64,000 bases of DNA, taken from Tannerella serpentiformis (GTDB lineage Bacteria > Bacteroidota > Bacteroidia > Bacteroidales > Tannerellaceae). Position 1 is the first letter of the stretch, and each line of letters begins with the position of its first letter. The position numbers and the translations under genes are program-made. The notes below the pieces were generated by a model that was given only the letters and a program-made list of their open reading frames with translations, ran no database searches and had not been told where the DNA came from. This document shows positions 1 to 64,000 of the stretch, in pieces. The stretch covers positions 1,426,001-1,490,000 of the forward strand of contig NZ_CP028365.1 of NCBI RefSeq assembly GCF_003033925.1, in the 5' to 3' direction.

Positions 1-1161
1 GGTGGCGCACGTATTCAGGAAGGCGTCAACGCCCTGGCCGGATACTCGGAAATCTTCCAGCGTAACATCCTGGCGTCGGGTGTCATCCCGCAGATCTCGG
101 GCATCTTCGGCCCCTGCGCAGGTGGCGCTGTGTACTCTCCGGCCCTGACCGACTTCACGCTTATGACCGAGGGCACATCCTACATGTTCCTCACCGGCCC
201 CAAGGTGGTTAAGACCGTGACGGGCGAAGACGTGACGCAGGAAGACCTCGGCGGTGCCAGCGTACACTCCACCAAGTCTGGCGTGACTCACTTCACAGCT
301 AAGACCGAAGAAGAAGGTCTGGCCACCATCCGCCAGCTGCTCAGCTACATTCCGCAGAACAACCTCGAGGAGGCTCCGCTGAAGGAATGCAACGACCCGA
401 TCGACCGTCTGGACGACAACCTGAACGAGATTGTTCCCGACAACCCCAACCGGGCCTACAACATGTACGAGGTGATCAATACCATCGTCGACGATCACGA
501 GTTCTTCGAGATTCAGCCCAACTACGCCAAGAACATCATCATCGGTTTCGCCCGCTTCAACGGCCAGTCCGTCGGTGTAGTGGCCAACCAGCCGAAGTTC
601 ATGGCCGGAGTGCTCGACTGCAATGCTTCGCGTAAGGGTGCCCGCTTCGTTCGCTTCTGCGACGCCTTCAACATCCCCATCATCACGCTCGTTGACGTGC
701 CGGGCTTCCTCCCCGGAACGGGTCAGGAGTACAACGCCGTTATCCTGCACGGAGCCAAGCTGCTCTACGCTTACGGCGAGGCTACAGTGCCCAAGATCAC
801 GGTTACGCTGCGTAAGTCGTACGGTGGATCGCACATCGTCATGAGCTGTAAGCAGCTCCGTGGCGACTTGAACTACGCTTGGCCGACGGCCGAGATCGCC
901 GTAATGGGCGGATCGGGCGCAGCCGAGGTGCTCTACGCCAAGGAACTGAAGGAGGCTGCCGATCCTGCTGCGCTGATGGCTGAGAAGGTGAACGAGTACA
1001 ACAAGCTCTTCGCTAACCCCTACAACGCCGCACGTTATGGCTACATCGACGATGTGATCGAGCCGCGTAACACGCGCTTCCGCATCATCCGCGCCCTGCA
1101 ACAGCTTCAGACCAAGAAGCTGACTAACCCGGCTAAGAAGCACGGAAATATCCCCTTGTAA
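1..1161 (+). CDS. mmdA: Methylmalonyl-CoA decarboxylase alpha subunit / carboxyltransferase, 5' truncated
   Basis: The reading frame is open from the first base, so the gene starts before the window; 386 residues are visible and about 130 N-terminal residues are missing by comparison with the usual length of about 515. The protein is the carboxyltransferase of the crotonase-fold family shared by propionyl-CoA carboxylase beta and methylmalonyl-CoA decarboxylase alpha. Visible family features are the GGARIQEGV start, the [17 protein letters not shown] stretch and the [13 protein letters not shown] segment. It would take the carboxyl group from (S)-methylmalonyl-CoA and pass it to the biotin carrier encoded 1 kb downstream. 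The following OadG-like, biotin carrier and OadB-like genes make a sodium-pumping decarboxylase the best reading, rather than a biosynthetic propionyl-CoA carboxylase. Such a pump conserves energy during propionate formation from succinate. Confidence 0.93.
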
Positions 1162-1194
1162 CCTCTTGTAGAACCAAAGCAACCGTTTGGTCTT

Positions 1195-2082
1195 ATGAAA
1201 ACAAAGGGAATGTTTTTGGCCATGGTACTGCTCGTTTGCAGCCTCGCTGCAAGCGGGCAGTCCGCTTCTTCTATCCGCCTGAACGAGGTGCTGGTCATCA
1301 ACGTCGACAACTTCGTCGATGATTATGGATCAAGGAGCGGATGGATCGAACTCTTCAACAACTCGCCCGGAACGATCGACCTGAAAGGGTGTTACCTGAC
1401 AAACGACGTCAACAACCCCCGTAAATACATGATCCCCAAAGGCGACGTCAAGACCAAGATCCCACCTCGCCAGCATGCACTATTCTGGGCCGACAACAAG
1501 GCCTCACGCGGAACATTTCATTTGAACTTTACGTTGGATCCCGAGCGTGAAAACACGATTTTCATCTTCGATTCTGACGGGAAAACGCTGATCGATAAAG
1601 TCACCGTCCCCGTTGGACAAAAGCCCGACGTGAGTTATGGCCTGACACTCGACGGGGGTGACACCTGGGCAACACTCGAAAAAGTAACCCCGGACACGAA
1701 CAACAAAGTGTTGGACTCAAATGAAAAGATCGAGAACTTTCAGACGAACGACCCCTGGGGCATAGGCATGACCTTAACGGCAATGGCCGTCGTCTTTGCG
1801 GGGCTGATCGTACTCTACTTCCTCTTCAAACAAGTCGGACGCATCGCTATCCATGCCAGTCGTCGACGCTCCGAGAAGGCCGGTATGACCGGTGTCGCCG
1901 TCAAGAGCAGCGGACAGGAGTCGGGCGAAATTTTTGCCGCTATTGCATTGGCACTCTACGAAGTGTCTGAGGATACCCACGATATTGAGAGCACGGTGCT
2001 TACCATGAGTAAGGTGGCGCGTCGATACTCTCCGTGGAACTCTAAAATCTATGGATTAAGGAACCTCCCCGCGAGGCGATAA
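1195..2082 (+). CDS. OadG-like decarboxylase subunit with lamin-tail domain
   Basis: This 295-residue protein begins with a signal peptide (about residues 1-22). It continues with a region of about 110 residues that looks like an extracytoplasmic lamin-tail (LTD) domain, with SIRLNEVLV and SGWIELFNNS. One membrane segment follows near residues 190-212 (GMTLTAMAVVFAGLIVLYFL), then a basic cytoplasmic tail ending in a YSPWNSKIYGLR motif. The short membrane-anchored C-terminal part and the position between the alpha subunit and the biotin carrier fit the gamma/delta subunit of sodium-pumping decarboxylases, which tethers the soluble subunits to the membrane subunit. The added LTD domain would lie in the periplasm, where its role is unknown. 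The gene starts 33 bp after mmdA. Confidence 0.82.
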   Translation: MKTKGMFLAMVLLVCSLAASGQSASSIRLNEVLVINVDNFVDDYGSRSGWIELFNNSPGTIDLKGCYLTNDVNNPRKYMIPKGDVKTKIPPRQHALFWADNKASRGTFHLNFTLDPERENTIFIFDSDGKTLIDKVTVPVGQKPDVSYGLTLDGGDTWATLEKVTPDTNNKVLDSNEKIENFQTNDPWGIGMTLTAMAVVFAGLIVLYFLFKQVGRIAIHASRRRSEKAGMTGVAVKSSGQESGEIFAAIALALYEVSEDTHDIESTVLTMSKVARRYSPWNSKIYGLRNLPARR

Positions 2083-2140
2083 CTCACAGGTTAGTCATCG
2101 CATCTGCGGTACACATACACCACTTTTATCATCCTCTCAA

Positions 2141-2572
2141 ATGAAACAATTCAAGTATATCATCAATGGCAACATCTACAACGTCTCCGTCAACCAAGTG
2201 GAGGACACCACGGCCGAGGTCGAAGTGAACGGCACTCCCTACAAGGTGAAGATGGATAAGCCAGCCAAGAAAGAATTTGTCACCATCAAGCGTCCTGCAC
2301 AAGCACCCACCACAACCACAGGCGCACCCGTAGTCAACCGACACGCTGCCGAAACCTCGGCCGCCGCCCTCAAGTCGCCACTACCGGGCGTTATCCTGAC
2401 CGTCGACTGTAAGGTGGGCGACACCGTCAAGCGTGGGCAAAAGCTCTTCGTGCTCGAAGCTATGAAGATGGAAAACATCATCCCCTCCGATCGTGACGGC
2501 CAAATCGTAGAGATCAAGGTTGGCAAGGGCGACTCCGTCCTGGAGGGCGCCGATCTGGTAATCATCAAATAA
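2141..2572 (+). CDS. mmdC: Biotin carboxyl carrier subunit of the decarboxylase
   Basis: A 143-residue biotinyl/lipoyl-domain protein. The biotinylation motif EAMKMEN is present, with the acceptor lysine at residue 109, and the C-terminal 75 residues form the carrier domain. Between a small N-terminal domain and the carrier domain lies a flexible Pro/Thr/Ala-rich linker (about residues 50-78), which lets the biotin swing between the carboxyltransferase and the membrane decarboxylase. The gene is 12 bp upstream of the beta-subunit gene and is surely co-transcribed with it. It could be annotated as an acetyl-CoA carboxylase carrier, but the neighbours argue for the methylmalonyl-CoA decarboxylase complex. 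Confidence 0.93.
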   Translation: MKQFKYIINGNIYNVSVNQVEDTTAEVEVNGTPYKVKMDKPAKKEFVTIKRPAQAPTTTTGAPVVNRHAAETSAAALKSPLPGVILTVDCKVGDTVKRGQKLFVLEAMKMENIIPSDRDGQIVEIKVGKGDSVLEGADLVIIK

Positions 2573-2584
2573 TACAGCGGCACA

Positions 2585-3751
2585 ATGCATGAGAATTTCT
2601 TGACATTCTTGGGAGAGAACATGCAGACGTTCCTCTCCTTCACCGGATTCGCCAACGCCACCTGGGGCCATATCATCATGCTCCTCGTTGGCTTGGTCTT
2701 CATCTTTCTGGCCATCAAGTACGAGTTCGAGCCGATGCTACTTATCCCCATCGGATTCGGCATTTTGATCGGCAATATCCCCTTCAAAGACGCCGGATTG
2801 CAGATCGGTATCTATGAGGAAGGCTCCGTGCTCAACATCCTCTACCAGGGTGTCAAGCAGGGCTGGTATCCGCCGCTCATCTTCCTCGGTATCGGGGCCA
2901 TGACCGACTTCTCGGCGCTGATCTCCAACCCCAAGCTGATCCTCATCGGGGCCGCCGCACAGTTCGGCATCTTCGGCGCCTATATTGTCGCCCTACAGTT
3001 CGGTTTTGATCCCAGCCAGGCCGGTGCCATCGGTATCATCGGCGGAGCAGACGGCCCCACGGCCATCTTCCTCTCCTCTAAGCTCGCCCCTAACCTCATG
3101 GGCGCCATCGCCGTTTCGGCTTACTCCTATATGGCCCTCGTGCCCATTATCCAGCCTCCCTTCATGCGCCTCTTCACCACGAAGAAGGAGCGCGTGATCC
3201 GTATGAAGCCGCCCCGCGTGGTGTCGCAAACGGAAAAGATCGTCTTCCCCATCATCGGCCTCTTGCTGACGGCATTCCTTGTACCCTCGGGGCTACCCCT
3301 GCTCGGTATGCTCTTCTTCGGCAACCTGCTGAAGGAAAGTGGCGTCACCCGCCGCTTGGCTGAGGCGGCTCGTGGACCGATCATCGACATCGTCACCATC
3401 CTGCTCGGTGTCACCGTCGGAGCCTCCACGCAGGCTACGGAGTTCCTCCGCTTCCAGTCGGTGCAGATCTTCATCCTGGGCGCCTTCTCGTTTATGGTAG
3501 CCACCAGCGCCGGTGTACTCTTCGTGAAGTTCTTCAACCTCTTCCTCAAGGAAGGCAACAAGATCAACCCCCTGATCGGTAACGCTGGCGTGTCGGCCGT
3601 GCCTGACTCTGCACGCATCTCGCAAAACCTCGGTCTGGAATACGATCCGGGCAACTATCTGCTCATGCACGCCATGGGTCCGAACGTAGCCGGAGTGATC
3701 GGATCGGCCGTGGCCGCAGGCGTACTGTTAGGCTTCCTCGGTGCGAGTTGA
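2585..3751 (+). CDS. mmdB: Sodium-translocating decarboxylase beta subunit
   Basis: A 388-residue polytopic membrane protein of the OadB/MmdB/GcdB family. Recognisable parts are the GIGAMTDFSALISNPKL region, the GGADGPTAIF motif with the conserved acidic residue implicated in sodium binding, and the C-terminal NPLIGNAGVSAVPDSAR and MHAMGPNVAGVIGSA segments. It decarboxylates carboxybiotin and couples this to sodium export across the cytoplasmic membrane. The start at 2585 gives the normal family length; a second methionine at codon 13 (2621) is possible, and neither has a strong Shine-Dalgarno sequence, as is usual in Bacteroidetes. It is the last gene of the operon and is followed by a hairpin terminator. 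Confidence 0.95.
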   Translation: MHENFLTFLGENMQTFLSFTGFANATWGHIIMLLVGLVFIFLAIKYEFEPMLLIPIGFGILIGNIPFKDAGLQIGIYEEGSVLNILYQGVKQGWYPPLIFLGIGAMTDFSALISNPKLILIGAAAQFGIFGAYIVALQFGFDPSQAGAIGIIGGADGPTAIFLSSKLAPNLMGAIAVSAYSYMALVPIIQPPFMRLFTTKKERVIRMKPPRVVSQTEKIVFPIIGLLLTAFLVPSGLPLLGMLFFGNLLKESGVTRRLAEAARGPIIDIVTILLGVTVGASTQATEFLRFQSVQIFILGAFSFMVATSAGVLFVKFFNLFLKEGNKINPLIGNAGVSAVPDSARISQNLGLEYDPGNYLLMHAMGPNVAGVIGSAVAAGVLLGFLGAS

Positions 3752-3807
3752 AAGGAGGCCGTTTCTACGCGATCATAACCAGTCTTTGTTCATAGCATCT
3801 TGGGCTA

Positions 3808-3824
3808 AGAAGCTGTTTTGAATT
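3808..3824 (+). repeat. Solo copy of MITE-end motif
   Basis: The sequence AGAAGCTGTTTTGAATT matches the terminal inverted repeat of the 211-bp element at 6105-6315. No partner end lies nearby, so this is a solitary end or a remnant, located between mmdB and its terminator. Confidence 0.6.
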
Positions 3825-3835
3825 AAACTCCTTGG

Positions 3836-3868
3836 GAGCCGGACGTTGACAAACGCCCGGCTCTTTTC
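3836..3868 (+). terminator. Rho-independent terminator of the mmd operon
   Basis: GAGCCGG and CCGGCTC arms enclose a second short pairing (CGTT with AACG) and are followed by TTTTC. It lies 84 bp after the mmdB stop and just before pfkA. Confidence 0.8.
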
Positions 3869-3908
3869 ATAGCCCATTTATCATCTTACCCCTAATCATT
3901 TCACACAA

Positions 3909-4892
3909 ATGGCAACAAACATCCAATGCATCGGCGTCTTGACCTCTGGCGGTGACGCTCCGGGCATGAACGCCGCCATCCGGGCCGTCACCCGTACGGC
4001 TATCGCCAACGGCATCATCGTAAAAGGCATCTACCGCGGCTATCGCGGACTGATCACGAACGAGATCACCTCGCTCGAAACCCAAAGCGTCAGCAACATC
4101 ATCCAGCGTGGTGGCACCATCCTCAAGACCGCCCGCTGCGACGAGTTCCGTACCCCCGAGGGCCGACGTCAGGCCCACGACGTGATCGTCGAACACGGCA
4201 TCGAAGCCCTCGTCGTCATCGGTGGCGACGGCAGCCTGCATGGCGCTCGCGATTTCGCTCAGGAGCACAACTTCCCCATCATCGGCCTGCCCGGTACGAT
4301 CGACAACGACCTCTCCGGCACCGACGTCACCATCGGTTACGATACGGCTCTGAACACCATCATGGAGTGCGTCGACAAGATCCGTGACACGGCCTCCTCG
4401 CACGAGCGACTCTTCTTCGTCGAGGTCATGGGACGCGACGCCGGCTTCCTCGCCCTCAACGGTGCCCTGGCCACCGGCTCCGAAGCCGCCATCATCCCCG
4501 AGATCTCGCTCGAGAAAGACCAGCTGGCCGAGATGATTGAGCAGGGTTTCCGCAAGTCGAAGAACAGCAGCATCGTGCTCGTGGCCGAAAGCGAGGTAAC
4601 GGGTGGCGCCATGGGCGTGGCCGAACGCGTCAAGAAGGAGTATCCGCAGTTCGACGTCCGCGTCTCCATCCTTGGCCACCTGCAACGCGGTGGCTCCCCT
4701 TCGGCGCAAGACCGTATCCTGGCCACCCGCATGGGCGAAGCCGCCATCGAGGCCCTACTCGAGGGGCAGCGCAACGTCATGGTCGGCCTTCAGAACGACG
4801 AGCTTGTCCTCGTGCCCTTCGCCAAGGCCATCAAGAAGGATAAGCCCATCGACCGCCACCTGCTCGACGTCCTCCGCATCGTCTCCCGATAG
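3909..4892 (+). CDS. pfkA: ATP-dependent 6-phosphofructokinase
   Basis: A 327-residue group A phosphofructokinase, phosphorylating fructose 6-phosphate to the 1,6-bisphosphate in glycolysis. The N-terminal [14 protein letters not shown] glycine-rich loop, the GGDGSLHGA motif, the catalytic [18 protein letters not shown] segment and the [15 protein letters not shown] substrate-binding segment are all present. The glycine of GGDGS, rather than the aspartate of GGDD, indicates ATP and not pyrophosphate as phosphoryl donor. It is preceded by a terminator and followed after 33 bp by the phosphatidyltransferase gene, so the two may be co-transcribed. Confidence 0.97.
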
Positions 4893-4925
4893 CGCGTCCC
4901 GCCCCACCCCATCGACGACCGAACA

Positions 4926-5468
4926 ATGAAGCACGTCCCGAACCTCCTTTCCGCCCTGCGCATTCTTCTCTCGCCCGTCCTCATAGCCACAGCCGATCGG
5001 CCCCCGCTACTGGCCGCCCTGATGCTGCTGGCCGGAGCTACCGACGCCGTCGACGGGATCATTGCGCGTCGCTTCGACTGTCAGACGCGGCTTGGCGCCC
5101 GCCTCGACTCGGTGGCCGACTGGACGTTCTTCCTCGCCCTGGGGTGGGTCTTCTGCACGCGCTACGAGTCCGTGGTGCGCTCCTGCCTGACGGAGCTCGT
5201 CGTGGTTCTTGCCCTGCGACTGGCTGCGATCGTCGTCGGGTGGCTGCGCTTCCGCCGACTGCTCTCCGTCCACACCCTGGGCAATAAGATCAGCGCCGTG
5301 ATCGCCTTCGTCCTACTCGTGCGCATCGTCTGGTGCGGCCCCGTATCGGCGACAGCCCTGCGCATTGCACTCCTCTTCGCCGCCCTGACCGCCCTCGAAG
5401 AGCTACTCATCATCGTCCGCAGTCGCACCCCCGACCCCAATCAGCGCAGCCTCTTCGGGAGACGCTAA
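4926..5468 (+). CDS. CDP-alcohol phosphatidyltransferase family protein
   Basis: A 180-residue integral membrane enzyme. The signature DG(x2)AR(x8)G(x3)D(x3)D is complete, from DAVDGIIARRFD to LDSVAD (about residues 38-63). Several hydrophobic segments follow. The family transfers a phosphatidyl group from CDP-diacylglycerol to an alcohol in phospholipid synthesis. Length and signature fit a phosphatidylglycerophosphate synthase-like (PgsA-like) enzyme, but the acceptor alcohol cannot be read from the sequence. It lies 33 bp after pfkA and ends at a large hairpin shared with the convergent DUF2442 gene. Confidence 0.85.
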   Translation: MKHVPNLLSALRILLSPVLIATADRPPLLAALMLLAGATDAVDGIIARRFDCQTRLGARLDSVADWTFFLALGWVFCTRYESVVRSCLTELVVVLALRLAAIVVGWLRFRRLLSVHTLGNKISAVIAFVLLVRIVWCGPVSATALRIALLFAALTALEELLIIVRSRTPDPNQRSLFGRR

Positions 5469-5479
5469 AGACAAGACGC

Positions 5480-5548
5480 AAAAAAGGCGAAGCCCCGCCG
5501 GCAGGAGATGCATCGTGCACCCCTCCCACCAGCAGGACTTCGCCTTTT
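5480..5548. terminator. Bidirectional terminator between convergent genes
   Basis: AAAAAAGGCGAAG (5480-5492) and CTTCGCCTTTTT (5537-5548) are complementary arms around a loop of about 44 nt. A-tracts and T-tracts on the two sides allow termination in both directions, between the phosphatidyltransferase gene and the DUF2442 gene. Confidence 0.7.
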
Positions 5549-5568
5549 TCGCCTTCTGCTTTTGTGCT

Positions 5569-5976
5569 TCACATCGCCTTTTCCGGCACACGCAGCGCCG
5601 ATCTCAGTTGCTCCATGCGCTTCGGGCTCGGCTTCCTGATCCCGTAGAGATACTTCTCCAGTAGACTCTCATCTACGCCCATATGCTGGGCCACGTCTTG
5701 CACCTTCAGCCCGGGGAATCGCATAAACAGCATCGCCACCTCATTGTTAGGCTCCGGTTCCGCCACCTCATAGAAGCTCGAGATGTGAATATCCTCATCC
5801 ATCTCCTTCCATCTGAGCGCCTGGCCCCGCATTTCGATGGTGTAGGCCTTGCGTTGCTCTTCCGTAGCCCTTTTCAGCCTCGGGAACGCCTCTAACGGCC
5901 TACTGTGCACCCTTCCCTGATCCGTGCGCACGAAGATGCGCCCATCTGCAAACCAAACTTCCTTGATTTTCTCCAT
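5569..5976 (-). CDS. DUF2442 domain protein with C-terminal helix-turn-helix
   Basis: A 135-residue protein. Residues 1 to about 75 resemble the DUF2442 fold (EVWFADGRIFVRTDQGRVHSRPLEAFPRL). The C-terminal part (about 85-130) looks like a short XRE-type helix-turn-helix (GLKVQDVAQHMGVDESLLEKYLYG). DUF2442 genes often lie directly downstream of DUF4160 genes, as here, and the pair resembles a toxin-antitoxin or autoregulated module; that is inference. The partner gene upstream is broken by an inserted element, 15 bp from this start. This gene itself is intact. Confidence 0.72.
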   Translation of the reverse strand: MEKIKEVWFADGRIFVRTDQGRVHSRPLEAFPRLKRATEEQRKAYTIEMRGQALRWKEMDEDIHISSFYEVAEPEPNNEVAMLFMRFPGLKVQDVAQHMGVDESLLEKYLYGIRKPSPKRMEQLRSALRVPEKAM

Positions 5977-5991
5977 GATTTATCTCTCCCT

Positions 5992-6438
5992 TCATTCATC
6001 GTGATACTTATACCAGACCTCTACGATCTCCTTCTTATACATCTCGGCCAGTTTCAGGGCGCGCTTCACGTCCTTCACCTTCATCCCATGATTGTAAACC
6101 AACTGAGAAGCTGTTTTGAATTTATTGGATGCTTGTTTTATGGAGTTGTTTGGGCGGATCTTTCTCATTTCTATTTCGGGTCTATCGAGGCCTGTTTCTG
6201 CCCTTTTGTTCCATCATTAATCCTCACATAGCTTGCTATGCTCGTCTAATGATGAAACAAAATCATCAGAAACATACTCCCGATAGCCTCCGAAATAAAT
6301 TCAAAATAGCTTCTCAATTTTCGGCTCTATGGCGATTTTGATGTCATCGCCACCCTTTGTCACATGTACATGGATAGGCTTATGATCATCGGCGAAGAAG
6401 AAGAATCGCAGCCCGAAAATCTCGAATATCGTAGGCAT
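5992..6438 (-). pseudogene. DUF4160 gene interrupted by a MITE
   Basis: The N-terminal half starts at 6438 (MPTIFEIFGLRFFFFADD, then HKPIHVHVTKGGDD) and runs into the inserted element, where it stops after 45 codons at 6301. The C-terminal half resumes at 6104 in the same strand (LVYNHGMKVKDVKRALKL, then AEMYKKEIVEVWYKYHDE) and stops at 5992. Joining the halves by removing about 210 bp gives one open frame with the usual DUF4160 length and ending. DUF4160 proteins are small and of unproven function, commonly paired with DUF2442. A TACCTTTG element (6463-6470, complement) is a likely -7 box. Loss of function here may leave the downstream DUF2442 gene without its partner. Confidence 0.75.
6105..6315. 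mobile_element. 211-bp MITE-like inverted-repeat element
   Basis: The ends GAGAAGCTGTTTTGAATTTA (6105 onward) and the complement of 6294-6315 match at 21 of 22 positions. Inner blocks also pair: the segment near 6173-6196 with 6269-6296, and a central CATAGC-TT-GCTATG hairpin. There is no room for a transposase, so this is a foldback or MITE-type element mobilised in trans. A clear target duplication cannot be defined by eye. Confidence 0.75.
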
Positions 6439-6479
6439 ATCATTCTCATTGTTATGGCTTCACAAAGGTAGGATTCCCT

Positions 6480-7500
6480 TCCTATCGACAGGATCACCCT
6501 CAAACGCCCCGCCTCTGCCATTCCCCTAGCCCGTCCGACTCCCAAACAGGCCACGTCTGCCATTCCTCTACCCCGTCTCACCCTCAAACGCCCCGCCTTT
6601 TCCATTCCTCCACCCCGTCCCAGCCTCAAACGCCCCGCCTCTGCCATTCCCCCAGCCCGTCCGACTCCCAAACAGCCCGCCTCCACCATTCCCCCACCCC
6701 GTCCGACTCCCAAACAGCCCGCCTCCACCATTCCCCCACCCCGCTCCGCCCCCAAACAGGCCACGTATCTCATTCCCCCAGCCCGTCGGACTCCCAAACA
6801 GGCCACGTATCCCATTCCCCCGGGCCGTCGGGTAGTTATTTCGCGTGCAAATCGGATTCTTTCGTACTGAAAGCCTATGATGTGCAGTGCATATGTGATT
6901 CTCACGCATTAGAAACCTACTGTATGCGTTGCAGATAGGATTCTTCTACTCTAAAAGCCTATTTCATGCGTCGCATGAGATATATTCCCAGTATAAAAAC
7001 CTAAGAAGTGCAGCGCAGATAGGATCTTTCCGAGTTAAAAGAATCGCTTATGTGGCGCAGATAGAATCTTCCTGAGTCGAAAGCATACCTTATGCAGTGC
7101 ATGAGGTAGGCTTTTAATGTAGGAATATGCCTTATGCGACGCATGAGGTAGGCTTCTACATGAGGAACATACTATCCGCATCGCATAGGAATGGCTTCTA
7201 TAGTAAGAGATAGCGTTATGCAGTGCATAAGGAAGGCTTTCAGTCTAAGAGAAGCCGATTTGCACGCGGAATGACTGCCCGACGGCCCGGGGGAATGCCT
7301 GACGAGCCCCGTTTGGGAGTCAGACGGGCCGGAGGAATGGCAGAGGCGGACTGTTTGGGAGTCGGACGGGGTGAGGGAATGCCTGACGGGATGTGTTTGG
7401 AGGTGATCGAGGGTGGGGGAATGGCGGACGGGGAGCGTTTGGAAGTGATCGAGGGTGGAGGAAGGATGGACGGGGGGCGTTTCGGATGGGCCGAGGGGCG
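6480..7500. repeat. 1-kb palindromic array on a 42-bp lattice
   Basis: This gap between the broken DUF4160 gene and mutS holds no gene. The left arm repeats a CCATTCC landmark at 6518, 6560, 6602, 6644, 6686, 6728, 6770 and 6812. The core repeats GATTCT-like landmarks at 6855, 6897, 6939, 7023 and 7065 and a TAGGCT landmark at 7107 and 7149. The right arm repeats GAATG at 7293, 7335, 7377 and 7419. Nearly all steps are 42 bp or a multiple. The right arm is the inverted copy of the left arm, and CGCGTGCAAATCGG occurs on both sides of the core in opposite orientation. Core units carry dyads such as TCATGCG-T-CGCATGA. Confidence 0.9.
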
Positions 7501-7538
7501 GGGAACGAGAGGCGTGGCAGGGGGCGGGAAGCGCTGAT

Positions 7539-7570
7539 TTTGCGGGGCTTTCTGATTAGCCATACTTTTG
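7539..7570 (+). promoter_or_regulatory. Bacteroidetes-type promoter of mutS
   Basis: TTTG at 7539-7542, a 20-bp spacer and TACTTTTG at 7563-7570 match the -33/-7 pattern of the Bacteroidetes primary sigma factor. The motif ends 30 bp before the mutS start. Confidence 0.65.
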
Positions 7571-7599
7571 TCTCACTTAAAAGAAAGGAAGAAACCACT

Positions 7600-10209
7600 G
7601 TGGCAAAATCCGTCGAAACCCCCTTGATGAAGCAGTATTTTGGCATTAAGGCCAAGCATCCAGAGGCCATTCTGCTCTTTCGCGTGGGCGACTTCTATGA
7701 AATGTATGGGCAGGACGCTGTCGATGGGGCTGAGACGCTCGGCATTGTGCTGACGAAGCGCTCTAACGGTGCGGCGCAGGATGTGCCAATGGCGGGCTTC
7801 CCTTATCACGCGCTCGATGCCTACCTGCCGAAGCTGGTGAAATCGGGCTGGCGGGTGGCGGTATGCGACCAGCTGGAGGATCCGAAAATGGCCAAGAAAC
7901 TGGTCAAGCGAGGGATCACGGAGCTGGTCACCCCCGGCGTTTCGATGGATGACAATGTGCTGGAACGGAGGGAGAATAACTTTCTGGCTGCGGTGCATTT
8001 TGGGCGGTCCAAATGCGGGGTGGCTTTTCTGGATATTTCGACGGGCGAGTTCCTCACGGCTGAGGGCACGGTGGAGACGGTGGACAAGTGGCTGGCGGAC
8101 TTTGCGCCTAAGGAGGTGCTGGTCTGCCACGGTCTGCGCGACCGCTTCGGATGCACCTTCGGGCCTGTGGGCAGTGTGTTCGAGATGGAGGATTGGGTCT
8201 TCATGCCCGACACGGCTCGCGATCGGCTCCAGCGCCACTTTGAGACGGTTGGGCTGAAAGGCTTCGGCGTCGAGGATCTGGAGGACGGCATCGTGGCCGC
8301 AGGCGCCATCCTCGTTTATTTGGATCGCACGAAGCATACGCAGGTGGGACACATCACGTCGCTCCTGCGCATCGAGGAGGAGGGTTACGTCAGGCTCGAC
8401 AAATTCACCGTCCACAGCCTTGAGCTTGTGCGATCGATGAGCGAAGGCGGCCGCTCCCTTCTGGAAACGATCGACGAGACCACCTCGCCCATGGGCGCAC
8501 GACTGCTGAAGCGCTGGCTGCTCTTCCCACTCCGCGACGAGGCCGAGATCAGTCGCCGACAGGACGCCGTGGCCTTGCTTGCGGACGACGCCTTACTGCG
8601 TGAGGCACTGATCGGGCAGCTGGCCGAAGTGGGCGACGTGGAGCGGATCATTTCTAAGGTGGCCGTGGGGCGGGTATCGCCGCGCGAGGTGGTGCAGCTC
8701 AAGCGTGCCCTGGAAGCCATCGGACGGATACGCACGCGCTCGATGGCGTCGGATAACGCGGTGCTCCGGGCTTGGGGTGAGGCACTCGATCCCTGTTCGG
8801 AGATGAGCGAACGCATCGGACGCGAGTTGGTCAGTGAGCCACCCGTCACGATAGCCAAAGGAGGGCTTATCGCCGAGGGGGTAAACCAGGAGCTTGACGA
8901 GCTGCGCCAGCTGGCCTATTCGGGCAAGGACTACCTGACGAAGGTGCAGCAGCGCGAAAGTGAGCGGACGGGCATTCCGAGCCTCAAGATCGCCTTCAAC
9001 AACGTGTTCGGATACTATATCGAGGTCCGCAATGCGCACAAAGACAAGGTGCCCACGGAGTGGATCCGCAAGCAGACCCTGGTCAATGCCGAGCGATACA
9101 TCACGGAGGAGCTGAAGGAATACGAGGAGAAGATCCTCGGCGCCGAAGAGCGTATCGTGGCCTTGGAGGCGGAGCTGTTCAACCGACTGACGGCCGATCT
9201 GACGCACCTCGTCCGCCCCATCCAGCGTGACGCGCAAATCGTGGCCCAGCTGGACTGCGTCGTCTCCTTCGCCCGCACGGCCTCCAGCCAGCGTTATGTG
9301 CGGCCGGTGGTAGACGACTCCGATGTGATCGACATTCGAGGTGGGCGCCACCCCGTCATCGAGCGACAACTGCCCTCGGACGAGCCTTATGTAGCCAACG
9401 ACGTCTATCTCGATCGTCGTGAACAGCAGATCCTCATTATCACTGGGCCAAACATGGCCGGTAAGTCGGCGCTGCTTCGCCAGACAGCCCTCATCGCCCT
9501 GCTGGCCCAGGTGGGCAGCTTCGTGCCCGCCGAGAGCGCGCGTATCGGTTGGGTGGACAAGATCTTCACGCGTGTCGGAGCGTCGGACAACATCTCCGCA
9601 GGCGAATCCACCTTCATGGTCGAGATGAACGAGGCGGCGAACATCCTCAACAACCTCTCTGCGCGCAGTCTTGTGCTCTTCGATGAGTTAGGACGCGGCA
9701 CGAGCACCTATGACGGCATCTCCATTGCCTGGGCCATCGTCGAGTATATCCATGAGCACCCGACGGCGTCGGCCCGCACGCTCTTTGCCACCCATTACCA
9801 CGAGCTGAACGAGATGGCCCGCAGCTTTCCGCGTATCCGCAACTTCAACGTCTCGGTGCGCGAGTCGGGCAATCGGGTCATCTTCCTCCGCAAGCTCGTA
9901 TCCGGGGGCAGTGAGCACAGCTTCGGTATCCACGTGGCGCGTATGGCGGGCATGCCGCGGAGCATCATCGAGCGGTCGGGCGAGATCCTCGCTCGTCTGG
10001 AGCGAGGCGGGGCGCAAGCCAAGCCCGTAGTGGTCGATGTGCCCAAATCAGCGAAGGGCCAGGCCTATCAGCTGAGCTTTTTCCAGTTAGACGATCCGGT
10101 GCTCAGTCAGGTGCGCGACGAGATCTGCAACCTCGACCTAAACAATCTCACGCCGCTCGAAGCGTTGAATAAGCTGAGTGAGATCAAACGAATTATTCAA
10201 GTCAAATAG
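7600..10209 (+). CDS. mutS: DNA mismatch repair protein MutS
   Basis: MutS recognises mismatches and small loops and recruits MutL. The frame extends upstream to 7393, but that extension encodes only the repeat array. The GTG at 7600 has an AAGGAAG ribosome-binding site and gives 869 residues, the normal length. The mismatch-contacting F-Y-E lies at residues 32-34 (GDFYEMYG). The ATPase domain has Walker A GPNMAGKS at 616-623, a Walker [13 protein letters not shown] and a C-terminal helix-turn-helix near [14 protein letters not shown] TAnnTTTG promoter lies just upstream. The neighbouring 1-kb array lies directly before this promoter. Confidence 0.97.
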
Positions 10210-10265
10210 AGGGCGGAGAGGAAAGAATGATGCTACCGATGCGGTTCTTACTGCTACTCCCTACT

Positions 10266-10282
10266 GAATCAAAACAGCTTCT
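10266..10282 (-). repeat. Solo copy of MITE-end motif, inverted
   Basis: Read on the complement, this is AGAAGCTGTTTTGATTC, matching the end of the element at 6105-6315. It sits immediately before the likely start codons of the SMP-30 gene and may contribute to its leader. Confidence 0.55.
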
Positions 10283-10298
10283 AAGTATGATACGTGGC

Positions 10299-11279
10299 AT
10301 GAAGTCGATCATCAAGTCCACCCGCGGGCTGCTGCTCCTTGTGGCGGCCAGTGCGGTGCTGCTCACCCTCGCCAACTCCTGTTCGGAGGTGAGGCACATG
10401 AGCGCCGAGGTGGCTTACCGGACAGAAGCCCAGCTGGGCGAAGGCGCCATCTGGCACCCCGATCGTGGCTCCCTCTTTTGGGTAGACATCGAGAAGCGCA
10501 CGCTCTATGAGTTTATGCCGGAGAAGAAGAAATGCCGCTCGTGGCAGTTCGATCGGAAGGTGACGACCGTCGTTCCCGAGACGGATCACACCGTCATCGT
10601 GGCGCTTGAGAACAGCATCGTCCGCTTCGATCTAAACACTCAGCAGAAGCAAGAGATCACCCCCGTCGACACCAAAGGCGGTCGGCTGCGCTGCAACGAC
10701 GGCAAATGCTCGCCTAACGGTTGGCTGTGGGTGGGCACGATGAGCATCGACGAAAAGTCGAACGACGCAACGCTCTATTGCGTCCGTCCCAGTGGGCGCA
10801 TCGACGCCATGATCCGCGGCGTGACGATCTCCAACGGCATCGTCTGGTCGCGCAACAACAAGTACATCTATTATAACGATACGCCTACGGGTAAGATCCG
10901 CCGCTATCGCTACCACCAGCATTCGGGTGACATCATCAAGAACGGTATCGCTGTCGATATATCCGAGGGTACCGGACTGCCCGACGGTATGACCATCGAC
11001 CGCAACGACAACCTCTGGGTGGCCCAGTGGGGCGGCTTTGGCGTCTATTGCTACAATGCCTACACCGGCGAGCTGATCGCCAAGGTGGAAGTGCCTGCCC
11101 CGAACGTCACCTCGTGTGCTTTTGGTGGCAAAAACATGGACATCCTCTACATCACCACGGCCCGCGAGGGCCTCACACCGGACGAGCTGGCAGCCTACCC
11201 CTTGAGTGGCTGCATTTTCTCGTGTAAACCGGGAGCCATAGGCGTATCCCCGAACTATTTCGGGCAAGAGAATAAGTAA
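10299..11279 (+). CDS. SMP-30/gluconolactonase family lipoprotein
   Basis: A six-bladed beta-propeller protein of the SMP-30/gluconolactonase/LRE family, 326 residues from this start. Family features are EAQLGEGAIWHPDRG, the RCNDGKCSPNGWLWVGTM segment with metal-binding Asn/Asp, TISNGIVWSRN and GLPDGMTIDRNDNLWVAQW. The start at 10299 gives a clean N-terminal signal (KSTRGLLLLVAASAVLL) with a possible lipobox ending at Cys28; 10287 is an alternative ATG, and the frame extends to 10227 across a MITE-end remnant. Members hydrolyse sugar lactones or related esters; the substrate is not predictable. It lies 5 bp upstream of rnr and is probably co-transcribed with it. Confidence 0.85.
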   Translation: MKSIIKSTRGLLLLVAASAVLLTLANSCSEVRHMSAEVAYRTEAQLGEGAIWHPDRGSLFWVDIEKRTLYEFMPEKKKCRSWQFDRKVTTVVPETDHTVIVALENSIVRFDLNTQQKQEITPVDTKGGRLRCNDGKCSPNGWLWVGTMSIDEKSNDATLYCVRPSGRIDAMIRGVTISNGIVWSRNNKYIYYNDTPTGKIRRYRYHQHSGDIIKNGIAVDISEGTGLPDGMTIDRNDNLWVAQWGGFGVYCYNAYTGELIAKVEVPAPNVTSCAFGGKNMDILYITTAREGLTPDELAAYPLSGCIFSCKPGAIGVSPNYFGQENK

Positions 11280-11284
11280 GCAGA

Positions 11285-13546
11285 ATGAAGATTACACGTA
11301 AAAAGAAGCCCACGTCGGCGGGCAAGCAAAGTCGACGAAACGACAGGGACACGCGAGGCAACAAGAAGAAAAAAGCCACCCAGTCCGCCCATCACGGCAA
11401 GCGCATCCTCAAAAAAGACGCTCTCACACGGGCCATCTTGGATACGTTCCAGCTCAATCCTCGCACGATTTATAACTACAAGCAGATCGCTAAGGCTATC
11501 GGCGTCGAGGCACAGGTGCAGAAGCTCCAAACGGCCGAAATACTGCGCAGTTTGGCGGACGACGATGTGCTCACGGAGACCGAACCTGGGCGTTATCGCT
11601 TGAATCGCATCGGCGAGTCCGTTACCGGAATCTTTCGGCGCCGTAGCAACGGCCGACATGCCTTTATTCCGGACACTCCCGCTACGAACAATGCGGACGG
11701 TGACGCACCGACGCCAGAACCCATCAATGTGGACGATCGCAACACGGCCCACGCGCTGGATGGCGATCGTGTGCGTGTGCAGCTCTTCAAACGTCGTCGG
11801 GGCGAGCCTGAGGCGGAGGTGATGGAGGTCTTGGAGCGTGCGCCACACACCTATGTGGGTCGGCTGGAGGTTTCCAAGAATTACGCCTTCCTTGTTACCG
11901 AAGATCGCACGCTCTCCAACGACATCTTTATCCCCAAAGCAGCGCTTCAGGGCGGTCGCACGGGCGATAAAGCCATCGTGCGTATCGTCGAGTGGCCCGA
12001 ACACGCGTCGAATCCGACGGGCGAAGTCGTCGAGGTGCTCGGTCGTGCGGGGGATAACGACACGGAAATGCACGCCATCTTGGCCGAGTACGGTTTACCG
12101 ACGCGTTATCCGGAAAATGTCGAGAAAGCTGCGCGGCGCATCCCACGTGAGATTACGGCGGAGGATTTGGTCGAGCGTGAGGACTTCCGCGAGGTGACAA
12201 CCTTCACGATCGACCCCAAAGACGCCAAAGACTTTGACGATGCACTCTCGATCCGTCGCCTGACGGACGGCCGCTGGGAGGTGGGCGTCCATATTGCCGA
12301 CGTAACGCACTATGTGAAGCCGGGCAGCATCATCGACAAGGAAGCCTACGAGCGCGCAACCTCCGTCTATCTTGTCGACCGAACGATTCCTATGCTGCCG
12401 GAATGTTTGTCAAACGACCTCTGCTCGTTAAGGCCGGATGAGGAGAAGCTGACCTTTTCCGTCGTCTTTGAGATGAACGAGGATGCCGACATCCTCGCCT
12501 CACGCATCGTGCGGACGGTGATCCGTAGTGACCGCCGTTTCACTTACGACGAGGCACAGGAGGCGATAGAGACCGGCCACGGAGATTTTTGCGAAGAGAT
12601 CAACACGCTGAACCGTTTGGCTAAAAAACTCCGCGAGCGACGGTTTGCGCAGGGTGCCATCGACTTTGATCGTTACGAGGTGAAGTTCGAGATCGACGAC
12701 AAGGGTCGTCCCTTGAGCGTGTATTTCAAGGAGTCGAAGGACGCCAACAAATTGATCGAGGAGTTTATGCTCATCGCCAATCGCACGGTGGCGGAATCTG
12801 TCGGGAAACGTTCGGACAGTCGAGGGGCGAAAAAAACGTTCGTCTACCGCATTCATGAGCAACCCGACGCAGAAAAAATGGAGACGTTCGCCACGTTTGT
12901 CCGACGGTTTGGATATAAACTGAAGACGGACGGCAGTAAAAACGAAATCACCCGCAGTATCAATCGCCTGTTAGACGATGCGAAGGGTCGGCCGGAGGAA
13001 AATCTGATCGAAACATTGGCCGTACGATCCATGCAGAAGGCCCGCTACTCGACGGAAAACATCGGGCACTATGGCTTGGCCTTTGCCTACTATTCGCATT
13101 TCACCTCGCCCATCCGCCGCTATCCCGATATGATGGCGCACAGGCTCTTGGTGCGTTACGCGAACGGCGGTCGGAGCGTTCCTAAGGACGCGTGCGAAGA
13201 AGAGTGCGATCATTGCTCGCAAATGGAACAGTTGGCGGCTAACGCGGAACGTGCTTCGATCAAATACAAGCAGGTGGAGTTTATGAGCGACAAAATCGGG
13301 CAAGTTTTTGATGGCGTGATATCTGGCGTCACCGAATGGGGACTGTATGTGGAGTTGAACGACAATAAATGCGAAGGTCTCGTGCCCATGCGAGACTTGG
13401 ACGATGATTTTTACGACTTTGATGAAGCCAATTATGCCTTGGTCGGTCGTCGTCGACACCGTACTTATCGTTTAGGAGACCCGATCACAATCACAGTAGA
13501 GCATGCCAACCTGGAACGTAAGCAGCTCGATTTCCGGCTGGCGTAA
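11285..13546 (+). CDS. rnr: Ribonuclease R
   Basis: A 753-residue RNase II/R-family 3'-5' exoribonuclease. A lysine/arginine-rich N-terminal tail (1-45) precedes a helix-turn-helix-like domain and cold-shock domains. The catalytic RNB domain follows, with TIDPKDAKDFDDALSI carrying the metal-binding aspartates. A C-terminal S1 domain (about 672-750, DGVISGVTEWGLYVEL) ends the protein. RNase R degrades structured RNA, including rRNA and mRNA decay intermediates. It is followed by a good hairpin terminator at 13563. Confidence 0.96.
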   Translation: MKITRKKKPTSAGKQSRRNDRDTRGNKKKKATQSAHHGKRILKKDALTRAILDTFQLNPRTIYNYKQIAKAIGVEAQVQKLQTAEILRSLADDDVLTETEPGRYRLNRIGESVTGIFRRRSNGRHAFIPDTPATNNADGDAPTPEPINVDDRNTAHALDGDRVRVQLFKRRRGEPEAEVMEVLERAPHTYVGRLEVSKNYAFLVTEDRTLSNDIFIPKAALQGGRTGDKAIVRIVEWPEHASNPTGEVVEVLGRAGDNDTEMHAILAEYGLPTRYPENVEKAARRIPREITAEDLVEREDFREVTTFTIDPKDAKDFDDALSIRRLTDGRWEVGVHIADVTHYVKPGSIIDKEAYERATSVYLVDRTIPMLPECLSNDLCSLRPDEEKLTFSVVFEMNEDADILASRIVRTVIRSDRRFTYDEAQEAIETGHGDFCEEINTLNRLAKKLRERRFAQGAIDFDRYEVKFEIDDKGRPLSVYFKESKDANKLIEEFMLIANRTVAESVGKRSDSRGAKKTFVYRIHEQPDAEKMETFATFVRRFGYKLKTDGSKNEITRSINRLLDDAKGRPEENLIETLAVRSMQKARYSTENIGHYGLAFAYYSHFTSPIRRYPDMMAHRLLVRYANGGRSVPKDACEEECDHCSQMEQLAANAERASIKYKQVEFMSDKIGQVFDGVISGVTEWGLYVELNDNKCEGLVPMRDLDDDFYDFDEANYALVGRRRHRTYRLGDPITITVEHANLERKQLDFRLA

Positions 13547-13562
13547 CCGCCAGAAAAAACAG

Positions 13563-13590
13563 GTTCCGCCAACCTACGCGGAACATTTTT
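13563..13590 (+). terminator. Terminator after rnr
   Basis: GTTCCGC and GCGGAAC arms with an 8-nt loop are followed by ATTTTT, 16 bp past the rnr stop. Confidence 0.8.
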
Positions 13591-13666
13591 CGATACGTAC
13601 CGAATAAATACGTGATTCCCCGAATCATTCTGAGATACATACGGGGGATATGCACTTCTGCATAAC

Positions 13667-13713
13667 AAAAAACCAAGCCCCGATTCCTTGCTTGCGAAGG
13701 GACCGGGGCTTTT
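13667..13713. repeat. 47-bp direct repeat, copy 1 (hairpin)
   Basis: This block is identical over 47 bp to 14506-14552. It contains AAGCCCC and GGGGCTT arms with an inner CCTT/AAGG pairing, plus flanking A and T tracts, so it can act as a bidirectional terminator. The two copies bracket the toxin-antitoxin genes. Confidence 0.85.
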
Positions 13714-13771
13714 TATTGAGGTAAAAACGTGTCCTGCGGATCTGCATAGATCCTTATTTGTAACAGATAAG

Positions 13772-13812
13772 CCCTGTGCACATTGGCAGAGCCTGAGCAC
13801 AGGGTTTATTTT
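13772..13812 (+). terminator. Hairpin upstream of the toxin-antitoxin genes
   Basis: CCCTGTGC and GCACAGGG arms (13772-13779, 13797-13804) surround a 17-nt loop and are followed by TTTATTTTATT. The rest of the 13547-13888 gap holds only the two hairpins already listed and a weak TATATTTTG promoter-like stretch at 13856-13864. Confidence 0.6.
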
Positions 13813-13888
13813 ATTCACTTACAAAGTGAAGCTGCTGATCTAGAATGAAGGGGCATATATTTGCAGATGAAATGAATGCGAAAAAATC

Positions 13889-14161
13889 ATGGACACCATA
13901 GAATTAAAAGAGACGACCTCTATCCGTATCAATAAATCCTTATTGGAGAGAATGAGAGCCAAGGCTAAGGCTGGCAATCGCACGTTTAGCAATCTTGTTG
14001 AGGCTCTCCTGTATGAATTTGATGATGCAGAGGATGACAGCTTGATGACCGAAAAAGAATATTTCGATCGGATAGATGCCGCGAAGAAAAGTATTGAGGA
14101 GGGACGGTTTGTGGAAGTTCGCAACAAAGAAGAACTTCATCAATACTTAGACAGTTTGTGA
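13889..14161 (+). CDS. Antitoxin of a Txe/YoeB-type module
   Basis: A 90-residue protein. The N-terminal part (ELKETTSIRINKSLLERM) looks like a ribbon-helix-helix DNA-binding element. The acidic C-terminal part (about 50-90) would wrap the toxin. Its stop codon overlaps the toxin start by one base (TGATG), the usual translational coupling in such operons. It would neutralise the toxin and repress its own promoter. The family name of the antitoxin is not certain. Confidence 0.75.
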   Translation: MDTIELKETTSIRINKSLLERMRAKAKAGNRTFSNLVEALLYEFDDAEDDSLMTEKEYFDRIDAAKKSIEEGRFVEVRNKEELHQYLDSL

Positions 14162-14433
14162 TGTACAGACTTCAAATTTCAGAAGAAGCCGATCATGACT
14201 TATCACGGCTGAAAAAGAGTGAGCCACAAGCGTTCAAAAAGGCTTTGCAACTGTTGGATGAGCTTGTAGAACATCCCCAAACAGGAACGGGGCATCCAGA
14301 ACTCTTAAAAAGAGATAGACCCGGACAATGGTCTCGTAGAATAAACAAGAAGCATAGGCTTGTTTACGAGATACGAGAAGAAATAGTGCTTGTTCTTGTC
14401 CTTCAAGCATATGGGCACTATGATGATAAATGA
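14161..14433 (+). CDS. Txe/YoeB-family mRNA interferase toxin
   Basis: A 90-residue RelE-superfamily toxin. The KRDRPGQWSRRINKKHRLVY segment with its basic residues and the C-terminal AYGHYDDK motif match YoeB/Txe, where a glutamate, an arginine and a C-terminal His-Tyr pair cleave mRNA at the ribosome. A GTG at 14158 is one codon upstream, but the ATG at 14161 couples to the antitoxin stop. The module has lower GC than its neighbours and sits between 47-bp direct repeats, suggesting acquisition as a cassette. Confidence 0.85.
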   Translation: MYRLQISEEADHDLSRLKKSEPQAFKKALQLLDELVEHPQTGTGHPELLKRDRPGQWSRRINKKHRLVYEIREEIVLVLVLQAYGHYDDK

Positions 14434-14505
14434 AAGGTATCCTATAGATCCAGCCTTCCCCATAAAAACAAACGGTCAAAAACGTTCCCCGCTGACTCTT
14501 TTCGG

Positions 14506-14552
14506 AAAAAACCAAGCCCCGATTCCTTGCTTGCGAAGGGACCGGGGCTTTT
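14506..14552. repeat. 47-bp direct repeat, copy 2 (bidirectional terminator)
   Basis: This is a perfect copy of 13667-13713. Here it lies between the convergent toxin and DUF4374 genes and has A6 on one side and T4 on the other, so it can terminate both. Confidence 0.85.
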
Positions 14553-14576
14553 CTATGATCAAAAAACGGCTGATGC

Positions 14577-15878
14577 TTATTTGCCGAAGATGTGTATGAA
14601 GGAGAGATTGCCTACTGTGCTCAGTGAGAGGCCTGCCTTGCCCGTAGCCGGGTTATAGGTAAAGAGGCCCGCCTGTTTTTCGCCGAAGGCACCGAGGAGT
14701 ACCAAATTGCCTTGGGTCTCAATCGCTGTACTATGGCCATCCGTCATGGGGACTCCCTCAATTCTTTTGATTGTTTTGGCCTTGAGATCCATGATTACGG
14801 CCATTGCGCTCTTAGACGTGTATGGATTCGTTCCGTTCAGCTCCAGAATGGCCACGAAAGCCACCACTTTACCATTGCCCAGGTATTTACAGTTCAGGAT
14901 CGCGGATGATTTGTATTGCGAGCCTTCAATCGTTACGCCAGAAATCTCCCACGTACGCGACGCGTCAAATTCATCCTTGCCAGCAGGGATGCAGACAAAC
15001 CCATTCTCCCGATATTTCGGGTTATAACCGAAGTATCCAGCGCACGCGATATAAATATCGCCCTGTTCGTCGGTAAAGATCATGTCTTTATACAACGGTC
15101 TGGTCGGAAAGGCGATCTTTTTGCTGTTCTCGGTGATCACTTTCAGCACTTTGTCGGTCTTCGGGTCGATCACAGCCACTTCCACCTGCCTACGCTCTTC
15201 ATACGGCATGTAATTACTGCCGATTTGGTCCAGAGTGAGGAAATACCGATCGCCACGAAGGATGCCCAGACTGGGCTCGGGGCTTGCATCTTTGTACGCA
15301 TACTGCTTCAGGTCGATCTCGCCTGTTTTCTGTAGCGTGGTCGGATTCATCACCCAAACGTTACCCAAGGAATAGTTCGGCATATACATTTTGTCGGCAG
15401 AGACCTTCTGGACATTGTACGGCGTAGCTCCAGCGGGCACATCGATGGTCTTGAGGTTTCCCATCGTCTGTGTTTTCGGGTCATACGTGTAGCGGCGGAC
15501 CTTAAACTCTGCATCTTTTCCCATACCGGTGGGCAGGACAAAGATGTAGTTGTCAATCACGGAGATCATGCCAGCAAAAGCAATCTGAATGCCCTTCGAA
15601 TTGTCGATGGAGCCGTTCGGGTTGTTCGTCAGCTGCAAATAAGACGAGCCGCTCATACCGTCGGGATTCTTCACGGTCGTCTCTATGAGACACATTTGCC
15701 CGCTGTTCAGCACAATCTTCTCTCCAATCTGAGGAGCAGGCTCCGGATCAGGTGTCACGGTCTTTGTCGTGTCTGGTCCGGGTTGGGGCTTGGGTTCCGG
15801 GGGAGTGTCTTTTCCACATCCGGTGGTCATCACAAGGGCAACGAGGCATGCTGCCCACATCATTTTCTTGTTCATCAT
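14577..15878 (-). CDS. DUF4374-type surface lipoprotein, partner of the TonB receptor
   Basis: A 433-residue lipoprotein with a signal ending VALVMTTGC (lipid on the Cys near residue 21). A proline-rich spacer follows (residues 25-50), then a domain of repeated beta-strand blades suggesting a beta-propeller, as in the DUF4374 family. It lies 251 bp downstream of a TonB-dependent receptor gene on the same strand. In Bacteroides, proteins of this type act as cell-surface binding partners of siderophore or metal-complex receptors, so iron acquisition is the best guess; the ligand is unknown. No PepSY inner-membrane gene, often found in such loci, is adjacent. Confidence 0.72.
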   Translation of the reverse strand: MMNKKMMWAACLVALVMTTGCGKDTPPEPKPQPGPDTTKTVTPDPEPAPQIGEKIVLNSGQMCLIETTVKNPDGMSGSSYLQLTNNPNGSIDNSKGIQIAFAGMISVIDNYIFVLPTGMGKDAEFKVRRYTYDPKTQTMGNLKTIDVPAGATPYNVQKVSADKMYMPNYSLGNVWVMNPTTLQKTGEIDLKQYAYKDASPEPSLGILRGDRYFLTLDQIGSNYMPYEERRQVEVAVIDPKTDKVLKVITENSKKIAFPTRPLYKDMIFTDEQGDIYIACAGYFGYNPKYRENGFVCIPAGKDEFDASRTWEISGVTIEGSQYKSSAILNCKYLGNGKVVAFVAILELNGTNPYTSKSAMAVIMDLKAKTIKRIEGVPMTDGHSTAIETQGNLVLLGAFGEKQAGLFTYNPATGKAGLSLSTVGNLSFIHIFGK

Positions 15879-16084
15879 CTCAATACGTTTTGTCGGTTAA
15901 AAAATAGGGGTTATGGGCTTTCGCCCGAAAAAAATTCAATCGGAAAAGGGGACGGTGAGGCGTTGCAAGACGCTGCATCGGGCGGAAAAAAGGTTCACGA
16001 ACGTATGCAGCTGTCTGTCTTTTGCTCTAAATAGGTTCTGGACAAATGTCGGGGCCAAATTTTTAGCGACTGATTTGCTTATGC

Positions 16085-16132
16085 AGGTACCCGGCAAACT
16101 TCGCAGGGGGCCGCAGCCCCTGAAACGTTTCA
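16085..16132 (-). repeat. REP-like element in the receptor/lipoprotein gap
   Basis: On the complement, GAAGTTTGCCGGGTACC resembles the GAAGTTTGGCCGGGTACC core of the repeats at 47835-48065. The rest of the 15879-16129 gap shows no other recognisable feature. Confidence 0.5.
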
Positions 16133-18478
16133 CTTGAACACATATCTCACCTTGACGCCGAAGCTGCGACCTGGCAGGGGGCGATTAAATTCGCTGAGGA
16201 CGCGCGCGTCGGTCAGATTCTTGATCTTGGCCGAGAGAAAAAGGCTGTTGTTGAAAAAGCTATGCTCCAAACCAAGGTCGACGGTTGTGCTGCGGGGTAT
16301 CCGCCGTTGATCTGCCGCCATTTCGAAGTCGTAGAGATATTCCTCCACAAAAGATAGATCGCTAAAAAGACGCGTGTTCTGTCCGCGGCCGCCAAAAAGA
16401 TTCTCTTTGTGGAATTCCAATCCTGCATTGCCCATTAAATAGGGAATGTTGGGCATGCGCAGACCCTTCGTAGGATTAGGTAGCGAACTTCCTTCATCAT
16501 GCTCACGTACATCACGAAGATCTTGGAACGTAGCGTTCGCATACCCATAGAGCCAAGGCGTTATGTCGGCTTTCACCTCTGCTTCGACACCCATCGTACG
16601 CATCTCGCCAAAATTTTGATACTGTGCGCCGAGGATTCCCTTCGTATAGCGGATCATATGTTGCAGATACATATAGAAGGCATTGACTTCGATCTGAAGA
16701 TTACTTGCTGCCCGACCCGTCAGGTCGTACAAGAAGCCCACATTGAGGCTCGTGTTTCGCTCCGGCATTAGATTTTCGGCCGGAGAGACCGTGTAGCCAT
16801 CGCCCAAGAGTTCCGTTTCCGAGGGGATACGCACGTCATACCCCGCGGACAATTTCGCCATCAAATCTGGCAAGATGCGGAACCGCAGGGCATCATTAAC
16901 GCCCACAGCGCTCTTGTTGACGTCCACATCATGTACCTCACCGATGCCAAAAATGTCCGCCTGACGTGTCTTCATCGTGTATAGGTAGTAACGCACGGTT
17001 AGGGAGTTCAGCAGGCGGTCTTTCGGCGTGCGAAAATCGTACGTTAAGCCTGCCGACCAACTCCTCATGCGCGAATTGAAGACCGCTTCTCTTCCTATGC
17101 TCAATTCTCGCAGCGAATCTTTGGGGAAACCGTTTGCCAGGGTAAAAAGTGAGTTGAAATTGAGCGAGTGCTGTTTATGCAGCAAGTATTCTAAGTTCAA
17201 TTTGTGGCTGATGGTAAACTTCTTATCCGAAGAATGCGACGCATAACGATTGCCCAATTCTCCGCCATAAATAGATGGCGAGGGATAGGCCCGTCCGTCC
17301 CAGTCGTACCATTGCTTGGCCGTATCCACGAGCCCGTAAGACGTAATGGCCGCTGCCAGGTGCATATCGAAGTCCAAGCCAGGCGTCAGGAAGTTTTTTT
17401 TCTCCAATTTATTGGCCAGGGCAAAGAGCATGGAGTGCGTTTCCGCCTTACGGATATCCTTTTCGATGCCCTGTATCTCATGATTCGTCAAAGCGAAAGC
17501 CGGTTCAATCTCCACCTTGTCAAACCACCATTTGTAGGCCTTCAGGGAGCCGCCTAGGATCAATTTTCGGAATCCATCGTGGTCGCGGCGGATCTTCAGG
17601 CCGTCCACATAGGGCGAAAGCATGGTGTAGTTGTTGTCCGAGTACGTATATCCGCCGCCGATGCCGAACACGAGGCCCTGATTGTGTAAATTTCGCTTCA
17701 AAACGGTTTGCACTTTGTGCGTATTGAACGATTCCAGCGTGTAACTAAAGTCCGCGTAACGTGCCGGATACTCTTTCAGCACCAAATTGACGGCCCCGCC
17801 CATTGCCGAGCCTCCAAATTTGGCCGGAACGACACCCTTGTAAATCTCAATGCGATCAATCATGTCGATAGGGATGTCGTTGATGTCGATAAAGTCCGAA
17901 TTATCGTTCATGGGCGTCTCGTCGATAAAGAACCCGATCCTTTTTCCCTCCAAGCCGCGCACGGACAGTCTTGTAGCGCCTCCCACTCCGCCAGACGAGC
18001 GCAATGTAACTCCGACCGTCTTCGACAAGATGTCCGCAATGCCTGCCACCGTTCCGCTCAACTGATTCATGGATATGACAGAGATAGGCATCGCTTGTTC
18101 GCGCAATTGTCGGGCCTCACTTTTGGCTGTTACCACTACTTCGCTGAGCGATTTCGACTCCGATTGCAGTTGTACCTTTATGCGGCGCACCTCCCCTTCG
18201 CGTATCGTGACCCGTTCCGAATGGCTTTCGTAGCCCATGTAATCAAATCGGACCGTGTAGGTGCCCGGGGATAAATTTTGGATCGAAAAGTTGCCCTTGG
18301 CGTCTGTCACCTCTCCCGTTTTCAGTTGTTCGATAAAGGCGCTGGCTCCGATGAGCGGTTCGTTGTTCGCAGCGTCGGTCACGACGCCCGTAATGCGTGC
18401 CGTTTGCGCCGTGGACGTACTCCAGGCGATCGTCAGCAGGCACGCGAAAAGCATCCATAGGGTGTTTCTCTTCTTCAT
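16130..18478 (-). CDS. TonB-dependent outer-membrane receptor
   Basis: A 782-residue receptor when started at 18478 (MKKRNTLWMLFACLL); the frame is open to 18760, but the extension has no signal sequence. Order of domains: signal peptide (1-24), carboxypeptidase-regulatory-like domain (about 26-105, ITGVVTDAANNEPLIGAS), plug domain (about 125-235) and a 22-strand-type barrel ending in an aromatic-rich strand (SFGVKVRYVFK). It transports a ligand across the outer membrane using TonB energy. The single downstream lipoprotein and the absence of a SusD-like gene favour an iron or metal-chelate ligand over a glycan. A TTG-N21-TACTTTTG promoter lies at 18530-18561. Confidence 0.92.
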   Translation of the reverse strand: MKKRNTLWMLFACLLTIAWSTSTAQTARITGVVTDAANNEPLIGASAFIEQLKTGEVTDAKGNFSIQNLSPGTYTVRFDYMGYESHSERVTIREGEVRRIKVQLQSESKSLSEVVVTAKSEARQLREQAMPISVISMNQLSGTVAGIADILSKTVGVTLRSSGGVGGATRLSVRGLEGKRIGFFIDETPMNDNSDFIDINDIPIDMIDRIEIYKGVVPAKFGGSAMGGAVNLVLKEYPARYADFSYTLESFNTHKVQTVLKRNLHNQGLVFGIGGGYTYSDNNYTMLSPYVDGLKIRRDHDGFRKLILGGSLKAYKWWFDKVEIEPAFALTNHEIQGIEKDIRKAETHSMLFALANKLEKKNFLTPGLDFDMHLAAAITSYGLVDTAKQWYDWDGRAYPSPSIYGGELGNRYASHSSDKKFTISHKLNLEYLLHKQHSLNFNSLFTLANGFPKDSLRELSIGREAVFNSRMRSWSAGLTYDFRTPKDRLLNSLTVRYYLYTMKTRQADIFGIGEVHDVDVNKSAVGVNDALRFRILPDLMAKLSAGYDVRIPSETELLGDGYTVSPAENLMPERNTSLNVGFLYDLTGRAASNLQIEVNAFYMYLQHMIRYTKGILGAQYQNFGEMRTMGVEAEVKADITPWLYGYANATFQDLRDVREHDEGSSLPNPTKGLRMPNIPYLMGNAGLEFHKENLFGGRGQNTRLFSDLSFVEEYLYDFEMAADQRRIPRSTTVDLGLEHSFFNNSLFLSAKIKNLTDARVLSEFNRPLPGRSFGVKVRYVFK

Positions 18479-18529
18479 GTTCTTATGATACAATATAAAA
18501 TACATTCTGCACTTAAACAAATACGGCTG

Positions 18530-18561
18530 CAAAAGTAGAACGTAGAGAATGCTGTTCACAA
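18530..18561 (-). promoter_or_regulatory. Promoter of the TonB receptor operon
   Basis: On the complement, TTG and TACTTTTG are separated by 21 bp, matching the Bacteroidetes pattern. The motif lies about 50 bp before the receptor start. No Fur-type site was recognised. Confidence 0.6.
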
Positions 18562-18967
18562 TCCCCAATAATGGGGATAATAAGGAGGAAATGCGAAAAC
18601 GCATAACGAAAAACGAACAACGAAAAACACTCATGCGAATCTGCATGAACCATTCATGTCCCCGTGTAGGGGCGTATTGAATACGCCCTACAAACGTTTT
18701 CAGTAGAAAACGAATACCGTGTATTTGCATCATCCATTTTTGGATGTGTGCAAGATTCATGCGGTTTTACGCTATCCGTTCCCGATTAGGTAAAACGTTC
18801 ATACAGAAACCCCCAACAAAAAACATTCAACAAAAAACACTCATGCCGATCCGCATGTCGTTCATTTTCGGAAAAACGAACCCCATGAAAAATGCCGGGC
18901 ACATACATAGGCGAACCTATGCTGCACCCGGCATAACTACCGATGATTCATCATTAAAAACGACGGT
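18562..18967. other. Intergenic DNA with paired hairpin motifs, no gene seen
   Basis: ACACTCATGC followed by GCATG occurs twice (near 18628 and 18838), each forming a short CATGC/GCATG dyad. A GGGGCGTATT..AATACGCCC dyad lies near 18671. No open frame with coding character is visible. Confidence 0.5.
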
Positions 18968-19942
18968 TTATTCTTCTGGCAGGGTAATATCTGGCCCGCT
19001 GCCTTGACTGCCTCCGGGTTGCTTGGGCTTCTCTCCTTCGCTTCCGGGAGTCTTGGGGTCTGGTTTCTTCGAATCTTTATCCTCAGGGAGATGGATGTCG
19101 GGTTTGCCGTCATCCTTTCCCGGCTTTTTGGGATTCGGTTCTTTCGGCTGCTTCGGATCTTTCGGCTTTTCGGGATCCTCGCCGTCTTTCTTCTTCTTCG
19201 ATCCGATCACTTGCGTCTTGTTGCGATGGACCACCTTATTCATATGAATGATAAAGGGGGCCGTGTCGAGTGCGTCGTCAACCACCGCCAAGGCATTGAC
19301 TACCCTGACGAGCCACTGGTAAGCCAAATCCGACTCATGACGGGCCGCGCGGAGTGAGCCGAGCGTTTGTGGCATGTTGTCGGAACGCTCGGTGAGCCAC
19401 TTCTCGATTTTTTCGTTGGCCGCTTTCAACGAGTCGACATACGGCTTAACGCCCAGCGACGAAACGTCGGTCGCGTACGTTTTCTCGCAGTCTCCCACGA
19501 AGCTAATGATGGCCCCGGTCTCTCGCTCCAGCTGCATACGGGCGTCGAGACGATAGGCGGTCATCACCTTGAGGATCGTTGCGGCCGATCGAGCCTTGTC
19601 GGCTTCTGGATGCTCTGCAAAACCTTTCAATGTTTTGCGTAGGGCGTTCAGCATACGTCCCCTTTCCTGATCCGCTTTGTGGATGTCGACCGTAATGAGG
19701 CTTTTTTGCGACTTAGCGTAACAGTCGTCCTCTTTCTTGGTCGCCGCAGCGAGCAGATCGGCAGCCTTTTTGATCTTCGGGTGTGCCAAAAGGGCCGTTT
19801 CGGTGGCCATGCGGTCGCTCACGTTCTTCATAAACAAGAAGTGCGCACCGTTGGTCATCAGCGTGCAGTTAATTGTGTCGATTTCGACAGGCGGTACAAT
19901 CCCCGCCGACGGATTTTGAGGAGCAGAAGGTGTCTCTGGCAT
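18968..19942 (-). CDS. DUF6261 family protein with charged C-terminal tail
   Basis: A 324-residue protein without a signal peptide. Residues 15-245 are helical and resemble the DUF6261 family of Bacteroidales, and a second member is encoded at 45957-46721. Residues from about 250 form a low-complexity Lys/Pro/Asp/Glu tail with repeated KKPDPKTPG-like steps, likely disordered. The function of the family is unknown. The gene is isolated, followed by a small inter-operon gap and preceded by 1.6 kb of repeat arrays. Confidence 0.75.
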   Translation of the reverse strand: MPETPSAPQNPSAGIVPPVEIDTINCTLMTNGAHFLFMKNVSDRMATETALLAHPKIKKAADLLAAATKKEDDCYAKSQKSLITVDIHKADQERGRMLNALRKTLKGFAEHPEADKARSAATILKVMTAYRLDARMQLERETGAIISFVGDCEKTYATDVSSLGVKPYVDSLKAANEKIEKWLTERSDNMPQTLGSLRAARHESDLAYQWLVRVVNALAVVDDALDTAPFIIHMNKVVHRNKTQVIGSKKKKDGEDPEKPKDPKQPKEPNPKKPGKDDGKPDIHLPEDKDSKKPDPKTPGSEGEKPKQPGGSQGSGPDITLPEE

Positions 19943-20059
19943 TGTAAACTCTGTTTATTTGTGATGTGATACATGTCCGTCATCTTTCAAGACAAAAGAT
20001 TGTGACGCGGCAAAGATGCGAAGATTTTTCATACCTCCAACATGCATGTAAAATACTAA

Positions 20060-20280
20060 ACAACGCGCATGTTATTTAGTTGCTTCATCAGAGCAATTAA
20101 GAAACATTCTTGCGGCTTAATTGCTTCATCAGAGCAACTAAGAGACATTTTCTCGGCTTAATTGCTTCATCAGAGCAACTAAGAAACATTTTCTCGGCTT
20201 AATTGCTTCATCAGAGCAACTAAGAAACATTTTTGCGGCTTAATTGCTTCAACGGAGCAACTAAACAACATTCCCGTCAT
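20060..20280. repeat. 41-bp tandem array with TTGCT/AGCAA dyad
   Basis: ATTGCTTCAT landmarks occur at 20120, 20161, 20202 and 20243, plus degenerate end units. Each unit contains TTGCT-TCATCAG-AGCAA, a 5-bp stem and 7-nt loop. It is not CRISPR, because the stretches between dyads are repeated rather than unique. Confidence 0.85.
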
Positions 20281-20400
20281 TTAATATTTTCCGCCCAAGC
20301 AATCCCCCTGCCACTCCGCACAAGCCCCTCCCAATCCCAAACGAGGACGTTGCAAAAAGGCAGGAGGGGTTTGTGGGGCTTAAAATGATGTATGCAGATT

Positions 20401-21415
20401 GGCGTGTGCCTTGTATGTCTGCGAAAAGGGGTGCTTTCGTTTGGCATGTGTCTCGTTTGTCTACAAAAATCTATGGGGGCTTTGTTCTCTGGTCCCTCAT
20501 CTTCTTTTCTTTCCTTGATGAAAGAAAAGAAGGCAAAAGAAAATCAAGGCGATGATCGCCTTCTATTTTTCTGGGTACTGGATAGGTGGAATGAATCGTT
20601 GCTTCCGTTTGGCGGGATACTGGATAGGTGGAATGAATCGGTGTTGCCGTTTGACATGTGTCTCGTTTGTCTACAAAAATCTATGGGGGCTTTGTTCTCT
20701 GATCCCTCATCTTCTTTTCTTTCCTTGATGAAAGAAAAGAAGGCAAAAGAAAATCAAGGCGATGATCGCCTTCTATTTTTCCGGGTACTGGATCGGTGGA
20801 ATGAATGGGTGGTGCCGTTTGGCGGGATGCTTAATCGGTAGAATGGATCGGTGCTTCCGTTTGGCATGTGTCTCGTCTGTCTACGAAAATCTATGGGGAC
20901 TTTGTTCACTGGTCCTCTATCTTCTTTTCTTTCCTTGATGAAAGAAAAGAAGGCAAAAGAAAATCAAGGCGATGATCGCCTTCTGTTTTTCCGGGTACTG
21001 GATCGGTGGAATGAATCGGTGCTGCCGTTTGGCATATGCCTTGTATGTCTACAAAAATCTATGGGGACTTTGTTCTTCGATCTCTCATCTTCTTTTCTTT
21101 CCTTGATGAAAGAAAAGAAGGCAAAAGAAAATCAAGGCGATGATCGCCTTCTATTTTTCCGGGTACTGGATAGGTGGAATGAATCGGTGCTTCCGTTTGG
21201 CGGGATGTTTGATAGGTAGAATGAATCGTTGCTACCGTTTGGCATGTGTCTCGTCTGTCTACGAAATTCTATGAGGGCTTTGTTCTCTGATCCCTTATCT
21301 TCTTTTCTTTCCTTGATGAAAGAAAAGAAGGCAAAAGAAAATCAAGGCGATGATCGCCTTCTATTTTTCCGGGTACTGGATAGGTAGAATGAATCGGTGC
21401 TGCCATTTGGCGGGA
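20401..21415. repeat. Composite array on a strict 42/168-bp lattice with pseudoknot modules
   Basis: The landmark CGTTTG (or CATTTG) recurs at 20438, 20606, 20648, 20816, 20858, 21026, 21194, 21236 and 21404; every step is 168 or 42 bp. Each 168-bp segment contains a 13-bp stem with CTTGAT loop (arms begin at 20501, 20711, 20921, 21089, 21299), a purine-rich spacer, ATCAAG and a GGCGA-TGA-TCGCC hairpin followed by T-rich sequence. Long open frames across it, rich in LMKEKKAKENQG, arise because the period is a multiple of three. Confidence 0.9.
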
Positions 21416-21474
21416 TATGTTTTTTCGGACGATGGGGATGTATGTCTTTCTGCCTCTCCCTCTTTTTCGGGAGA

Positions 21475-21511
21475 TAAAAAAAGAGGTGGACCCGTCGCGG
21501 GTGCACCTCTT
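21475..21511 (-). terminator. Terminator of the alkaline phosphatase gene
   Basis: On the complement, AAGAGGTG and CACCTCTT arms with an inner ACCCG/CGGGT pairing are followed by seven T. It lies about 100 bp past the stop codon. Confidence 0.75.
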
Positions 21512-21608
21512 ATCATAATGCAATGAAACCAAATAAAGGCCTTGTCAGGACCCAATCAAAACATATCCCATCTTACTGGGCGAATAAAAGACATATCGAA
21601 AGACTTTC

Positions 21609-23306
21609 TTATTCAAGATACTTTGTGATAGATCGCGGCAGGTAGAAGGTGTTGTTCTTGTCTACGTAGACAATCACGGTCGAAAGACGGATCTCGTCGT
21701 TTGCCTTCTTCCCTTTTCGGATGATGTTGGTGAAGGGCACAATCGTCAGCTGTTGTTTTTTGCCCTTAACAACGAGCGTGGGATTGTCCTTCTCCGTTTT
21801 CGCCGGCAAGATAGTGTATTTGTAGCCTTTCAACAATTCGGTATGGGGCACAAAATACTCCTGGGTGAGTTCGTCGGGCTTCCCTAAGAGGCCTACGGCG
21901 GAGGCCATGTAGCGATGGAGGTCGATATTCGTGTTTACACCTATGGGGAGGGTTCCCTGGGGGTGATATGCGGCCAAAATAACGTCCTCGCCGGTGTGCC
22001 CGCCCGTGGTAAAGCCAAAACAGGTCTTGGAGGTAAGTAGCTTAGCTACAAATCCGTAGAGAGAATTGCTGTAGAGGGCCGACAGGGACTCTTTTTCCGC
22101 GCGTTTATCCTCCGGGATGGGGCTGTTCTTATAATCTTTGCAGTTGTAAAGGGCCTGCAGCTCCTCGTCGGTCAACTCAAATCCAGCGTTTTCTTTGAAG
22201 ATCTTTTGCACCTCTGTCGATGGCGCGGCGTTGAGCTTGTTGACAAAGCCCTGGGCCGTATTTTTTACGCCAGTGACAAAGCTGAAGAGCTGATCCTTGG
22301 TCAATTTGTCGTAACCTTTACAGTCGCGGCGCCCCAGACTAAAACCACTGTTGCCATGATCGGGCACGACAACCACGAGCGTCTGTCCGTCCTTCTTGGC
22401 AAAGTCAAGCGCCACGGCACAAGCCTTGTCAAAGGCCACATATTCGGTAAGCATACCCACGGGATCGTTGCCATGCGCCGCCCAGTCTACTTTACTTCCT
22501 TCAACCATCAAGAAAAAGCCATTTTCGTTTTTGGACAGTTTCTCGAGGGCCTTTCGTGTCATCTCTTCGAGGGCAGGCTGTTGGGCAGGATCGCGATCCA
22601 AGTCGTAATCCATCTCTTTCTTACCGAAGAGGGCCCACATTTTGCCATTGTTGTCAGCGCGCATACCGGCCAGATCGTCGCGATAGACGCTGTAACCCCG
22701 CGACCGAAGGTAAGCCTCGCCTTCTTTGTCCAAAAGAGAGACGCCACCACCGATCACAACGTCTACATCGTTGTGGACGATCTGCGGCGCAATCCAATCA
22801 TAGCGTTTTCGGCTGTAACTATGTGCGGAGCAGTCTGCAGGAGTGGCATGTGTGAACTCGCAAGTGACAACCAAACCGGTAGCCTTGTTTTGTACCAGTC
22901 GCATGGCCTCCAGCAGAGTGATCATAGGCTGATAAGCGCGCGAGGGATCTACGGGGAAAATGTCATTGCCCGGATCAGCCGGCGGGTAAGTGGCGATGTA
23001 ACCTGTACGGCTCGGATGTCCGGTCACATAACAGGAGGTCGTAGGTGCAGAATCGCCGATTGGGGCGTTGGAAGAGAAGGTCCGAACCGTACCACAGAGA
23101 TACGGGTCGATGGCCAGGTGCTGCCGATTGGGATCTTTGTACCATTGGTACCAGCGAGCCGTGGACACGGTCGCAATAGACGTTCCATCGGGGATCAAGA
23201 GGATCAGGTTTTTGACCGGCTTCACATCGGCCGGATCAATCGCGCTCGCACGTCCGCACAGGGCCATCGCAACGAGCAACAAGAGCGTAGATGTTGTCTT
23301 TCTCAT
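21609..23306 (-). CDS. Alkaline phosphatase, secreted
   Basis: A 565-residue periplasmic phosphomonoesterase of the alkaline phosphatase superfamily. A signal peptide (1-22) is followed by LILLIPDGTS with metal-binding Asp40, the nucleophile region GDSAPTTS with Ser86, VEGSKVDWAAHGND, VVPDHGNSGF and the late GGHTGEDV histidine motif. About 140 residues between the last two motifs form an insertion. It releases phosphate from organic esters. It stands alone: the upstream gap holds a 42-bp array and no clear Pho box was seen. Confidence 0.93.
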   Translation of the reverse strand: MRKTTSTLLLLVAMALCGRASAIDPADVKPVKNLILLIPDGTSIATVSTARWYQWYKDPNRQHLAIDPYLCGTVRTFSSNAPIGDSAPTTSCYVTGHPSRTGYIATYPPADPGNDIFPVDPSRAYQPMITLLEAMRLVQNKATGLVVTCEFTHATPADCSAHSYSRKRYDWIAPQIVHNDVDVVIGGGVSLLDKEGEAYLRSRGYSVYRDDLAGMRADNNGKMWALFGKKEMDYDLDRDPAQQPALEEMTRKALEKLSKNENGFFLMVEGSKVDWAAHGNDPVGMLTEYVAFDKACAVALDFAKKDGQTLVVVVPDHGNSGFSLGRRDCKGYDKLTKDQLFSFVTGVKNTAQGFVNKLNAAPSTEVQKIFKENAGFELTDEELQALYNCKDYKNSPIPEDKRAEKESLSALYSNSLYGFVAKLLTSKTCFGFTTGGHTGEDVILAAYHPQGTLPIGVNTNIDLHRYMASAVGLLGKPDELTQEYFVPHTELLKGYKYTILPAKTEKDNPTLVVKGKKQQLTIVPFTNIIRKGKKANDEIRLSTVIVYVDKNNTFYLPRSITKYLE

Positions 23307-23399
23307 CTGATTAAACGGATTATAGGATGAATATAAATAGGATAAGTGTATTTTTTGAGCGTGCTAATTACTTGAAAAGTTACGGGAGAGCATTTTTTT

Positions 23400-23650
23400 G
23401 AGCGATATATTTCTTGAGAAGCGTCAGAGGTGTCTTTTTGGAGAAGGCACTTTCCCTGCAAAACGTCGGGGAGGCGTTTTTTCAGAAGGAACATCCCCTG
23501 AGAAGCGCCAGGGACGTATTTTTTGAGAAGGAACATATCCTGAGAAGGGACAGGGACGTATTTTTTCAGAAGGAACATCCCCTGAGAAGCGCCAGGGGCG
23601 TATTTTTTTGAGAAGGGTATATTCCGGAAAAAAGCAGGGGCGAAAAATGC
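23400..23650. repeat. 42-bp tandem array with CCCTG/CAGGG dyad
   Basis: GAGAAGG landmarks recur at steps of 42 bp (23444, 23486, 23528, 23570) and once 43 (23613). Units contain CCCTGAGAAGCGCCAGGG, a 5-bp stem. The array fills the gap between the M24 peptidase stop and the phosphatase start, both on the minus strand; 23650-23757 shows no feature. Confidence 0.85.
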
Positions 23651-23757
23651 TTCGCCCCTACCCTACTGGTGAATGTCTCGGGTCCTTTTTTGTATCACGA
23701 TGGACACGTGCACCCGGACACGTTTCCTTTTTAGATGCTCATTTTCAGCGTTCCGCC

Positions 23758-24933
23758 TTACGTCAGCGAGATAATCTCCTCTTCGAAATGGGTGAGCTTT
23801 TCCGCGCCCGTCTCTGTGATGAGATAACTATTCTCGACACCTACCGCGCCCACCTCTGGGATCACAAATTTAGGCTCGAAGGCGATCACCATGCCCGGTT
23901 GCAGCGCATCTTTTGAGCGGGGAGTGAGCACGGGTGGCTCATTGATTTCCAAACCAATGCCGTGGCCTACAAACTTGGCCTGTTGACGCGTTCCCATGAA
24001 GCAGTCAGCCAGATTGGCCTTCTCTGCCATGCCAACAGCCATGCTGTAGAGTTCGCTGCATGCCAATCCGGGTCGCATAACGACCTCGGCAGCCGCCATG
24101 ATGTCTCTTGCCGTGCCATGCGCACGGTAGGCCTTTTCGCTGAGCCTTCCTACGGAGAAAACGCGCGTCATGTCAGAGATGTAGGCCGTATAATTGCCCG
24201 CCATATCGACCATGATGGCCGTCCCGTCCGTCAATTTCGTGCCATTAGCACCGATGGGACATATCGGCGTTTGTCCTGCGCCGCCAAGAGCGAAGTCGAA
24301 AGGTGACGCGGCCTCTGCATTCTCGCCAGCCAGAAGGCTGCCCATGAAGATGTTCATATTTGGCCCGTAAGTACGGAAGATGCCAATCGACCCGTGAAGC
24401 CTCATCCGCCTTTCGATCTCGGCTTGAAGTTCCAGATCAGTCATTTCGGGGTGGAAACAGTCCGGGATTTCTGCATAGACCTCGGCGTGACGCTGGGAAG
24501 AGAGCCGCAATTGCTCCACCTCCCAGGGTGTCTTAATCATACGCACGCGCCGCATGGCAGCGGAGACGTTTCCAGCCTTTTCGGGTTGGAACAGGTTGTA
24601 AAGGCGCATGTAATCGCTATACGAGAGTGTATCGGCCTCGAACAGGAGGTGTTTGGGCCGTGATTGTCCCGGTGCATTGCTGAACCAGCCGAGCATGTCG
24701 TCCGGACGATGCACGCGAACCGCCTCGACCGGCAAATCGCAGTCAGCAGGACGCCTTACAAACGCAACAGGCGCACCTTCCGTCGGCAAATAGAGCCAAC
24801 CATTGAAGACGCGCCCGGTAAGGTAAAAGAGATGGACGTCCGAAGCGAAAAGGGCCCCGTCCGCCGCAGCGTCGGCCAGTGCACTTTGTACACGGCAGCG
24901 CCTCAGGAGAAGATCATCGAGAAAAGCATTCAT
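23758..24933 (-). CDS. M24-family metallopeptidase (Xaa-Pro dipeptidase-like)
   Basis: A 391-residue protein with an N-terminal creatinase-like domain (1-150) and a C-terminal pita-bread domain. Metal ligands are visible in VDMAGNYTAYISDMTRVF (two Asp), GHGIGLEINEPP (His), FEPKF (Glu) and the final GVENSYLIT segment (Glu). Such enzymes remove residues next to proline or cleave X-Pro dipeptides in the cytoplasm. The exact specificity cannot be set from sequence. A TACCTTTG box at 25187-25194 on the complement may be its promoter, leaving a long leader. Confidence 0.85.
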   Translation of the reverse strand: MNAFLDDLLLRRCRVQSALADAAADGALFASDVHLFYLTGRVFNGWLYLPTEGAPVAFVRRPADCDLPVEAVRVHRPDDMLGWFSNAPGQSRPKHLLFEADTLSYSDYMRLYNLFQPEKAGNVSAAMRRVRMIKTPWEVEQLRLSSQRHAEVYAEIPDCFHPEMTDLELQAEIERRMRLHGSIGIFRTYGPNMNIFMGSLLAGENAEAASPFDFALGGAGQTPICPIGANGTKLTDGTAIMVDMAGNYTAYISDMTRVFSVGRLSEKAYRAHGTARDIMAAAEVVMRPGLACSELYSMAVGMAEKANLADCFMGTRQQAKFVGHGIGLEINEPPVLTPRSKDALQPGMVIAFEPKFVIPEVGAVGVENSYLITETGAEKLTHFEEEIISLT

Positions 24934-25299
24934 TTCTTTCTACTTAGTTTAATATGTTCACTTGTTAGGGGCTGCAGAGGTACATTTTTCGGCTTTTATT
25001 CGGTCGTTTCGCTGCCCGCGTGGCTCGTTTGGGTCCGAAATATGGTCGTGCCATGTCTCGCGACCCCATCCTGCGGAAGAGCAGAGATCCTTCCGAATGG
25101 CGCCCATCAAGAAAAGCCTCGAAAGATTTCGATGTCCTTCTGCGGCTTCCCCTTTAATCTATCCTAAACAGCCATTCATTGGATGGCAAAGGTAGGACAA
25201 TTTGTAAGGGACGAATTTGCATTCTGCACCTTACAAAAATGCAGATTGTAAAAAGACAAGAATCGTGCGTAACTCATTTTCTTCTATCTATTTGCCTCC
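24934..25299. other. Intergenic region between divergent genes
   Basis: No tandem array and no convincing gene are visible here. It holds a candidate minus-strand -7 box (TACCTTTG, complement of 25187-25194) about 250 bp from the M24 start, so a long 5' leader is possible. Confidence 0.4.
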
Positions 25300-25329
25300 T
25301 TTGATGTTTAAGAAAGGGTTTTATCTTTG
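25300..25329 (+). promoter_or_regulatory. Promoter of the small membrane protein gene
   Basis: TTTG at 25300-25303, 18 bp and TATCTTTG at 25322-25329 fit the Bacteroidetes pattern, about 90 bp before the start codon. Confidence 0.55.
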
Positions 25330-25421
25330 CCGCCGTCCCCGTGCTAAATTCCATGAGGGAAATCATGGCCGAGGGATGATTGAAGTCATTCTTTTTTATC
25401 CACTTAAAAAATCGATAAAGT

Positions 25422-25751
25422 ATGGAAGAAGTAAATGTTACGCCCGATCCGAACGATGTGCAGAGTAACAAAGTGATGGCCATCCTGGCCTATTTCGGAA
25501 TTTTGTTTCTGATCCCTCTCTTGGCTGCAAAAGAGTCGGCTTATGCACGCTATCACACCAACCAAGGGCTTATTTTGTTCCTGTTTGTATTCGTGTGCGG
25601 TATCTTGGGAGTCATTCCGAAGATTGGCTGGCTTATCACCACCGTCGGATACCTTGCTGGATTCGTATTTTTCATCATCGGTGTCATCAACGCAGCTGGT
25701 GGGAAGATGAAACCCCTGCCGCTGATTGGCAACTTCACGCTGATCAAGTAA
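25422..25751 (+). CDS. Small membrane protein, DUF4870/Tic20-like
   Basis: A 109-residue protein with three hydrophobic segments (about 20-38, 49-67, 71-91). The segment ARYHTNQGLILFLF is typical of DUF4870-like proteins, in which a conserved His/Asn/Gln lies at the start of a helix. Function is unknown. It is monocistronic, with its own promoter and a strong terminator. Confidence 0.75.
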   Translation: MEEVNVTPDPNDVQSNKVMAILAYFGILFLIPLLAAKESAYARYHTNQGLILFLFVFVCGILGVIPKIGWLITTVGYLAGFVFFIIGVINAAGGKMKPLPLIGNFTLIK

Positions 25752-25804
25752 GCAGCCATCCTGCGAAATTCGTCTGACGGATTTCTCCACACCAATCGCC
25801 AAAA

Positions 25805-25846
25805 CGGGCGCCTCTTTCACGTATGAAGGGGGCGCCCGATGTTTTT
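25805..25846 (+). terminator. Terminator of the small membrane protein gene
   Basis: CGGGCGCC and GGCGCCCG arms with an 18-nt loop precede ATGTTTTT. It also separates the convergent aguB gene. Confidence 0.75.
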
Positions 25847-25892
25847 ACAAAGGCCCACGAGTCCTTCTTTTAGATCAAAAACGGCTGTGCAC

Positions 25893-26774
25893 TTATTCCT
25901 CGTCCAAATATCGACGCGTGAGGGGGCCAAACGCATCGATCCGACGGTCGCGTAGGAAAGGCCACCAGCGGCGCACATGTTCACTACGCTGCAAATCGAC
26001 CGAAATCACACGGATAGCCTCCGCATCGGTCGGTAATTCGGTCAAGATTTCCCCCTGCGGACCTGAGGCAAAGCTGTTTCCCCAGAATTGTATGCCGGCA
26101 GTTTGCCCAGAGGGGTCTATTTCGTGCCCGACACGGTTAACCGTAATGACGGGTAGGCCGTTGGCCACAGCATGGCCACGCTGCACGGTTCGCCAAGCGT
26201 CGAGTTGACGACTTTGCTCCTCCGGCCGATCGGAACGTTCCCAGCCAATAGCCGTGGGATAGATAAGCAGATCTGCACCACGAAGGGCCATCAGTCGAGC
26301 GGCCTCCGGGTACCACTGATCCCAGCAAACCAGTACGCCAAGACGACCCACGGAGGTCGGTATGGGCCGGAAGTCGAGGTCGCCGGGCGTGAAGTAGAAC
26401 TTCTCGTAGTACGCCGGATCGTCCGGGATATGCATTTTGCGGTACCGCCCTGCTATCGTTCCGTCTTTTTCGATCACGACGGCCGTATTGTGGTAAATCC
26501 CCGGTGCACGTCGCTCAAAGAGAGATAGCACGAGCACCACACCACACGCACGCGCCACCTCGCCAAAGTGCGCGGTCGAGGGTCCGGGGATCGATTCGGC
26601 CATGTCGAAGACGGCGGTGTCCTCCGTCTGACAGAAATAGAGGCCGTTGTGCAGCTCCTGAAGCACCACGAGCTCGGCACCTTCGGCGGCACACGTCCGG
26701 ATAGCGTCCGTAAGGCGGGCGATGTTGTCGGCCATGTCGGCCTTGTTATGCTGTTGAATGAGTCCAATTTTCAT
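25893..26774 (-). CDS. aguB: N-carbamoylputrescine amidase
   Basis: A 293-residue nitrilase-superfamily hydrolase. The Glu-Lys-Cys triad is visible as Glu40 (VVLQELHNG), Lys113 (YRKMHIPDD) and Cys150 (LVCWDQWYPE). It converts N-carbamoylputrescine to putrescine, CO2 and ammonia. The agmatine deiminase gene lies 14 bp upstream on the same strand, which supports the specific assignment over a generic amidase. Together they form the agmatine route of putrescine synthesis. Confidence 0.93.
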   Translation of the reverse strand: MKIGLIQQHNKADMADNIARLTDAIRTCAAEGAELVVLQELHNGLYFCQTEDTAVFDMAESIPGPSTAHFGEVARACGVVLVLSLFERRAPGIYHNTAVVIEKDGTIAGRYRKMHIPDDPAYYEKFYFTPGDLDFRPIPTSVGRLGVLVCWDQWYPEAARLMALRGADLLIYPTAIGWERSDRPEEQSRQLDAWRTVQRGHAVANGLPVITVNRVGHEIDPSGQTAGIQFWGNSFASGPQGEILTELPTDAEAIRVISVDLQRSEHVRRWWPFLRDRRIDAFGPLTRRYLDEE

Positions 26775-26788
26775 CGTTCAAATAGGGA

Positions 26789-27925
26789 TTAAAGAGGGGA
26801 ATATTCGTCCGACTCCGCGTCATCGTCGTCGGTATAGACGTTGAGCACGCCCGCAGGATACTGCATGGTGGCGCAATGGATGGCACCGCCTTGCTGGATG
26901 AGTGGCAGGCAGTCCACACTGATGATTTCGCGGTCGGGGAAAGCTGTTTGGAGAACCTCTCGAGCCTGTTCGTCCAGCTCGTCGTTACCGTAGGCAGGCA
27001 CCAGCACGGCACCGTTTAGGATGAGGAAGTTCGCATACGTGGCTGGCAGCTGATAGCCGTCCTCGTCAAAGACAGGCTCAGCCATTGGCAGCGAAATGAG
27101 GCGGTAGGGCTTCCCCTCGGCCGTGCGTAGGGCGAGGAGTTCGCGCTCCATGGCCAGTAGCTCGTCGAAATGGCTGTCGTCTGGGTCGGTGCACTGTACA
27201 TAGGCGATCGTTTCCGGGTCGCAGAAACGCGCCAAGGTGTCCACGTGGCCGTCCGTGTCGTCACCTTCGAGGTATCCGTTCTCCAGAATAAGAATACGGT
27301 CAGCATCGAATATGCCCTTTATGATGCCCATGATCGTATCTTTTGACAGGCGCTCGTTGCGGTTCTTAGAAAAGATGCAGCTGGCGGTGGTAAGCACTGT
27401 GCCACATCCATCGGACTCAATGCTGCCGCCCTCCAGCACGAAGGGAGGACTAAAGACTTTGATACCGGGGGCGAAGGCCTGGCCGCTTTCCATCTCGGAG
27501 ACGATCTGGTTGTCGTAGTTGGCTGGATACTTCATCCCCCAGCCGTTAAAGATGAAATTGAAGACCGCGGGTTTGTCGTTGTTTGTGACAGTGATGCCGC
27601 CATGATCGCGCGCCCAGGTGTCGTTGGTGCCCCTGACTTCACAGATGTGAATGCGATCCTGATCGAGGTCTTCGATGTAGGGATGGACGATGTCGGCACT
27701 CGGGGTGACAATCATCACGGGCTCGAAGCGGATGATTTCGCGGACAATGCGGGCGTAGCATTGTGAGATCTCGTCGAGCATAGGCTCCCAGTCGGTGCCG
27801 CTGTGCGGCCACGTGAGCTGTATGCCGCTTTGGGGCTCCCATTCGGCGGGGAGGACGACAAGCGGCAGATTCTCCTCGTCTGATTCAGGCGTTGAGTTGG
27901 CTTTCGGTTCTTTCTGATTGTTCAT
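26789..27925 (-). CDS. aguA: Agmatine deiminase
   Basis: A 378-residue member of the peptidyl-arginine deiminase/guanidino-modifying fold. Conserved features are TWARDHGGIT, the FVLEGGSIESDG segment, GHVDTLARF and the catalytic Cys351 in GGAIHCATMQ. It hydrolyses agmatine to N-carbamoylputrescine and ammonia. Secreted peptidylarginine deiminases of Porphyromonas share the fold but carry signal peptides and extra domains; this protein has none. Its start overlaps the end of queH by 41 bp, so the three genes are one operon. Confidence 0.93.
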   Translation of the reverse strand: MNNQKEPKANSTPESDEENLPLVVLPAEWEPQSGIQLTWPHSGTDWEPMLDEISQCYARIVREIIRFEPVMIVTPSADIVHPYIEDLDQDRIHICEVRGTNDTWARDHGGITVTNNDKPAVFNFIFNGWGMKYPANYDNQIVSEMESGQAFAPGIKVFSPPFVLEGGSIESDGCGTVLTTASCIFSKNRNERLSKDTIMGIIKGIFDADRILILENGYLEGDDTDGHVDTLARFCDPETIAYVQCTDPDDSHFDELLAMERELLALRTAEGKPYRLISLPMAEPVFDEDGYQLPATYANFLILNGAVLVPAYGNDELDEQAREVLQTAFPDREIISVDCLPLIQQGGAIHCATMQYPAGVLNVYTDDDDAESDEYSPL

Positions 27926-28523
27926 TGGATGAGGGGTTTTGCGACTCTGGTCGGATGCTGAACTCGCATCCGCAGTAGTTCTGGTTATAAAAGTTGTATT
28001 CCTTGATCAGTGCGTTGCGGCGATCGCTGAGGCCACCCTTGCGCCAGTTCTGCGCCCAGAAGGTGAGCCCCGGATAGCGCGCTGCAGCCGCTTCACCGGC
28101 CGCGGTGATCTGCTCGAGGCTCTTCCAACGCGACGAGGCGAGGGTGGTGGTGAAGACGGGGAAGTCGTGTTCGTGTGCGTAGCGGGCCACGGTCTCGAGC
28201 CGCACCGCGAAGCACATCTGACAGCGGGCGCCGCGCTCCGGTTCGTGCTCCAAGCCACGGACGCGCTGGCGCCAAGCCGCGTGGTCATAGTCTGCATCGG
28301 TGAAGGGGACACCGAGGCGCAGGGCGTGGCGCTGGAGCTCGGCCTTGCGTTTGGTGTACTCCTCGAGGGGGAAGATGTTCGGGTTGCAAAAGATCAGCGT
28401 CGGGTGCAGCCCGTGGGCCAGCATCCACTCCAAGATGGCGCTGGAGCAGGGTGCACAGCAGGCGTGGAGCAGCACGCGGTCGGCACCGTCGGGGACGATA
28501 AAGGGGGATTTCTTCTGTTTCAT
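27885..28523 (-). CDS. queH: Epoxyqueuosine reductase QueH
   Basis: A 212-residue protein of the DUF208/QueH family, which performs the last step of queuosine synthesis in tRNA, reducing epoxyqueuosine. Four cysteine clusters for iron-sulfur and metal binding are visible: LLHACCAPCS, GARCQMCFAVR and NYCGCEFS, with ARYPGLTFWAQNWRKGG between them. The ATG at 28523 is preferred because it places HACCAPCS at the usual distance from the N-terminus; a GTG at 28556 would add 11 residues. A 42-bp array lies just upstream. Confidence 0.92.
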   Translation of the reverse strand: MKQKKSPFIVPDGADRVLLHACCAPCSSAILEWMLAHGLHPTLIFCNPNIFPLEEYTKRKAELQRHALRLGVPFTDADYDHAAWRQRVRGLEHEPERGARCQMCFAVRLETVARYAHEHDFPVFTTTLASSRWKSLEQITAAGEAAAARYPGLTFWAQNWRKGGLSDRRNALIKEYNFYNQNYCGCEFSIRPESQNPSSNEQSERTESQLNA

Positions 28524-28600
28524 GTTCTGGGGTGGGGACGAGTTATTCCGAGCCACTTCTTAATGCGGGTGCGGCGTAAGCGATGGGTCGATGGAGGGGG

Positions 28601-29224
28601 TATGATAGTCGCGGCAGAATGTCTGCCGACGCCTTCATGGGGTATGATAGCCTCGGCAGAATGTCTGCCGGCATACTCATGGGGTGTGATAGCCTCGGCA
28701 GAATGTCTGCCGGCACACTCATGGGGTATGATAGTCGCGGCAGAATGTCTGCCGACGCCTTCATGGGGTATGATAGCCCCGGCAGAATGTCTGCCGGCAC
28801 ACTCATGGGGTATGATAGCCTCGGCAGAATGTCTGCCGGCACACTCATGGGGTATGATAGCCCCGGCGACAGTGTCGCCGGCACACTCATGGGGTATGAT
28901 AGCCCCGGCGACAGTGTCGCCAGCATGCTCATGGGGTGTGGTAGCCCCGGCGACAGTGTCGCCAGCACGATCATGGGGTGTGGTAGCCCCGGCGACAGTG
29001 TCGCCAGCATACTCATGGGGTGTGGTAGCCTCGGCGACAGTGTCGCCAGCATACTCATGGGGTGTGATAGCCCCGGCGACAGTGTCGCCAGCACGCTCAT
29101 GGGGTGTGATAGCCCCGGCGACAGTGTCGCCAGCATACTCATGGGGTGTGATAGCCCCGGCGACAGTGTCGCCGGCATGCTCATGGGGTGTGGTAGCCCC
29201 GGCGACAGTGTCGCCTGCGTATGA
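28601..29224. repeat. 15-copy 42-bp array with covarying dyad
   Basis: Units start at 28601 and recur every 42 bp to 29189, with the landmark TATGATAG or TGTGGTAG. The first six units carry GGCAGA-ATG-TCTGCC; the last nine carry GGCGAC-AGT-GTCGCC. Both stem arms differ together while the outer sequence stays the same. The array fills the gap between the ABC permease stop and queH. Long open frames in several reading frames across it reflect the period being a multiple of three. Confidence 0.95.
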
Positions 29225-29225
29225 T

Positions 29226-30521
29226 TCATCGATACCCGATCCACTTTACGATCTCCTTCAGGTTCGGTTTCTTGCCATAAAGCAGGATGCCGACGCGGTA
29301 AATGCGGCCCGAGAGCCAGACCACGCCCAGGGCTGTGGCGTAGAGCAGGGCGATGGATAGCAGGGGCTGCCAGAGGGGAATGTCGAACGGCAGGCGCATC
29401 ATCATCACCACGGGCGAGGTCAGCGGGATGAGGGAGCACCAGAAGGCCAGCGGGCCGTCGGGGTTGTCGAGGCTGTAAATGCCGGCGTAGAGGGCGAAGA
29501 TGAGCACCATCATCACGGGCATCATGAACTGCTGAGCGTCCTCGGGGTGATCGATCACGGAGCCAATGGCGGCGAAGAGGGAGGCGTAGAGCAAGTATCC
29601 GCCCACGAAGTAGGCCGCGAAGGAGAGCAGGAGCAACGGCAGGTTGAAGGAGCTGAGCGCCGCCATCCATTCGGCCGTCTGGGCCACGTCGGCGGGCGCT
29701 GCGGCGGTGTCGGTCGGGGTGACTGCGGCGCCGGTGAGGGCTGTGATGGCCCCGACGCCGACCAGGGTCAGCACGCCCCAGAGTAGGAGCTGGGTGAGTC
29801 CGACGAGTCCGATGCCGATGATCTTACCCGCCATCAGGTCGAAGGGCCGCACGGAGGAGACCATCAGCTCGACGATGCGGTTCGTCTTCTCTTCCGACAC
29901 GCCCTGCATGACCATCGACCCGTAGAGGGTGATGAACATGTAGACGGCCAGGGTGAAGACGATGCCGATGATGTAGGCCAGTTGGGTGGAGGAGGTGCTC
30001 TCGGAGCCGTCGTCGTTCAGCTTGACGGTGCGGATCTGGTAATCCACGCGGCTGTCACGGACGATCTGCTCAAGGTTGGGGATGCCATAGGCGGCCATCT
30101 TGTCGTGCTCCATGCGCTGGCGGAGCGTCTCGTTGACTAAGCGCGAGAGGTCGGCGGGGATTTGCTGGCGGGAATAGAGCGTGGCGGCCGAGGAGTCGCG
30201 GAGCAGGTCGTCGGTGACTTCCAACGTGGCGAAGGGGTCGTCGGTCCGCGTGGTGACGAAGCGATAGCCATCGGTGTCGGTGAAGAGCGGTGCGTAGCGT
30301 CCGGTGTGGTCGATGACGGCCACGGTGCGCACGTCATCGGCTCGGAACGAGGCCAGCCAGAGTGGCACGAAGATCATACCGATCATCAGCAGGGGCGTGA
30401 GTAGCGTGAGCAGCAGGAAGGATTTCTTGCGTACGCGGAAGAGGTACTCGCGGCGGATGATCAGGGGGAGGGTAGAGGGTAGAGGATAGAGGGTAGAGGG
30501 TAGAGGGTAGAGGGTAGACAT
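29226..30521 (-). CDS. ABC-2 type exporter permease
   Basis: A 431-residue permease of the NatB/ABC-2 type. A membrane segment near residues 32-55 follows the IIRREYLFRVRKKSF motif typical of these proteins. A large extracytoplasmic domain (about 60-190) comes next, then five to six membrane segments. The stretch GVSEEKTNRIVELMVSSV is a family hallmark. The assigned start at 30521 lies in a heptamer repeat, so the first 18 or so residues (STLYPLPSTLYPLP) are repeat-encoded; the frame stays open further upstream through the array. It works with the ATPase at 31162-32073. The exported substrate is unknown. Confidence 0.85.
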   Translation of the reverse strand: MSTLYPLPSTLYPLPSTLPLIIRREYLFRVRKKSFLLLTLLTPLLMIGMIFVPLWLASFRADDVRTVAVIDHTGRYAPLFTDTDGYRFVTTRTDDPFATLEVTDDLLRDSSAATLYSRQQIPADLSRLVNETLRQRMEHDKMAAYGIPNLEQIVRDSRVDYQIRTVKLNDDGSESTSSTQLAYIIGIVFTLAVYMFITLYGSMVMQGVSEEKTNRIVELMVSSVRPFDLMAGKIIGIGLVGLTQLLLWGVLTLVGVGAITALTGAAVTPTDTAAAPADVAQTAEWMAALSSFNLPLLLLSFAAYFVGGYLLYASLFAAIGSVIDHPEDAQQFMMPVMMVLIFALYAGIYSLDNPDGPLAFWCSLIPLTSPVVMMMRLPFDIPLWQPLLSIALLYATALGVVWLSGRIYRVGILLYGKKPNLKEIVKWIGYR

Positions 30522-30718
30522 ATTGAATAGGGGGTTAGAGGGTAGAGGGTGGAGAGTAGAGGGTAGAGGGTGGAGGGTAGAGGGTAGACATATTGAATAG
30601 GGGGTTAGAGGGTAGAGGGTGGAGAGTAGAGGGTAGAGGGTAGAGGGTGGAGGATAGAGGGTGGAGGATAGAGGGTGGAGGGTAGAGGGTAGAGGGTGGA
30701 GGATAGAGGGTGGAGTCA
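30478..30718. repeat. Heptamer array (GGGTAGA)n, left side
   Basis: Degenerate GGGTAGA/GGGTGGA heptamers run from 30478 to 30718. A 70-bp larger repeat with GACATATTGAATAGG occurs at 30517 and 30587. The array covers the start of the permease gene and the stop region of the four-helix gene. Confidence 0.9.
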
Positions 30719-31078
30719 ATAGTATTTGGATAGCGTTTTGATCATGCTGCTGATCATGCGTCCTACTTCTGTTGAGAGTTCGATGTGTTGTCTCAGATGT
30801 GCCTCGGTGATATATCCGACTCGATAGCAGATTTCGACTTGGGTCTCTAATTCGACGCGTGATCCTTGGGCGTATTGTAGGAAGTGCACCATTTCTTTTG
30901 GGCCTCGTGCATTCCCTTCGGCGATATTGGAGGGAATAGATACCGCAGAGCGCCTCATCTGATCTCCGATTGCGAATTTCTCTTCTCGAGGAAGAAGCAG
31001 GGTAAGGCGATAGGCATACACCGCCAGTTGCATTGCCCTTTCCCAAACGATTAATTCTCGGAAACTCTTTCCAGCCAT
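30716..31078 (-). CDS. Four-helix-bundle protein (23S rRNA intervening-sequence / Avd-like)
   Basis: A 120-residue helical protein of the four-helix-bundle (S23/TIGR02436-type) family. The hallmarks FRELIVWERAMQLA, MRRSAVSIPSNIAEG and the NARGPKEMVHFLQYAQGS segment are present. Relatives are found in 23S rRNA intervening sequences and as accessory (Avd) proteins of diversity-generating retroelements; other copies have no known role. Here it interrupts an ABC exporter operon and is flanked on both sides by GGGTAGA heptamers in inverted orientation. There is no reverse transcriptase nearby. Confidence 0.88.
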   Translation of the reverse strand: MAGKSFRELIVWERAMQLAVYAYRLTLLLPREEKFAIGDQMRRSAVSIPSNIAEGNARGPKEMVHFLQYAQGSRVELETQVEICYRVGYITEAHLRQHIELSTEVGRMISSMIKTLSKYY

Positions 31079-31114
31079 ATCCTGTGTCTGTCGTCTTGTG
31101 ATCTCAAACGTAGA

Positions 31115-31183
31115 AGGCGCATCTCTCTACCCTCTACCCTCTACTCTCTACCCTCTACCCTCTACCCTCTACCCTCTACAGTC
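31115..31183. repeat. Heptamer array, right side (inverted)
   Basis: About nine CCCTCTA/CTCTCTA heptamers, the complement of the left array. The stop codon and last four codons of the ABC ATPase lie inside it. Confidence 0.88.
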
Positions 31184-32073
31184 TTGATAAATATCTCATT
31201 CATGGAGGGCAGCACCTCGCGGAAGGCACGCAACTCACCTTGGGCGCTCAGGGAGGTGAGCAGTTCGGCGTTGCTTACGGTCGGCGACTTACGGATTCGG
31301 ATCGCAGTACCGCCGCCTGAGGGCGCGGCGCTGATCAGGGTGTATCGCGTGGGGTCGGGTTGGAGGGTGATGGCGCCGACATATTCCACCTCGAAGAGGT
31401 GCTCCTTATATCGCTCCCGCACCTCGTGCACATTGCCCGAGAGCACCACCCGGGAGTGGTCGATGAGTGCGATCTCGTCGCAAACCTCCTCCACCGAGGC
31501 CATGTTGTGCGTAGAGAAAATCAGCGTCCGCCCCTCGGCCTTGAGGCGGAGCATTTCGCACTTGAGCTGCTCGGCATTGACGGGGTCGAAGCCGCTAAAG
31601 GGTTCGTCGAAGATGAGCAGTGCAGGCCGATGTACGACGGTGATGATGAACTGTACCTTCTGCTGCATGCCCTTCGAGAGCTCCTCCAAGCGCCGGTTCC
31701 ACCAAGCCATGATGTCGAACCGTTCGAACCACTCCGTCAGGCTCGCCCGAGCATCGGTGGCACTCATCCCCTTGAGCCGTGCGAAATAAAGCGCCTGCTC
31801 GCCGACCTTCATTTTCTTGTACAGGCCGCGCTCCTCGGGCAGATAGCCAATGTGGCGGACGTCGTCCGGTTGCGACGGGTGTCCGTCGAAGCGAATGGAG
31901 CCACTGTCCGGGGCCGTAATACGGTTGATAATACGTATGAGCGTCGTCTTTCCGGCGCCATTAGGCCCCAATAGTCCGAAGATCTTCCCCTCCGGGACAC
32001 GCAGGCTTACCCCATCGAGGGCACGATGGTTAGCGTATTGCTTGACGATGTTGTCAGCTTCTATAAAATACAT
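31162..32073 (-). CDS. ABC exporter ATP-binding protein
   Basis: A 303-residue ATPase from the ATG at 32073; the open frame to 32220 lacks any family similarity. It has Walker A GPNGAGKTT, Q-loop region GYLPEERGLYKKM, signature LEELSKGMQQKVQ, Walker B ALLIFDEPFSGFD and switch STHNMASVEEV. The YLPEERGLY segment is characteristic of the NatA-like group paired with NatB-type permeases. The C-terminus (KTVEGRG) is completed by the heptamer array. A TTG-N20-TACTTTTG promoter lies 28 bp upstream. Confidence 0.9.
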   Translation of the reverse strand: MYFIEADNIVKQYANHRALDGVSLRVPEGKIFGLLGPNGAGKTTLIRIINRITAPDSGSIRFDGHPSQPDDVRHIGYLPEERGLYKKMKVGEQALYFARLKGMSATDARASLTEWFERFDIMAWWNRRLEELSKGMQQKVQFIITVVHRPALLIFDEPFSGFDPVNAEQLKCEMLRLKAEGRTLIFSTHNMASVEEVCDEIALIDHSRVVLSGNVHEVRERYKEHLFEVEYVGAITLQPDPTRYTLISAAPSGGGTAIRIRKSPTVSNAELLTSLSAQGELRAFREVLPSMNEIFIKTVEGRG

Positions 32074-32100
32074 GGTGTTCGTGTTGCATAATGAGGGCGG

Positions 32101-32131
32101 CAAAAGTACAGGCCGATCCGCCCCCTTCCAA
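32101..32131 (-). promoter_or_regulatory. Promoter of the ABC exporter genes
   Basis: On the complement, TTG (32129-32131) and TACTTTTG (32101-32108) are 20 bp apart, fitting the Bacteroidetes pattern. Confidence 0.6.
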
Positions 32132-32265
32132 GCCGTGCGCCCATCCCCGCCCCTGGTAAAGCCGCTACCTGTAAATGAGTGACGATGTGCCGGGTATAAG
32201 TAAGCCCCCGACCATCCCATAGAAAGCGGGGCAGCCGAGGGCTTGGGTGTGATATGGGGGGGCGG

Positions 32266-32946
32266 TCAGTGCTCTATATGATCATGCACAAACGGCTCCT
32301 TCACACGGCCCAGCGTGTCGATCTTTCCCCAACGGCCGGACTTTCGCACCCACACCGTACCGTCTTCATCAAAGGCCGGGGAGGCTTCCTCATATTCGCA
32401 AGGAATGACGATCTGCCCCGTCTTGTTTATGTAGCCGTATAAACCGTCAAAGTGGACGGAGTCATTGGCAAGGTCGATGCTTGTGCCGTCGTTGACCATC
32501 ATTAAGCCGAAGGTGACCGCAGGATAGATCGCGACATAGGAAGGCGGCAGGACAACCTCCCCACGTTCATTGATAATCCCGGTCTGCCCACCAGAGAGAT
32601 AGAACTTTCGCTCTGGATCGACGTGCCCAACCTTTACCAGATATTGATCGGCAAATCCGGCCTCTCCTTTTTCGGAGATCCAATCATAGACGAAGGGATG
32701 CACCGTATTCCCTTGCTCGTCTATAAGGCCCCACTTGCCATCGAGCACAGCAACAGCCTGCCCGTCGACAAAGACGCCATCTCCGCCGGTGTAATGGTAG
32801 GGGAGCAGATAGGTCTTACTCCCTACCTCATATTGATATTGCCCTTGCTCATTCTTGAAAATGGCCGCCTTCTTGTTCGAGCAAGAAAGAAGCGCCATGC
32901 AGCATGCGTAGAGCAGGAGGGTGTATACAAGAATGTTTTTGTTCAT
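32266..32946 (-). CDS. WG-repeat lipoprotein
   Basis: A 226-residue lipoprotein with a signal ending MALLSC (Cys near residue 22). The rest contains WG-type repeats: GKWGLIDEQGN, GQTGIINERGE, GLYGYINKTGQ and GRWGKIDTLGR, each about 35-50 residues apart. Such repeats form a beta-rich solenoid or propeller-like fold of unknown function on the cell surface or in the periplasm. The gene lies 5 bp downstream of dnaG on the same strand and may be translated from the same message. Confidence 0.8.
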   Translation of the reverse strand: MNKNILVYTLLLYACCMALLSCSNKKAAIFKNEQGQYQYEVGSKTYLLPYHYTGGDGVFVDGQAVAVLDGKWGLIDEQGNTVHPFVYDWISEKGEAGFADQYLVKVGHVDPERKFYLSGGQTGIINERGEVVLPPSYVAIYPAVTFGLMMVNDGTSIDLANDSVHFDGLYGYINKTGQIVIPCEYEEASPAFDEDGTVWVRKSGRWGKIDTLGRVKEPFVHDHIEH

Positions 32947-32951
32947 AGGAT

Positions 32952-35048
32952 TTACATCTTCAAAATGATCCGGTCGCCCAACTCACGGCTGAGCGCCACT
33001 TTAATTTCGTTCAGCTGTTTTTGCTCCTTCATCAGTTCGATGGCCTCATCGAGGCGTCCCTCGGTCTGAAGCTCCTTGATGCGGCTGTTGATGGCCGATA
33101 TACGTTGCAGCAGGTAGGCCCCCTTGAGTGCGAAGAGGTCATGCACAATGGCTTTTTCAAGCTCCTTGAGGCGCTTTTGGGCGATCTCTTGTCGCTCATC
33201 GTCTGTCATTCGGTTGTTGTCGTCCGGTTCCTCTTCGATCGTTCGGTAGCGGTCGTCCATGAGGTACATGGCCACGCGCGACACGCCCTCGTCGGGGTGC
33301 GAGAGGAAATGACTTTCGGCGCGGAATCCCGGTTCAGAGACGTGTGCAACGGCTTCATCCAAGATGGATTGGAAGATAGGCACGGAGAGCGAAAGCCCAT
33401 CGCGCTGCAATTCGGAGAGGATATACTCCGCGATGTGGATGACGACGTGCTCGCCCGATTCCTCGTCGGTGTAGTCATAGAGCGTCTCTTCGCCATGGAG
33501 CACGACGTAGCGCATGAGCGCCTCCTCGGCCGCGCGATAAGGGGAACGCACCGTGCGGGATGTGGGTGTTGGAGTGGGACGAGGCGGTTCAGGCGTCGGC
33601 GTGGTGGGCGTCGGTGCGGGGTCAGCAGACGATTCATTGGGCGATGGCTCCGGACGGGGCTCAGCTGGTGCCGACGTAGTAGCGGACACGGGCACTGCCT
33701 GTGGCGGTGGCGCAGCGGGACGAACAAGTGGGGGCGCTGATCGACGCGTGGCACGGATCTTATTCAGCTCGGCCAGGAGTATGGCTTCTTTGATCTCCAT
33801 CATCCGACTGCATTCCTGTAGGTAAACCGAGCGCTTGATGGCGTCTGGGATCAAGGCCACGGATTGCAGAATGTCCGTGATCAGCGCGGCCCGTCGGATG
33901 GGGTCGCCCTCGGCCTCGCGGAGCAGAAGCTGTGTCTTGAAGCGGATGAAGTCCGTTTCGTGGTTGTTGAGGTAGACCGACAGATCGAAGGCATTGCGCG
34001 AGCGGGCGAAAGAGTCTGGGTCTTCACCCTCGGGCAGCAGTAATACTTTCACGTTCATGCCCGCCTCGAGTAGCAGGTCGATCCCTCGAATGGCGGCTTT
34101 GATGCCCGCTGCGTCGCCGTCGTAGAGCACGGTGATGTTATTCGTCATGCGGTGGATCAGGTGGATCTGCCCCTGGGTGAGGGCGGTGCCTGACGAGGAT
34201 ACGGCGTTCTCGATGCCCGACTGATGCATGGATATGACGTCCGTATATCCCTCCACCAAGTAGCATTTATCGGCCTTGGCGATGGCTTGCTTGGCGAAAT
34301 AGAGTCCGTAAAGCTCGTTGCTTTTGTGGTAGATCTCGCTCTCTGGCGAGTTGAGATACTTGCCCACTTTCTTGGTGGAGTCCAAAATGCGCCCGCCGAA
34401 GCCGGCCACCTTTCCGCTGATGGTATGAATGGGGAAAATCACTCGCCCTCGGAAGCGATCGGCCACCATGCCGTTTTCGTAGAAGCTGGAGAGGCCGGTC
34501 TTTTCGAGGTATTCCCGCTTGAAACCCTTGGCCATGGCGGCGCGGTAGAGTGCATCGCGCGCCTCCAGACCGTAGCCCAGCTGGAATTTGCGGATCGTCT
34601 CTTCGCGAAATCCGCGCTGCGCGAAGTAGGAGAGGCCGATGGTGCGTCCCTCTTCGTGCTCCATGAGGCAGCTGGTGAAGTATTTCTGCGCCCAATTGTT
34701 GAGGATAAACATGCTTTCGCGGTCGCTCTGGGCGCGCAGCTCGTCGTCCGTAAGCTCGCGTTCGCGGATTTCGATGTGATACTTCTTGGCCAGGTAGCGG
34801 AGGGCGTCGGGATAGCTCAGCTGCTCGTGCTTCATAATGAAGTAGACGGGCGAACCGCCCTCGCCACAGGCGAAGCATTTGCAGAGGTTCTTGGCGGGCG
34901 AGACGTAGAACGAGGGGTTCTTGTCGGCATGGAAGGGGCAAAGGCCGACGTAGTTGACGCCGCGCTTCCTCAGCGTGACAAACTCGGAGACGACATCGAC
35001 AATCTGTGCCGCCTCGAGGATGCGGTCTTTCGTTGCGGAGTCGATCAT
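32952..35048 (-). CDS. dnaG: DNA primase
   Basis: A 698-residue bacterial primase that makes RNA primers at the replication fork. The N-terminal CHC2 zinc finger (CPFHADKNPS, CKCFACGEGG) is at residues 38-66. The catalytic core includes RFRGRVIFPIH and the TOPRIM segment LVEGYTDVISMHQSG with YDGDAAGIKA. A long Pro/Thr/Ala/Glu-rich linker (about 440-500) separates the core from the C-terminal helicase-binding domain. The linker is longer than usual and likely disordered. Confidence 0.96.
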   Translation of the reverse strand: MIDSATKDRILEAAQIVDVVSEFVTLRKRGVNYVGLCPFHADKNPSFYVSPAKNLCKCFACGEGGSPVYFIMKHEQLSYPDALRYLAKKYHIEIRERELTDDELRAQSDRESMFILNNWAQKYFTSCLMEHEEGRTIGLSYFAQRGFREETIRKFQLGYGLEARDALYRAAMAKGFKREYLEKTGLSSFYENGMVADRFRGRVIFPIHTISGKVAGFGGRILDSTKKVGKYLNSPESEIYHKSNELYGLYFAKQAIAKADKCYLVEGYTDVISMHQSGIENAVSSSGTALTQGQIHLIHRMTNNITVLYDGDAAGIKAAIRGIDLLLEAGMNVKVLLLPEGEDPDSFARSRNAFDLSVYLNNHETDFIRFKTQLLLREAEGDPIRRAALITDILQSVALIPDAIKRSVYLQECSRMMEIKEAILLAELNKIRATRRSAPPLVRPAAPPPQAVPVSATTSAPAEPRPEPSPNESSADPAPTPTTPTPEPPRPTPTPTSRTVRSPYRAAEEALMRYVVLHGEETLYDYTDEESGEHVVIHIAEYILSELQRDGLSLSVPIFQSILDEAVAHVSEPGFRAESHFLSHPDEGVSRVAMYLMDDRYRTIEEEPDDNNRMTDDERQEIAQKRLKELEKAIVHDLFALKGAYLLQRISAINSRIKELQTEGRLDEAIELMKEQKQLNEIKVALSRELGDRIILKM

Positions 35049-35091
35049 AGGGGGGGAGGGCTTTGGTAGGGGCGGTTATTGCGGGTAACGG

Positions 35092-37581
35092 TTAGATGTA
35101 TCGCCCGGTGATGCTCTCCGGATTACTGGCCACGTCATGGGGGCGGCCTGTAGCCACCATGCGTCCGCCGGCATATCCGCCGCCCGGGCCCATATCCATA
35201 ACGTAGTCCGCTCGACGAATGACATCCAAGTCGTGTTCGATAACAATGACCGTTGCTCCTTGGTCAGTCAGGTGCTCAAAGACTTTCATGAGCGTTTGCA
35301 CATCAAGCGGATGTAGGCCGATCGTAGGCTCGTCGAAGACAAACACTGCATCGCCCTGCCCTCGGCCCATCTCACTGGCCAACTTCAGGCGTTGCGCTTC
35401 GCCACCGGACAGTCCCGGTGTGGCTTCGCCCAGTGTGAGGTAGCCCAGACCGAGGTCGTGAAGCACTTGCAGCCGGCTGTTGATCACGGGCAAATCGTCG
35501 CAGTCGGTCAGGGCTTCATCTACGCTCATGGCCATCAGTTCGGGGAGGGAGCGACCGGCTCCTGCATGCTTCCTTGTGCGATGGACGGAGTAGGCCGCCC
35601 GGGCGTAGCGCGATCCGCGACAGTCGGGGCAAGGGATGTCGACGTCGGGCAGGAATTGCACATCGAGACTGATGCTGCCTGTGCCGTCGCATGTGGGGCA
35701 ACGCAGCCGGCCTGTATTGTAGGAGAAGTCCCCGGCCTTGTATCCACCGGTTTTAGCCTCTTCGCTGCGGGCGTAGACTTTGCGCAGATCGTCGTGCACA
35801 TTGCAATAGGTGGCTACTGTGGAGCGGACATTTGCGCCGATGGGTGCGGCGTCGATCAGTTGCACTCGGCGTATCCCTTCTGCCTCAACGGCTGCTACCT
35901 GCGTGGGCAGCTCTTTCCCCTCGATGGACGCCTTGAGTCCGGGGATAAGGCACTCTAAGACCAGGGTCGTCTTGCCTGATCCGGATACACCTGTCACTAC
36001 GGTGAGCCGGCCTTTGGGGATGCGCACATCTAAAGGTTGCACGGTGTGGATGGCGCGGGTGACAAGGCGAATGGTGCCGAGGTCGAAGAGGGGTGGGGCT
36101 GGCGTGGGGTGGTGCGTTGGTTTGGGGGTTAGGAAGGGCCCGATGCGTGACGATGGGTTGGCGCAGAGCATCACCGCCGTGCCCTCTGCGATGATTTGCC
36201 CCCCGCCTGCGCCCGCCGCAGGCCCCAGCTCGATGAGGTGGTCGGCATGACGCAGCACTTGGGTGTCATGGTCTACGAGCACTACTGAATTGCCATCCGC
36301 CACGAGGTCGTTCATTACACCGATCAGGCCCTCGAGGTTGGACGGGTGTAGGCCGATGGAAGGTTCGTCGAGTACGTAGAGCACCCCGGTGGTTCGATTG
36401 CGTACGGCGCGCGCCAGTTGCACGCGTTGCCGTTCCCCTGTGGAGAGGGTCGCGCCGGCTCGATCGAGGGTGAGGTAAGAGAGGCCCAGCTCCATCAGTC
36501 GGCGAGCCGTGTCATAAAAGGCCTCACAAATGCGTTCAGCCATTGGTTGCATTTCTTCGGGCAAGGATGCGGGTACGCCTGCGACCCACTCTACTAACTC
36601 TCCGAGTGTCATCCGGCAGGCGTCGGCCAGTGAGATGCCTCGCAGGAGGGGTGCCCGGGCGGCGTCGCTGAGCCTTGTGCCGCCGCAGGCTGCACAGACG
36701 TCTTGCCGCAGGAACTTCTCCACGCGCTTCATGCCCTTTTCGTCCGTCACTTTGGCCAAGGCGTTCTCCACCGTATAGACGGCGTTGTAGTAGGTAAAAT
36801 CCATTTCGCCGGCGACGTTGGAGGTCTTGGACTTATACAGGATGTGCTTTTTCACGGCCGGCCCATGGTAGACGATCTCGCGTTCTTTGTCTGTCAGCTC
36901 TTTGAAGGGCACGTCGGTGCGCACGCCCATTGCGCGGCAGACGTCGGTCATAAGCGAGAACATGAGTGTCTGCCACGGTGCCACGGCACCCTCGTCAATG
37001 GTGAGCGATTCGTCGGGCACGAGCGTAGATTCATCCACATGGCTTACGAGGCCCGTGCCGTCGCATGTGGGGCAGGCGCCCTGGCTGTTGAAGGCCAGTT
37101 CTTCGGCGCCGGGGGCATAGAAGTGGGCGCCGCATTCGGGGCAGATCAGCTCGCGTTCGGCGGCTACGTTGATCGAGGGCGGGAGGTAATGCCCGTTGGG
37201 GCAACGGTGGCTGGAGAGTCTCGAATACATTAGCCGCAAGCTGTTGAGCAGCTCTGTGGATGTGCCGAAGGTGGAGCGTATGCCGGGCACGGCGGGGCGT
37301 TGGTGGAGGGCCAGCGCGGCGGGGACGTATCGCACGTCGTCGACTTGTGCGCGTGCGGCCTGGGTCATCCGTCTGCGGGTGTAGGTGGAGAGTGATTCTA
37401 AGTAGCGACGCGATCCTTCGGCATAAAGTACGCCCAATGCGAGTGATGATTTGCCTGAACCTGATACGCCGGCGATGCCTACGATCTTGTTGAGTGGTAT
37501 GTCCACGTCGATGTGCTTGAGGTTATGTGCGTGTGCACCTCGGATCTCGATTTGCTGGGGGGATGTCCTATGCTTATTCAT
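35092..37581 (-). CDS. UvrA paralog (UvrA2-like excinuclease ATPase)
   Basis: An 829-residue UvrA-family protein with two ABC ATPase modules. Walker A motifs are GVSGSGKSS (about 39-47) and GVSGSGKTT. Signatures are LSTGERQRVQLARA (altered from LSGGE) and LSGGEAQRLKLASE. Zinc-finger cysteines are visible as CPECGAHF..CPTCDGTG, CAACGGTR and CPTCDGTG..CPDCRGSR. The protein is about 110 residues shorter than housekeeping UvrA, consistent with loss of part of the UvrB-interaction region, as in UvrA2-type proteins linked to drug or lesion tolerance. No uvrB is nearby. Its role, repair or self-protection, is inferred only. Confidence 0.87.
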   Translation of the reverse strand: MNKHRTSPQQIEIRGAHAHNLKHIDVDIPLNKIVGIAGVSGSGKSSLALGVLYAEGSRRYLESLSTYTRRRMTQAARAQVDDVRYVPAALALHQRPAVPGIRSTFGTSTELLNSLRLMYSRLSSHRCPNGHYLPPSINVAAERELICPECGAHFYAPGAEELAFNSQGACPTCDGTGLVSHVDESTLVPDESLTIDEGAVAPWQTLMFSLMTDVCRAMGVRTDVPFKELTDKEREIVYHGPAVKKHILYKSKTSNVAGEMDFTYYNAVYTVENALAKVTDEKGMKRVEKFLRQDVCAACGGTRLSDAARAPLLRGISLADACRMTLGELVEWVAGVPASLPEEMQPMAERICEAFYDTARRLMELGLSYLTLDRAGATLSTGERQRVQLARAVRNRTTGVLYVLDEPSIGLHPSNLEGLIGVMNDLVADGNSVVLVDHDTQVLRHADHLIELGPAAGAGGGQIIAEGTAVMLCANPSSRIGPFLTPKPTHHPTPAPPLFDLGTIRLVTRAIHTVQPLDVRIPKGRLTVVTGVSGSGKTTLVLECLIPGLKASIEGKELPTQVAAVEAEGIRRVQLIDAAPIGANVRSTVATYCNVHDDLRKVYARSEEAKTGGYKAGDFSYNTGRLRCPTCDGTGSISLDVQFLPDVDIPCPDCRGSRYARAAYSVHRTRKHAGAGRSLPELMAMSVDEALTDCDDLPVINSRLQVLHDLGLGYLTLGEATPGLSGGEAQRLKLASEMGRGQGDAVFVFDEPTIGLHPLDVQTLMKVFEHLTDQGATVIVIEHDLDVIRRADYVMDMGPGGGYAGGRMVATGRPHDVASNPESITGRYI

Positions 37582-37902
37582 ATGATGGGGTGTTGTGTAA
37601 AAGTGAGGGGGACGGCGTTCGTCCGTGCGATGTGTTATTGTCTAATAGAAATGAATGGCGGGTAGAGGAAGGTGGTTTTACCCCATGCCAGGCGTTCGAT
37701 CCGTCAGAATCCGTAGGGATTGAGGCCAAACAGACCTCTGTTTTGGGCCGCGCACACTGCGCGAAGCCAATCGAGTACTTGTTCGGGTCTGCGCAGGCCT
37801 CTGCCGAGGCCGGAAAGTTTGCTCGGGTTCAAAATGTATTTCGAGCGCATTTCCGATAACGCTGAAGCGGCTTGTCCGTGCCTTTCTGTGCGACGATGCA
37901 TG
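37582..37902. other. Intergenic region with one REP-like element
   Basis: GGCCTCTGCCGAGGCC with a following GGAAAGTTTG (about 37797-37820) matches the REP-like element at 48021. A 65-codon minus-strand frame (37704-37901) crosses the same repeat and is probably not a gene. Confidence 0.5.
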
Positions 37903-38844
37903 TCAGTACGCCTCGCGATACTTGTTGCCGTCGGCGTCTTCCAAGATGTTCAGGTAGCTGCGGTAACGCGACGATGCGATGTTTCCACACTCCATCTCGC
38001 GACGTACGGCGCACCCGGGTTCATTCGTGTGGGTGCAGTTGTTGAAGCGGCAGTCGGCCGATGCGCGGAAGATTTCGGGGAAGTAGTGGGCTACCTCCGG
38101 GCCTTGCATTTCGATCGTCCCGAAGCCCTTGATGCCCGGTGTGTCGATCAGGTAACCCGAACCGTCGGCGAGGGGGAGCATTTCGGAGAAGGTCGTTGTG
38201 TGGACGCCCGTGCGGTGGTACTCCGAGATCTCTTGCGTGCGCAGATCGGCGTGTGGCAGGAGGCGGTTGATGAGCGTCGACTTGCCTGTGCCCGAATGGC
38301 CGGAGAGGAGCGTGATTCGCCCCTGCAGACGCTCGGCCAAGGCCTCGACACCCTCGCCCGTGAGCGCGCTGATGGGGAGGCAGTCATAGCCGATGGCGGT
38401 GTATAGGGCGACGTATTCGTCGAGCGTACGGCGGGCATCGGCGTCGTAGCGGTCGATCTTGTTGAACACTAACAGGGCGGGAATAGAGTAGGCCTCAGCG
38501 GTGGCCAGGAAACGGTCGATGAAGGTGAGGGTGGTGGCCGGGAAATCGATGGTGGCGACTAGTAGGGCGAGGTCGATGTTGGCGGCCAGGATGTGTGACT
38601 CTTTGGAGAGGTTCGAGGCGCGGCGGATCATGTAGTTGCGGCGCGGTGCGATGGCGGTGATGTAGGCCGTGTCCGCTTCGTTGGCGGGCACTTCGACCGT
38701 GACGCGGTCGCCGATGGCCACGGGGTTGGTGGTGCGGATGCCTTTGATGCGAAAGGCTCCCTTGATCTTACAATCGAAACACCGGCCGCCGTCGATACAA
38801 ACTGTATAACGACTGCCGGTGTTTTTAATGACTAATCCGTGCAT
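37903..38844 (-). CDS. rsgA: Ribosome small-subunit-dependent GTPase A
   Basis: A 313-residue circularly permuted GTPase that assists 30S maturation. An N-terminal OB-fold domain (1-65) is followed by the permuted G motifs: NKID, then [10 protein letters not shown] (G1) and DTPGIKGF. The C-terminal zinc domain is C..H..C-type ([15 protein letters not shown]). It is 18 bp downstream of frr, in a likely translation-related operon with pyrH and frr. Confidence 0.95.
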
Positions 38845-38861
38845 GGGGATAGGGAGGGGGT

Positions 38862-39428
38862 TCAGACCGTCATGATCTCCTTTTCCTTGGCGGCGTAGAG
38901 GTCGTCTACCTTCTTGACATACTTGTCGTGGATCTTCTGCGCTTCGGCCTCGGCGTCTTTACCGAGATCCTCGGGCGTACCGTCCTTGACGGCTTTCTTG
39001 ATCACGTCGATCGTGTCGCGGCGGGCGTTGCGGATGCTGACCTTGGCGGCTTCGGCCTGTTGCTTGGCGTTCTTGGCCAGGCTACGGCGACGATCCTCGG
39101 TGAGCGGGGGGATGCCCAGGCGGATGGTCTCGCCATTGTTCTCGGGCGTGATGCCGACCTCGGAGGCGAGGATGGCCTTTTCGATCTCCTTCAGCAGGGA
39201 TTTCTCCCACGGGGTGATGAGGATCGTCTTGGCGTCAGGGGTGGTGACGGAGGCTACGTTCGAGAGCGGCGCGAGGTCGCCGTAGTAAGTCACGCGGACG
39301 TTGTCGAGGATGCGTGCACTGGCTTTGCCGGCGCGGATGCGTGCCAGCTCGTCGTCTAAATGCTGGACGGCGGCGTTCATCTTCGCTTCGGCGTCCTTGA
39401 TGATTTGTTTGGTGTCTGTTGCTGCCAT
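38862..39428 (-). CDS. frr: Ribosome recycling factor
   Basis: A 188-residue protein that splits post-termination ribosomes with EF-G. It shows the conserved [19 protein letters not shown] segment (19 residues), the [14 protein letters not shown] motif and the [13 protein letters not shown] helix. The start at 39428 (MAATDTKQ) matches family length; the open frame upstream belongs to pyrH antisense phase. The pyrH-frr order is common in bacteria. Confidence 0.96.
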
Positions 39429-39451
39429 ATGATGAGGGGTTCTAAAGTTGT

Positions 39452-40159
39452 TCAGAGGGTGACGCGTGTGCCGATGTTCTCGCCGGAGAGCACGCGCTTG
39501 AGATTGCCGGGGGTATCCATGTCGAAGACGACGAGGGGGAGGTTGTTCTCCTTGCACATCGTCGTTGCGGTGAGGTCCATCACGCGGAGGTTGCGGGAGT
39601 AGATCTCGTCGAAGGTGATCTCGTCGAACTTCACGGCCGTGGGGTCTTTCTCCGGGTCGGCGGTGTATATGCCGTCCACGCGGGTGCCTTTGAGCAAGAC
39701 GTCGGCACCGATCTCAATGCCGCGCAGCGCGGCGGCGGTGTCGGTGGTGAAGAAGGGATTGCCCGTGCCGCCGGCCATGAGTACGACGTGGCCGTCGCGA
39801 AGCAGTTCGGCGGCGCGTGATGGGCTGTAATACGTCCCCACCGGCTCCATACGCACAGCCGTCAGTACGTCGGCCTCTACGCCGAAAGCCTCGAGGGCTG
39901 AGCTGAGCGCAAGACTGTTGATGACGGTGGCCAGCATACCCATCTGGTCGCCCTTGACGCGGTCGAAGCCTTTGGCGGCGCCGGCGAGCCCGCGGAAGAT
40001 GTTGCCTCCGCCAATGACGATGCCGATTTGTATGCCTTGATCGGAGATCTCTTTAATCTGTTTGGCGTATTCGCCGAGGCGCACCTCGTCGATGCCGTAG
40101 GCGCGGCCGCCCATGAGTGACTCGCCGCTTAGCTTGAGTAGGATTCGTTTGTAGATCAT
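39452..40159 (-). CDS. pyrH: Uridylate kinase
   Basis: A 235-residue amino-acid-kinase-fold UMP kinase that makes [23 protein letters not shown], the [14 protein letters not shown] segment and the C-terminal GTRV are diagnostic. It heads the pyrH-frr-rsgA cluster. A TACGTTTG -7-like box lies 26 bp upstream at 40185-40192. Confidence 0.97.
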
Positions 40160-40184
40160 ATGTATGGGGGATTTTTTCGGCGGA

Positions 40185-40192
40185 CAAACGTA
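40185..40192 (-). promoter_or_regulatory. -7 box upstream of pyrH
   Basis: TACGTTTG on the complement fits TAnnTTTG. No good -33 partner was identified. Confidence 0.45.
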
Positions 40193-40320
40193 CGCGTAAA
40201 AGAGAAAAAGGGGAAAGGCCCCTACCGGGGCGGGGAGGTTTGCCCGTCTTCAAGCATGTACAGCAGGGATAGGCCCGATGAGCAATCCGCAATCTGTTAA
40301 ATCTTTTAAGAGATGCCCCA

Positions 40321-40550
40321 TTGACAACAGTCAGAGGCATGCAAACTCGGGTTTTCTGGTCATTGACAACAGTCAGAGGGTAGAAAACTTGCGGATTCTG
40401 ATCGTTGACAATCGTCGAAGGACAGAAAACCCGGGTTTTTCGGCCATTGTCAATGGACAACGGGTAGAAAACTCGGGTTTTCTAGTCATTGACAACAGTC
40501 AGAGGGCAGAAAACTCACCGGAGCATGCCTCTGACAGTTGTCAACGGGTA
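40321..40550. repeat. 42-bp tandem array between pyrH and yitT
   Basis: TTGACAACAG-like landmarks lie at 40321, 40363, 40405, 40447 and 40489, all 42 bp apart, with one inverted end unit near 40538. Units carry an AGAAAAC-TCG-GGTTTTCT dyad. No gene is seen between 40193 and 40566. Confidence 0.88.
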
Positions 40551-40566
40551 CGGGGGGGCGTTTGGC

Positions 40567-41442
40567 CTACACCTTGATCGCGTCGAAGCCTTCGCCGTAG
40601 ACGCCGCGGACGGTGCTCTGCGAGATGAAGGCCTGGCTGTCGATCATCTTAATGAGGCGGAAGATGTTTGTCCGCTCGCGGTTGCGGGCCACGAGCACGA
40701 TCACCTTGATCGGCTTGTGTGAATAGCCGCCCTCGCCCTCGAGGATGGTGCAGCCGCGTTGCAGACGGTGGATGATGGCATCAGCGATCTCGTCGTATTT
40801 GCGCGAGAAGATCATGAACTGCACCGACTGTGTGTTGGCGTTCATCACGCGGTCGAGCATGTAGGAGTTGACGCCCATCTCGATGAGTCCGAGCACGATC
40901 TTATCCACGTTGGCAAAGAGGAAGTAGGAGCTGCTGACGATCAGGAAGTCGAGCAACACCATGCCCATGCCGATGGAGATGTCCTTGTACTTGTTGATGA
41001 TGGCCACGATGATGTCCGTTCCGCCCGTGCTGCCGCCGGCGTAGAAGACGAGCCCCAGGCCCGAACCGCAGATCATGGCGCCGATGATGACGGACATGAA
41101 GACTTCTTGCAGCTGCATGAGCGGTTGGCCGGCGAACACAAGCTCGAAGAACCAGAACCAGAACGAGAGCGAGACGACGCCAAGGATGGTCTTGACAAGG
41201 AATTTGAGCCCGAGGATCTTGAAGGCGATGCCAAGCAGGACGACGTTGATCGCGAAATAGGAGACGGAGACGGGCAGCTTGGTGGCGAAGAAGATCAATC
41301 CGCAGATACCGCTCAGGCCGCCGGTGACGATCTCGTTGGAGAGGATGAAGGCGTTATAACCAAAGCCGTAGAGGGCGGTGCCGAGGATGATGAGGAGGTA
41401 ATCCTTCACCGGGTAGTAGACTTTGAGTAGAGAATCTTTCAT
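40567..41442 (-). CDS. YitT family membrane protein
   Basis: A 291-residue protein with five to six membrane segments in the first 200 residues (DUF161/YitT_membrane) and a cytoplasmic DUF2179 domain at the C-terminus (about 225-285). The PF-like segment [16 protein letters not shown] is typical. Transport function is suspected for the family but not proven. Its start overlaps the leuS stop by 4 bp, so the two are translationally coupled. Confidence 0.88.
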
Positions 41443-44279
41443 AGAACGATGTTGATGATTTTGTTGGGTACGATGATGATTTTCTTAGGGGTCTTGTCAC
41501 CGATCCACTTCGCGGCGGCGTCGTGGCCGAGGGCGGCGCGCTCGATGGACGCACGGTCGAGGTCGGCGGGCAGCTCCAGGTTGAAACGCGTCTTGCCATT
41601 GAAGGAGACGGCGTAGCGCACGGTGGTTTCGATGAGGTATTGTTCGTTGTAGTCGGGCCATGCGGCGTCGCAGATGGTCGTGGTGTGGCCCAGCGCGTGC
41701 CACAGCTCCTCGGCGATATGCGGGGCGAAGGGCGCGAGCACAATCAGCAGCGGCTCCAGCACAGCGCGCTTGCGGCAGCGCAGTGTGGTGAGCTCGTTGA
41801 GGCAGATCATGAAGGCGCTCACGGAGGTGTTGTACGAGAAGTGTTCGATGTCGTGCGTCACCTTCTTGATCAGCTTGTGGAGCGCCTTCAGCTCGTCGGC
41901 CGTAGGCTCGTCGTCGACGACGCCCCACGCGCCGTCCGGGCCGGAGTAATAGGTGGCCCAGAGCTTCTTCAGGAAGCGGAAGACACCGTCGATGCCGTTC
42001 GTATCCCACGGCTTGGATTGCTCCAGGGGGCCGAGGAACATCTCATAGAGGCGGAGCGTGTCGGCGCCGTACTTCTCGACGATTGTGTCCGGATTGACGA
42101 CGTTGTACATCGACTTCGACATCTTCTCCACCGCCCATCCGCAGATGTATCGCCCATCCTCGAGCACGAACTCAGCGTCGCGATACTCCGGGTTCCAAGC
42201 GCGGAAGGCGTCCAGATCGAGCACATCGTTGCTGACGATGTTCACATCCACGTGGATCGGCGTCACGTCATAGTCGCCCTTCAGGCCGTACGACACGAAG
42301 CGGTTCGTGCCCACGATGCGATAGACGAAGTTCGATCGGCCTTGGATCATGCCTTGGTTGATCAGTTTGCGGAAGGGCTCTTCCTCGCACGAGGTGCCGA
42401 CGTCGAAGAGGAACTTGTTCCAGAAGCGGCTATAGATCAGGTGACCCGTGGCGTGCTCCGTGCCGCCGATGTAGAGGTCCACGTTGCGCCAATAGGCGTC
42501 GGCTTCGGGCGATACGAGTGCGCGGTCGTTGTGCGGATCCATGTAGCGCAGGTAGTAGGCTGACGAGCCGGCGAATCCGGGCATGGTGCAAAGCTCAAGC
42601 GGGAAGATGGTCTGGTTATCGATGCGACTGTTGTCCGTCACTTCACGCTTCGCGCTGTCCCACGCCCAATGCGTAGCGCGACCCAGCGGCGGCTCACCCG
42701 TTTCGGTCGGCAAGAACTTGTCCACCTCCGGCAGTCGCAGCGGCAGGCACTCTTCGGGCAACGGACGCGGCATACCGTCGGCGTCGTAATAGATCGGGAA
42801 CGGTTCGCCCCAGTAGCGCTGGCGGCTGAAGATGGCGTCGCGCAGGCGGTAGTTCACCTTGATCCGACCCAGCCCTTCGGCTGTGATGTAGCGCTTCGTT
42901 GCGGCGATGGCTTCGGGCACATCCATGCCGTTCAGCACGAGTCCGCCCGCGCGTTCCCGGCCAACCATCGGCGAGTTGATCATGCGGCCCTCTTTGGCGT
43001 CGAAGCTCTCCTCGGAGACGTCGCAACCCTCGATCAGCGGAACGATGGGGAGGTTGAAATGGCGGGCGAAGGCATAGTCGCGACTGTCGTGCGCGGGGAC
43101 GGCCATGATGGCGCCCGTGCCGTAGCCAGCCAACACGTAGTCGCTGATCCAGATCGGGATCTGTTCGCCCGTCAGCGGGTTGATGGCGTACGAGCCACTG
43201 AAGACGCCCGTCACCTTATGGTCGGCAATGCGTTCGCGCTCCGTGCGCCGCTTGACCGCTTCGAGATACGCCTCCACGTCGGCCCGTTGCGCGTCGGTTG
43301 TGAGTCGCCCGACGTACTCGCTCTCAGGCGCCAGCACCATAAAGGTGACGCCGAAGACGGTGTCTGCCCGCGTGGTGAAGATCTTCAGCGACTCCGACCC
43401 GTCGGCCAGCGGGAAGAGCATCTCGGCGCCCTCGCTACGGCCGATCCAGTTGCGTTGCGTCTCTTTGAGCGAATCGCTCCAGTCGACCGTGTCGAGCCCG
43501 TCTAAGAGGCGTTGCGCATAGGCCGACACGCGCAGACACCACTGCCGCATCACCTTCTGCTCCACCGGATAGCCTCCGCGGATCGATAGGCCTTCGCTCA
43601 CCTCATCGTTAGCCAGCACGGTGCCAAGCTGCGGACACCAGTTCACCATCGTGTCGCCGAGGTAAGCCAGGCGATAATTCATCAGCGTCTGCTGACGTTC
43701 GCGTTCGCTCATCGCCTGCCATTCAGCCGCGGTGAACGACAGCTCTTCGGTGCATGCTGCGTTGACGCCCTCCGTGCCGTTAGCCTCGAAGGCTGCGATC
43801 AACTTCTCGATCGGCTGCGCATGCTGCCCGATGTGGCAATAGTAGCTGCCGAACATGCGCAGGAAGGCCCACTGCGTCCAGTGGTAATACGTTGGCTCGC
43901 AGGTGCGCACCTCGCGGCTCCAGTCGAACGAGAAGCCAATCTTATCTAACTGTTCGCGATAGCGATTGATGTTGTTCACCGTCGTCACCTCCGGGTGCTG
44001 ACCCGTTTGGATGGCGTACTGCTCGGCCGGCAGACCGTAGGCGTCGTAACCCATCGGGTGGAGCACATTGAAGCCACAGAGGCGTTTGTAGCGGGCGTAG
44101 ATGTCGGAGGCGATGTAGCCCAGCGGATGGCCAACGTGTAGCCCTGCACCGGAAGGGTAGGGGAACATGTCGAGCACGTAGTATTTCGGGCGTGCATTAT
44201 CCTCATGCACCTCGTAGGTCTTGTCGGCGATCCAGCGTTCACGCCATTTCTTTTCGATTTCTCTGAAGGTATAGTCCAT
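41439..44279 (-). CDS. leuS: Leucyl-tRNA synthetase
   Basis: A 946-residue class I aminoacyl-tRNA synthetase. The HIGH-equivalent is [12 protein letters not shown] (about 48-59), the editing domain includes the [18 protein letters not shown] segment (18 residues), and the KMSKS loop is intact ([10 protein letters not shown]). It charges tRNA-Leu. The gene is followed by yitT with a 4-bp overlap. A short 33-34-bp repeat lies just upstream. Confidence 0.97.
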
Positions 44280-44290
44280 TGTGTGATAAG

Positions 44291-44405
44291 AGTAGTCAGG
44301 GGTAGTTATGCGCCTAACGGCGCGGTAGTCAGAAGTAGTTATGCGCCTAACGGCGCAGTAGTCAGGGGGTAGTTATGCGCCTAATGGCGCGGTAGTCAGG
44401 GGTAG
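44291..44405. repeat. 33-34-bp repeat with GCGCC..GGCGC dyad upstream of leuS
   Basis: GTAGTTATGCGCC occurs at 44302, 44335 and 44369. Each unit has GCGCC-TAAC-GGCGC (or TAAT loop). GTAG words fall in pairs 10-11 bp apart (44292/44302, 44325/44335, 44358/44369, 44392/44402), resembling the phased array at 50220. Confidence 0.8.
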
Positions 44406-44448
44406 TTAGAAGAATACGTACCCGGTTAGTTTGGCCAGGCCGTATCTA

Positions 44449-45795
44449 TCAGGCGTTCAGCGATGCGTTCAGCACCTCGTCTGGAAGCACATAATTCGTC
44501 AAGTCGCCGGCCAGGTATTGATCGTAAGCCGTCATGTCGATCAGCCCGTGGCCCGAGAGGTTGAAGAGGATCGTGCGTGCCTTGCCTTCCTCCTTCGCCT
44601 CCTTCGCCTCACGGATGGTGGCGGCGATGGCGTGGGCCGACTCAGGCGCGGGGATGATGCCCTCCGTTGCGGCGAAGAGTCGGGCGGCGTCGAACGTCTC
44701 AAGCTGCGGAATGTCTACGGCGTCCATCAGCCCATCCTTCTTCAGCTGGCTGACGATGGCGCCCGCGCCGTGGTAACGCAGTCCGCCGGCGTGGATATGT
44801 GCCGGAGCGAATGTGTGGCCGAGCGTGTACATGGGGATGAGCGGCGTGTGACCCGCCTCATCGCCGAAGTCGTATTGGAAGCGACCGCGCGTCAGCTTTG
44901 GGCAAGAGGCCGGTTCGGCGGCTACGACACGCAGCGTGCGACCCTCGGTCAACTTATGCCGTAGGAAGGGGAACGACAGTCCGGAGAAGTTCGATCCGCC
45001 GCCGAAGCAGGCAATCACTACGTCCGGATATTCGCCCGCCATCTCCATCTGCTTCTCCGCCTCCAGCCCGATTACTGTCTGGTGGAGCGCCACATGGTTG
45101 AGCACACTGCCCAGCACATACTTGCAATTTGGCGTCTGCATGGCCAGCTCTACGGCCTCCGAGATAGCCGTCCCGAGGCTGCCCTGATACGTCGGGTGAT
45201 CCGTCAAGATCTTCCTCCCCGCCTTCGTGCTCATGCTCGGCGAGGCGATGACTTGCGCGCCGAATGTTTGCATGATGGAGCGTCGGTAAGGCTTCTGGTT
45301 GTAGCTCACCTTGACCATGTAGACGGCCAGCTCCAGCCCGAAGGCCTGCGCAGCGTACGACATGGCGGCGCCCCATTGACCTGCGCCCGTCTCGGTGGTG
45401 ATGTTCGTCACGCCCTCCTTCCGACAGAAGTAGGCCTGCGGGATGGCTGAGTTCAGCTTGTGCGACCCGACGGGGCTGACGCTCTCGTTCTTGAAGTAGA
45501 TATGTGCCGGCGTGTCCAGCGCGCGCTCCAGCCCGTAGGCCCGGACGAGCGGTGTGGGGCGCCAGTTCTTGTAGAGGTCGCGCACCTCTTCGGGGATCTC
45601 GATCCATGTATCTGTCGTGTTCAGCTCTTGCTCCGCCAGGCTGCGGGCGAAGAGCGGGTAGAGGTCTTCGGCCTTCAGTGGCTCCTTTGTGCCCGGGTTC
45701 AACATCGGTTGCGGTTTGGTGGCCATGTCAGCCACGATGTTGTACCATGCTGTGGGAATATCCTGCTCCTGCAGTAAGAATTTCTTCGTCTTCAT
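44449..45795 (-). CDS. trpB: TrpB-like PLP-dependent enzyme (TrpB2)
   Basis: A 448-residue tryptophan synthase beta-like enzyme of the TrpB2 class, longer than TrpB1 by an N-terminal extension. The PLP lysine is Lys113 in GSHKLNSAIPQ, and the phosphate loop is CFGGGSNFSG. TrpB2 proteins make tryptophan from indole or serine and often occur without trpA. No other trp gene is in the window, so indole salvage or a stand-alone role is plausible. Confidence 0.93.
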   Translation of the reverse strand: MKTKKFLLQEQDIPTAWYNIVADMATKPQPMLNPGTKEPLKAEDLYPLFARSLAEQELNTTDTWIEIPEEVRDLYKNWRPTPLVRAYGLERALDTPAHIYFKNESVSPVGSHKLNSAIPQAYFCRKEGVTNITTETGAGQWGAAMSYAAQAFGLELAVYMVKVSYNQKPYRRSIMQTFGAQVIASPSMSTKAGRKILTDHPTYQGSLGTAISEAVELAMQTPNCKYVLGSVLNHVALHQTVIGLEAEKQMEMAGEYPDVVIACFGGGSNFSGLSFPFLRHKLTEGRTLRVVAAEPASCPKLTRGRFQYDFGDEAGHTPLIPMYTLGHTFAPAHIHAGGLRYHGAGAIVSQLKKDGLMDAVDIPQLETFDAARLFAATEGIIPAPESAHAIAATIREAKEAKEEGKARTILFNLSGHGLIDMTAYDQYLAGDLTNYVLPDEVLNASLNA

Positions 45796-45956
45796 TTCTG
45801 CTTGCTGTTTATGTGTCGTTTATATACCGTTAAAATCGACTGCAAAGGAAGGGGGCAGCGGGGGAAACGAAAAACGGAAGGCGAAAAACGGCTGAGTCGG
45901 ATAGAGCGGGGGGACGATGCTCCATCCCATGCCCGTCCGTATTGAGTTGTTCGTCT

Positions 45957-46721
45957 TTAGTTCTTCGCTTCCTCCTTCGCCTTTCGTGCGGACCGATGTT
46001 TGGCCAAGATCGTGCGCCGTGTAGCCAGCTTAGTGTGCGCATGCGAGATCTCTCCGGCGAGGCTCGCCGTGAACGCTTGATATGGCGCCTCACCATTAAC
46101 CAAGATCAGCGCATTGACTGTTTCCACCAGCGTGTGATAAGCCGCATCGGTCGCCATCCGCTTCGCACGCAAGAGTCCCTTGACGCGTGCCCCCCGTGCC
46201 ATGGCTCGCCGCTCGGTAGCCGCAAAATGCACCTCATTCTCCTGCTCCAACTTCTCCAGAAACGGTGTCAGACGCGCCTTTTCCAGCGCCTCCGCCCCCA
46301 GATTGCGTAGCGTGTCCGTCAAGTTTTTCATCCGCCCCGATCGACCCGTCTCCGACTTCTGCGGCATATTGCCATAAGCCTTGAAGAGGTCGGCTGCCCG
46401 TCGGGCCACTTCCGCCACCTTCTCGTCAGGAAAGGCCATCGACGCCCGCACGAAAGCCCGCATCTCGCGCCAGGTACGCACCCGCTGTCGGTCGATTTTC
46501 TTCGCCACCGCAGCCGGAGTCGGTCCGCTCGTGGCGTTCACGGCGTCATCCCATTCTTGGAAGACCGTCTTGAACGCCTGCGCCGCCTGCTTCAATCCCG
46601 GAGTGTATCCCACGGCCCCGTCACTGAGAGGCAAATCCGAAAGATGCCTTATCACGGCCCCATGAAACCCGAAATCCTCCATCATATGCAGTGACGCCAC
46701 ACTCAAATGCCCGATTTTCAT
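45957..46721 (-). CDS. DUF6261 family protein, second copy
   Basis: A 254-residue, almost wholly helical protein with no signal peptide or membrane segment. It resembles the protein at 18968-19942 in layout: a short N-terminal strand (KIGHLSVASLHMMEDFGFHG), a long helical body, and a conserved TLVETVNALILVNGEAPY segment before the tail. The basic C-terminus lacks the Pro/Asp-rich tail of the first copy. Function is unknown. A TACTTTTG box lies 46 bp upstream. Confidence 0.72.
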   Translation of the reverse strand: MKIGHLSVASLHMMEDFGFHGAVIRHLSDLPLSDGAVGYTPGLKQAAQAFKTVFQEWDDAVNATSGPTPAAVAKKIDRQRVRTWREMRAFVRASMAFPDEKVAEVARRAADLFKAYGNMPQKSETGRSGRMKNLTDTLRNLGAEALEKARLTPFLEKLEQENEVHFAATERRAMARGARVKGLLRAKRMATDAAYHTLVETVNALILVNGEAPYQAFTASLAGEISHAHTKLATRRTILAKHRSARKAKEEAKN

Positions 46722-46766
46722 CTCTAAATCCCTTCTCGTTACAAGGTTCTACTTCATTTTGTCGCA

Positions 46767-46774
46767 CAAAAGTA
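46767..46774 (-). promoter_or_regulatory. -7 box upstream of the second DUF6261 gene
   Basis: TACTTTTG on the complement fits the Bacteroidetes -7 consensus; no clear -33 element was found. Confidence 0.45.
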
Positions 46775-46879
46775 GTGTCAAATGCTTCAGTTGATATTAT
46801 ATCTTGAAATAAGAAGGAAAATGAAGCCGCAGTCGGCATCTTATTTTTCCATACGCAGCAATCATGCTCCATTTTAGGA

Positions 46880-47310
46880 GCATATTTTGAAATACGTAAT
46901 GATCCGATATACCATCGCTATCTCATCTCAAAATTTGATACCAATCATATTCTCTATTAGGAGTACATCTCGAAATATATAATAATCTGACCTTACACCG
47001 CTATTTCATCTCGAAATTCGATATGATATCATGCTTCATATTGTATTGTATTTTTAGATGCGCAAGAAAAAGATGCTTGTCTTGATCTATATTTTGAGAT
47101 GAAGTATCCAGTGTGTATTGAATAGTATCATATTTCGAGATATGATATAAGAAGAACCATCATACGAATAGATATTTCGAAATGAGATGTTTGCATAGAA
47201 GATAATAGTACCATATTTTGAGATACACTATAAATGGATAGGATGCTAATGATGTATCAGAAAATATAGAGGTGATTCATGGTTCAGATTATACGATATT
47301 TTTAGATGAG
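46880..47310. repeat. AT-rich degenerate array with 41-42-bp period
   Basis: CATCTC landmarks at 46924, 46966 and 47007, and TATTTTGAGAT-like landmarks at 47049, 47090, 47131, 47173, 47214, 47255 and 47297, are all 41 or 42 bp apart. Units contain imperfect dyads such as CATATTTCGAGATATG. GC is far lower than in flanking genes. No coding frame is visible. Confidence 0.8.
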
Positions 47311-47339
47311 ATATAGAATGAACCAGGTGATAGCACTTC

Positions 47340-47480
47340 TGGAAGAAAAAAGAGGTTGTCACGCGGTGAATCGTACCCTCCTTTTTGCTGAGAAAGGCTG
47401 TCATGCGTCGAGGAGCGTGCTTCTGAGGAAAGAGAGAGGCTGTCATGCGGTGGATCGTGTCCTTTGGGACAAGAAAAAGC
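47340..47480. repeat. 42-bp array, three units
   Basis: GGTTGTCACGCG / GGCTGTCATGCG landmarks lie at 47354, 47396 and 47438, exactly 42 bp apart. It ends about 60 bp before the tRNA promoter. Confidence 0.8.
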
Positions 47481-47545
47481 ATGGGAAACGGTCGTGGATG
47501 GCTCTTTGGAACGTCGCAAAAGGCGGTCTGCACAGTGTGACGCCG

Positions 47546-47576
47546 TTTGTGCGATATGGAAAAAGGTCTACATTTG
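47546..47576 (+). promoter_or_regulatory. Promoter of tRNA-Lys
   Basis: TTTG (47546-47549), 19 bp and TACATTTG (47569-47576) are a near-perfect Bacteroidetes promoter 30 bp before the tRNA. Confidence 0.75.
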
Positions 47577-47606
47577 CCGCCGCATCGGAGAGATAGACGA
47601 TGCATC

Positions 47607-47679
47607 GATTCGCTAGCTCAGCAGGTAGAGCACATCCCTTTTAAGGATGGGGTCCTGGGTTCGAGCCCCAGGCGAATCA
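47607..47679 (+). tRNA. tRNA-Lys (anticodon UUU)
   Basis: A complete cloverleaf can be drawn: acceptor GATTCGC with GCGAATC, anticodon stem CATCC/GGATG around the loop CTTTTAA, and T-arm CTGGG-TTCGAGC-CCCAG. The anticodon is TTT. The discriminator base is A and no CCA is encoded. Confidence 0.97.
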
Positions 47680-47705
47680 CCGGTATTCAGATGAATAAAA
47701 AAGCG

Positions 47706-47750
47706 AAGGCCTTCCACTCGTGGACTGATCCACAGTGGAAGGCCTTTTTT
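47706..47750 (+). terminator. Terminator after tRNA-Lys
   Basis: AAGGCCTTCCACT pairs with AGTGGAAGGCCTT, a 13-bp stem, followed by a run of T. Confidence 0.85.
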
Positions 47751-47770
47751 CGTGTCTTCTCTTTCATGTC

Positions 47771-48085
47771 TTCCTTTTCTTGCCTTGATGCAAGAAAAGG
47801 AAGCGAAAAGAAGATCAAGGCCTCACCGAGGCCGGGGAAGTTTGGCCGGGTACCAGGCAAACTTGGCTGGCGTCCCTGACGCCCCTTGATGCAAGAAAAG
47901 GAAGCGAAAAGAAAATCAAGGCCTCACCGAGGCCGGGGAAGTTTGGCCGGGTACCAGGCAAACTTGGCTGGCGTCCCTGACGCCTCTTGATGCAAGGAAA
48001 GGAAGCGAAAAGAAGATCAAGGCCTCTGCCGAGGCCGGGGAAGTTTGGCCGGGTACCAGGCAAACTTGGCTGGCGTCCCTGACGC
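47771..48085. repeat. 101-bp repeat with pseudoknot module and GGCCTC hairpins
   Basis: Copy 1 has a 13-bp stem (47771-47783 with 47790-47802), loop CTTGAT, spacer, ATCAAG (47814-47819) and a GGCCTC-ACC-GAGGCC hairpin. It is followed by GAAGTTTGGCCGGGTACC and GCAAACTTGGC, which pair in part. Two further copies, 101 bp apart, keep the 3' part but lack the 5' arm of the first stem. The period is not a multiple of 42. Confidence 0.88.
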
Positions 48086-48094
48086 CCCCGAGGG

Positions 48095-48547
48095 TTAGTC
48101 GTCTCGCTTGCGATTTTGAAGGAACTTACGGAGGAACTCGGCCTCGGCTTGCTGGTATTTGGAGAGCTTCTCGACGGAGAGGATCTTCTTGAAACGCTCG
48201 ATGTATTCCTTCTCTAACTGGGCCTCTTTGAGGCGTGTCTCGGTGAGGCAGTCGGAGAGTTCGCGGCGCTCGCGATCGGTGAGGCCTTGATGTGAACGGT
48301 TCTTACGGGCTAGCTTACGGCACTCGCGGCCGACTTCCATCTTGCGGCGCTGGAGCTCGTTTTCGAGCGGGATAAAGGCTGCGGCCTCGTCGGCGGTGAG
48401 GCCGGCTTCGGCGGTGATGTAGGCGTTGCGTCGGGCGAAGAAGGCTTCGCGGTCGATGTGCTTCTGCGGGTCTCCCTTTTGCGCCGCGGATGGTGTGGGC
48501 GCCATGAGGGTGAACATGAGGGTAAGGAGTAGTAGGAGTGTCTTCAT
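48095..48547 (-). CDS. Spy/CpxP-like periplasmic protein
   Basis: A 150-residue secreted helical protein. A signal peptide (1-22, ending PSAAQ) precedes amphipathic helices rich in Arg, Lys and Glu (LTADEAAAFIPLENELQRR, ERRELSDCLTETRLKEAQLE), which resemble the LTxxQ-type helices of Spy/CpxP-like chaperones and heavy-metal sensors. It is last in the sigma-factor operon, so it may be a target or an adaptor of the stress response. No metal site is evident. Confidence 0.6.
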   Translation of the reverse strand: MKTLLLLLTLMFTLMAPTPSAAQKGDPQKHIDREAFFARRNAYITAEAGLTADEAAAFIPLENELQRRKMEVGRECRKLARKNRSHQGLTDRERRELSDCLTETRLKEAQLEKEYIERFKKILSVEKLSKYQQAEAEFLRKFLQNRKRDD

Positions 48548-48559
48548 CTGTCGTTGTTG

Positions 48560-48967
48560 TTATTCCCATTCATTGATGTCGTCGGAGAAAAAGAGGTCGG
48601 CGTATTGCGCCTCGAGATAGTCCAGAAAGTCGGCCTCGTCGTCGGCCGCGGCGGAGGGTGTGGTGGCGTGCTGCACATAGAGCGGCTGCTCGGTGGTGCG
48701 ATCGGCTGGGCGGAGGGCGGAGAGTCCTTTGAACAGGAGCACCATGCCCAGAAAGGCAGCTGCCAGGTAGATCAGCGGTTTGACCTTCTCCATGAGGGAG
48801 ACCGTAGGCGGTTGTGGGGCGTCGGCTGGAGGGGCGTCGGCTGGAGGGTCGGGCAGGGCGGAGAGGATGTGGTTCGTGAGGCCTTCAAAGTAGCCGTCGG
48901 GCACACGAAACGGTTCGGTGTCACGGCTGGGAAAGTCCGGGGTGAGGGGTTCTTCTTTTGTCTTCAT
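48560..48967 (-). CDS. Membrane protein between sigma factor and Spy-like gene, possible anti-sigma factor
   Basis: A 135-residue protein with a cytoplasmic N-terminus of about 60 residues, including DGYFEGLTNHILSALPD, which resembles the short helical start of small Bacteroidetes anti-sigma-like proteins. One membrane segment follows at about 65-85 (IYLAAAFLGMVLLFKGL), then an acidic extracytoplasmic tail. Its place directly after an ECF sigma gene supports an anti-sigma role, but no zinc motif is present. The assignment rests on context. Confidence 0.55.
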   Translation of the reverse strand: MKTKEEPLTPDFPSRDTEPFRVPDGYFEGLTNHILSALPDPPADAPPADAPQPPTVSLMEKVKPLIYLAAAFLGMVLLFKGLSALRPADRTTEQPLYVQHATTPSAAADDEADFLDYLEAQYADLFFSDDINEWE

Positions 48968-49021
48968 CAGATCTGTTTTTGGGGGTAAAGCGGCCGTAGG
49001 ACGGAGGCTGCGTGAACGGGT

Positions 49022-49594
49022 TTAATCGTTGCCGCTGGTCATGTAGGCCGTGATTTTCTTGACCGCGTGGTGATAGGAGGCTTTGAGGGCGCCCTCGGAG
49101 GTGCCCAGGGCCTCGGACATGTCTTCGTATTTCATATCGTTGTAATAACGCAGGTTGAAGACGAGTCGCTGTTTGGGGGGCAGCTGCAAAACAGCCGTCT
49201 GGAAGCGGGTTTGGACCGCATCGCCATCGAAGAACTCGTCGCCACGAAGGGTCTCCACCAGGTAGCTGTCGGCGTCATCGAGCGAGAGGTGGCGGCGCAG
49301 GCGCTGCTTCTCTAAATGGGTGAGGCATTCGTTGGTGGCGATCTTGTAGAGCCAAGTGGAGATGCGGGCTTCACCGCGGAAAGTGTCCAGGTTGGCCCAA
49401 GCCTTGAGGAAGGTGTTTTGGAGCAGGTCGTTGGCGTCTTCGTGCGAGATGACCATGCGTCGGATCAGCCAGTAAAGTCGCTGACTGAAGGCCTCGACCG
49501 CCTCAGCGAAAGCGGCACGTCGGGTGGAGGGATCTTGCAGTCGGCTGTGCCACTGGGCGAAATCGGGTTCGGGTTGTAAGGGGGTCTCTTTCAC
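49022..49594 (-). CDS. ECF-type RNA polymerase sigma factor
   Basis: A 190-residue sigma-70 family factor with only regions 2 and 4. Region 2 shows HEDANDLLQNTFLKAW (about 53-68) and the ISTWLYKIATNECL segment. Region 4 shows QLPPKQRLVFNLRYYNDM and MSEALGTSEGALKASYHHAVKKI. The GTG start overlaps the pabC stop (GTGA), so it is translated with the folate genes, an unusual link. It is followed by a probable anti-sigma gene and a Spy-like gene. Confidence 0.92.
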   Translation of the reverse strand: MKETPLQPEPDFAQWHSRLQDPSTRRAAFAEAVEAFSQRLYWLIRRMVISHEDANDLLQNTFLKAWANLDTFRGEARISTWLYKIATNECLTHLEKQRLRRHLSLDDADSYLVETLRGDEFFDGDAVQTRFQTAVLQLPPKQRLVFNLRYYNDMKYEDMSEALGTSEGALKASYHHAVKKITAYMTSGND

Positions 49595-50205
49595 GGCGCA
49601 AAAGTGTAGAAATCGAGGTGGACAGCCGTCGTAGGCAGGCGAATGGCCTCACGGAGCGGCATCATGGCGTTGATGAGTAGCAGCTCGTCGTAGGTCGGGA
49701 GGTCATGGAGGCGAACAGGCTCCATGTGGACGACGCCCTCGCGGAGCAGCCGTCGGCGACAGGTGCCGTCGAGCAAGAAGGTGTCGGGGGTGACGAGTTC
49801 GCGGCCACGACGGAGGACGAGGTTGGTGTACGACGTATCTGTCAGGTAACCGTCTCGGATGAAGAGCAGTTCGTCAGTCTCGGCAAGGGAGATCTGCGGC
49901 CGGGCCAGCGGCGCACGGTCGGCGTACTTGAAGGCGTACGTCGTGGTACCTGCATCCACAGCGAAGAGTCGCTCGATGTGCCGCCGACGGTAGGGCGTGA
50001 AGGTGACCTCGCGCAATGTGTGGTCATACAACACGCGACAGCGGACAGTGCCCGTGCGCAGGTCCGTCGGGAGGCGCGCTTCCAGATCTTGAGGCAACGT
50101 GGGTGCCGTGAAGCCGAAGTGGTCGGCGGTGCGGCGCATGCGGTCGGTGTGGTCGCTGAGGTGACACACGTGGCCGTCTTGAATGCGTATAGTTTCTATG
50201 AACAT
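49591..50205 (-). CDS. pabC: Aminotransferase class IV (4-amino-4-deoxychorismate lyase-like)
   Basis: A 204-residue, short member of the class IV PLP family. Conserved features are RCRVLYD, FKYADRAPL with the probable PLP lysine, DGYLTDTSYTNLVLRRG and LLDGTCRRRLL. It lies downstream of pabB, so it most likely releases pyruvate from aminodeoxychorismate to give p-aminobenzoate for folate. The family is close to branched-chain aminotransferases, but these are about 100 residues longer. Confidence 0.83.
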   Translation of the reverse strand: MFIETIRIQDGHVCHLSDHTDRMRRTADHFGFTAPTLPQDLEARLPTDLRTGTVRCRVLYDHTLREVTFTPYRRRHIERLFAVDAGTTTYAFKYADRAPLARPQISLAETDELLFIRDGYLTDTSYTNLVLRRGRELVTPDTFLLDGTCRRRLLREGVVHMEPVRLHDLPTYDELLLINAMMPLREAIRLPTTAVHLDFYTFAP

Positions 50206-50217
50206 GGGGGGAGTATA

Positions 50218-50343
50218 GGGTAGTTAAAGGGTAGTCAGAGGGTAGTATAAGGTAGTTAGGGGGTAGTTAGAAGTAGAGAGAGAGAAGGGTTGTGGCACTA
50301 CATCAGACTACCCTTTAACTACCCTCTGACTACCCCTGACTAC
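50218..50343. repeat. Helically phased GTAG array with inverted half
   Basis: GTAG words lie at 50220, 50231, 50242, 50252, 50263 and 50273, spaced 10-11 bp. The complement CTAC recurs at 50296, 50306, 50317, 50328 and 50338 with the same spacing. GGGTAGTCAGAGGGTAGT in the left half has an inverted counterpart in the right half. The array separates pabB from pabC. Confidence 0.85.
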
Positions 50344-50352
50344 CTTCTATTA

Positions 50353-51321
50353 TTAGAAGGGGAGATAGACCTTTTGGATGACCTCCTCGTACTCGTCGTG
50401 CATGCGACTGCGGGCGGTGATGCCGCCGCCGCTCTGGTAGGTGAAGGGGTCGGTCGTGAGGTCGATGAAGCGGATGAAGACGGCCGAGTCGAGCGTGTGC
50501 CCATCGAAGAGTCCGAAGACGCCGGTGTAGAATCCGCGCGGCGTCTGCTCGGCCTGGCGAATGAGTCGCACGGTGGCGTCTTTCGGTGCGCCGGAGACGG
50601 AGCCCGCGGGTAACAGTCGGGCGATCACGTCGCCCACATGGCTGCGCCAATCTGTGGCCAGACGCCCCACGATCTCGGAGCTGACTTGCAGGATGGGCCC
50701 GGCCGACGTCTCGAGTCGGTCGATGTATCGAAAGCGTCGCACATGCACCCCTTCAGCCACCATCGAGAGGTCGTTACGGATCAGGTCGACGATCGTGTTG
50801 TGTTCGGCCGTCTCCTTGGGGTCGGATAGGATGCGCTCACGGGCTTCGGGCAGTCGGGCGTCGATGGTGCCCTTCATCGGGTTCGACGCGATGGTGCCGT
50901 CGGCATCGATCCGCACGAAGCGCTCGGGCGAGAAGCAGACGAAGGCCCCCGGGTAGTACATTTTATAGAGGGCTCGGGCGCGGCGGTAGATGGCGTCGGG
51001 GGCGAGGTCGGTGCGGATGGGCGTGCGGACGGTGAGGTTGGTCAGGAAGGAGTCGCCGCGGAGCAGTCCCGCACGGACGATGTCGAAACGGTGCGCATAG
51101 ATCGCCTCAGGCTCGGGCATCCGCTCGAAGGTGTAAGGCACTTCGGAGCCGTCGTCCGACGCGTTGCTGACGCCGCGCAGGTTGAATCGCACCTCCGTCT
51201 GGTGGAGGGGGTCGGGGATAAAGAAGGCGTGCGTCAGCTCGAAGTCGAAGCCGAAAAGGAAGGGTCGGCCCGCCGCTCCGGCCCGGTTCATGTCGCGCAC
51301 TACATCAGATGCATTTCTCAT
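50353..51321 (-). CDS. pabB: Aminodeoxychorismate synthase component I
   Basis: A 322-residue chorismate-binding enzyme, shorter than TrpE/PabB because the N-terminal domain is reduced, as in other Bacteroidetes. The core motifs are SNPMKGTIDARLPEAR, EHNTIVDLIRNDLSMVAEGV, LLPAGSVSGAPKDATVR and FYTGVFGLFDG. It adds an amino group to chorismate for p-aminobenzoate. Start choice: ATG 51339 has a GGGAGGGG site, and ATG 51354 is also open, but 51321 fits the family N-terminus (A..VRDMNRAGAAGRPFLFGFDF), and TACTTTTG at 51327-51334 suggests transcription begins at or after 51321. Confidence 0.88.
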   Translation of the reverse strand: MRNASDVVRDMNRAGAAGRPFLFGFDFELTHAFFIPDPLHQTEVRFNLRGVSNASDDGSEVPYTFERMPEPEAIYAHRFDIVRAGLLRGDSFLTNLTVRTPIRTDLAPDAIYRRARALYKMYYPGAFVCFSPERFVRIDADGTIASNPMKGTIDARLPEARERILSDPKETAEHNTIVDLIRNDLSMVAEGVHVRRFRYIDRLETSAGPILQVSSEIVGRLATDWRSHVGDVIARLLPAGSVSGAPKDATVRLIRQAEQTPRGFYTGVFGLFDGHTLDSAVFIRFIDLTTDPFTYQSGGGITARSRMHDEYEEVIQKVYLPF

Positions 51322-51326
51322 GGCCG

Positions 51327-51334
51327 CAAAAGTA
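51327..51334 (-). promoter_or_regulatory. -7 box overlapping the pabB start region
   Basis: TACTTTTG on the complement lies 5 bp before the ATG at 51321 and inside two longer start options. If used, it would exclude these longer starts and give a nearly leaderless message. Confidence 0.4.
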
Positions 51335-51403
51335 TCCATCCGCCCCTCCCCCATGATATGGGCACCCTCGGACGGGCGTAGGTGGCCCTAATGGCTTCTG
51401 TTT

Positions 51404-51560
51404 ATTAAGTCGCAAGTGATTTCATTTAATAGGAAGAATCTTCCTATTAAGTCGCATGTGCTTTCATTTAGCAGGAAGAATCTGCTTATTAAATCACAGG
51501 CGAATTGACTTATTAGGAAGAATCTGCTTATTAAGTTGTAAGTGATTTGATTTAATAATC
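51404..51560. repeat. 42-bp array with GGAAG..CTTCC dyad
   Basis: ATTAAGTCGC-like landmarks lie at 51404, 51446, 51488 and 51530, exactly 42 bp apart. Dyads include AATAGGAAG-AAT-CTTCCTATT in the first unit and AGCAG-GAAGAAT-CTGCT in the next. Confidence 0.88.
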
Positions 51561-51567
51561 AGCATAT

Positions 51568-51700
51568 GTTTTTGCCCCTAAAAGTACTCGGAGGTTCCCA
51601 AGCAGAACCTGTTTTTGCCCTTAAAAGCACCCGGAGGTTCCCAAGCAGAACCTGTTTTTGCCCCTGAAAGCCATCCGGGGGGCGCGGATTTCTTGGGATG
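51568..51700. repeat. 43-bp array directly after the 42-bp array
   Basis: GTTTTTGCCC landmarks lie at 51568, 51611 and 51654, 43 bp apart, with the dyad AGGTTC-CCAAGCA-GAACCT. The sequence is unrelated to the adjacent 42-bp array. Both sit between divergent pabB and galE. Confidence 0.88.
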
Positions 51701-51729
51701 GGTATACAAAATCCATTCGCACCTCGTTC

Positions 51730-51737
51730 TACTTTTG
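51730..51737 (+). promoter_or_regulatory. -7 box of galE
   Basis: TACTTTTG, 25 bp before the galE start, fits TAnnTTTG. A clear -33 element is not present. Confidence 0.5.
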
Positions 51738-51762
51738 TGTTTAGAACCAACCCCCATACGAT

Positions 51763-52788
51763 ATGAGTAAGACAATCATTGTGACAGGCGGCACAGGCTA
51801 CATCGGATCGCACACCACGGTAGAGCTGATCGAGGCCGGATACGACGTCGTCGCCATCGACAACCTTTCGAACTCCACCGCCGACGTGCCCGACGGCATT
51901 GCGCGCATCACCGGCCGGCGCCCCACCTTCTACGAGGCCGACTGCAACGACCGCGAGGCGATGGATCGCATCTTCGCCCAGCACGCCCCCGTCAGCGGCA
52001 TCATCCACTTTGCCGCCAGCAAAGCCGTTGGCGAGTCTGTCCACAAGCCGCTGCTTTATTACCGCAACAACATCGTCTCCCTCCTCAACCTGCTCGAGCT
52101 CATGCCTCGGCACGGCGTCGAGGGCATCGTCTTCTCCTCCTCCTGCACCGTCTACGGCCAGCCTGCGCCCTCCGATCTGCCCGTCACCGAGGACGCGCCC
52201 ATTCGGCCCGCCACCTCGCCCTATGGCAACACCAAGCAGATCAACGAGGAGATCATCCGTGACACCATCCATGCCGACGCGCCCTTCCGCGCCATCCTCC
52301 TCCGCTACTTTAACCCCATCGGCGCGCACCCATCGGCCGAGATCGGCGAACGCCCCGCGGGCACACCGCAGAACCTTGTGCCTTACCTCACTCAGACGGC
52401 CGCCGGGATCCGCCCCGAGCTACGTGTCTTTGGCGACGACTACGACACGCCCGACGGCTCCTGTATCCGCGACTATATCGACATCGTCGATCTGGCCCGT
52501 GCGCATGTGGAGGCCGTCCGTCGACTCGTCGATGGGCAGGCCACAGAGCCGCTCGAGGTCTTCAATCTCGGCACAGGCCGCGGCGTGTCCGTCTTGGAGC
52601 TGATCCGCACGTTCGAGGAAGCCACCGGTGTCCGTGTACCGTATCAGATCGTAGGCCGGCGCGAGGGCGACATCGAGCAGGTCTGGGCCGACCCCACGCG
52701 CGCAAACCGTGTCCTCGGCTGGACGGCCCGCACCCCCCTCTCCGACACCCTCCGCAACGCCTGGAAGTGGCAGCAGCGGCAGGAGTAG
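51763..52788 (+). CDS. galE: UDP-glucose 4-epimerase
   Basis: A 341-residue short-chain dehydrogenase/reductase epimerase. The NAD-binding GGTGYIGSHT motif, SSSCTVYGQP with the catalytic Ser/Thr, the YGNTKQINEEII segment carrying the Tyr-x3-Lys pair, and LRYFNPIGAHPSAEIGE are all present. It interconverts UDP-glucose and UDP-galactose for surface polysaccharide. Its upstream region is filled by two tandem arrays. Confidence 0.96.
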   Translation: MSKTIIVTGGTGYIGSHTTVELIEAGYDVVAIDNLSNSTADVPDGIARITGRRPTFYEADCNDREAMDRIFAQHAPVSGIIHFAASKAVGESVHKPLLYYRNNIVSLLNLLELMPRHGVEGIVFSSSCTVYGQPAPSDLPVTEDAPIRPATSPYGNTKQINEEIIRDTIHADAPFRAILLRYFNPIGAHPSAEIGERPAGTPQNLVPYLTQTAAGIRPELRVFGDDYDTPDGSCIRDYIDIVDLARAHVEAVRRLVDGQATEPLEVFNLGTGRGVSVLELIRTFEEATGVRVPYQIVGRREGDIEQVWADPTRANRVLGWTARTPLSDTLRNAWKWQQRQE

Positions 52789-52818
52789 ATCCCGCACACA
52801 TTTTAATTACACACGCAT

Positions 52819-53448
52819 ATGAAAACGACTATTACACTCATCGCAGCCGTGCTCCTGCTACTTACCACGGGCGAGGACGCACTCCGGGCACAGACGGATG
52901 TGCCCCCTGCCGGCGCACGCTACGGTGTCAAGTCAGCTATCATCAAGAAGTCCTTCTATGGCCCGGGAGGAGACCGTGAGATCACCATCTATATAGATGA
53001 TTACGGGGCCAGGGAGGCCGAAGAGGATAGAATGGGCAAGCATCAATCGCTGAGAATCCGCAATGAAAAAGACAAGACAGAGGTCGTAGTGGATTTCAGC
53101 GAGCGTACCGTCAATATCGGTGGGTGGGAGTCGAAGCGTCAGATCAACTATCGCCACCTCAAGCTCGGGGAATTGGAACGCTATGGCCTGACGGAGGCCG
53201 GTACGAAGGTGTTGTTAGGCAAGACCTGTCGGGTGTACAAGCAAAATACGTGGTTGAAGAGCTACATGGTAACGGTCACGCACTACGTTTGGGAGGGTAT
53301 CAATCTGAAGTCAGATCTCAAGTATGATGAAGTCCCCGGGTGGGAAGAGCGAGAAGAAGTGAAGTCGATCCAGGTGAATGTTGACGTCCCACAAGAGAAA
53401 TTCCAAATCCCCCGGGGCTTTAAGGTCAAAGATTGGAGAGGTAGGTAG
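52819..53448 (+). CDS. Secreted protein of unknown function, first of a tandem pair
   Basis: A 209-residue protein with a signal peptide (about 1-25, ending ALRAQ). The body is mainly beta-stranded and shares with its neighbour a GxRYGVKSAIIKKS opening, a TVNIGGWES/KAFRMP-like centre, a TGKxCRxY-like segment and VWEGINLKS near the end. It may belong to the DUF4412/GLPGLI type of envelope proteins, but this is weak. The function is unknown. It begins 30 bp after galE. Confidence 0.65.
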   Translation: MKTTITLIAAVLLLLTTGEDALRAQTDVPPAGARYGVKSAIIKKSFYGPGGDREITIYIDDYGAREAEEDRMGKHQSLRIRNEKDKTEVVVDFSERTVNIGGWESKRQINYRHLKLGELERYGLTEAGTKVLLGKTCRVYKQNTWLKSYMVTVTHYVWEGINLKSDLKYDEVPGWEEREEVKSIQVNVDVPQEKFQIPRGFKVKDWRGR

Positions 53449-53577
53449 CTGGGAAATGAAGGACTAACAACAGTCAGATACATGTGTGGCGTGTCAAGGC
53501 CGTAGATACTCCGCCTCGTTTTTAGCTTTTCGTTTTTAGCTTTTCATTTGCCACCCTCATTTTATACGATAAACGAT

Positions 53578-54195
53578 ATGAAGACAACACTTTTGATTCT
53601 TGCGTCGCTCTTGCTTACGGGCACGCTCTCGGCGCAACTCGATCCTACCGCTGGCCATCGCTACGGCATCCGTTCGGCCATCATTAAGAAAGAAACGAAG
53701 TCCATGGCCGGCGCGATAGCCAACACGCTCTACTTCGACAACTTCGGCGACCGTGAGGCGACCGAGATGACGATGAAAATGGGCGAAGAGGAGAAGCACC
53801 TCCGTGTCGTGGCTGAGGACGGTGGCCGCATGAACGTCACCCTGGATCTCGACCAGAAGAAGGCCTTCCGCATGCCGGCCCCCGACCAGCCGCGCAACTT
53901 CCGCCAACTCTCACCCGAGGACATCGAGCGTTTCAAGATCAAAGAGGTGGGCACGGGCGACGTGGCCGGAAAGCCCTGCAAGAAGTACGAGATGGAACTC
54001 ACCCAGTCCGGAGTCAAGCTCCAGGCTACGGTCTGGATCTGGGAGGGCATCATGCTTCGTTACGAGGCCCGCTATCAGGGCAACCTGATGGTAACCGACG
54101 AGGCCTCCGAGGTGGAGGAGAACGTGGATGTACCCGCCGATAAGTTTGCCATCCCCGCCGAGGTCAAGGTGGAAGCAGCCCCGTCGATGAACTAA
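53578..54195 (+). CDS. Secreted protein of unknown function, second of a tandem pair
   Basis: A 205-residue paralog of the preceding protein, started at 53578 for a clean signal peptide (MKTTLLILASLLLTGTLSAQ). Shared landmarks are GHRYGIRSAIIKKE, the NVTLDLDQKKAF segment, GKPCKKYEM and WIWEGIMLRYEARYQ. Its end (VDVPADKFAIPAEVKV) matches the first copy (VDVPQEKFQIPRGFKV). The pair arose by tandem duplication and has diverged substantially. The role is unknown; a DUF4412-like carrier or lipid-binding fold is only a guess. Confidence 0.65.
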   Translation: MKTTLLILASLLLTGTLSAQLDPTAGHRYGIRSAIIKKETKSMAGAIANTLYFDNFGDREATEMTMKMGEEEKHLRVVAEDGGRMNVTLDLDQKKAFRMPAPDQPRNFRQLSPEDIERFKIKEVGTGDVAGKPCKKYEMELTQSGVKLQATVWIWEGIMLRYEARYQGNLMVTDEASEVEENVDVPADKFAIPAEVKVEAAPSMN

Positions 54196-54323
54196 TAACG
54201 CACGTCTAAAGGCGAACGGACGGCCGGATACCGGATGGGGGCGAGTCTCCCTCCTGTACCCGGCTTTCGTTTGTAGTCGCCTGGACCGTTCCTCCCAACA
54301 CCGTAACACTTAGACTCCCCCCT

Positions 54324-55643
54324 ATGAACTGGCAACAACTGATTTCAGGCCGCCGACTCGGCATCGAATCCTATCACGAGCGCAAACATGAGCGCACCAA
54401 CTTCCAGCGCGACTATGATCGGCTGATCTTCTCCGCCCCCTTCCGAAGGCTGCAAAACAAGACGCAGGTCTTCCCCCTGCCTGGCAGCATCTTCGTGCAC
54501 AATCGGCTTACGCATAGCTTGGAGGTCTCATGCGTCGGACGTTCGTTAGGGGCCAACGTGGCTGCCCGCCTCGCCCCCCGACACGACGCCGACACGGCCG
54601 CCGCACTCCACGAAATGGGCGCCATCGTCTCTGCCGCCTGTCTGGCCCATGACATGGGCAACCCACCTTTTGGCCACTCTGGCGAGCGCGCCATCTCGGC
54701 CTTCTTCACCGACGGTGACGGTCGCACGTTGGAGACGGCCGTCCGTGCCGAAGGCAGCCGCTGGGAGGACTTCGTCTGCTTCGAAGGCAACGCCAACGCC
54801 ATGCGCCTACTCACCCACCGTTTCGTGGGCCGTCGACAGGGCGGATTCGCGCTCACATACAGCACGCTCGCCTCGATCGTCAAGTATCCCTACGCCTCCA
54901 CGCTGGCCGGCAGCCGCGGCAAGTTCGGCTTCTTCCAGAGCGAAGAGCCCACCTACCTCGGCATCGCCAACGAGCTGGGCATCCCCCACCTCGACGGCCG
55001 CTTCGCCCGCCACCCGCTCGTCTACCTGGTCGAGGCGGCGGACGACATCTGCTACCAAGTCATGGACATCGAGGACGCCCACAAGCTCCGCATCCTGTCC
55101 GCCGACGAGGCGATCGGCCTCCTCCTCGGCTTTTTCGAGGGCGAACAGCTGGAGCACGTCAGCCGCACGATGATGATCGTGGACGACACGAACGAACGTA
55201 TCGCCTACCTCCGCTCCTCCGTCATCGGGCTGCTGGTAGATGAATGTACCCGTACGTTTGTCGACCACGAGGCCGAACTGCTCGAGGGCGCCTTCCCCGG
55301 CCCGCTCATCGAGGGCATCGGGGGTCACGCCGCTGCGGCCTACCAAGCCTGCTCCGAGGTGGCGCGTCGAAAAATTTATACCGCCGGCGAGGTCGTAGAC
55401 ATCGAGCTGGCCGGTCACCGGATCTTTAGCTACCTCCTGACGGCCGTCATCGACGCCGTCCTCCATCCCACCCACGCCTACAGTCGGCTTCTGCTCAGCC
55501 GCATCCCCAGCCAGTACGACACCGCGTCGCCGACCGTCTACGGCAAGATCCAGTGCGCCCTCGACTACATCTCAGGCATGACCGACGTCTACGCCCTCGA
55601 CCTCTATCGCAAGATCACCGGCATGAGCCTTCCCGCGGTGTGA
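54324..55643 (+). CDS. dgt: Deoxyguanosinetriphosphate triphosphohydrolase
   Basis: A 439-residue HD-domain enzyme that cuts dGTP to deoxyguanosine and triphosphate. HD residues are visible in HNRLTHSLEVS, CLAHDMGNPPFGHSGE and the later VEAADDICYQVMDIED segment. RRLQNKTQVFPLPG is typical. Such enzymes balance dNTP pools and can limit phage replication. The tail is directly followed by a 40-bp array. Confidence 0.95.
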   Translation: MNWQQLISGRRLGIESYHERKHERTNFQRDYDRLIFSAPFRRLQNKTQVFPLPGSIFVHNRLTHSLEVSCVGRSLGANVAARLAPRHDADTAAALHEMGAIVSAACLAHDMGNPPFGHSGERAISAFFTDGDGRTLETAVRAEGSRWEDFVCFEGNANAMRLLTHRFVGRRQGGFALTYSTLASIVKYPYASTLAGSRGKFGFFQSEEPTYLGIANELGIPHLDGRFARHPLVYLVEAADDICYQVMDIEDAHKLRILSADEAIGLLLGFFEGEQLEHVSRTMMIVDDTNERIAYLRSSVIGLLVDECTRTFVDHEAELLEGAFPGPLIEGIGGHAAAAYQACSEVARRKIYTAGEVVDIELAGHRIFSYLLTAVIDAVLHPTHAYSRLLLSRIPSQYDTASPTVYGKIQCALDYISGMTDVYALDLYRKITGMSLPAV

Positions 55644-55649
55644 AGCGGG

Positions 55650-56230
55650 GGTGGCGGTCCCGTCAAGCGACTTTTTGGCGTCGCTGCGTGCCAGCGGCTC
55701 CGTCATGCGACATTCTGGCGTCGCTGCGTGCCAGCGGCCCCGTCAAGCGACTTTTTGGCGTCGCTTTCGACCCAGCGGCCCCGTCAAGCGAGTTTTTGGT
55801 GTCGCTGCGTGCCAGCGGCCCCGTCAAGCGACTTTTTAGCGTCGCTGCGTGCCAGCGGCCCCGTCAAGCGACTTTTTGGCGTCGCTGCGTGCCAGCGGCC
55901 CCGTCAAGCGACTTTTTGGCGTCGCTGCGTGCCAGCGGCCCCGTCAAGCGACTTTTTGGCGTCGCTGGGAGCCAGCGGCCCCGTCAAGCGACTTTTTGGC
56001 GTCGCTGGGAGCCAGCGGCCCCGTCAAGCGACTTTTTAGCGTCGCTTTCGACCCAGCGGGCCCGTCAAGCGACTTTTTGGCGTCGCTGCGTGCCAGCGGC
56101 TCCGTCATGCGACATTTTGGCGTCGCTGCGTGCCAGCGGCTCCGTCATGCGACATTTTGGCGTCGCTGCGTGCCAGCGGCGTCGCCCGAGCGACTTTTTG
56201 GCGTCGCTTTCGACCCAGCGGGCCTGTCAA
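55650..56230. repeat. 40-41-bp array of about 15 units with GCGAC/GTCGC dyad
   Basis: CGTCAAGCGA or CGTCATGCGA landmarks lie at 55661, 55701, 55741, 55782, 55822 and on to 56143, 40 or 41 bp apart. Each unit has GCGAC-TTTTTGGC-GTCGC. Two variant groups (CAAGCGACTTTTT and CATGCGACATT) alternate, and units with TTTCGACCC are 1 bp longer. All three forward frames are open over long distances. Confidence 0.92.
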
Positions 56231-56313
56231 CTGACTTGCCGGCGGATGAGAAACAGAAATCCCTTAAATCCTGTGGCAGATCATCTCCCCGGGTCATCGT
56301 AGGCAACGATCAA

Positions 56314-56344
56314 TTGACAATTCCCCCCTCCGCCTCTACCTTTG
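56314..56344 (+). promoter_or_regulatory. Promoter of the PurF-like gene
   Basis: TTG (56314-56316), 20 bp and TACCTTTG (56337-56344) fit the Bacteroidetes pattern, 30 bp before the start codon. Confidence 0.65.
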
Positions 56345-56374
56345 CCGCCTCAGAATAAATTCACGACAAACGAA

Positions 56375-58267
56375 ATGGAGACTTTGAAGCATGAATGCGG
56401 CGTGGCAATGATCCGGTTGCTCCAACCGCTCGAGTATTATCATCGTAAATACGGCACCTGGATGTATGCCCTCAACAAACTCTACCTCCTCATGGAGAAG
56501 CAGCACAATCGCGGGCAGGACGGCGCGGGTTTCGCCTGCGTAAAGCTCAGCGCCACGCCCGGCGAGGAGTATATGTTTCGCGAGCGGGCCGCTGGGACGG
56601 GTGCCATCACGGAGATCTTCGAGACGGTCTACAGCCAATATCGCGACATCGCTCCCGAGCGCCTCGCCGATCCGGCTCACGCCGCGGCCAGTCTGCCCTT
56701 CGCCGGCGAACTCTACATGGGCCATCTGCGTTACAGCACCACCGGCCGGTCGGGCCTCGCTTACATCCACCCCTTCCTGCGCCGCAGCAATTGGCGCGCC
56801 TGCAACCTGGCCCTCTGCGGCAACTTCAACCTCACGAACACGGACGACATCTTCGCCGAGATCCGCACCTCCGGGCAGCACCCCCGCAAGTATGCCGACA
56901 CGTATTTTATCCTCGAGCAAGTGGGCCATCTGCTCGACACGGAGGCCGACCGCCTGCGCCGACAGTTCGAAGTCGACGAGGGGCGTACGGGGCTGGAGGT
57001 GACGCGTGAGGTGGAGCGGCACATTGACCTTTCGCGCATCGTGCAGCCCGCTGCCCGGACCTGGGACGGCGGCTTTGTCATCTGTGGCGCCACCGGCAGC
57101 GGCGAGTCCTTCACCATCCGCGACCCGTGGGGCATCCGCACCGCCTTCTATTACGCCGACGACGAGATCGTGGTCATCGCCTCCGAGCGCCCCGTCATTC
57201 AGACCGTCATGAATGTGCAAGCCGCCGACGTCCGCGAGCTGGGCCGTGGCGAAGCGCTCTTCATCCGCCGCGACGGTACCTGGCGCACCGAGCAGCTCCT
57301 CGAACCCCGCGCCCTCAGCGCTTGCTCCTTCGAGCGCATCTATTTCTCCCGCGGCAGCGACCGCGACATCTATCGCGAGCGCAAGCAGCTGGGCGAAAAC
57401 CTCGTCGCACCGATCCTCCGTAAGGTGGACGGCGACCTGGAGCACACCGTCTTCTCCTTCATCCCCAACACCGCCGAGATGGCCTACTTCGGTATGCTCG
57501 AAGGCCTACAGAAGCACCTCGATCGACGCATGGAGCAGCAGCTGGCCGAACCCGCAGTGCTCAGCGATCCCGAGGCCGTGCGCCGCATCTTGGCCCAACG
57601 CGTAAGGAGCGAGAAGGTCGTCTTGAAAGACATCAAGCTCCGCACCTTCATCGCCGAGGGCAACACCCGCAACGACCTCGCGGCGCACGTCTATGACATC
57701 ACCTACGGCAGCATCGAGCCTTACGAAGACAATCTCGTGGTGATCGACGATAGCATCGTGCGCGGCACCACCCTTCGGCGCAGCATCATCAGCATCCTCG
57801 ATCGGCTCCACCCGCGTCGCATCATCGTCGTCTCCTCCTCGCCGCAGATCCGCTACCCGGATTATTACGGCATCGACATGTCCAGCCTCGGCGAATTCAT
57901 CGCCTTCCGCACGGCCATCGACCTGCTGAAAACGCGCGGCATGGCCCACGTCATCACGGACGCTTACGATCGTGCCCGCCGTCAGCAGGGTACGCCCGAC
58001 GAGCTGCGCGTGAACTGCGTCAAAGCCATCTACGCGCCCTTCACTGACGAGGACATCTCTGATCACATGGCGCGTATGCTCACCGGATCCGACATCCACG
58101 CCGAAATCGGCATCGTCTTCCAGTCCCTCGAGGGTCTCCACCGTGCCTGTCCGCATCACCCCGGCGATTGGTACTTCTCGGGCGACTATCCCACGCCCGG
58201 TGGCACACGCTTAGTCAACCGTGCCTTCATTCAGTACATGGAACAGACCTATCGCCATCGCTCTTGA
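56375..58267 (+). CDS. Amidophosphoribosyltransferase-like protein (long form)
   Basis: A 630-residue enzyme with an N-terminal Ntn glutamine amidotransferase domain and a C-terminal phosphoribosyltransferase domain. The start at 56375 (METLKHECGVA) places the likely nucleophile at Cys8; housekeeping PurF is processed to expose its Cys. Motifs are NRGQDGAGFACV, GHLRYSTTG, the GNFNLTNTDDIF segment and the PRPP loop VVIDDSIVRGTTLRR. It is about 160 residues longer than PurF, a form found in Bacteroidales beside a normal PurF. It probably makes phosphoribosylamine, but a specialised role is possible. Confidence 0.85.
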   Translation: METLKHECGVAMIRLLQPLEYYHRKYGTWMYALNKLYLLMEKQHNRGQDGAGFACVKLSATPGEEYMFRERAAGTGAITEIFETVYSQYRDIAPERLADPAHAAASLPFAGELYMGHLRYSTTGRSGLAYIHPFLRRSNWRACNLALCGNFNLTNTDDIFAEIRTSGQHPRKYADTYFILEQVGHLLDTEADRLRRQFEVDEGRTGLEVTREVERHIDLSRIVQPAARTWDGGFVICGATGSGESFTIRDPWGIRTAFYYADDEIVVIASERPVIQTVMNVQAADVRELGRGEALFIRRDGTWRTEQLLEPRALSACSFERIYFSRGSDRDIYRERKQLGENLVAPILRKVDGDLEHTVFSFIPNTAEMAYFGMLEGLQKHLDRRMEQQLAEPAVLSDPEAVRRILAQRVRSEKVVLKDIKLRTFIAEGNTRNDLAAHVYDITYGSIEPYEDNLVVIDDSIVRGTTLRRSIISILDRLHPRRIIVVSSSPQIRYPDYYGIDMSSLGEFIAFRTAIDLLKTRGMAHVITDAYDRARRQQGTPDELRVNCVKAIYAPFTDEDISDHMARMLTGSDIHAEIGIVFQSLEGLHRACPHHPGDWYFSGDYPTPGGTRLVNRAFIQYMEQTYRHRS

Positions 58268-58309
58268 AGTCTCGTAAGGCAAACAGCTACTCCCCCCACT
58301 TTCGACACA

Positions 58310-58849
58310 ATGAAACGCATTCGACTGACTGACCCCAGCCACCCGGACTTTGCTCGTGCCTGGCGGCTCTACAAAGAATCCTTCCCCGTCGACGAACGTC
58401 GGCGGCTGAACTCTCATCGCCGCATCATGCTCCGATCGATCTACCATTTTGATGTCGTGATGGATCACAATGTCTTTATCGGCATCCTGCTTTGGTGGGA
58501 TTTTGAGAGCGTGCGCTACATCGAACACCTGGCCGTCGTCCCCACCCTGCGCGGCATGCAGCACGGCGAACGCATCCTCCGGCGCTTCCTCTCCGAATCC
58601 GACATGCCTGTCTGGCTGGAGGTGGAACCGCCGGACAACGACCTGCGCAACCGTCGCGTGGGCTTCTACCGTCGCGTGGGCTTCACCCTCAACGAGCATG
58701 ACTACACGCAGCCGGCTTACGAGAAGAGCAGTCAGCCCGTCCCCCTGCTCGTCATGACCTATCCCGAAGCCATCACCGAACCGGACATCCGCTTCTTCTG
58801 CCGCCAGTATCATCCCCTGCTCACGGATTACAGTCTGGCGGGGGCCTAA
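58310..58849 (+). CDS. GNAT-family N-acetyltransferase
   Basis: A 179-residue acetyltransferase. The acetyl-CoA binding motif A is LAVVPTLRGMQHGERIL (about 80-96), followed by GFYRRVGF. The substrate is unknown. It lies between the PurF-like gene and the division cluster, 42 bp after the former. Its stop codon overlaps a MITE-end motif. Confidence 0.82.
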   Translation: MKRIRLTDPSHPDFARAWRLYKESFPVDERRRLNSHRRIMLRSIYHFDVVMDHNVFIGILLWWDFESVRYIEHLAVVPTLRGMQHGERILRRFLSESDMPVWLEVEPPDNDLRNRRVGFYRRVGFTLNEHDYTQPAYEKSSQPVPLLVMTYPEAITEPDIRFFCRQYHPLLTDYSLAGA

Positions 58850-58861
58850 GAAGCTGTTTTG
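58849..58861 (+). repeat. Solo copy of MITE-end motif
   Basis: AGAAGCTGTTTTG matches the ends of the element at 6105-6315 and starts at the last base of the GNAT stop codon. Confidence 0.5.
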
Positions 58862-58895
58862 CACGGAGGGAACAGCAAACTCTTGTCTGCGTGTG

Positions 58896-58903
58896 TAGTT
58901 TTG
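58896..58903 (+). promoter_or_regulatory. -7 box upstream of rsmH
   Basis: TAGTTTTG fits TAnnTTTG, 53 bp before the rsmH start. No convincing -33 element is seen. Confidence 0.4.
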
Positions 58904-58956
58904 CCCGCGTTTTAACAATTGACTTCCCCCGCTGCTGATCAGCAGACACCGCATAA

Positions 58957-59892
58957 ATGATGGATAGAGAAAGAAACGATTACCACGTCCCCGCCCTGCT
59001 CGACGAATGTTTGGAGGCGCTCAGCCTGTCGCCGGATGGCGTCTATGTAGACGTCACCTTCGGCGGCGGCGGCCATAGCCGTGCCATCCTCAGCCGACTG
59101 GGCCCCGACGGCCGACTCTTCGCTTTCGATCAAGACGCCGACGCCGAGGCCAACGCCCCGACCGACGATCCGCGGTTCATCTTTATCCGCAGCAACTTTC
59201 GCTATCTCGCCTCCTTCCTGCGCTATCACGGCGTCAGACAGGTGGACGGGGTGCTGGCCGACCTCGGCGTCTCGTCGCACCACTTCGATACGCCCCAGCG
59301 CGGCTTCTCCTTTCGCTTCGACGGCGAGGCCGATATGCGCATGAACAATCGTGCGGGGCGCACTGCGTCCGAGGTGGTGAATACGTACACCGAAGAGCAG
59401 CTCACCCGCCTACTACAGACCTACGGCGAGCTGACGAATGCACGCCGTGCCGCCGAGGCCATCGTCCGTGCGCGTGCCGAACGCCCCATCCGCACGACGG
59501 CCGAGCTGACCGCCATCCTGCAACCCATGGCCGGCCGACGAGATGCGTCGGGCTACTATGCGCAGGTCTTCCAGGCGCTACGGATCGAGGTGAACGACGA
59601 GATGGGCGCCCTGAGCGACCTGCTCCGTCAGGCGCTGCGTGTGATCCGGCCCGGCGGACGGCTGGCGGTCATCACCTACCACTCGCTGGAGGATCGGCCC
59701 GTGAAGCGCTTCATGCGCACCGGTCGCATCGACGGGCGGAGCGAGGAGGACGTCTATGGCAATCGCCTTTCGCCTATTCGCCCCGTGGGCCGTAAGCCCA
59801 TCGTGCCGACGGCCGATGAGGTGGCGCGCAATCCGCGGGTGCGCAGCGCCAAATTGCGCGTGGGAGAAATCATAAACGAAGAGGAACAATGA
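58957..59892 (+). CDS. rsmH: 16S rRNA (cytosine-1402 N4)-methyltransferase
   Basis: A 311-residue MraW/RsmH enzyme. SAM-binding motif I is YVDVTFGGGGHSRAIL; others are LADLGVSSHHFDTPQRGFSF, the ALRIEVNDE segment and AVITYHSLEDRPVKRF. It methylates C1402 in the decoding centre and opens the division and cell-wall cluster. The mraZ gene, often first in this cluster, is not directly upstream. Confidence 0.96.
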   Translation: MMDRERNDYHVPALLDECLEALSLSPDGVYVDVTFGGGGHSRAILSRLGPDGRLFAFDQDADAEANAPTDDPRFIFIRSNFRYLASFLRYHGVRQVDGVLADLGVSSHHFDTPQRGFSFRFDGEADMRMNNRAGRTASEVVNTYTEEQLTRLLQTYGELTNARRAAEAIVRARAERPIRTTAELTAILQPMAGRRDASGYYAQVFQALRIEVNDEMGALSDLLRQALRVIRPGGRLAVITYHSLEDRPVKRFMRTGRIDGRSEEDVYGNRLSPIRPVGRKPIVPTADEVARNPRVRSAKLRVGEIINEEEQ

Positions 59893-60236
59893 CGAACGAA
59901 ACGAATACATCAAGCAAACCCAAAAGGCAGCTCACGCTGCTCTATATCCTGGGCGGAGGCGTGCTGAAGGAGGACTTCATCATTCGCCATACCCGCCTGA
60001 TTGTGTTGGTGGTGGTGATGCTTTTCATCTTCATCAGCAACCGCTACACCTGCCTGCTGAAACTGCGCGAGATAGACCGTCTGCAGCGCGAGCTGAAGGA
60101 CGTGAAGAATGAATCGCTGGCTGTGTCGGGACAGCTGACGGGCAGCAATCGCCTGTCGCAAATCGAGCTATTGGTCAAGGAGAAAGGCTTAGACATCGAG
60201 ACGGCTCAGACGCCGCCTTACATCATTCGTAAATGA
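59889..60236 (+). CDS. ftsL: FtsL-like cell-division protein
   Basis: A 115-residue bitopic protein: cytoplasmic N-terminus of about 37 residues, one membrane segment (about 38-54, LIVLVVVMLFIFIS) and an extracytoplasmic coiled coil (LREIDRLQRELKDVKNESL). It starts with an ATGA overlap onto rsmH. Position between rsmH and ftsI and the topology identify it as the FtsL-like component of the divisome; sequence similarity alone would be weak. Confidence 0.82.
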   Translation: MTNETNTSSKPKRQLTLLYILGGGVLKEDFIIRHTRLIVLVVVMLFIFISNRYTCLLKLREIDRLQRELKDVKNESLAVSGQLTGSNRLSQIELLVKEKGLDIETAQTPPYIIRK

Positions 60237-60264
60237 CATGCCAGCGATGAAAGCCTTTTCTCAT

Positions 60265-60283
60265 CCAGTGAGCAGCTCACTGG
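60265..60283. repeat. 19-bp perfect palindrome between ftsL and ftsI
   Basis: CCAGTGAGC-A-GCTCACTGG forms a 9-bp stem with a single-base centre. It has no T-tract, so a terminator is unlikely; an operator or processing site is possible. Confidence 0.6.
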
Positions 60284-60311
60284 CCTCACGCTTTAGAAGC
60301 TGTAAATAGAT

Positions 60312-62534
60312 ATGTCAGAGCAAGAGAAAGACAGCGCCCGCGAGCAAGCCGCGCGCAAGGCAAAGGGCGGGCAGATACTGACGCGATACTTTATCATCGT
60401 CATGCTGCTTAGCCCCGTGGCAGCGGGCATCCTGTTTCTGGCCTTCAAGACGGCCATCTTAGAGAAAACGAAGTGGACCAAGGTGGCCGAGAGCCGCAAG
60501 AAGCCGAACCGACTCGTGAACCCCAGCCGCGGCAATATCTATTCGGCCGACGGCAAGCTGATGGCTACGAGCGTGCCGCGCTATTACCTCTACGTCGACT
60601 TTCAAGCCGCAGGCTTCCGCGCGCCCTCGCCCAAGGGGAAGAAGGTGGTGAACATCGACACCTTCATGCGGTCGCGCGAAAACGGCATTGACTCGCTCGC
60701 TTACTATTTAGCCCGTAAGCTGAAGAACCGCACCGCCGCGGGTTATCGCGCCTACCTACTGCGTGGGCTGAGACAGAAGAGCCGACAGTATCCACTCTAC
60801 GAATACCGCCTCTCTTACGCCGACTATAAAGAGATCCGCGAGTTCCCCTTCTTCCGCCTCGGCCGCAACATTGGCGGGCTCTACGAGCGCGAGATGGTGC
60901 AGCGGCAGAAGCTGTTCGGATCCCTGGCCTCACGTACCATCGGCGACATTTATAATGAGATAGAGACCGGCGGACTGTCGAAGGGCAAGAATGGCTTGGA
61001 GCTGCGTTACGACACGCTGCTGCACGGCAAGCCGGGCTATAACTCCATCGTGCGCGTGGGCGGACGGTGGACGAACGTCGTCGAGGAGGAGCCGGTCGAC
61101 GGTCTGGATATCCGCACGACGATCGACTTGCAGATTCAAGACCTCACCGAGAAGGCGCTGGTGGATAAGCTCCAGGAGGCTGACGCGGCGTCGGGCGTGG
61201 CAGTCGTTATGGAGGTGAAGACGGGCGAGGTGAAGGCCATATCGAATATGGAGCGCATCCGTCCGGGCGTCTATGCCGAGCTGCGCAACCATGCGCTGGC
61301 CGACGAGTTAGAGCCGGGCTCGACGTTCAAGATCGCCTCCATGATGGTGGCCCTCGAGGATGGCATCTGCACCCCCGAATCGCCCATCGATGTGGGTAAC
61401 GGCACCTACAAATTCAACGGCCGCACCATCCGCGACCATAATGCCCAGAGCGGCGGCTACGGTACGATCACCGTGGCGCAGAGCATCTGGTACTCCTCCA
61501 ACGTGAGCATCGCCAAGATCGTCCTCAAGGGCTACGGCAACAATCCGCGTAAGTTCATCGACGGTCTCCACCGCACGGGTATCGACGCTGATCTGAATCT
61601 CGACATCGCTGGTGCCGGTCACGCCAAGATCCGTCAGCCGGGCGATCCGCAATGGTCGCGCATGACGCTGCCGTGGATGTCGTTCGGCTACGAGGTGCAG
61701 ATCCCGCCGATCAACACGCTGGCCTTCTTCAACGCCATCGCCAACAACGGCCGACTCATGCGTCCGATGTTCGTCAAGAGCATCCTCAAGAACGGCAAGG
61801 AGCTGCGCGTCTACGAGCCGGAAGTACTCATCCCCGAGATCTGCTCCAAGCGCACGCTTCGGGCGGTGCAAGAGATGATGTACAACGTGGTGAACTATCA
61901 AGATCCCGTGGGCCGACGTGACGGCACGGGCAAGCCCGCCCGATCGAACGTCGTCTCCATCGCCGGCAAGACGGGTACGGCGCAGATCGCTGCCTCTAAG
62001 GCCGCGCACAACCTGTCCTTCTGCGGCTATTTCCCTTACGAGAACCCCCAATACTCCTGCATTGTCGTCATCTCTCGGCCACGTCGGGGCATCGTCTCGG
62101 GCGGTATGATGGCCGGTACGGTGTTTAAGGAGATCGCTGAAAAGGTCTACTCCAACCAGATCCGTTACGACCTCAGCTCCATGAAGCCTGAAGCGGGTCG
62201 CACGCTCATGCCGCCGGTTAAGAATGGCGAGTCGCGTTCGGCACAGGCCGTAGTCAAATGGTTCGACATACGGACCACGCCTAAGCGTGTGGACGCCGAC
62301 TTCTCGGCCTACTGGCGTAACGCTACGCGTGACACGCTCAACGTCCGCAAGCTGACGGTCCGCGAGGGCATGATGCCTTACGTGATCGGGATGGGGGCCA
62401 GAGACGCCGTCTATGCCCTCGAGCGATGCGGACTGCGCGTCAACTTGGCCGGTCATGGGCGTGTCATCTTGCAATCCGTCCCGTCGGGGCAAGCCGTGAC
62501 GCGTGGGCAGACGATTGATATCATATTGAATTGA
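60312..62534 (+). CDS. ftsI: Penicillin-binding protein 3 / FtsI with PASTA domain
   Basis: A 740-residue division transpeptidase. One membrane segment (about 27-50, YFIIVMLLSPVAAGILFLAF) precedes a dimerisation domain. The transpeptidase domain has SxxK as GSTFKIA, SxN as SSNVS and KTG as GKTGTAQ. A single PASTA domain ends the protein (about 682-740). Septal peptidoglycan cross-linking is the expected role. Its length and PASTA tail fit Bacteroidetes FtsI (SpoVD-like). Confidence 0.96.
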   Translation: MSEQEKDSAREQAARKAKGGQILTRYFIIVMLLSPVAAGILFLAFKTAILEKTKWTKVAESRKKPNRLVNPSRGNIYSADGKLMATSVPRYYLYVDFQAAGFRAPSPKGKKVVNIDTFMRSRENGIDSLAYYLARKLKNRTAAGYRAYLLRGLRQKSRQYPLYEYRLSYADYKEIREFPFFRLGRNIGGLYEREMVQRQKLFGSLASRTIGDIYNEIETGGLSKGKNGLELRYDTLLHGKPGYNSIVRVGGRWTNVVEEEPVDGLDIRTTIDLQIQDLTEKALVDKLQEADAASGVAVVMEVKTGEVKAISNMERIRPGVYAELRNHALADELEPGSTFKIASMMVALEDGICTPESPIDVGNGTYKFNGRTIRDHNAQSGGYGTITVAQSIWYSSNVSIAKIVLKGYGNNPRKFIDGLHRTGIDADLNLDIAGAGHAKIRQPGDPQWSRMTLPWMSFGYEVQIPPINTLAFFNAIANNGRLMRPMFVKSILKNGKELRVYEPEVLIPEICSKRTLRAVQEMMYNVVNYQDPVGRRDGTGKPARSNVVSIAGKTGTAQIAASKAAHNLSFCGYFPYENPQYSCIVVISRPRRGIVSGGMMAGTVFKEIAEKVYSNQIRYDLSSMKPEAGRTLMPPVKNGESRSAQAVVKWFDIRTTPKRVDADFSAYWRNATRDTLNVRKLTVREGMMPYVIGMGARDAVYALERCGLRVNLAGHGRVILQSVPSGQAVTRGQTIDIILN

Positions 62535-62579
62535 GGGAGGAGGGATTCTTTCGAAACAAGAAAAAGACAGCATACACAC

Positions 62580-64000
62580 ATGAATTTGACAGAACTGCTA
62601 CACGATTTACAGATCACCCGCCGCGATGGTACATCTACCGACGGCGTCGACGTGACCGGCATCGCGGCCGACTCGCGTCGCGTCACCGACGGCATGCTCT
62701 TCGTCGCCGTCAAAGGCACAACCGTCGACGGGCACAACTATATCGCTTCGGCCATCGAACGCGGTGCCTCAGCCATTGTCTGCGAACGCATCCCGGAGGC
62801 GATCGATGAGGCCGTAAAGGCCCGCGTGCCGTTTATTGTCGTGCCGGATGCGGCCGCGGCGCTCGGTCAACTGCTCGACGCATGGCACGGCCACCCCTCC
62901 CGTCGTCTGACACTCGTCGGCGTGACGGGGACGAACGGCAAGACAACCGTTGCCACGCTCCTTTACGACCTCTTCCGCCGCTTGGGCTACCACGTGGGAC
63001 TCATCTCCACCGTCTGCAACCGCATCGACGAGGAGACACTGCCCACCGACCACACGACGCCCGACCCCGTCACACTGCATGCGCTGATCGCTCGCATGGC
63101 CGAGGCCGGGTGTTCGCACGTCTTCATGGAGGTGAGCTCGCATGCAGTCGATCAGCAGCGCATCGCCGGATTGCACTACGCCGGCGGCGTCTTCACCAAC
63201 CTCACCCGCGATCATTTGGACTATCACAAGACGGTCGAGAATTACCTCCGCGCTAAGAAGCGCTTCTTCGACGCCTTGCCCACCGAGGCCTTCGCATTGA
63301 CTAACGCCGACGATAAGTCGGGTGCCGTCATGCTGCAAAACACGGCTGCCCGCAAGCTGACCTATTCGCTGCGCACCGTAGCCGACTTCAAGGGTAAGAT
63401 CGTGGAGGCACACTTTGAGGGGACGGAGTTGCTCATCGATGGGCGCGACGTGACGGTGGCTTTCGTCGGCCGTTTCAATGCCTACAACCTGCTGGCCGTT
63501 TATGGCACAGCGGTGGCGTTAGGCGAGGATGCGGAGCGGGTGCTTGTGGCGCTGAGCAGCCTCCGGCCCGTAGCCGGACGGTTCGAGACGATCACTTCGC
63601 CCGAGGGCTTTACGGCCATCGTTGATTATGCCCACACGCCGGACGCGCTGGCTAACGTGCTGACGAGCATCCACGAGGTGCTGCGGGGCACGGGGCGCGT
63701 GATCACCGTGGTCGGCGCCGGTGGCAATCGGGATACGGGCAAGCGTCCGCTGATGGCCCGTGAGGCCGACCGACAGAGCGACCAGCTCATTCTTACGTCA
63801 GACAATCCCCGCTTTGAGGATCCAGACGCCATTATTCGCGAGATGGAGGCCGGGCTCGACACTGCCGCTCAGGTGCGTGTGCTCTGCATCACCGACCGAC
63901 TGTCGGCCATCAAGACGGCCTGCCGACTGGCTCGCCGTGGCGACGTCGTGCTCGTGGCCGGTAAGGGGCATGAGGACTATCAGGAGGTGCGCGGCGTGAA
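62580..64000 (+). CDS. murE: UDP-MurNAc-tripeptide synthetase, 3' truncated
   Basis: The ATG at 62580 opens a frame that runs to the window end, 473 codons, so only about 10-15 C-terminal residues are missing. It is a Mur ligase that adds the third residue (probably meso-diaminopimelate) to UDP-MurNAc-L-Ala-D-Glu. The ATP loop is [49 protein letters not shown] and [12 protein letters not shown] follow. The late DNPR segment (SDNPRFEDP) favours diaminopimelate over lysine. It is the fourth gene of the division cluster. Confidence 0.95.

Follow-up and report, generated by a model that had tools for sequence, protein, structure and literature searches.

Does a kilobase of periodic, palindromic DNA directly upstream of mutS in Tannerella serpentiformis act on that gene in particular, or does it belong to a wider pattern? 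The question arises from a 64-kb window of the single-contig, 3.01-Mb genome (NZ_CP028365.1, 1426001-1490000; positions given without a locus name are those of this window), in which an earlier note had described the palindrome and proposed that a cruciform or antisense transcription could influence mutS. The palindrome is real, yet it is one of a large class of arrays, which suggests a genome-wide DNA pattern not described before rather than a switch specific to mutS.

Periodicity and symmetry of the mutS-upstream kilobase

The mutS gene (7600-10209, plus strand) starts with GTG and codes for 869 aa. Reading the sequence upstream of it, we found a candidate core promoter of the Bacteroidetes type at 7539-7570 (plus strand), consisting of the -33 element TTTG (7539-7542), a 20-nt spacer and the -7 element TACTTTTG (7563-7570). 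A divergent DUF4160 gene has a candidate -7 element TACCTTTG (6463-6470, minus strand), also read from the sequence, by which no good -33 element was found. This gene, which adjoins a DUF2442 gene, is interrupted by a 219-bp MITE-like insert at 6101-6319 with 26-bp inverted ends, its N-terminal piece being at 6301-6438 (minus strand); the insert has some 28 matches in the genome, full and partial ones counted together. The array stops about 10 bp short of the candidate mutS -33 element, in agreement with the earlier placement right before the mutS promoter, and its opposite end abuts TACCTTTG; it would occupy the whole space between the two predicted divergent promoters.

The combined 42-bp periodic array and imperfect palindrome spans approximately 6472-7528, which refines the extent of the one-kilobase palindrome of 42-bp units described before. 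Repeat families on both sides of the centre are spaced exactly 42 bp apart, and lag-42 identity runs over 6472-6860, 6841-6976, 6982-7208 and 7260-7528. When the region was compared with its own reverse complement, one continuous antidiagonal rather than scattered short matches was obtained: the ungapped antidiagonal i+j=14110, pairing 6628-7033 with 7077-7482, has 282 of 406 positions complementary (69%) and dominates all antidiagonals scored, with lesser diagonals at 21-bp shifts as expected for a 42-bp array. Its palindrome score is 145.6, as opposed to at most 18 in 100 shuffles of the bases inside 42-bp blocks, and BLAST aligns 6590-7518 with its own reverse complement at 70%. Thus the array is both periodic and palindromic, as had been stated. 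The centre lies at 7055 and coincides with a unit dyad axis. Both blocks that had been named as mirrored, CGCGTGCAAATCGG (6842-6855, complement at 7255-7268) and ACTGAAAGCC (6866-6875, complement at 7235-7244), are exact mirrors about this point, and the centre previously put near 7050 was therefore right.

The A+T-richer core (about 6866-7244) contains nine dyad units with the motif TGCRNYGCA and axes at 6887+42k (6887 to 7223). It is bounded by the left junction unit (6838-6879), which marks the boundary of core and arm and contains CGCGTGCAAATCGG and ACTGAAAGCC, and by its reverse complement, the right junction unit (7231-7272), with 79% mirror identity. The left GC-rich arm (6472-6844, minus strand; about 8-9 units of 42 bp) has the outward consensus G.ctGTTTGGGaGTcggaCGGGgTGGgGGAATGgcaGAcGcG and related arrays elsewhere in the genome, whereas the inverted right arm (7273-7528, plus strand) has about 5-6 such units, so that the left exceeds the right by about three. 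The right GC block is 0.69 identical to the left when inverted and 0.37 in the best direct alignment, bearing out the claim that the arms carry the same repeat in opposite orientation. Going outward from 7055 by 42 bp at a time, one meets the same succession in either arm: units 1-4 are richer in A+T, unit 5 is transitional (81% alike in the two arms), and the units beyond are GC-rich. Complementarity is lowest in the innermost 40 bp of the palindrome (0.50). Core units of the two arms match best in their ordinal pairing (first of 24 permutations), but the outer units are in scrambled order (rank 93 of 720), as would be expected if an inverted duplication had been followed by turnover of the outer units in each arm separately. 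Growth outward from the centre was considered and rejected, as mirror identity shows no steady outward fall.

Core and GC units are in phase, with the in-phase identity topping all 42 rotations. When the four palindrome blocks are analysed one by one, the best dyad axis is found each time at base = 20 mod 21, and the centre at 7055 has this phase too; hence the kilobase as a whole forms a single two-fold lattice, in which an axis recurs every 21 bp. A search of it for G-quadruplexes (four G3 runs, loops 1-7) gave no match, and an Rfam search gave only sub-threshold chance matches. None of 40 genomes of the genus had DNA matches to the palindrome. In the closest relative compared (G014, which would fit Tannerella forsythia; MutS 75% identical, sample G+C 47.9% against 56.3% in the sampled T. 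serpentiformis sequence), TATCTTTG lies directly 5' of mutS, no palindrome was found in the upstream sequence, and the mutS promoter stands without any array.

A class of intergenic arrays with 40-43-bp units

Intergenic DNA of bacteria is usually short and lean. In a 464-kb sample of the genome, made up of the 64-kb window and 20 stretches of 20 kb each, TRF detected 130 arrays. For 78 of these the period is 40-43 bp or a multiple of it (41, 42, 82, 84, 123, 126, 168, 210 and 378), and they cover 4.9% of the sampled bases; extrapolation to the whole genome gives about 500. With genes called by a simple hexamer caller using simple gene starts, 75 of the 78 are intergenic, and dyad symmetry with z>3 is present in 46 of these 75 but in only 5 of 46 other tandem repeats. 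The mutS kilobase is thus a member of a large intergenic class with units of about four DNA turns, usually dyad-symmetric. Unit sequences fall into 42 clusters among the 70 arrays compared, and modules of the mutS arm family recur at about 8 loci.

Start codons are a median of 187 bp away from the arrays, and stop codons 120 bp. TAnnTTTG occurs in 35 of 58 array-to-start flanks (3.6 expected), as compared to 7 occurrences in 21 kb of arrays with both strands counted, and arrays are found outside promoter-to-start segments. They are enriched in divergent intergenic regions (16/34 vs 26/139 tandem ones, p=0.0013). An estimated several hundred similar promoter-upstream arrays suggest a genome-wide pattern rather than a switch special to mutS. 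Only 5 such arrays were present in the mutS-bearing loci compared (977 kb, almost entirely from relatives in the Bacteroidota, whose MAG assemblies may collapse arrays), and few in the G014 sample. The Tannerella genome papers searched make no mention of such arrays.

Other repeats were observed in the same survey. A larger periodic palindrome of 2.04 kb (L120 15487-17530, G000:C1:2135487-2137530) has arms of 856 bp, ungapped and 79% complementary, a period of 168 = 4x42 and GTAG-tagged hairpins, and is located in a convergent intergenic region. The 40-bp array at 55654-56237 belongs to a family common to L108, L112, L125 and L146 (CCCGTCAAGCGACTTTTTGGCGTCGCTG). Among the 41-bp arrays at L116, L111, L117 and L125, the perfect hairpin differs between arrays and the linker is related, e.g., TTGCAGAAGTTCTGCAA and CTTGCGGAAGTTCCGCAAG. 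Two heptamer arrays, (GAGGGTA)n at 30468-30715 and (CTCTACC)n at 31125-31179, face each other across about 400 bp.

Some 5% of the sampled sequence is made up of repeat blocks that have no common sequence but agree in two-fold symmetry and in a unit length of four helical turns, and they extend no further than core promoters. The choice lies between two testable accounts: a mutational process with an inbuilt ruler of 41-42 nt, or helical phasing by which the cell organises its promoter-upstream DNA.

Conserved dyads and possible origins of the arrays

In the nine core units of the mutS array, 56% of positions are complementary at the axes 6887+42k, as opposed to 26% at slid axes. Searched for this dyad motif, the whole genome showed two more loci, L149 (2.565 Mb) and L150 (2.851 Mb), where it clusters at multiples of 42 bp. 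At L150 the core lies inside a palindrome of 299 bp per arm (64%); at L149 the mirrored flank pair is farther out (235 bp, 82%), and the core alone is 60% complementary over 234 bp. The 31 core units pooled from the three loci have pairwise identities of about 0.50-0.54, with TGC/GCA and the A/T at +-15 conserved. Their conservation profile is uneven and mirror-symmetric, with r=0.90 for all units and 0.84, 0.83 and 0.73 per locus, values that are inflated by the presence of both orientations in the pool; the half-array tests are weaker (r=0.55 for right halves, 0.71 for left halves), and the permutation tests take alignment columns as independent. In other arrays this symmetry of conservation is weak (mean r 0.20). 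Watson-Crick pair counts in the core units show no excess over the column expectation and so no covariation in support of a hairpin, a sign of a conserved two-fold motif and not of compensating hairpin changes. A selected RNA hairpin was rejected because neither a G-U excess nor covariation above column expectation was observed.

The spacing is likewise maintained. The TGC-N-GCA of consecutive core units matches at zero offset in every case, and about 590 spanning-tree substitutions over seven unit sets are accompanied by zero net indel; in comparison, a MITE family of this genome has one indel for every 14 substitutions. Since gapped alignment of the arms introduces small compensating gaps, the statement on indels rests on the ungapped register and the unit offsets; substitutions per gap opening number 34 in the arrays and 14 in the MITE family. 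Pairs of TGCRNYGCA 42 bp apart occur 13 times in the T. serpentiformis genome (0.011 expected) and none 45 bp apart, and two other species of the genus (G016 and G049, one genome per species) have 4 each at 42 bp, with a different unit between the dyads. One G049 array mixes TGCAATGCA and CCTAATGTTTAGG dyads about the same middle, indicating that the dyad itself is exchangeable while phase and symmetry stay. In G049, 42-bp arrays at L153 (5135-5579) and L154 (297-650) combine two dyads that are unrelated to each other and have the middle GGAACTTCC in common.

The reading that we tentatively favour, at slightly less than an even chance, is that a tandem array underwent a single inverted duplication and has been kept in phase as a promoter-upstream lattice of dyad sites. 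A dyad unit would have been amplified in tandem by slippage or unequal exchange, after which a single inverted duplication may have arisen by a template switch at a unit dyad, which would place the global centre exactly on a unit axis; the outer units would then have turned over independently. Beyond the observed symmetry, phase, position and partial conservation, we infer a function as a non-transcribed row of phased dyad sites on one helix face, where a putative dimeric DNA-binding or bending protein might package or insulate promoter-upstream DNA, any effect on mutS being equally conjectural. As no motif is common to all arrays, a single protein that recognises a specific sequence could not act on all of them. 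Also against the lattice, the symmetry of conservation is weak in other arrays, homogenisation between units could purge those of deviating length and thereby keep the phase without selection, and the array is absent from G014, the closest relative compared. In its widest form, which we regard as unlikely, Tannerella would possess a DNA-architecture system of promoter-upstream dyad sites at four-turn (40-43 bp) spacing genome-wide, with spacing and two-fold symmetry selected and sequence free to turn over, much like phased chromatin arrays and read by a putative dimeric, shape-reading protein.

A neutral minisatellite is the strongest competitor, a serious though on balance somewhat doubtful one. 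Single-strand hairpins of the dyad units would drive slippage and fold-back copying into tandem, dyad-symmetric, mirror-image arrays, which would persist in slack promoter-upstream DNA because insertions there are harmless. This accounts well for the symmetry and the mirror arms, and is consistent with about 42 clusters that have just unit length and dyad character in common, with the good single-stranded folding of unit dyads (z -6.4 for 7078-7118), with the abundance of arrays in one species and their sparseness in relatives, and with the in vitro elongation of hairpin-forming repeats by DNA polymerases (PMC13061963 and its ref. 14). Three observations are less well explained and would not be predicted by it: that conservation over three loci is symmetric and position-specific despite 50% divergence, that net indels are absent, and that two other species have this dyad at this 42-bp spacing; nor is there a known reason for units of 40-43 rather than 31 or 52 bp.

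It is quite improbable, in our assessment, that the array is a mobile or mosaic element of the MITE, REP/BIME or BrickBuilt type, moved as a whole with modules exchanged between copies. The separate recurrence of the core at 2.565 and 2.851 Mb and of the arm family at about 8 loci would suit such an origin, as would the GTAG-like hairpins and the single Y1 transposase gene of the genome, whereas the arms fade and end at unequal distances from the centre without terminal inverted repeats, no tagged REP hairpin was seen in the mutS palindrome, and these arrays favour divergent sites over the convergent or tandem sites of known REPs (PMC3733652). Control of mutS, and hence of the mutation rate, by a cruciform or an antisense transcript is very improbable. 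The array abuts the mutS promoter and, compared with shuffled sequence, has a much better single-strand fold (DNA z -11.5, 6838-7272; RNA z -24, 6560-7550), as any palindrome would, but its centre pairs worst, its arm mismatches have no G-U bias (22 G-U vs 33 A-C), and no promoter-like site came up in it in a scan for sigma-70 sites, which leaves Bacteroidetes promoters uncovered. The same array type lies 5' of many unrelated genes, outside promoter-to-start segments, and the G014 mutS promoter does without it, so that the special effect on mutS proposed in the earlier note found no support. Finally, a coding repeat of 14 codons, whose arms would encode related 14-residue peptides in the open frames present (6360-6905 minus, 7223-7537 plus), can be dismissed as having practically no chance, since there is no Pfam match, the GC arms lack third-position bias (0.25, 0.32, 0.29), and the 40, 41 or 43-bp units of sister arrays could not maintain a reading frame.

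Relation to known repeat systems

Bacterial minisatellites and VNTRs such as MIRUs are tandem intergenic repeats of tens of bp. The mutS array resembles them in its tandem units of 10-100 bp, but differs in a unit length fixed across unrelated sequences, in dyad symmetry and in a phase common to all modules. In iteron and operator arrays, direct or dyad sites are a whole number of helical turns apart; the mutS array has neither a replication gene nearby nor a known binding protein, and its core occurs at three loci per genome, while sharing with operator arrays a position-specific conserved dyad at fixed spacing.

REP/BIME elements are GTAG- or CGTC-tagged hairpins of 20-40 bp, mostly at convergent or tandem sites near 3' ends (PMC3733652). 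Like them, the Tannerella arrays contain repeated extragenic dyads in tandem and in both orientations; unlike them, the dyads are 42 bp apart and divergent promoter-upstream sites are enriched, the mutS locus itself being divergent. The units of the mutS palindrome contain no GTAG/CGTC-tagged 20-40-bp hairpin, and GTAGGGGCGTAT hairpins are present elsewhere, as in L120. GTAG-like REP hairpins were also noted in the survey, with GGGGCGTAT occurring 101 times in 464 kb, 42 of them with GTA directly before (about 3.5 expected); a survey of GTAG elements lists no such family for Bacteroidetes (PMC3733652). The genome has one RAYT-type Y1 transposase gene (PF01797, G000:C1:1380004-1380351), which does not imply a link to the arrays. 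As regards MITEs, terminal inverted repeats with target duplication were not found in the unequal, fading mutS array, and what recurs at several sites is modules in differing combinations.

Close counterparts from the same taxonomic order are PgRS/MITE464 and BrickBuilt of Porphyromonas gingivalis, intergenic tandem arrays with 41-nt and 23-nt units, of which BrickBuilt is never within genes and has bidirectional promoter activity (PMC4596501). Those are defined elements of about 10-20 copies each with IS5-like terminal inverted repeats (PMC4596501), whereas the Tannerella arrays, without such ends, number an estimated several hundred in tens of sequence families and are built of dyad units and mirror arms.

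Follow-up and report, generated by a model that had tools for sequence, protein, structure and literature searches.

Short A/T-rich palindromes in the intergenic DNA of bacteria tend to be ignored; the one considered here shows covariation for two helices, carries a third strand and recurs in dozens of genera of one phylum, and the stretch of 64,000 nucleotides of Tannerella serpentiformis DNA in which it was noticed (the window) raises the question of which strand folds and what the fold serves. The first-pass annotation described five modules and a further element of the same geometry, and all six are present with the anatomy it reported. Module 1 (20501-20560, forward strand) is composed of a stem, S1, with its 5' arm at 20501-20513 and 3' arm at 20520-20532 enclosing the loop CTTGAT (20514-20519), followed by a connector and a mirror third strand that end at 20542 (AAAAGAAA covering 20535-20542), the tail ATCAAG (20543-20548) and the hairpin GGCGATGATCGCC (20548-20560), and its preferred folding strand appears to be the complementary (minus) one. 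Modules 2 to 5, at 20711-20770, 20921-20980, 21089-21148 and 21299-21358 of the forward strand, repeat this anatomy with loops at 20724, 20934, 21102 and 21312, and all five lie in a tandem array (20430-21416) of 210- and 168-bp units that differ by one 42-bp subrepeat.

The sixth full module (47771-47833, forward strand) has S1 arms at 47771-47783 and 47790-47802, the loop at 47784-47789, a spacer at 47803-47813, the tail at 47814-47819 and the hairpin GGCCTC-ACC-GAGGCC at 47819-47833, the first hairpin G being the last tail base. Two 5'-truncated modules follow on the same strand, one at 47885-47934 with a REP-like hairpin in place of the 5' arm and one at 47986-48036 whose 5' arm is also replaced. 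REP-like hairpin material of the modules' family (CCGGGTAC / GGCGTC...GACGCC) occupies 47834-48088 between and after these modules, and CCGGGTAC in either orientation is found 11 times in the window compared with 1.6 expected. A sequence-blind scan of the window for stems of at least 10 bp with a 6-nt loop and an exact loop complement within 16 nt returns exactly six sites, the five array modules and the 47771 element, and none in 60 first-order Markov surrogates. The five array copies represent one event and are mutually non-independent, so the weight of evidence rests on the 108 genomic copies described below.

Viewed on the strand of the first-pass annotation, the general arrangement is an S1 of 9-14 bp with a pyrimidine 5' arm, a 6-nt loop CTTGAN and a purine 3' arm (S1'), then a C, an A-rich purine strand, the tail N'TCAAG and a GC-rich last hairpin whose sequence differs freely between copies. 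The perfect 13-bp stem originally proposed does contain 13 Watson-Crick pairs but is extended by an additional U.G, and the stem has 14 bp in most genomic copies. Likewise the spacer, taken to be purine, is mostly so but contains one C, and it is a mirror copy of the stem 3' arm; this third strand, the roughly 100 genomic copies and the mobile-element setting had been overlooked. A two-state switch, in which tail pairing would compete with extension of the last hairpin, does not generalize, as the AAG/CTT extension is restricted to the window array and a small number of further copies, and elsewhere the last-hairpin sequence is replaced wholesale.

Both S1 and the last hairpin covary, with scores of 0.267 and 0.446 that are reached by none of 500 shuffles, and the compensatory changes behind both helices of the proposed pseudoknot lie far above shuffled levels. 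The pairing of loop and tail is most clearly defined at the junction. Among 120 modules picked regardless of that pair, the last loop base and first tail base are T/A in 87, C/G in 15 and A/T in 15, with one exception and two modules lacking a tail; the pair is complementary in 105 of 107 distinct modules from contigs fetched with those positions as N; and within the window's own genome loop base 6 and tail base 1 are T/A in 83 and C/G in 18, with two mismatches. The loop-tail pairing is thus real, and the junction-pair covariation places the module among H-type pseudoknots, which are defined by base pairing between a hairpin loop and a single-stranded tail beyond the hairpin. The loop complement is conserved in other genomes, the opposite of what would have refuted the first-pass proposal, and the invariance claimed for loop and complement holds for five of the pairs, whereas the last varies among T-A, C-G and A-T with compensation. 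Invariant pairs are no proof alone, so that within Bacteroidota it is the junction pair that is proven. A fully paired 6-nt loop would leave zero linker nucleotides, and the distal pairs may therefore not form, perhaps leaving the junction-proximal ones.

The purine strand preceding the tail (L3), when reversed, reproduces S1' from its second or third base onward. The reversed strand equals S1' bases 3-6 in 81-83 of 83 types at a single offset, other offsets failing, and in 31-32 of the 32 long forms the match extends over seven bases in a row; in a wider set the mirror match is complete in 192 of 207 types. Third strands with an internal G are mirrored in 56 of 65 types, compared with a shuffle mean of 7.7 and a maximum of 16. 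The last L3 base tracks S1' base 2, with A opposite A in 58 of 58 and G opposite G in 47 of 48, and C taking either A or G. Third strands are 4-10 nt long, with many short forms of 5 nt, and the connector measures 4-5 nt in 255 of 268 distinct modules. A mirror third strand on a constant connector is the expected signature of an intrastrand triple helix, which we infer from these sequence relations.

The non-Watson-Crick pairs of the stem indicate which strand is folded. In the lower stem 46 mismatches are A.C or C.A and 6 are G.T or T.G (p=1e-8), or 33:6 when mismatches are counted by source (p=1.4e-5), whereas the upper-stem mismatches (6 and 10) do not differ significantly, confining the asymmetry to the lower stem. 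An A.C on the strand used by the first-pass annotation is a G.U on its complement, so that wobble-tolerant selection seems to act on the complement, which seems to be the folding strand in place of the one originally chosen. The order on the complement is CTTGAN, a pyrimidine strand (CTTTTG or TTTCTTTTG), the stem 5' arm, the loop NTCAAG and the stem 3' arm, predicting an H-type pseudoknot with a U-rich loop 1 running parallel to the A-rich 3' arm. The mirror relation would correspond on this strand to the parallel Hoogsteen register of a triple helix (U.A-U, C.G-C), and the first base of the third strand, a conserved C, is here a G, which would suit a pyrimidine-motif triplex better than C suits the purine motif. 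A conserved A.C (G.U on the complement) in the lower stem near the third-strand start is also seen in several lineages (L041, L093, L101, L110 and genome G065).

Telomerase RNA contains an H-type pseudoknot with a triple helix formed by a U-rich loop 1. The order of helices and loops on the complement is the same, with a U-rich loop 1 that matches, in parallel register, the A-rich 3' strand of the second stem. It differs in that the module has no A-rich loop 3 (0 nt separate the loop and the 3' arm), has a 6-nt first stem and is a bacterial repeat known here from its sequence.

In the window's own genome (3.01 Mb) a motif search finds 40 sites, and a covariance model gives 144 matches at E <= 0.01; the stretches read around these matches contain at least 108 distinct modules, 92 of them with a stem of at least 8 bp, divided between the plus (58) and minus (50) strands. 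A copy under the strict motif is present in only one of 40 other genomes of the window's genus, indicating that the family has expanded in the window's lineage; contig L207 of Tannerella forsythia ATCC 43037, a strain of the same GTDB genus, is 100% identical to G001, another genome of the genus, and approximately 75% identical to the window's genome. The covariance models are trained on family members and the figures for spread depend on them: the own-genome model has matches in 6 of 13 genera of the family, and a second model, built from family-wide copies, in 99 of 295 Bacteroidales genomes (73 of 178 genera of that order) and, at E <= 1e-6, in 73 of 296 genomes of the phylum Bacteroidota (38 of the 140 genera sampled). 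The search across Bacteroidota suggested at first pass therefore recovers the module in many genera, and the module is a family spread between genes across much of the phylum, many genomes carrying between 20 and more than 100 copies. The important covariation tests used positions left free, with phylogenetic independence approximated by source only.

Among the matches listed in a scan of species genomes are Parabacteroides, T. forsythia, Flavobacterium, Elizabethkingia, Pedobacter, Chitinophaga, Saprospiraceae, Balneolaceae, Marivirga and Capnocytophaga, together with one Fusobacteriota record, Propionigenium maris; the module is present in Ilyobacter polytropus as well. The Rfam search, also proposed at first pass, was run against Rfam 15 and gives no family at the gathering score, the lax threshold returning only sub-threshold chance matches of the miRNA-noise type. 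Literature searches, including by motif letters and covering few subscription papers, gave no description of the Bacteroidota family. That the module is a phage feature was considered and rejected, since the Bacteroidota pattern occurs in 17 stretches among the 2.9 million contigs of IMG/VR and the phage records searched contain no match to the module.

The modules are frequently arranged as convergent pairs, of which 22 are separated by 114-848 bp, and the two ends of a pair have different loops and tails, each end being matched internally (L118, L114, L102, L120). In a Parabacteroides genome (G102) such a pair delimits a unit of approximately 490 bp (L102:1504-1994) bounded by the outer ends of the two stems, and these ends are common to many copies in six genomes. 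The orthologous locus in genome G075, with flanks 87% identical, has 37 bp instead of the element, and in G102 the insertion has replaced a gene tail, the stop codon being supplied by the module. Only this one locus provides an empty site, and its flanks are too diverged for a target duplication to be clear. Terminal inverted repeats and an empty site class the Parabacteroides element with the MITEs, an assignment that leaves aside the window's own copies. Other arrangements occur: within the window's genome a single module is joined to REP-like hairpins, and a unit in genome G133 consists of one module and a long hairpin. On a Parabacteroides distasonis plasmid (L397, NZ_OY725754.1 17852-18407) a convergent pair encloses an annotated 'smalltalk protein' gene, the unit lying between the genes for HU and an N-acetylmuramoyl-L-alanine amidase, and L304-L317 (G065) are intergenic mosaics with the module beside another frequent repeat (TGTCATCTCGACCGAAGTGGAGAGATCTC ... 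GATGCTTCGACAGGCTCAGCATGACA).

The Bacteroidales MITEs, for example those of Porphyromonas gingivalis (PMC4596501), are likewise small, non-coding, bounded by terminal inverted repeats and found in the same taxonomic order, the difference being that the ends here are pseudoknot modules with loop and tail consistent within each. REP, REPIN and BIME elements, associated with RAYT transposases (PMC3116915, PMC2817692, PMC3733652), share the palindromic form, high copy number, intergenic location, inverted pairs and non-autonomous nature; however, the modules have no evident GTAG/CGTC tag, their end structure is much more elaborate and most carriers lack a RAYT (Y1_Tnp). As a candidate mobilizer a RAYT/IS200-type enzyme (Y1_Tnp, PF01797) was rejected, with none in 6 of 10 carrier genomes and flanks without modules where one is present. 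An autonomous copy with its gene between convergent modules was also sought, and the interiors encode HlyD, an ABC transporter, CbiA/GATase, a chorismate-binding protein and an alpha/beta-hydrolase; these are ordinary neighbors, so no autonomous partner was found, and neither the Y1_Tnp survey of 10 carriers nor the genes between module pairs identified a mobilizing enzyme. The only Y1_Tnp gene of the window's genome (1380004; G000:C1:1378504-1381851, L061) lies among hairpins of the kind that trails the modules (GGCGTC...GACGCC...GGCCGGGTAC), near a second repeat with GGTTTCGCCC, and may be the RAYT of the REP-like hairpins.

We favor, as somewhat better than an even chance, the reading that the module is the conserved terminus of small non-autonomous mobile DNA repeats of MITE/REP-like type and that the folded strand serves the element. 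The complementary pyrimidine strand, when single as RNA or ssDNA, would fold into the H-type pseudoknot, its U-rich loop 1 occupying the major groove of the upper stem and running there in parallel as a third strand (U.A-U, C+.G-C). Retention of this fold at each element end suggests that it would be recognized by whatever machinery copies or mobilizes the element and not by neighboring genes. The triple helix itself, the service to mobility and the nature of the mobilizing enzyme are putative parts of this scheme, whereas the two covarying helices, the mirror strand with its constant connector, the mismatch asymmetry, the copy number and spread, the near-neutral gene orientation and the Parabacteroides inverted pairs bounding the ~490-bp unit with its one empty site are observed. 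A bolder and rather doubtful extension would make a telomerase-RNA-like triple-helix pseudoknot the structure by which the termini of very widespread bacterial mobile repeats are recognized; these repeats would span Bacteroidota and have relatives in Fusobacteriota and Pseudomonadota, and a putative reverse transcriptase or HUH-type enzyme would use the structure as an RNA or ssDNA intermediate.

Alternatively, the fold could serve host genes. With gene calls taken as the longest ORF, the gene on the 5' side of the module has no orientation bias (32:36 in the own genome and 74:73 in relatives), and the gene on the 3' side is antisense 44:24 in the own genome (p=0.02) and 77:67 in relatives. 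The former is a mild excess in which the complement strand follows the 3' end of the neighboring gene, a geometry that holds for both window sites. An element of the 3'-UTR, in which the hairpin, U-rich tract and pseudoknot of the complement would terminate or protect the upstream transcript, could explain this excess, the strand-specific folding implied by the wobble asymmetry and the presence on the complement of a GC hairpin followed by a T-rich tract. The T tract is, however, interrupted, other loci lack the bias (77:67 above), and for single-orientation modules in tandem intergenes the complement is co-directional in 24:12, 28:29, 10:4 and 3:7, none significant and the last three from loci outside the own genome. 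Convergent, tandem and divergent placement roughly follows the proportions of all intergenes, and replication-strand bias with arrays collapsed is not significant (p=0.25; origin position unplaced). A stabilizer or terminator is consequently improbable, and any regulation of adjacent genes by an RNA is not supported, copies being largely neutral to gene orientation; strand-specific folding without a strand preference relative to host genes suggests that the fold serves the element. Template switching in quasi-palindromes is able to perfect inverted repeats, and together with slippage in A/T-rich tracts it might generate the symmetries with no selected structure at all. It makes no mirror copies, however, and offers no source for an independent loop-complementary tail with compensatory changes in dozens of genera; with six sites in the blind scan against none in the 60 surrogates, this origin is very improbable and was already disfavored.

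The closest described repeats are the PIT/TM_ECO elements (Holder et al. 2015, PMC4666352, a paper that also cites earlier studies of the Maher laboratory), which share the order of pyrimidine arm, loop, purine arm, short connector and mirror purine strand and are intergenic, present in many copies without strand bias and sometimes arranged as inverted pairs with two loop types. The module fits the PIT layout (Y-loop-R-loop-R mirror, stems of 6-15 nt and loops of 1-6 nt) with its loop of 6 nt and connector of 4-5 nt. These similarities would be explained if the module were a plain DNA repeat of that type, forming a purine-motif intrastrand triplex on the first-pass strand that is kept up by, or gives rise to, stalled replication and instability, with no role of the fold in mobilization. 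But G.G-C triads are described as the driving force of purine-motif triplexes (PMC4666352) and the modules, with A-rich third strands, depart from the G/C-rich TM_ECO consensus; the conserved C at the third-strand start misfits the purine motif, the complement having G, and the mismatch statistics favor the opposite strand. Furthermore, the module connector is paired into the stem, the modules are ends of a larger mobile unit and their loop pairs with a conserved tail, whereas in the five Escherichia coli TM_ECO copies read the loop is CTTT and the tails (aac.. or cac..) have no complementarity to it. We consider a plain triplex-forming repeat unlikely on these grounds. Bacteroidota are not mentioned in the main text of PMC4666352.

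Beyond Bacteroidota, a handful of loci with a hairpin and mirror strand in other letters were compared by eye. The loop ends in TGCC with tail GGCA in Pseudoalteromonas (two records) and Ilyobacter, and loop and tail are TTTCGC and GCGA in Pasteurella multocida, CGTGGC and GCCAC in Aeromonas and CCGCCG and CGGC in Paraburkholderia, whereas those of Burkholderia cepacia and one viral contig are not complementary. The matches in different letters suggest that the 4-5 loop-tail base pairs nearest the junction recur although their sequence changes. On two Paraburkholderia replicons (L417 and L418) a hairpin with mirror strand, loop CCGCCG and tail (G/A)CGGC occurs at at least 38-40 BLAST places each, a betaproteobacterial relative of the module. 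Now that the ends of an element, one empty site and a prediction of the folding strand are available, the long-standing question of the purpose of intrastrand-triplex repeats becomes testable, and annotators gain a covariance model for a repeat of such high copy number.

Two other features of the window are separate from the modules. A hairpin at ~25170-25240 (minus strand), upstream of the M24 peptidase gene (23758-24933, minus strand), has the loop TTGTAAG and, 12-13 nt further downstream, the complementary CTTACAA; this is one instance, close to what that scan would give by chance. A 41-bp tandem repeat of 4.8 copies with a small hairpin (TTGCTTCATCAGAGCAA) lies at 20076-20272, a short distance upstream of where the DUF6261 gene (18968-19942, minus strand) starts.

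Follow-up and report, generated by a model that had tools for sequence, protein, structure and literature searches.

The nearest described relatives of the arrays reported here are the 22/23/41-nt tandem arrays of Porphyromonas, than which the present arrays are far more numerous and diverse, and the BIMEs of E. coli. The REP/BIME-2 elements of enterobacteria are intergenic and tandemly arrayed, each unit holding two palindromes, with dispersed copies of variable length, and REP/BIME sequences represent one sequence family tied to a GTAG tag and a RAYT transposase. Iterons and partition sites are direct repeats whose phasing, at about two helical turns, puts their proteins on one face, and such arrays occupy single plasmid loci and have a known cognate protein. 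In Porphyromonas gingivalis, intergenic tandem arrays of 22, 23 and 41 nt lie partly inside BrickBuilt and MITE464 elements, which carry a leader, a tail and IS5-type terminal repeats; the 23-nt BrickBuilt is found in 19 places and makes up 0.44% of the genome (PMC4596501). GTAG REPs have also been described (PMC3733652), and template switching at hairpins is known to generate instant double stem changes and loop inversion (PMC8794818).

The window analysed here is a 64-kb stretch of the Tannerella serpentiformis genome, and its arrays were surveyed together with 12 evenly spread 20-kb stretches, giving an unbiased sample of 304 kb (~10% of the genome). In this sample TRF, which misses arrays whose units are too dissimilar to reach its score, identified 54 tandem arrays with lengths of 80 bp or more, 43 of which fall in the 20–23/40–44 bp class and its multiples, with a period of exactly 41 or 42 in 33 of the 54. 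Array density is ~14 per 100 kb (about 40 in the 304 kb), extrapolating to roughly 400 per genome, and the arrays constitute 3.6% of the sampled sequence, or about a fifth of intergenic sequence. Comparison was possible for 39 arrays, which belong to 32 sequence families. By column permutation, a significant dyad (p ≤ 0.05) is present in 14 of 24 arrays from the unbiased sample (combined p 3e-17) and absent from the other 10, and it is present in 10 of 15 arrays from relatives (combined p 2e-11); stems of at least 5 bp vary less than the remainder of their units (0.110 vs 0.178, p 6e-4). Within the window, 42-bp arrays of unrelated sequence at 40319–40516 (p = 0.001) and, between divergent genes, at 51397–51557 (p = 0.006) both carry a significant dyad. 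The window also holds 14.5 units of 40 bp at 55654–56237, a period that is unusual here, and unlike most arrays these units have no significant full-unit dyad. Among draft genomes of same-genus relatives, sampled with one representative per species, the period is exactly 21 in 15 of 33 arrays. The array density for the genus includes contigs picked via weak repeat hits; contigs picked only via the permease gene contain ~7 such arrays in 411 kb of same-genus relatives. Sampling a single stretch per family in 20 further families of the order (351 kb) yielded no such arrays.

Like BrickBuilt and MITE464/PgRS (41-nt), these are intergenic tandem arrays of about two or four helical turns at many loci, with predicted stem-loops and with conserved and variable parts in each unit, and they probably occur in the same order of bacteria. 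They differ from BrickBuilt and MITE464 in the absence of common flanks, in their full-unit dyads, and in the ~32 families and 3.6% of sequence found in the 304 kb. They share two palindromes per unit with REP/BIME elements, but form many unrelated families with a helically fixed 41–42 bp period and are found also between divergent genes. Phasing by about two helical turns is shared with iterons and partition sites; unlike iteron and partition arrays, those described here occupy hundreds of chromosomal loci, and their protein partner is putative. Template-switch hairpins are a mutation mechanism and not an element type, and would explain the paired changes detailed below but not invariant core letters or a fixed period (PMC8794818).

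The focal array (28598–29218) is intergenic and consists of 15 units of exactly 42 bp, reported by TRF as 13.8 copies with 92% matches and 0% indels. Its first block (28598–28849) contains six units with the core GGCAGA-ATG-TCTGCC (GGCAGAATGTCTGCC), starting at 28613, 28655, 28697, 28739, 28781 and 28823, and its second block (28850–29218) nine units with the core GGCGAC-AGT-GTCGCC (GGCGACAGTGTCGCC), starting at 28865 and then every 42 bp up to 29201. Counting cores from 28598 thus bears out the six and nine units of the preliminary description, while its statement that both types share the same outer sequence is only approximately right, as spacers differ between units: at the same locus, spacer identity is 0.88 within a core type, and between core types it is 0.76 over all loci of the focal family. 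The array is located between two minus-strand genes, with the start side of queH (27885–28556; epoxyqueuosine reductase, Pfam PF02677, E 6e-62) facing it on one side and, on the other, an ABC-2 transporter permease reading frame (29226–31046; PF12698) whose stop adjoins it. Residues before ~190 of the permease frame are encoded by 7-bp repeats and have no counterpart in relatives, which match residues 188–606 only, and this probably puts the true start at about 30470. Arrays of the 7-bp GAGGGTA/CTCTACC type lie at the start of this frame, at 30468–30715 and 31125–31179, and the repeat-encoded first ~190 residues match repeats elsewhere in the genome; the annotated start would then be wrong.

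Several conventional identities were considered for the focal array. An open reading frame across it (28543–29670) has no Pfam match, and open frames over the array would be expected merely from 42 being a multiple of three; a protein-coding repeat was rejected on the grounds that 15 arrays in the unbiased sample have a period of 41. A CRISPR array was likewise rejected, given that the spacers are not unique but repeat one another, with 88% identity inside a core type. A search for RNA families over the whole 64-kb window returned one tRNA only, no terminator-like site was found in the region, and viral contigs searched with a 23-base family pattern gave no match.

The core stem is not a chance feature, with two focal units folding at z = -4.0 against dinucleotide shuffles and the dyad of the focal unit exceeding column permutations (p = 0.002). 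Several positions had been read as changing on both arms between the two core types so that pairing is kept, the classic sign of a hairpin or cruciform under selection. Both types do keep all six core pairs intact, but three of the pairs switch together once and not repeatedly: the changed pairs are adjacent (columns 4–6 with 10–12), the other three core pairs are invariant, and all three changes coincide at one boundary (6 vs 7 distinct units). Units 6 and 7, which flank the switch, carry identical spacers across this boundary; the core was therefore exchanged as a module, and the paired changes are one wholesale swap of a 15-base palindrome instead of repeated compensating mutations. When a 6-bp stem is assigned to the core and a second dyad to the spacer, every core cell of the focal array is paired. 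With both core types pooled over 11 arrays, 455 paired cells are observed vs 322 expected, while within core types the variable partner columns give 63 paired cells vs 62.0 expected, that is, no covariation. All double changes in the core of the focal array form one linked block, and repeated compensatory change is not supported. Apparent covariation in the pool of other arrays (z 4.9) comes mostly from L156 and L166, whose units are probably out of register, and from L049, and is not relied on here. In short, when both arms of a repeat unit change cleanly together, one modular swap can be the cause, and such a change counts as evidence for an RNA or cruciform hairpin only once single-step events have been distinguished from independent ones.

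The focal unit family is found in eight further regions of the one-contig, 3.01 Mb genome, in both orientations relative to genes, and two additional arrays of a related GGCAGGC type are present in the same genome; homologous arrays were found in none of 40 other same-genus genomes. Across 134 family units, the cores are GGCGACAGTGTCGCC (53), GGCAGAATGTCTGCC (37), GGCGACACTGTCGCC (20), GGCAGACATTCTGCC (6) and GGCAGGCGGCCTGCC (6), with a few single-arm variants. The focal array shows the pattern that the preliminary description had named as refuting its reading, a single exchange without further paired changes; the family as a whole does not fully follow this pattern, since sister loci carry a third, perfectly paired core, GGCAGGC-G-GCCTGCC. 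The stem noted in the preliminary description is real and perfectly paired in both variants, and its interpretation is in part supported. Loops are found in both orientations with the arms unchanged (AGT 53 vs ACT 20; ATG 37 vs CAT 6), as is the G or C loop of the third core, so that symmetry has been preserved through replacement. Loop orientation is uniform inside each block of a family array, and the middle of the spacer is also found in two orientations (TGGGGTG and CACCCCA). Over 109 distinct family units, the dyad centre i+j=14 is unique among the 42 possible, with 61% Watson-Crick cells vs at most 38% elsewhere, making the whole 42-bp unit an imperfect palindrome with symmetry axes 21 bp apart.

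Seven family arrays (window 28598–29218 and L035–L040) hold both core types in blocks (e.g. 6+9, 8+6, 11+6, 7+7, 11+7 and 10+5), and most of the seven have a locus-specific spacer type, which indicates that the core and the spacer each evolve as a module of their own; between loci that share a core, spacer identity is only 66%. At L037 (7090–7440), L041 (3220–3560) and L047 (4000–4300), n cores enclose n-1 spacers, with a complete core at both ends.

Such modular exchange is what a neutral or selfish minisatellite could produce, an explanation we consider somewhat unlikely overall. Hairpin-prone units would amplify through slippage and unequal exchange, template switching would make or repair both arms at once and flip loops, and short conversion would move cores between arrays, leaving the paired changes mutational and not selected. 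Loops in both orientations on unchanged arms fit this account, loop inversion being a recognised signature of template switching (PMC8794818), and so do the two orientations of the spacer middle and the identical spacers flanking the core switch; one deletion plus one arm copy could relate the two cores. Template switching at palindromes may therefore be the mutational source of the pattern. What it leaves unexplained is the conservation of the core: within array and core type, core heterozygosity is 0.007 vs 0.126 for the spacer, an 18-fold lower variability within the same units that extends to the loop, whose columns are at 0.00. This letter-by-letter conservation points to a symmetric sequence, and not pairing in itself, as what is recognised.

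The same conservation weighs on the proposal that every unit must fold, as RNA or as extruded DNA, which we regard as quite improbable. Core pairing is perfect in all units of the focal array, the family has three distinct perfect stems, the fold z of -4.0 agrees with selection for folding, and the mean fold z of arrays in this genome is -0.98 vs -0.07 for control 42-mers. Selection on folding nevertheless has to contend with loop letters as invariant as the arms and with the lack of covariation, both within core types and in the diverged array described next. An RNA element would in addition be expected to leave a strand bias. Imperfect pairs on the sense strand, transcribed with the neighbouring genes, amount to 327 G-T vs 374 A-C, and this lack of a G-T excess gives no sign of selection via RNA and speaks against an RNA hairpin. 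Nor are arrays depleted between divergent genes: using simple longest-ORF gene calls, among gaps of at least 150 bp, those with an array number 10 of 22 between divergent genes, 21 of 65 between codirectional genes and 3 of 22 between convergent genes (divergent vs convergent, p 0.045). Abundance in divergent gaps and rarity in convergent ones is the opposite of the distribution of a terminator or 3' element, and a terminator role was rejected on this basis and for want of a terminator-like site. Genes beside focal-family arrays are unrelated and largely housekeeping (class I tRNA synthetase, Clp-type chaperones, PEP carboxykinase, DprA, TonB), and no common function was found among them.

An old, diverged 42-bp array at 6867–7244 (nine units, 53% mean identity) has a full-unit dyad with a single centre, at which 56% of cells are Watson-Crick (37% at the runner-up centre). 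The paired alternation of ATGCA/TGCAT with ATGCG/CGCAT once proposed for this array (cited then as 6850–7200) disappears on counting: the pair in question is A-T in 3 units, G-C in 3, A-C in 2 and G-T in 1, as independent columns would give. Its covariation score is 0.247 vs 0.253 in column shuffles, and pairing and double changes are also no higher than in the shuffles. The 56% pairing is at the level of neutral palindrome decay and accords with the neutral minisatellite. The conserved columns, which that account leaves unexplained, mirror each other (r = 0.85, p = 5e-5), a value unmatched in all 1500 neutral-decay simulations of a palindrome. Mirror-image conservation of this kind argues for recognition of a symmetric sequence rather than pairing as such. 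The correlation is strong in this one array; its mean over other arrays is only 0.15 vs -0.04, a figure that selecting the centre through pairing shifts slightly upward.

The dispersal of the focal family over eight further regions, in both orientations to genes, could also be that of a transposase-driven mobile repeat akin to REP/BIME or to BrickBuilt (MITE). The genome has a single Y1 (IS200/RAYT-type) transposase gene (G000:C1:1380004-1380351, L149), and the P. gingivalis arrays of 22, 23 and 41 nt are partly inside MITEs (PMC4596501). Against this, pairwise blastn of the 300-bp flanks of 11 family arrays, looking for a shared leader or tail with terminal inverted repeats, gave one 18-bp chance match; with no common leader, tail or terminal repeat, a BrickBuilt-type MITE with an internal minisatellite was rejected. 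The spacer of the focal family carries RTAG ahead of the core, but the consensus units of most other families lack a GTAG (or CGTC) tag. The RAYT/REP link is further weakened by the Y1 gene being present in just 17 of 41 same-genus genomes and absent from array-bearing ones such as G004. Together with the 32 families in 10% of the genome, these points make a mobile origin very improbable.

Our preferred reading, held tentatively, is that the arrays are phased, two-fold symmetric DNA sites that are probably bound by a dimeric protein and have been amplified and homogenised as a minisatellite. It draws on letter-level conservation that includes the loop, mirror conservation without covariation, full-unit symmetry and whole-turn spacing; whole-helical-turn spacing together with a sequence-specific, conserved, symmetric core is expected of iteron-like phased sites, and both are found here. 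The 41–42 bp units of this genome-wide class of intergenic minisatellites are two-fold symmetric from end to end, placing an axis every ~21 bp, or two B-DNA turns, on the same face of the helix. A dimeric protein, either regulatory or nucleoid-organising, would bind these phased sites as double-stranded DNA, and its binding would keep the core letters and the spacing. Arrays would grow and be homogenised as in other minisatellites, with cores and loops occasionally replaced or inverted as modules, which would yield apparent covariation in one step.

The phased-site reading has difficulties of its own. A single sequence-specific protein would not easily account for some 32 unrelated families in 10% of the genome. 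Nor does binding explain a fixed period across dozens of families, unless geometry itself is what a single protein reads or a common layout is used by many. The fixed period of 21 or 41–42 over dozens of unrelated sequences is equally left unexplained by neutral template switching. A rather unlikely alternative is that dedicated, genus-limited machinery makes and keeps, across the genome, hundreds of arrays of unrelated sequence and identical geometry, their two-fold symmetric units having an axis at every second helical turn, with period 21 in most species and 41–42 here. Geometry and not sequence would then be inherited, for instance as a chromosome-organising scaffold or a self-spreading type of array. 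If hundreds of unrelated arrays share just period and symmetry, DNA geometry, not a motif, would be what is recognised or produced, and either would be an unusual organising principle for a bacterial chromosome.

A second class of repeats is also present, consisting of longer direct repeats (210, 101 and 51 bp) at 20430–21416 and 47783–48088 of the window and at L042 (5998–6256). These contain hairpin-bearing dispersed elements of the CTTGATGAAAGAAAAGAAGG... and GGCGTC...GACGCC types.
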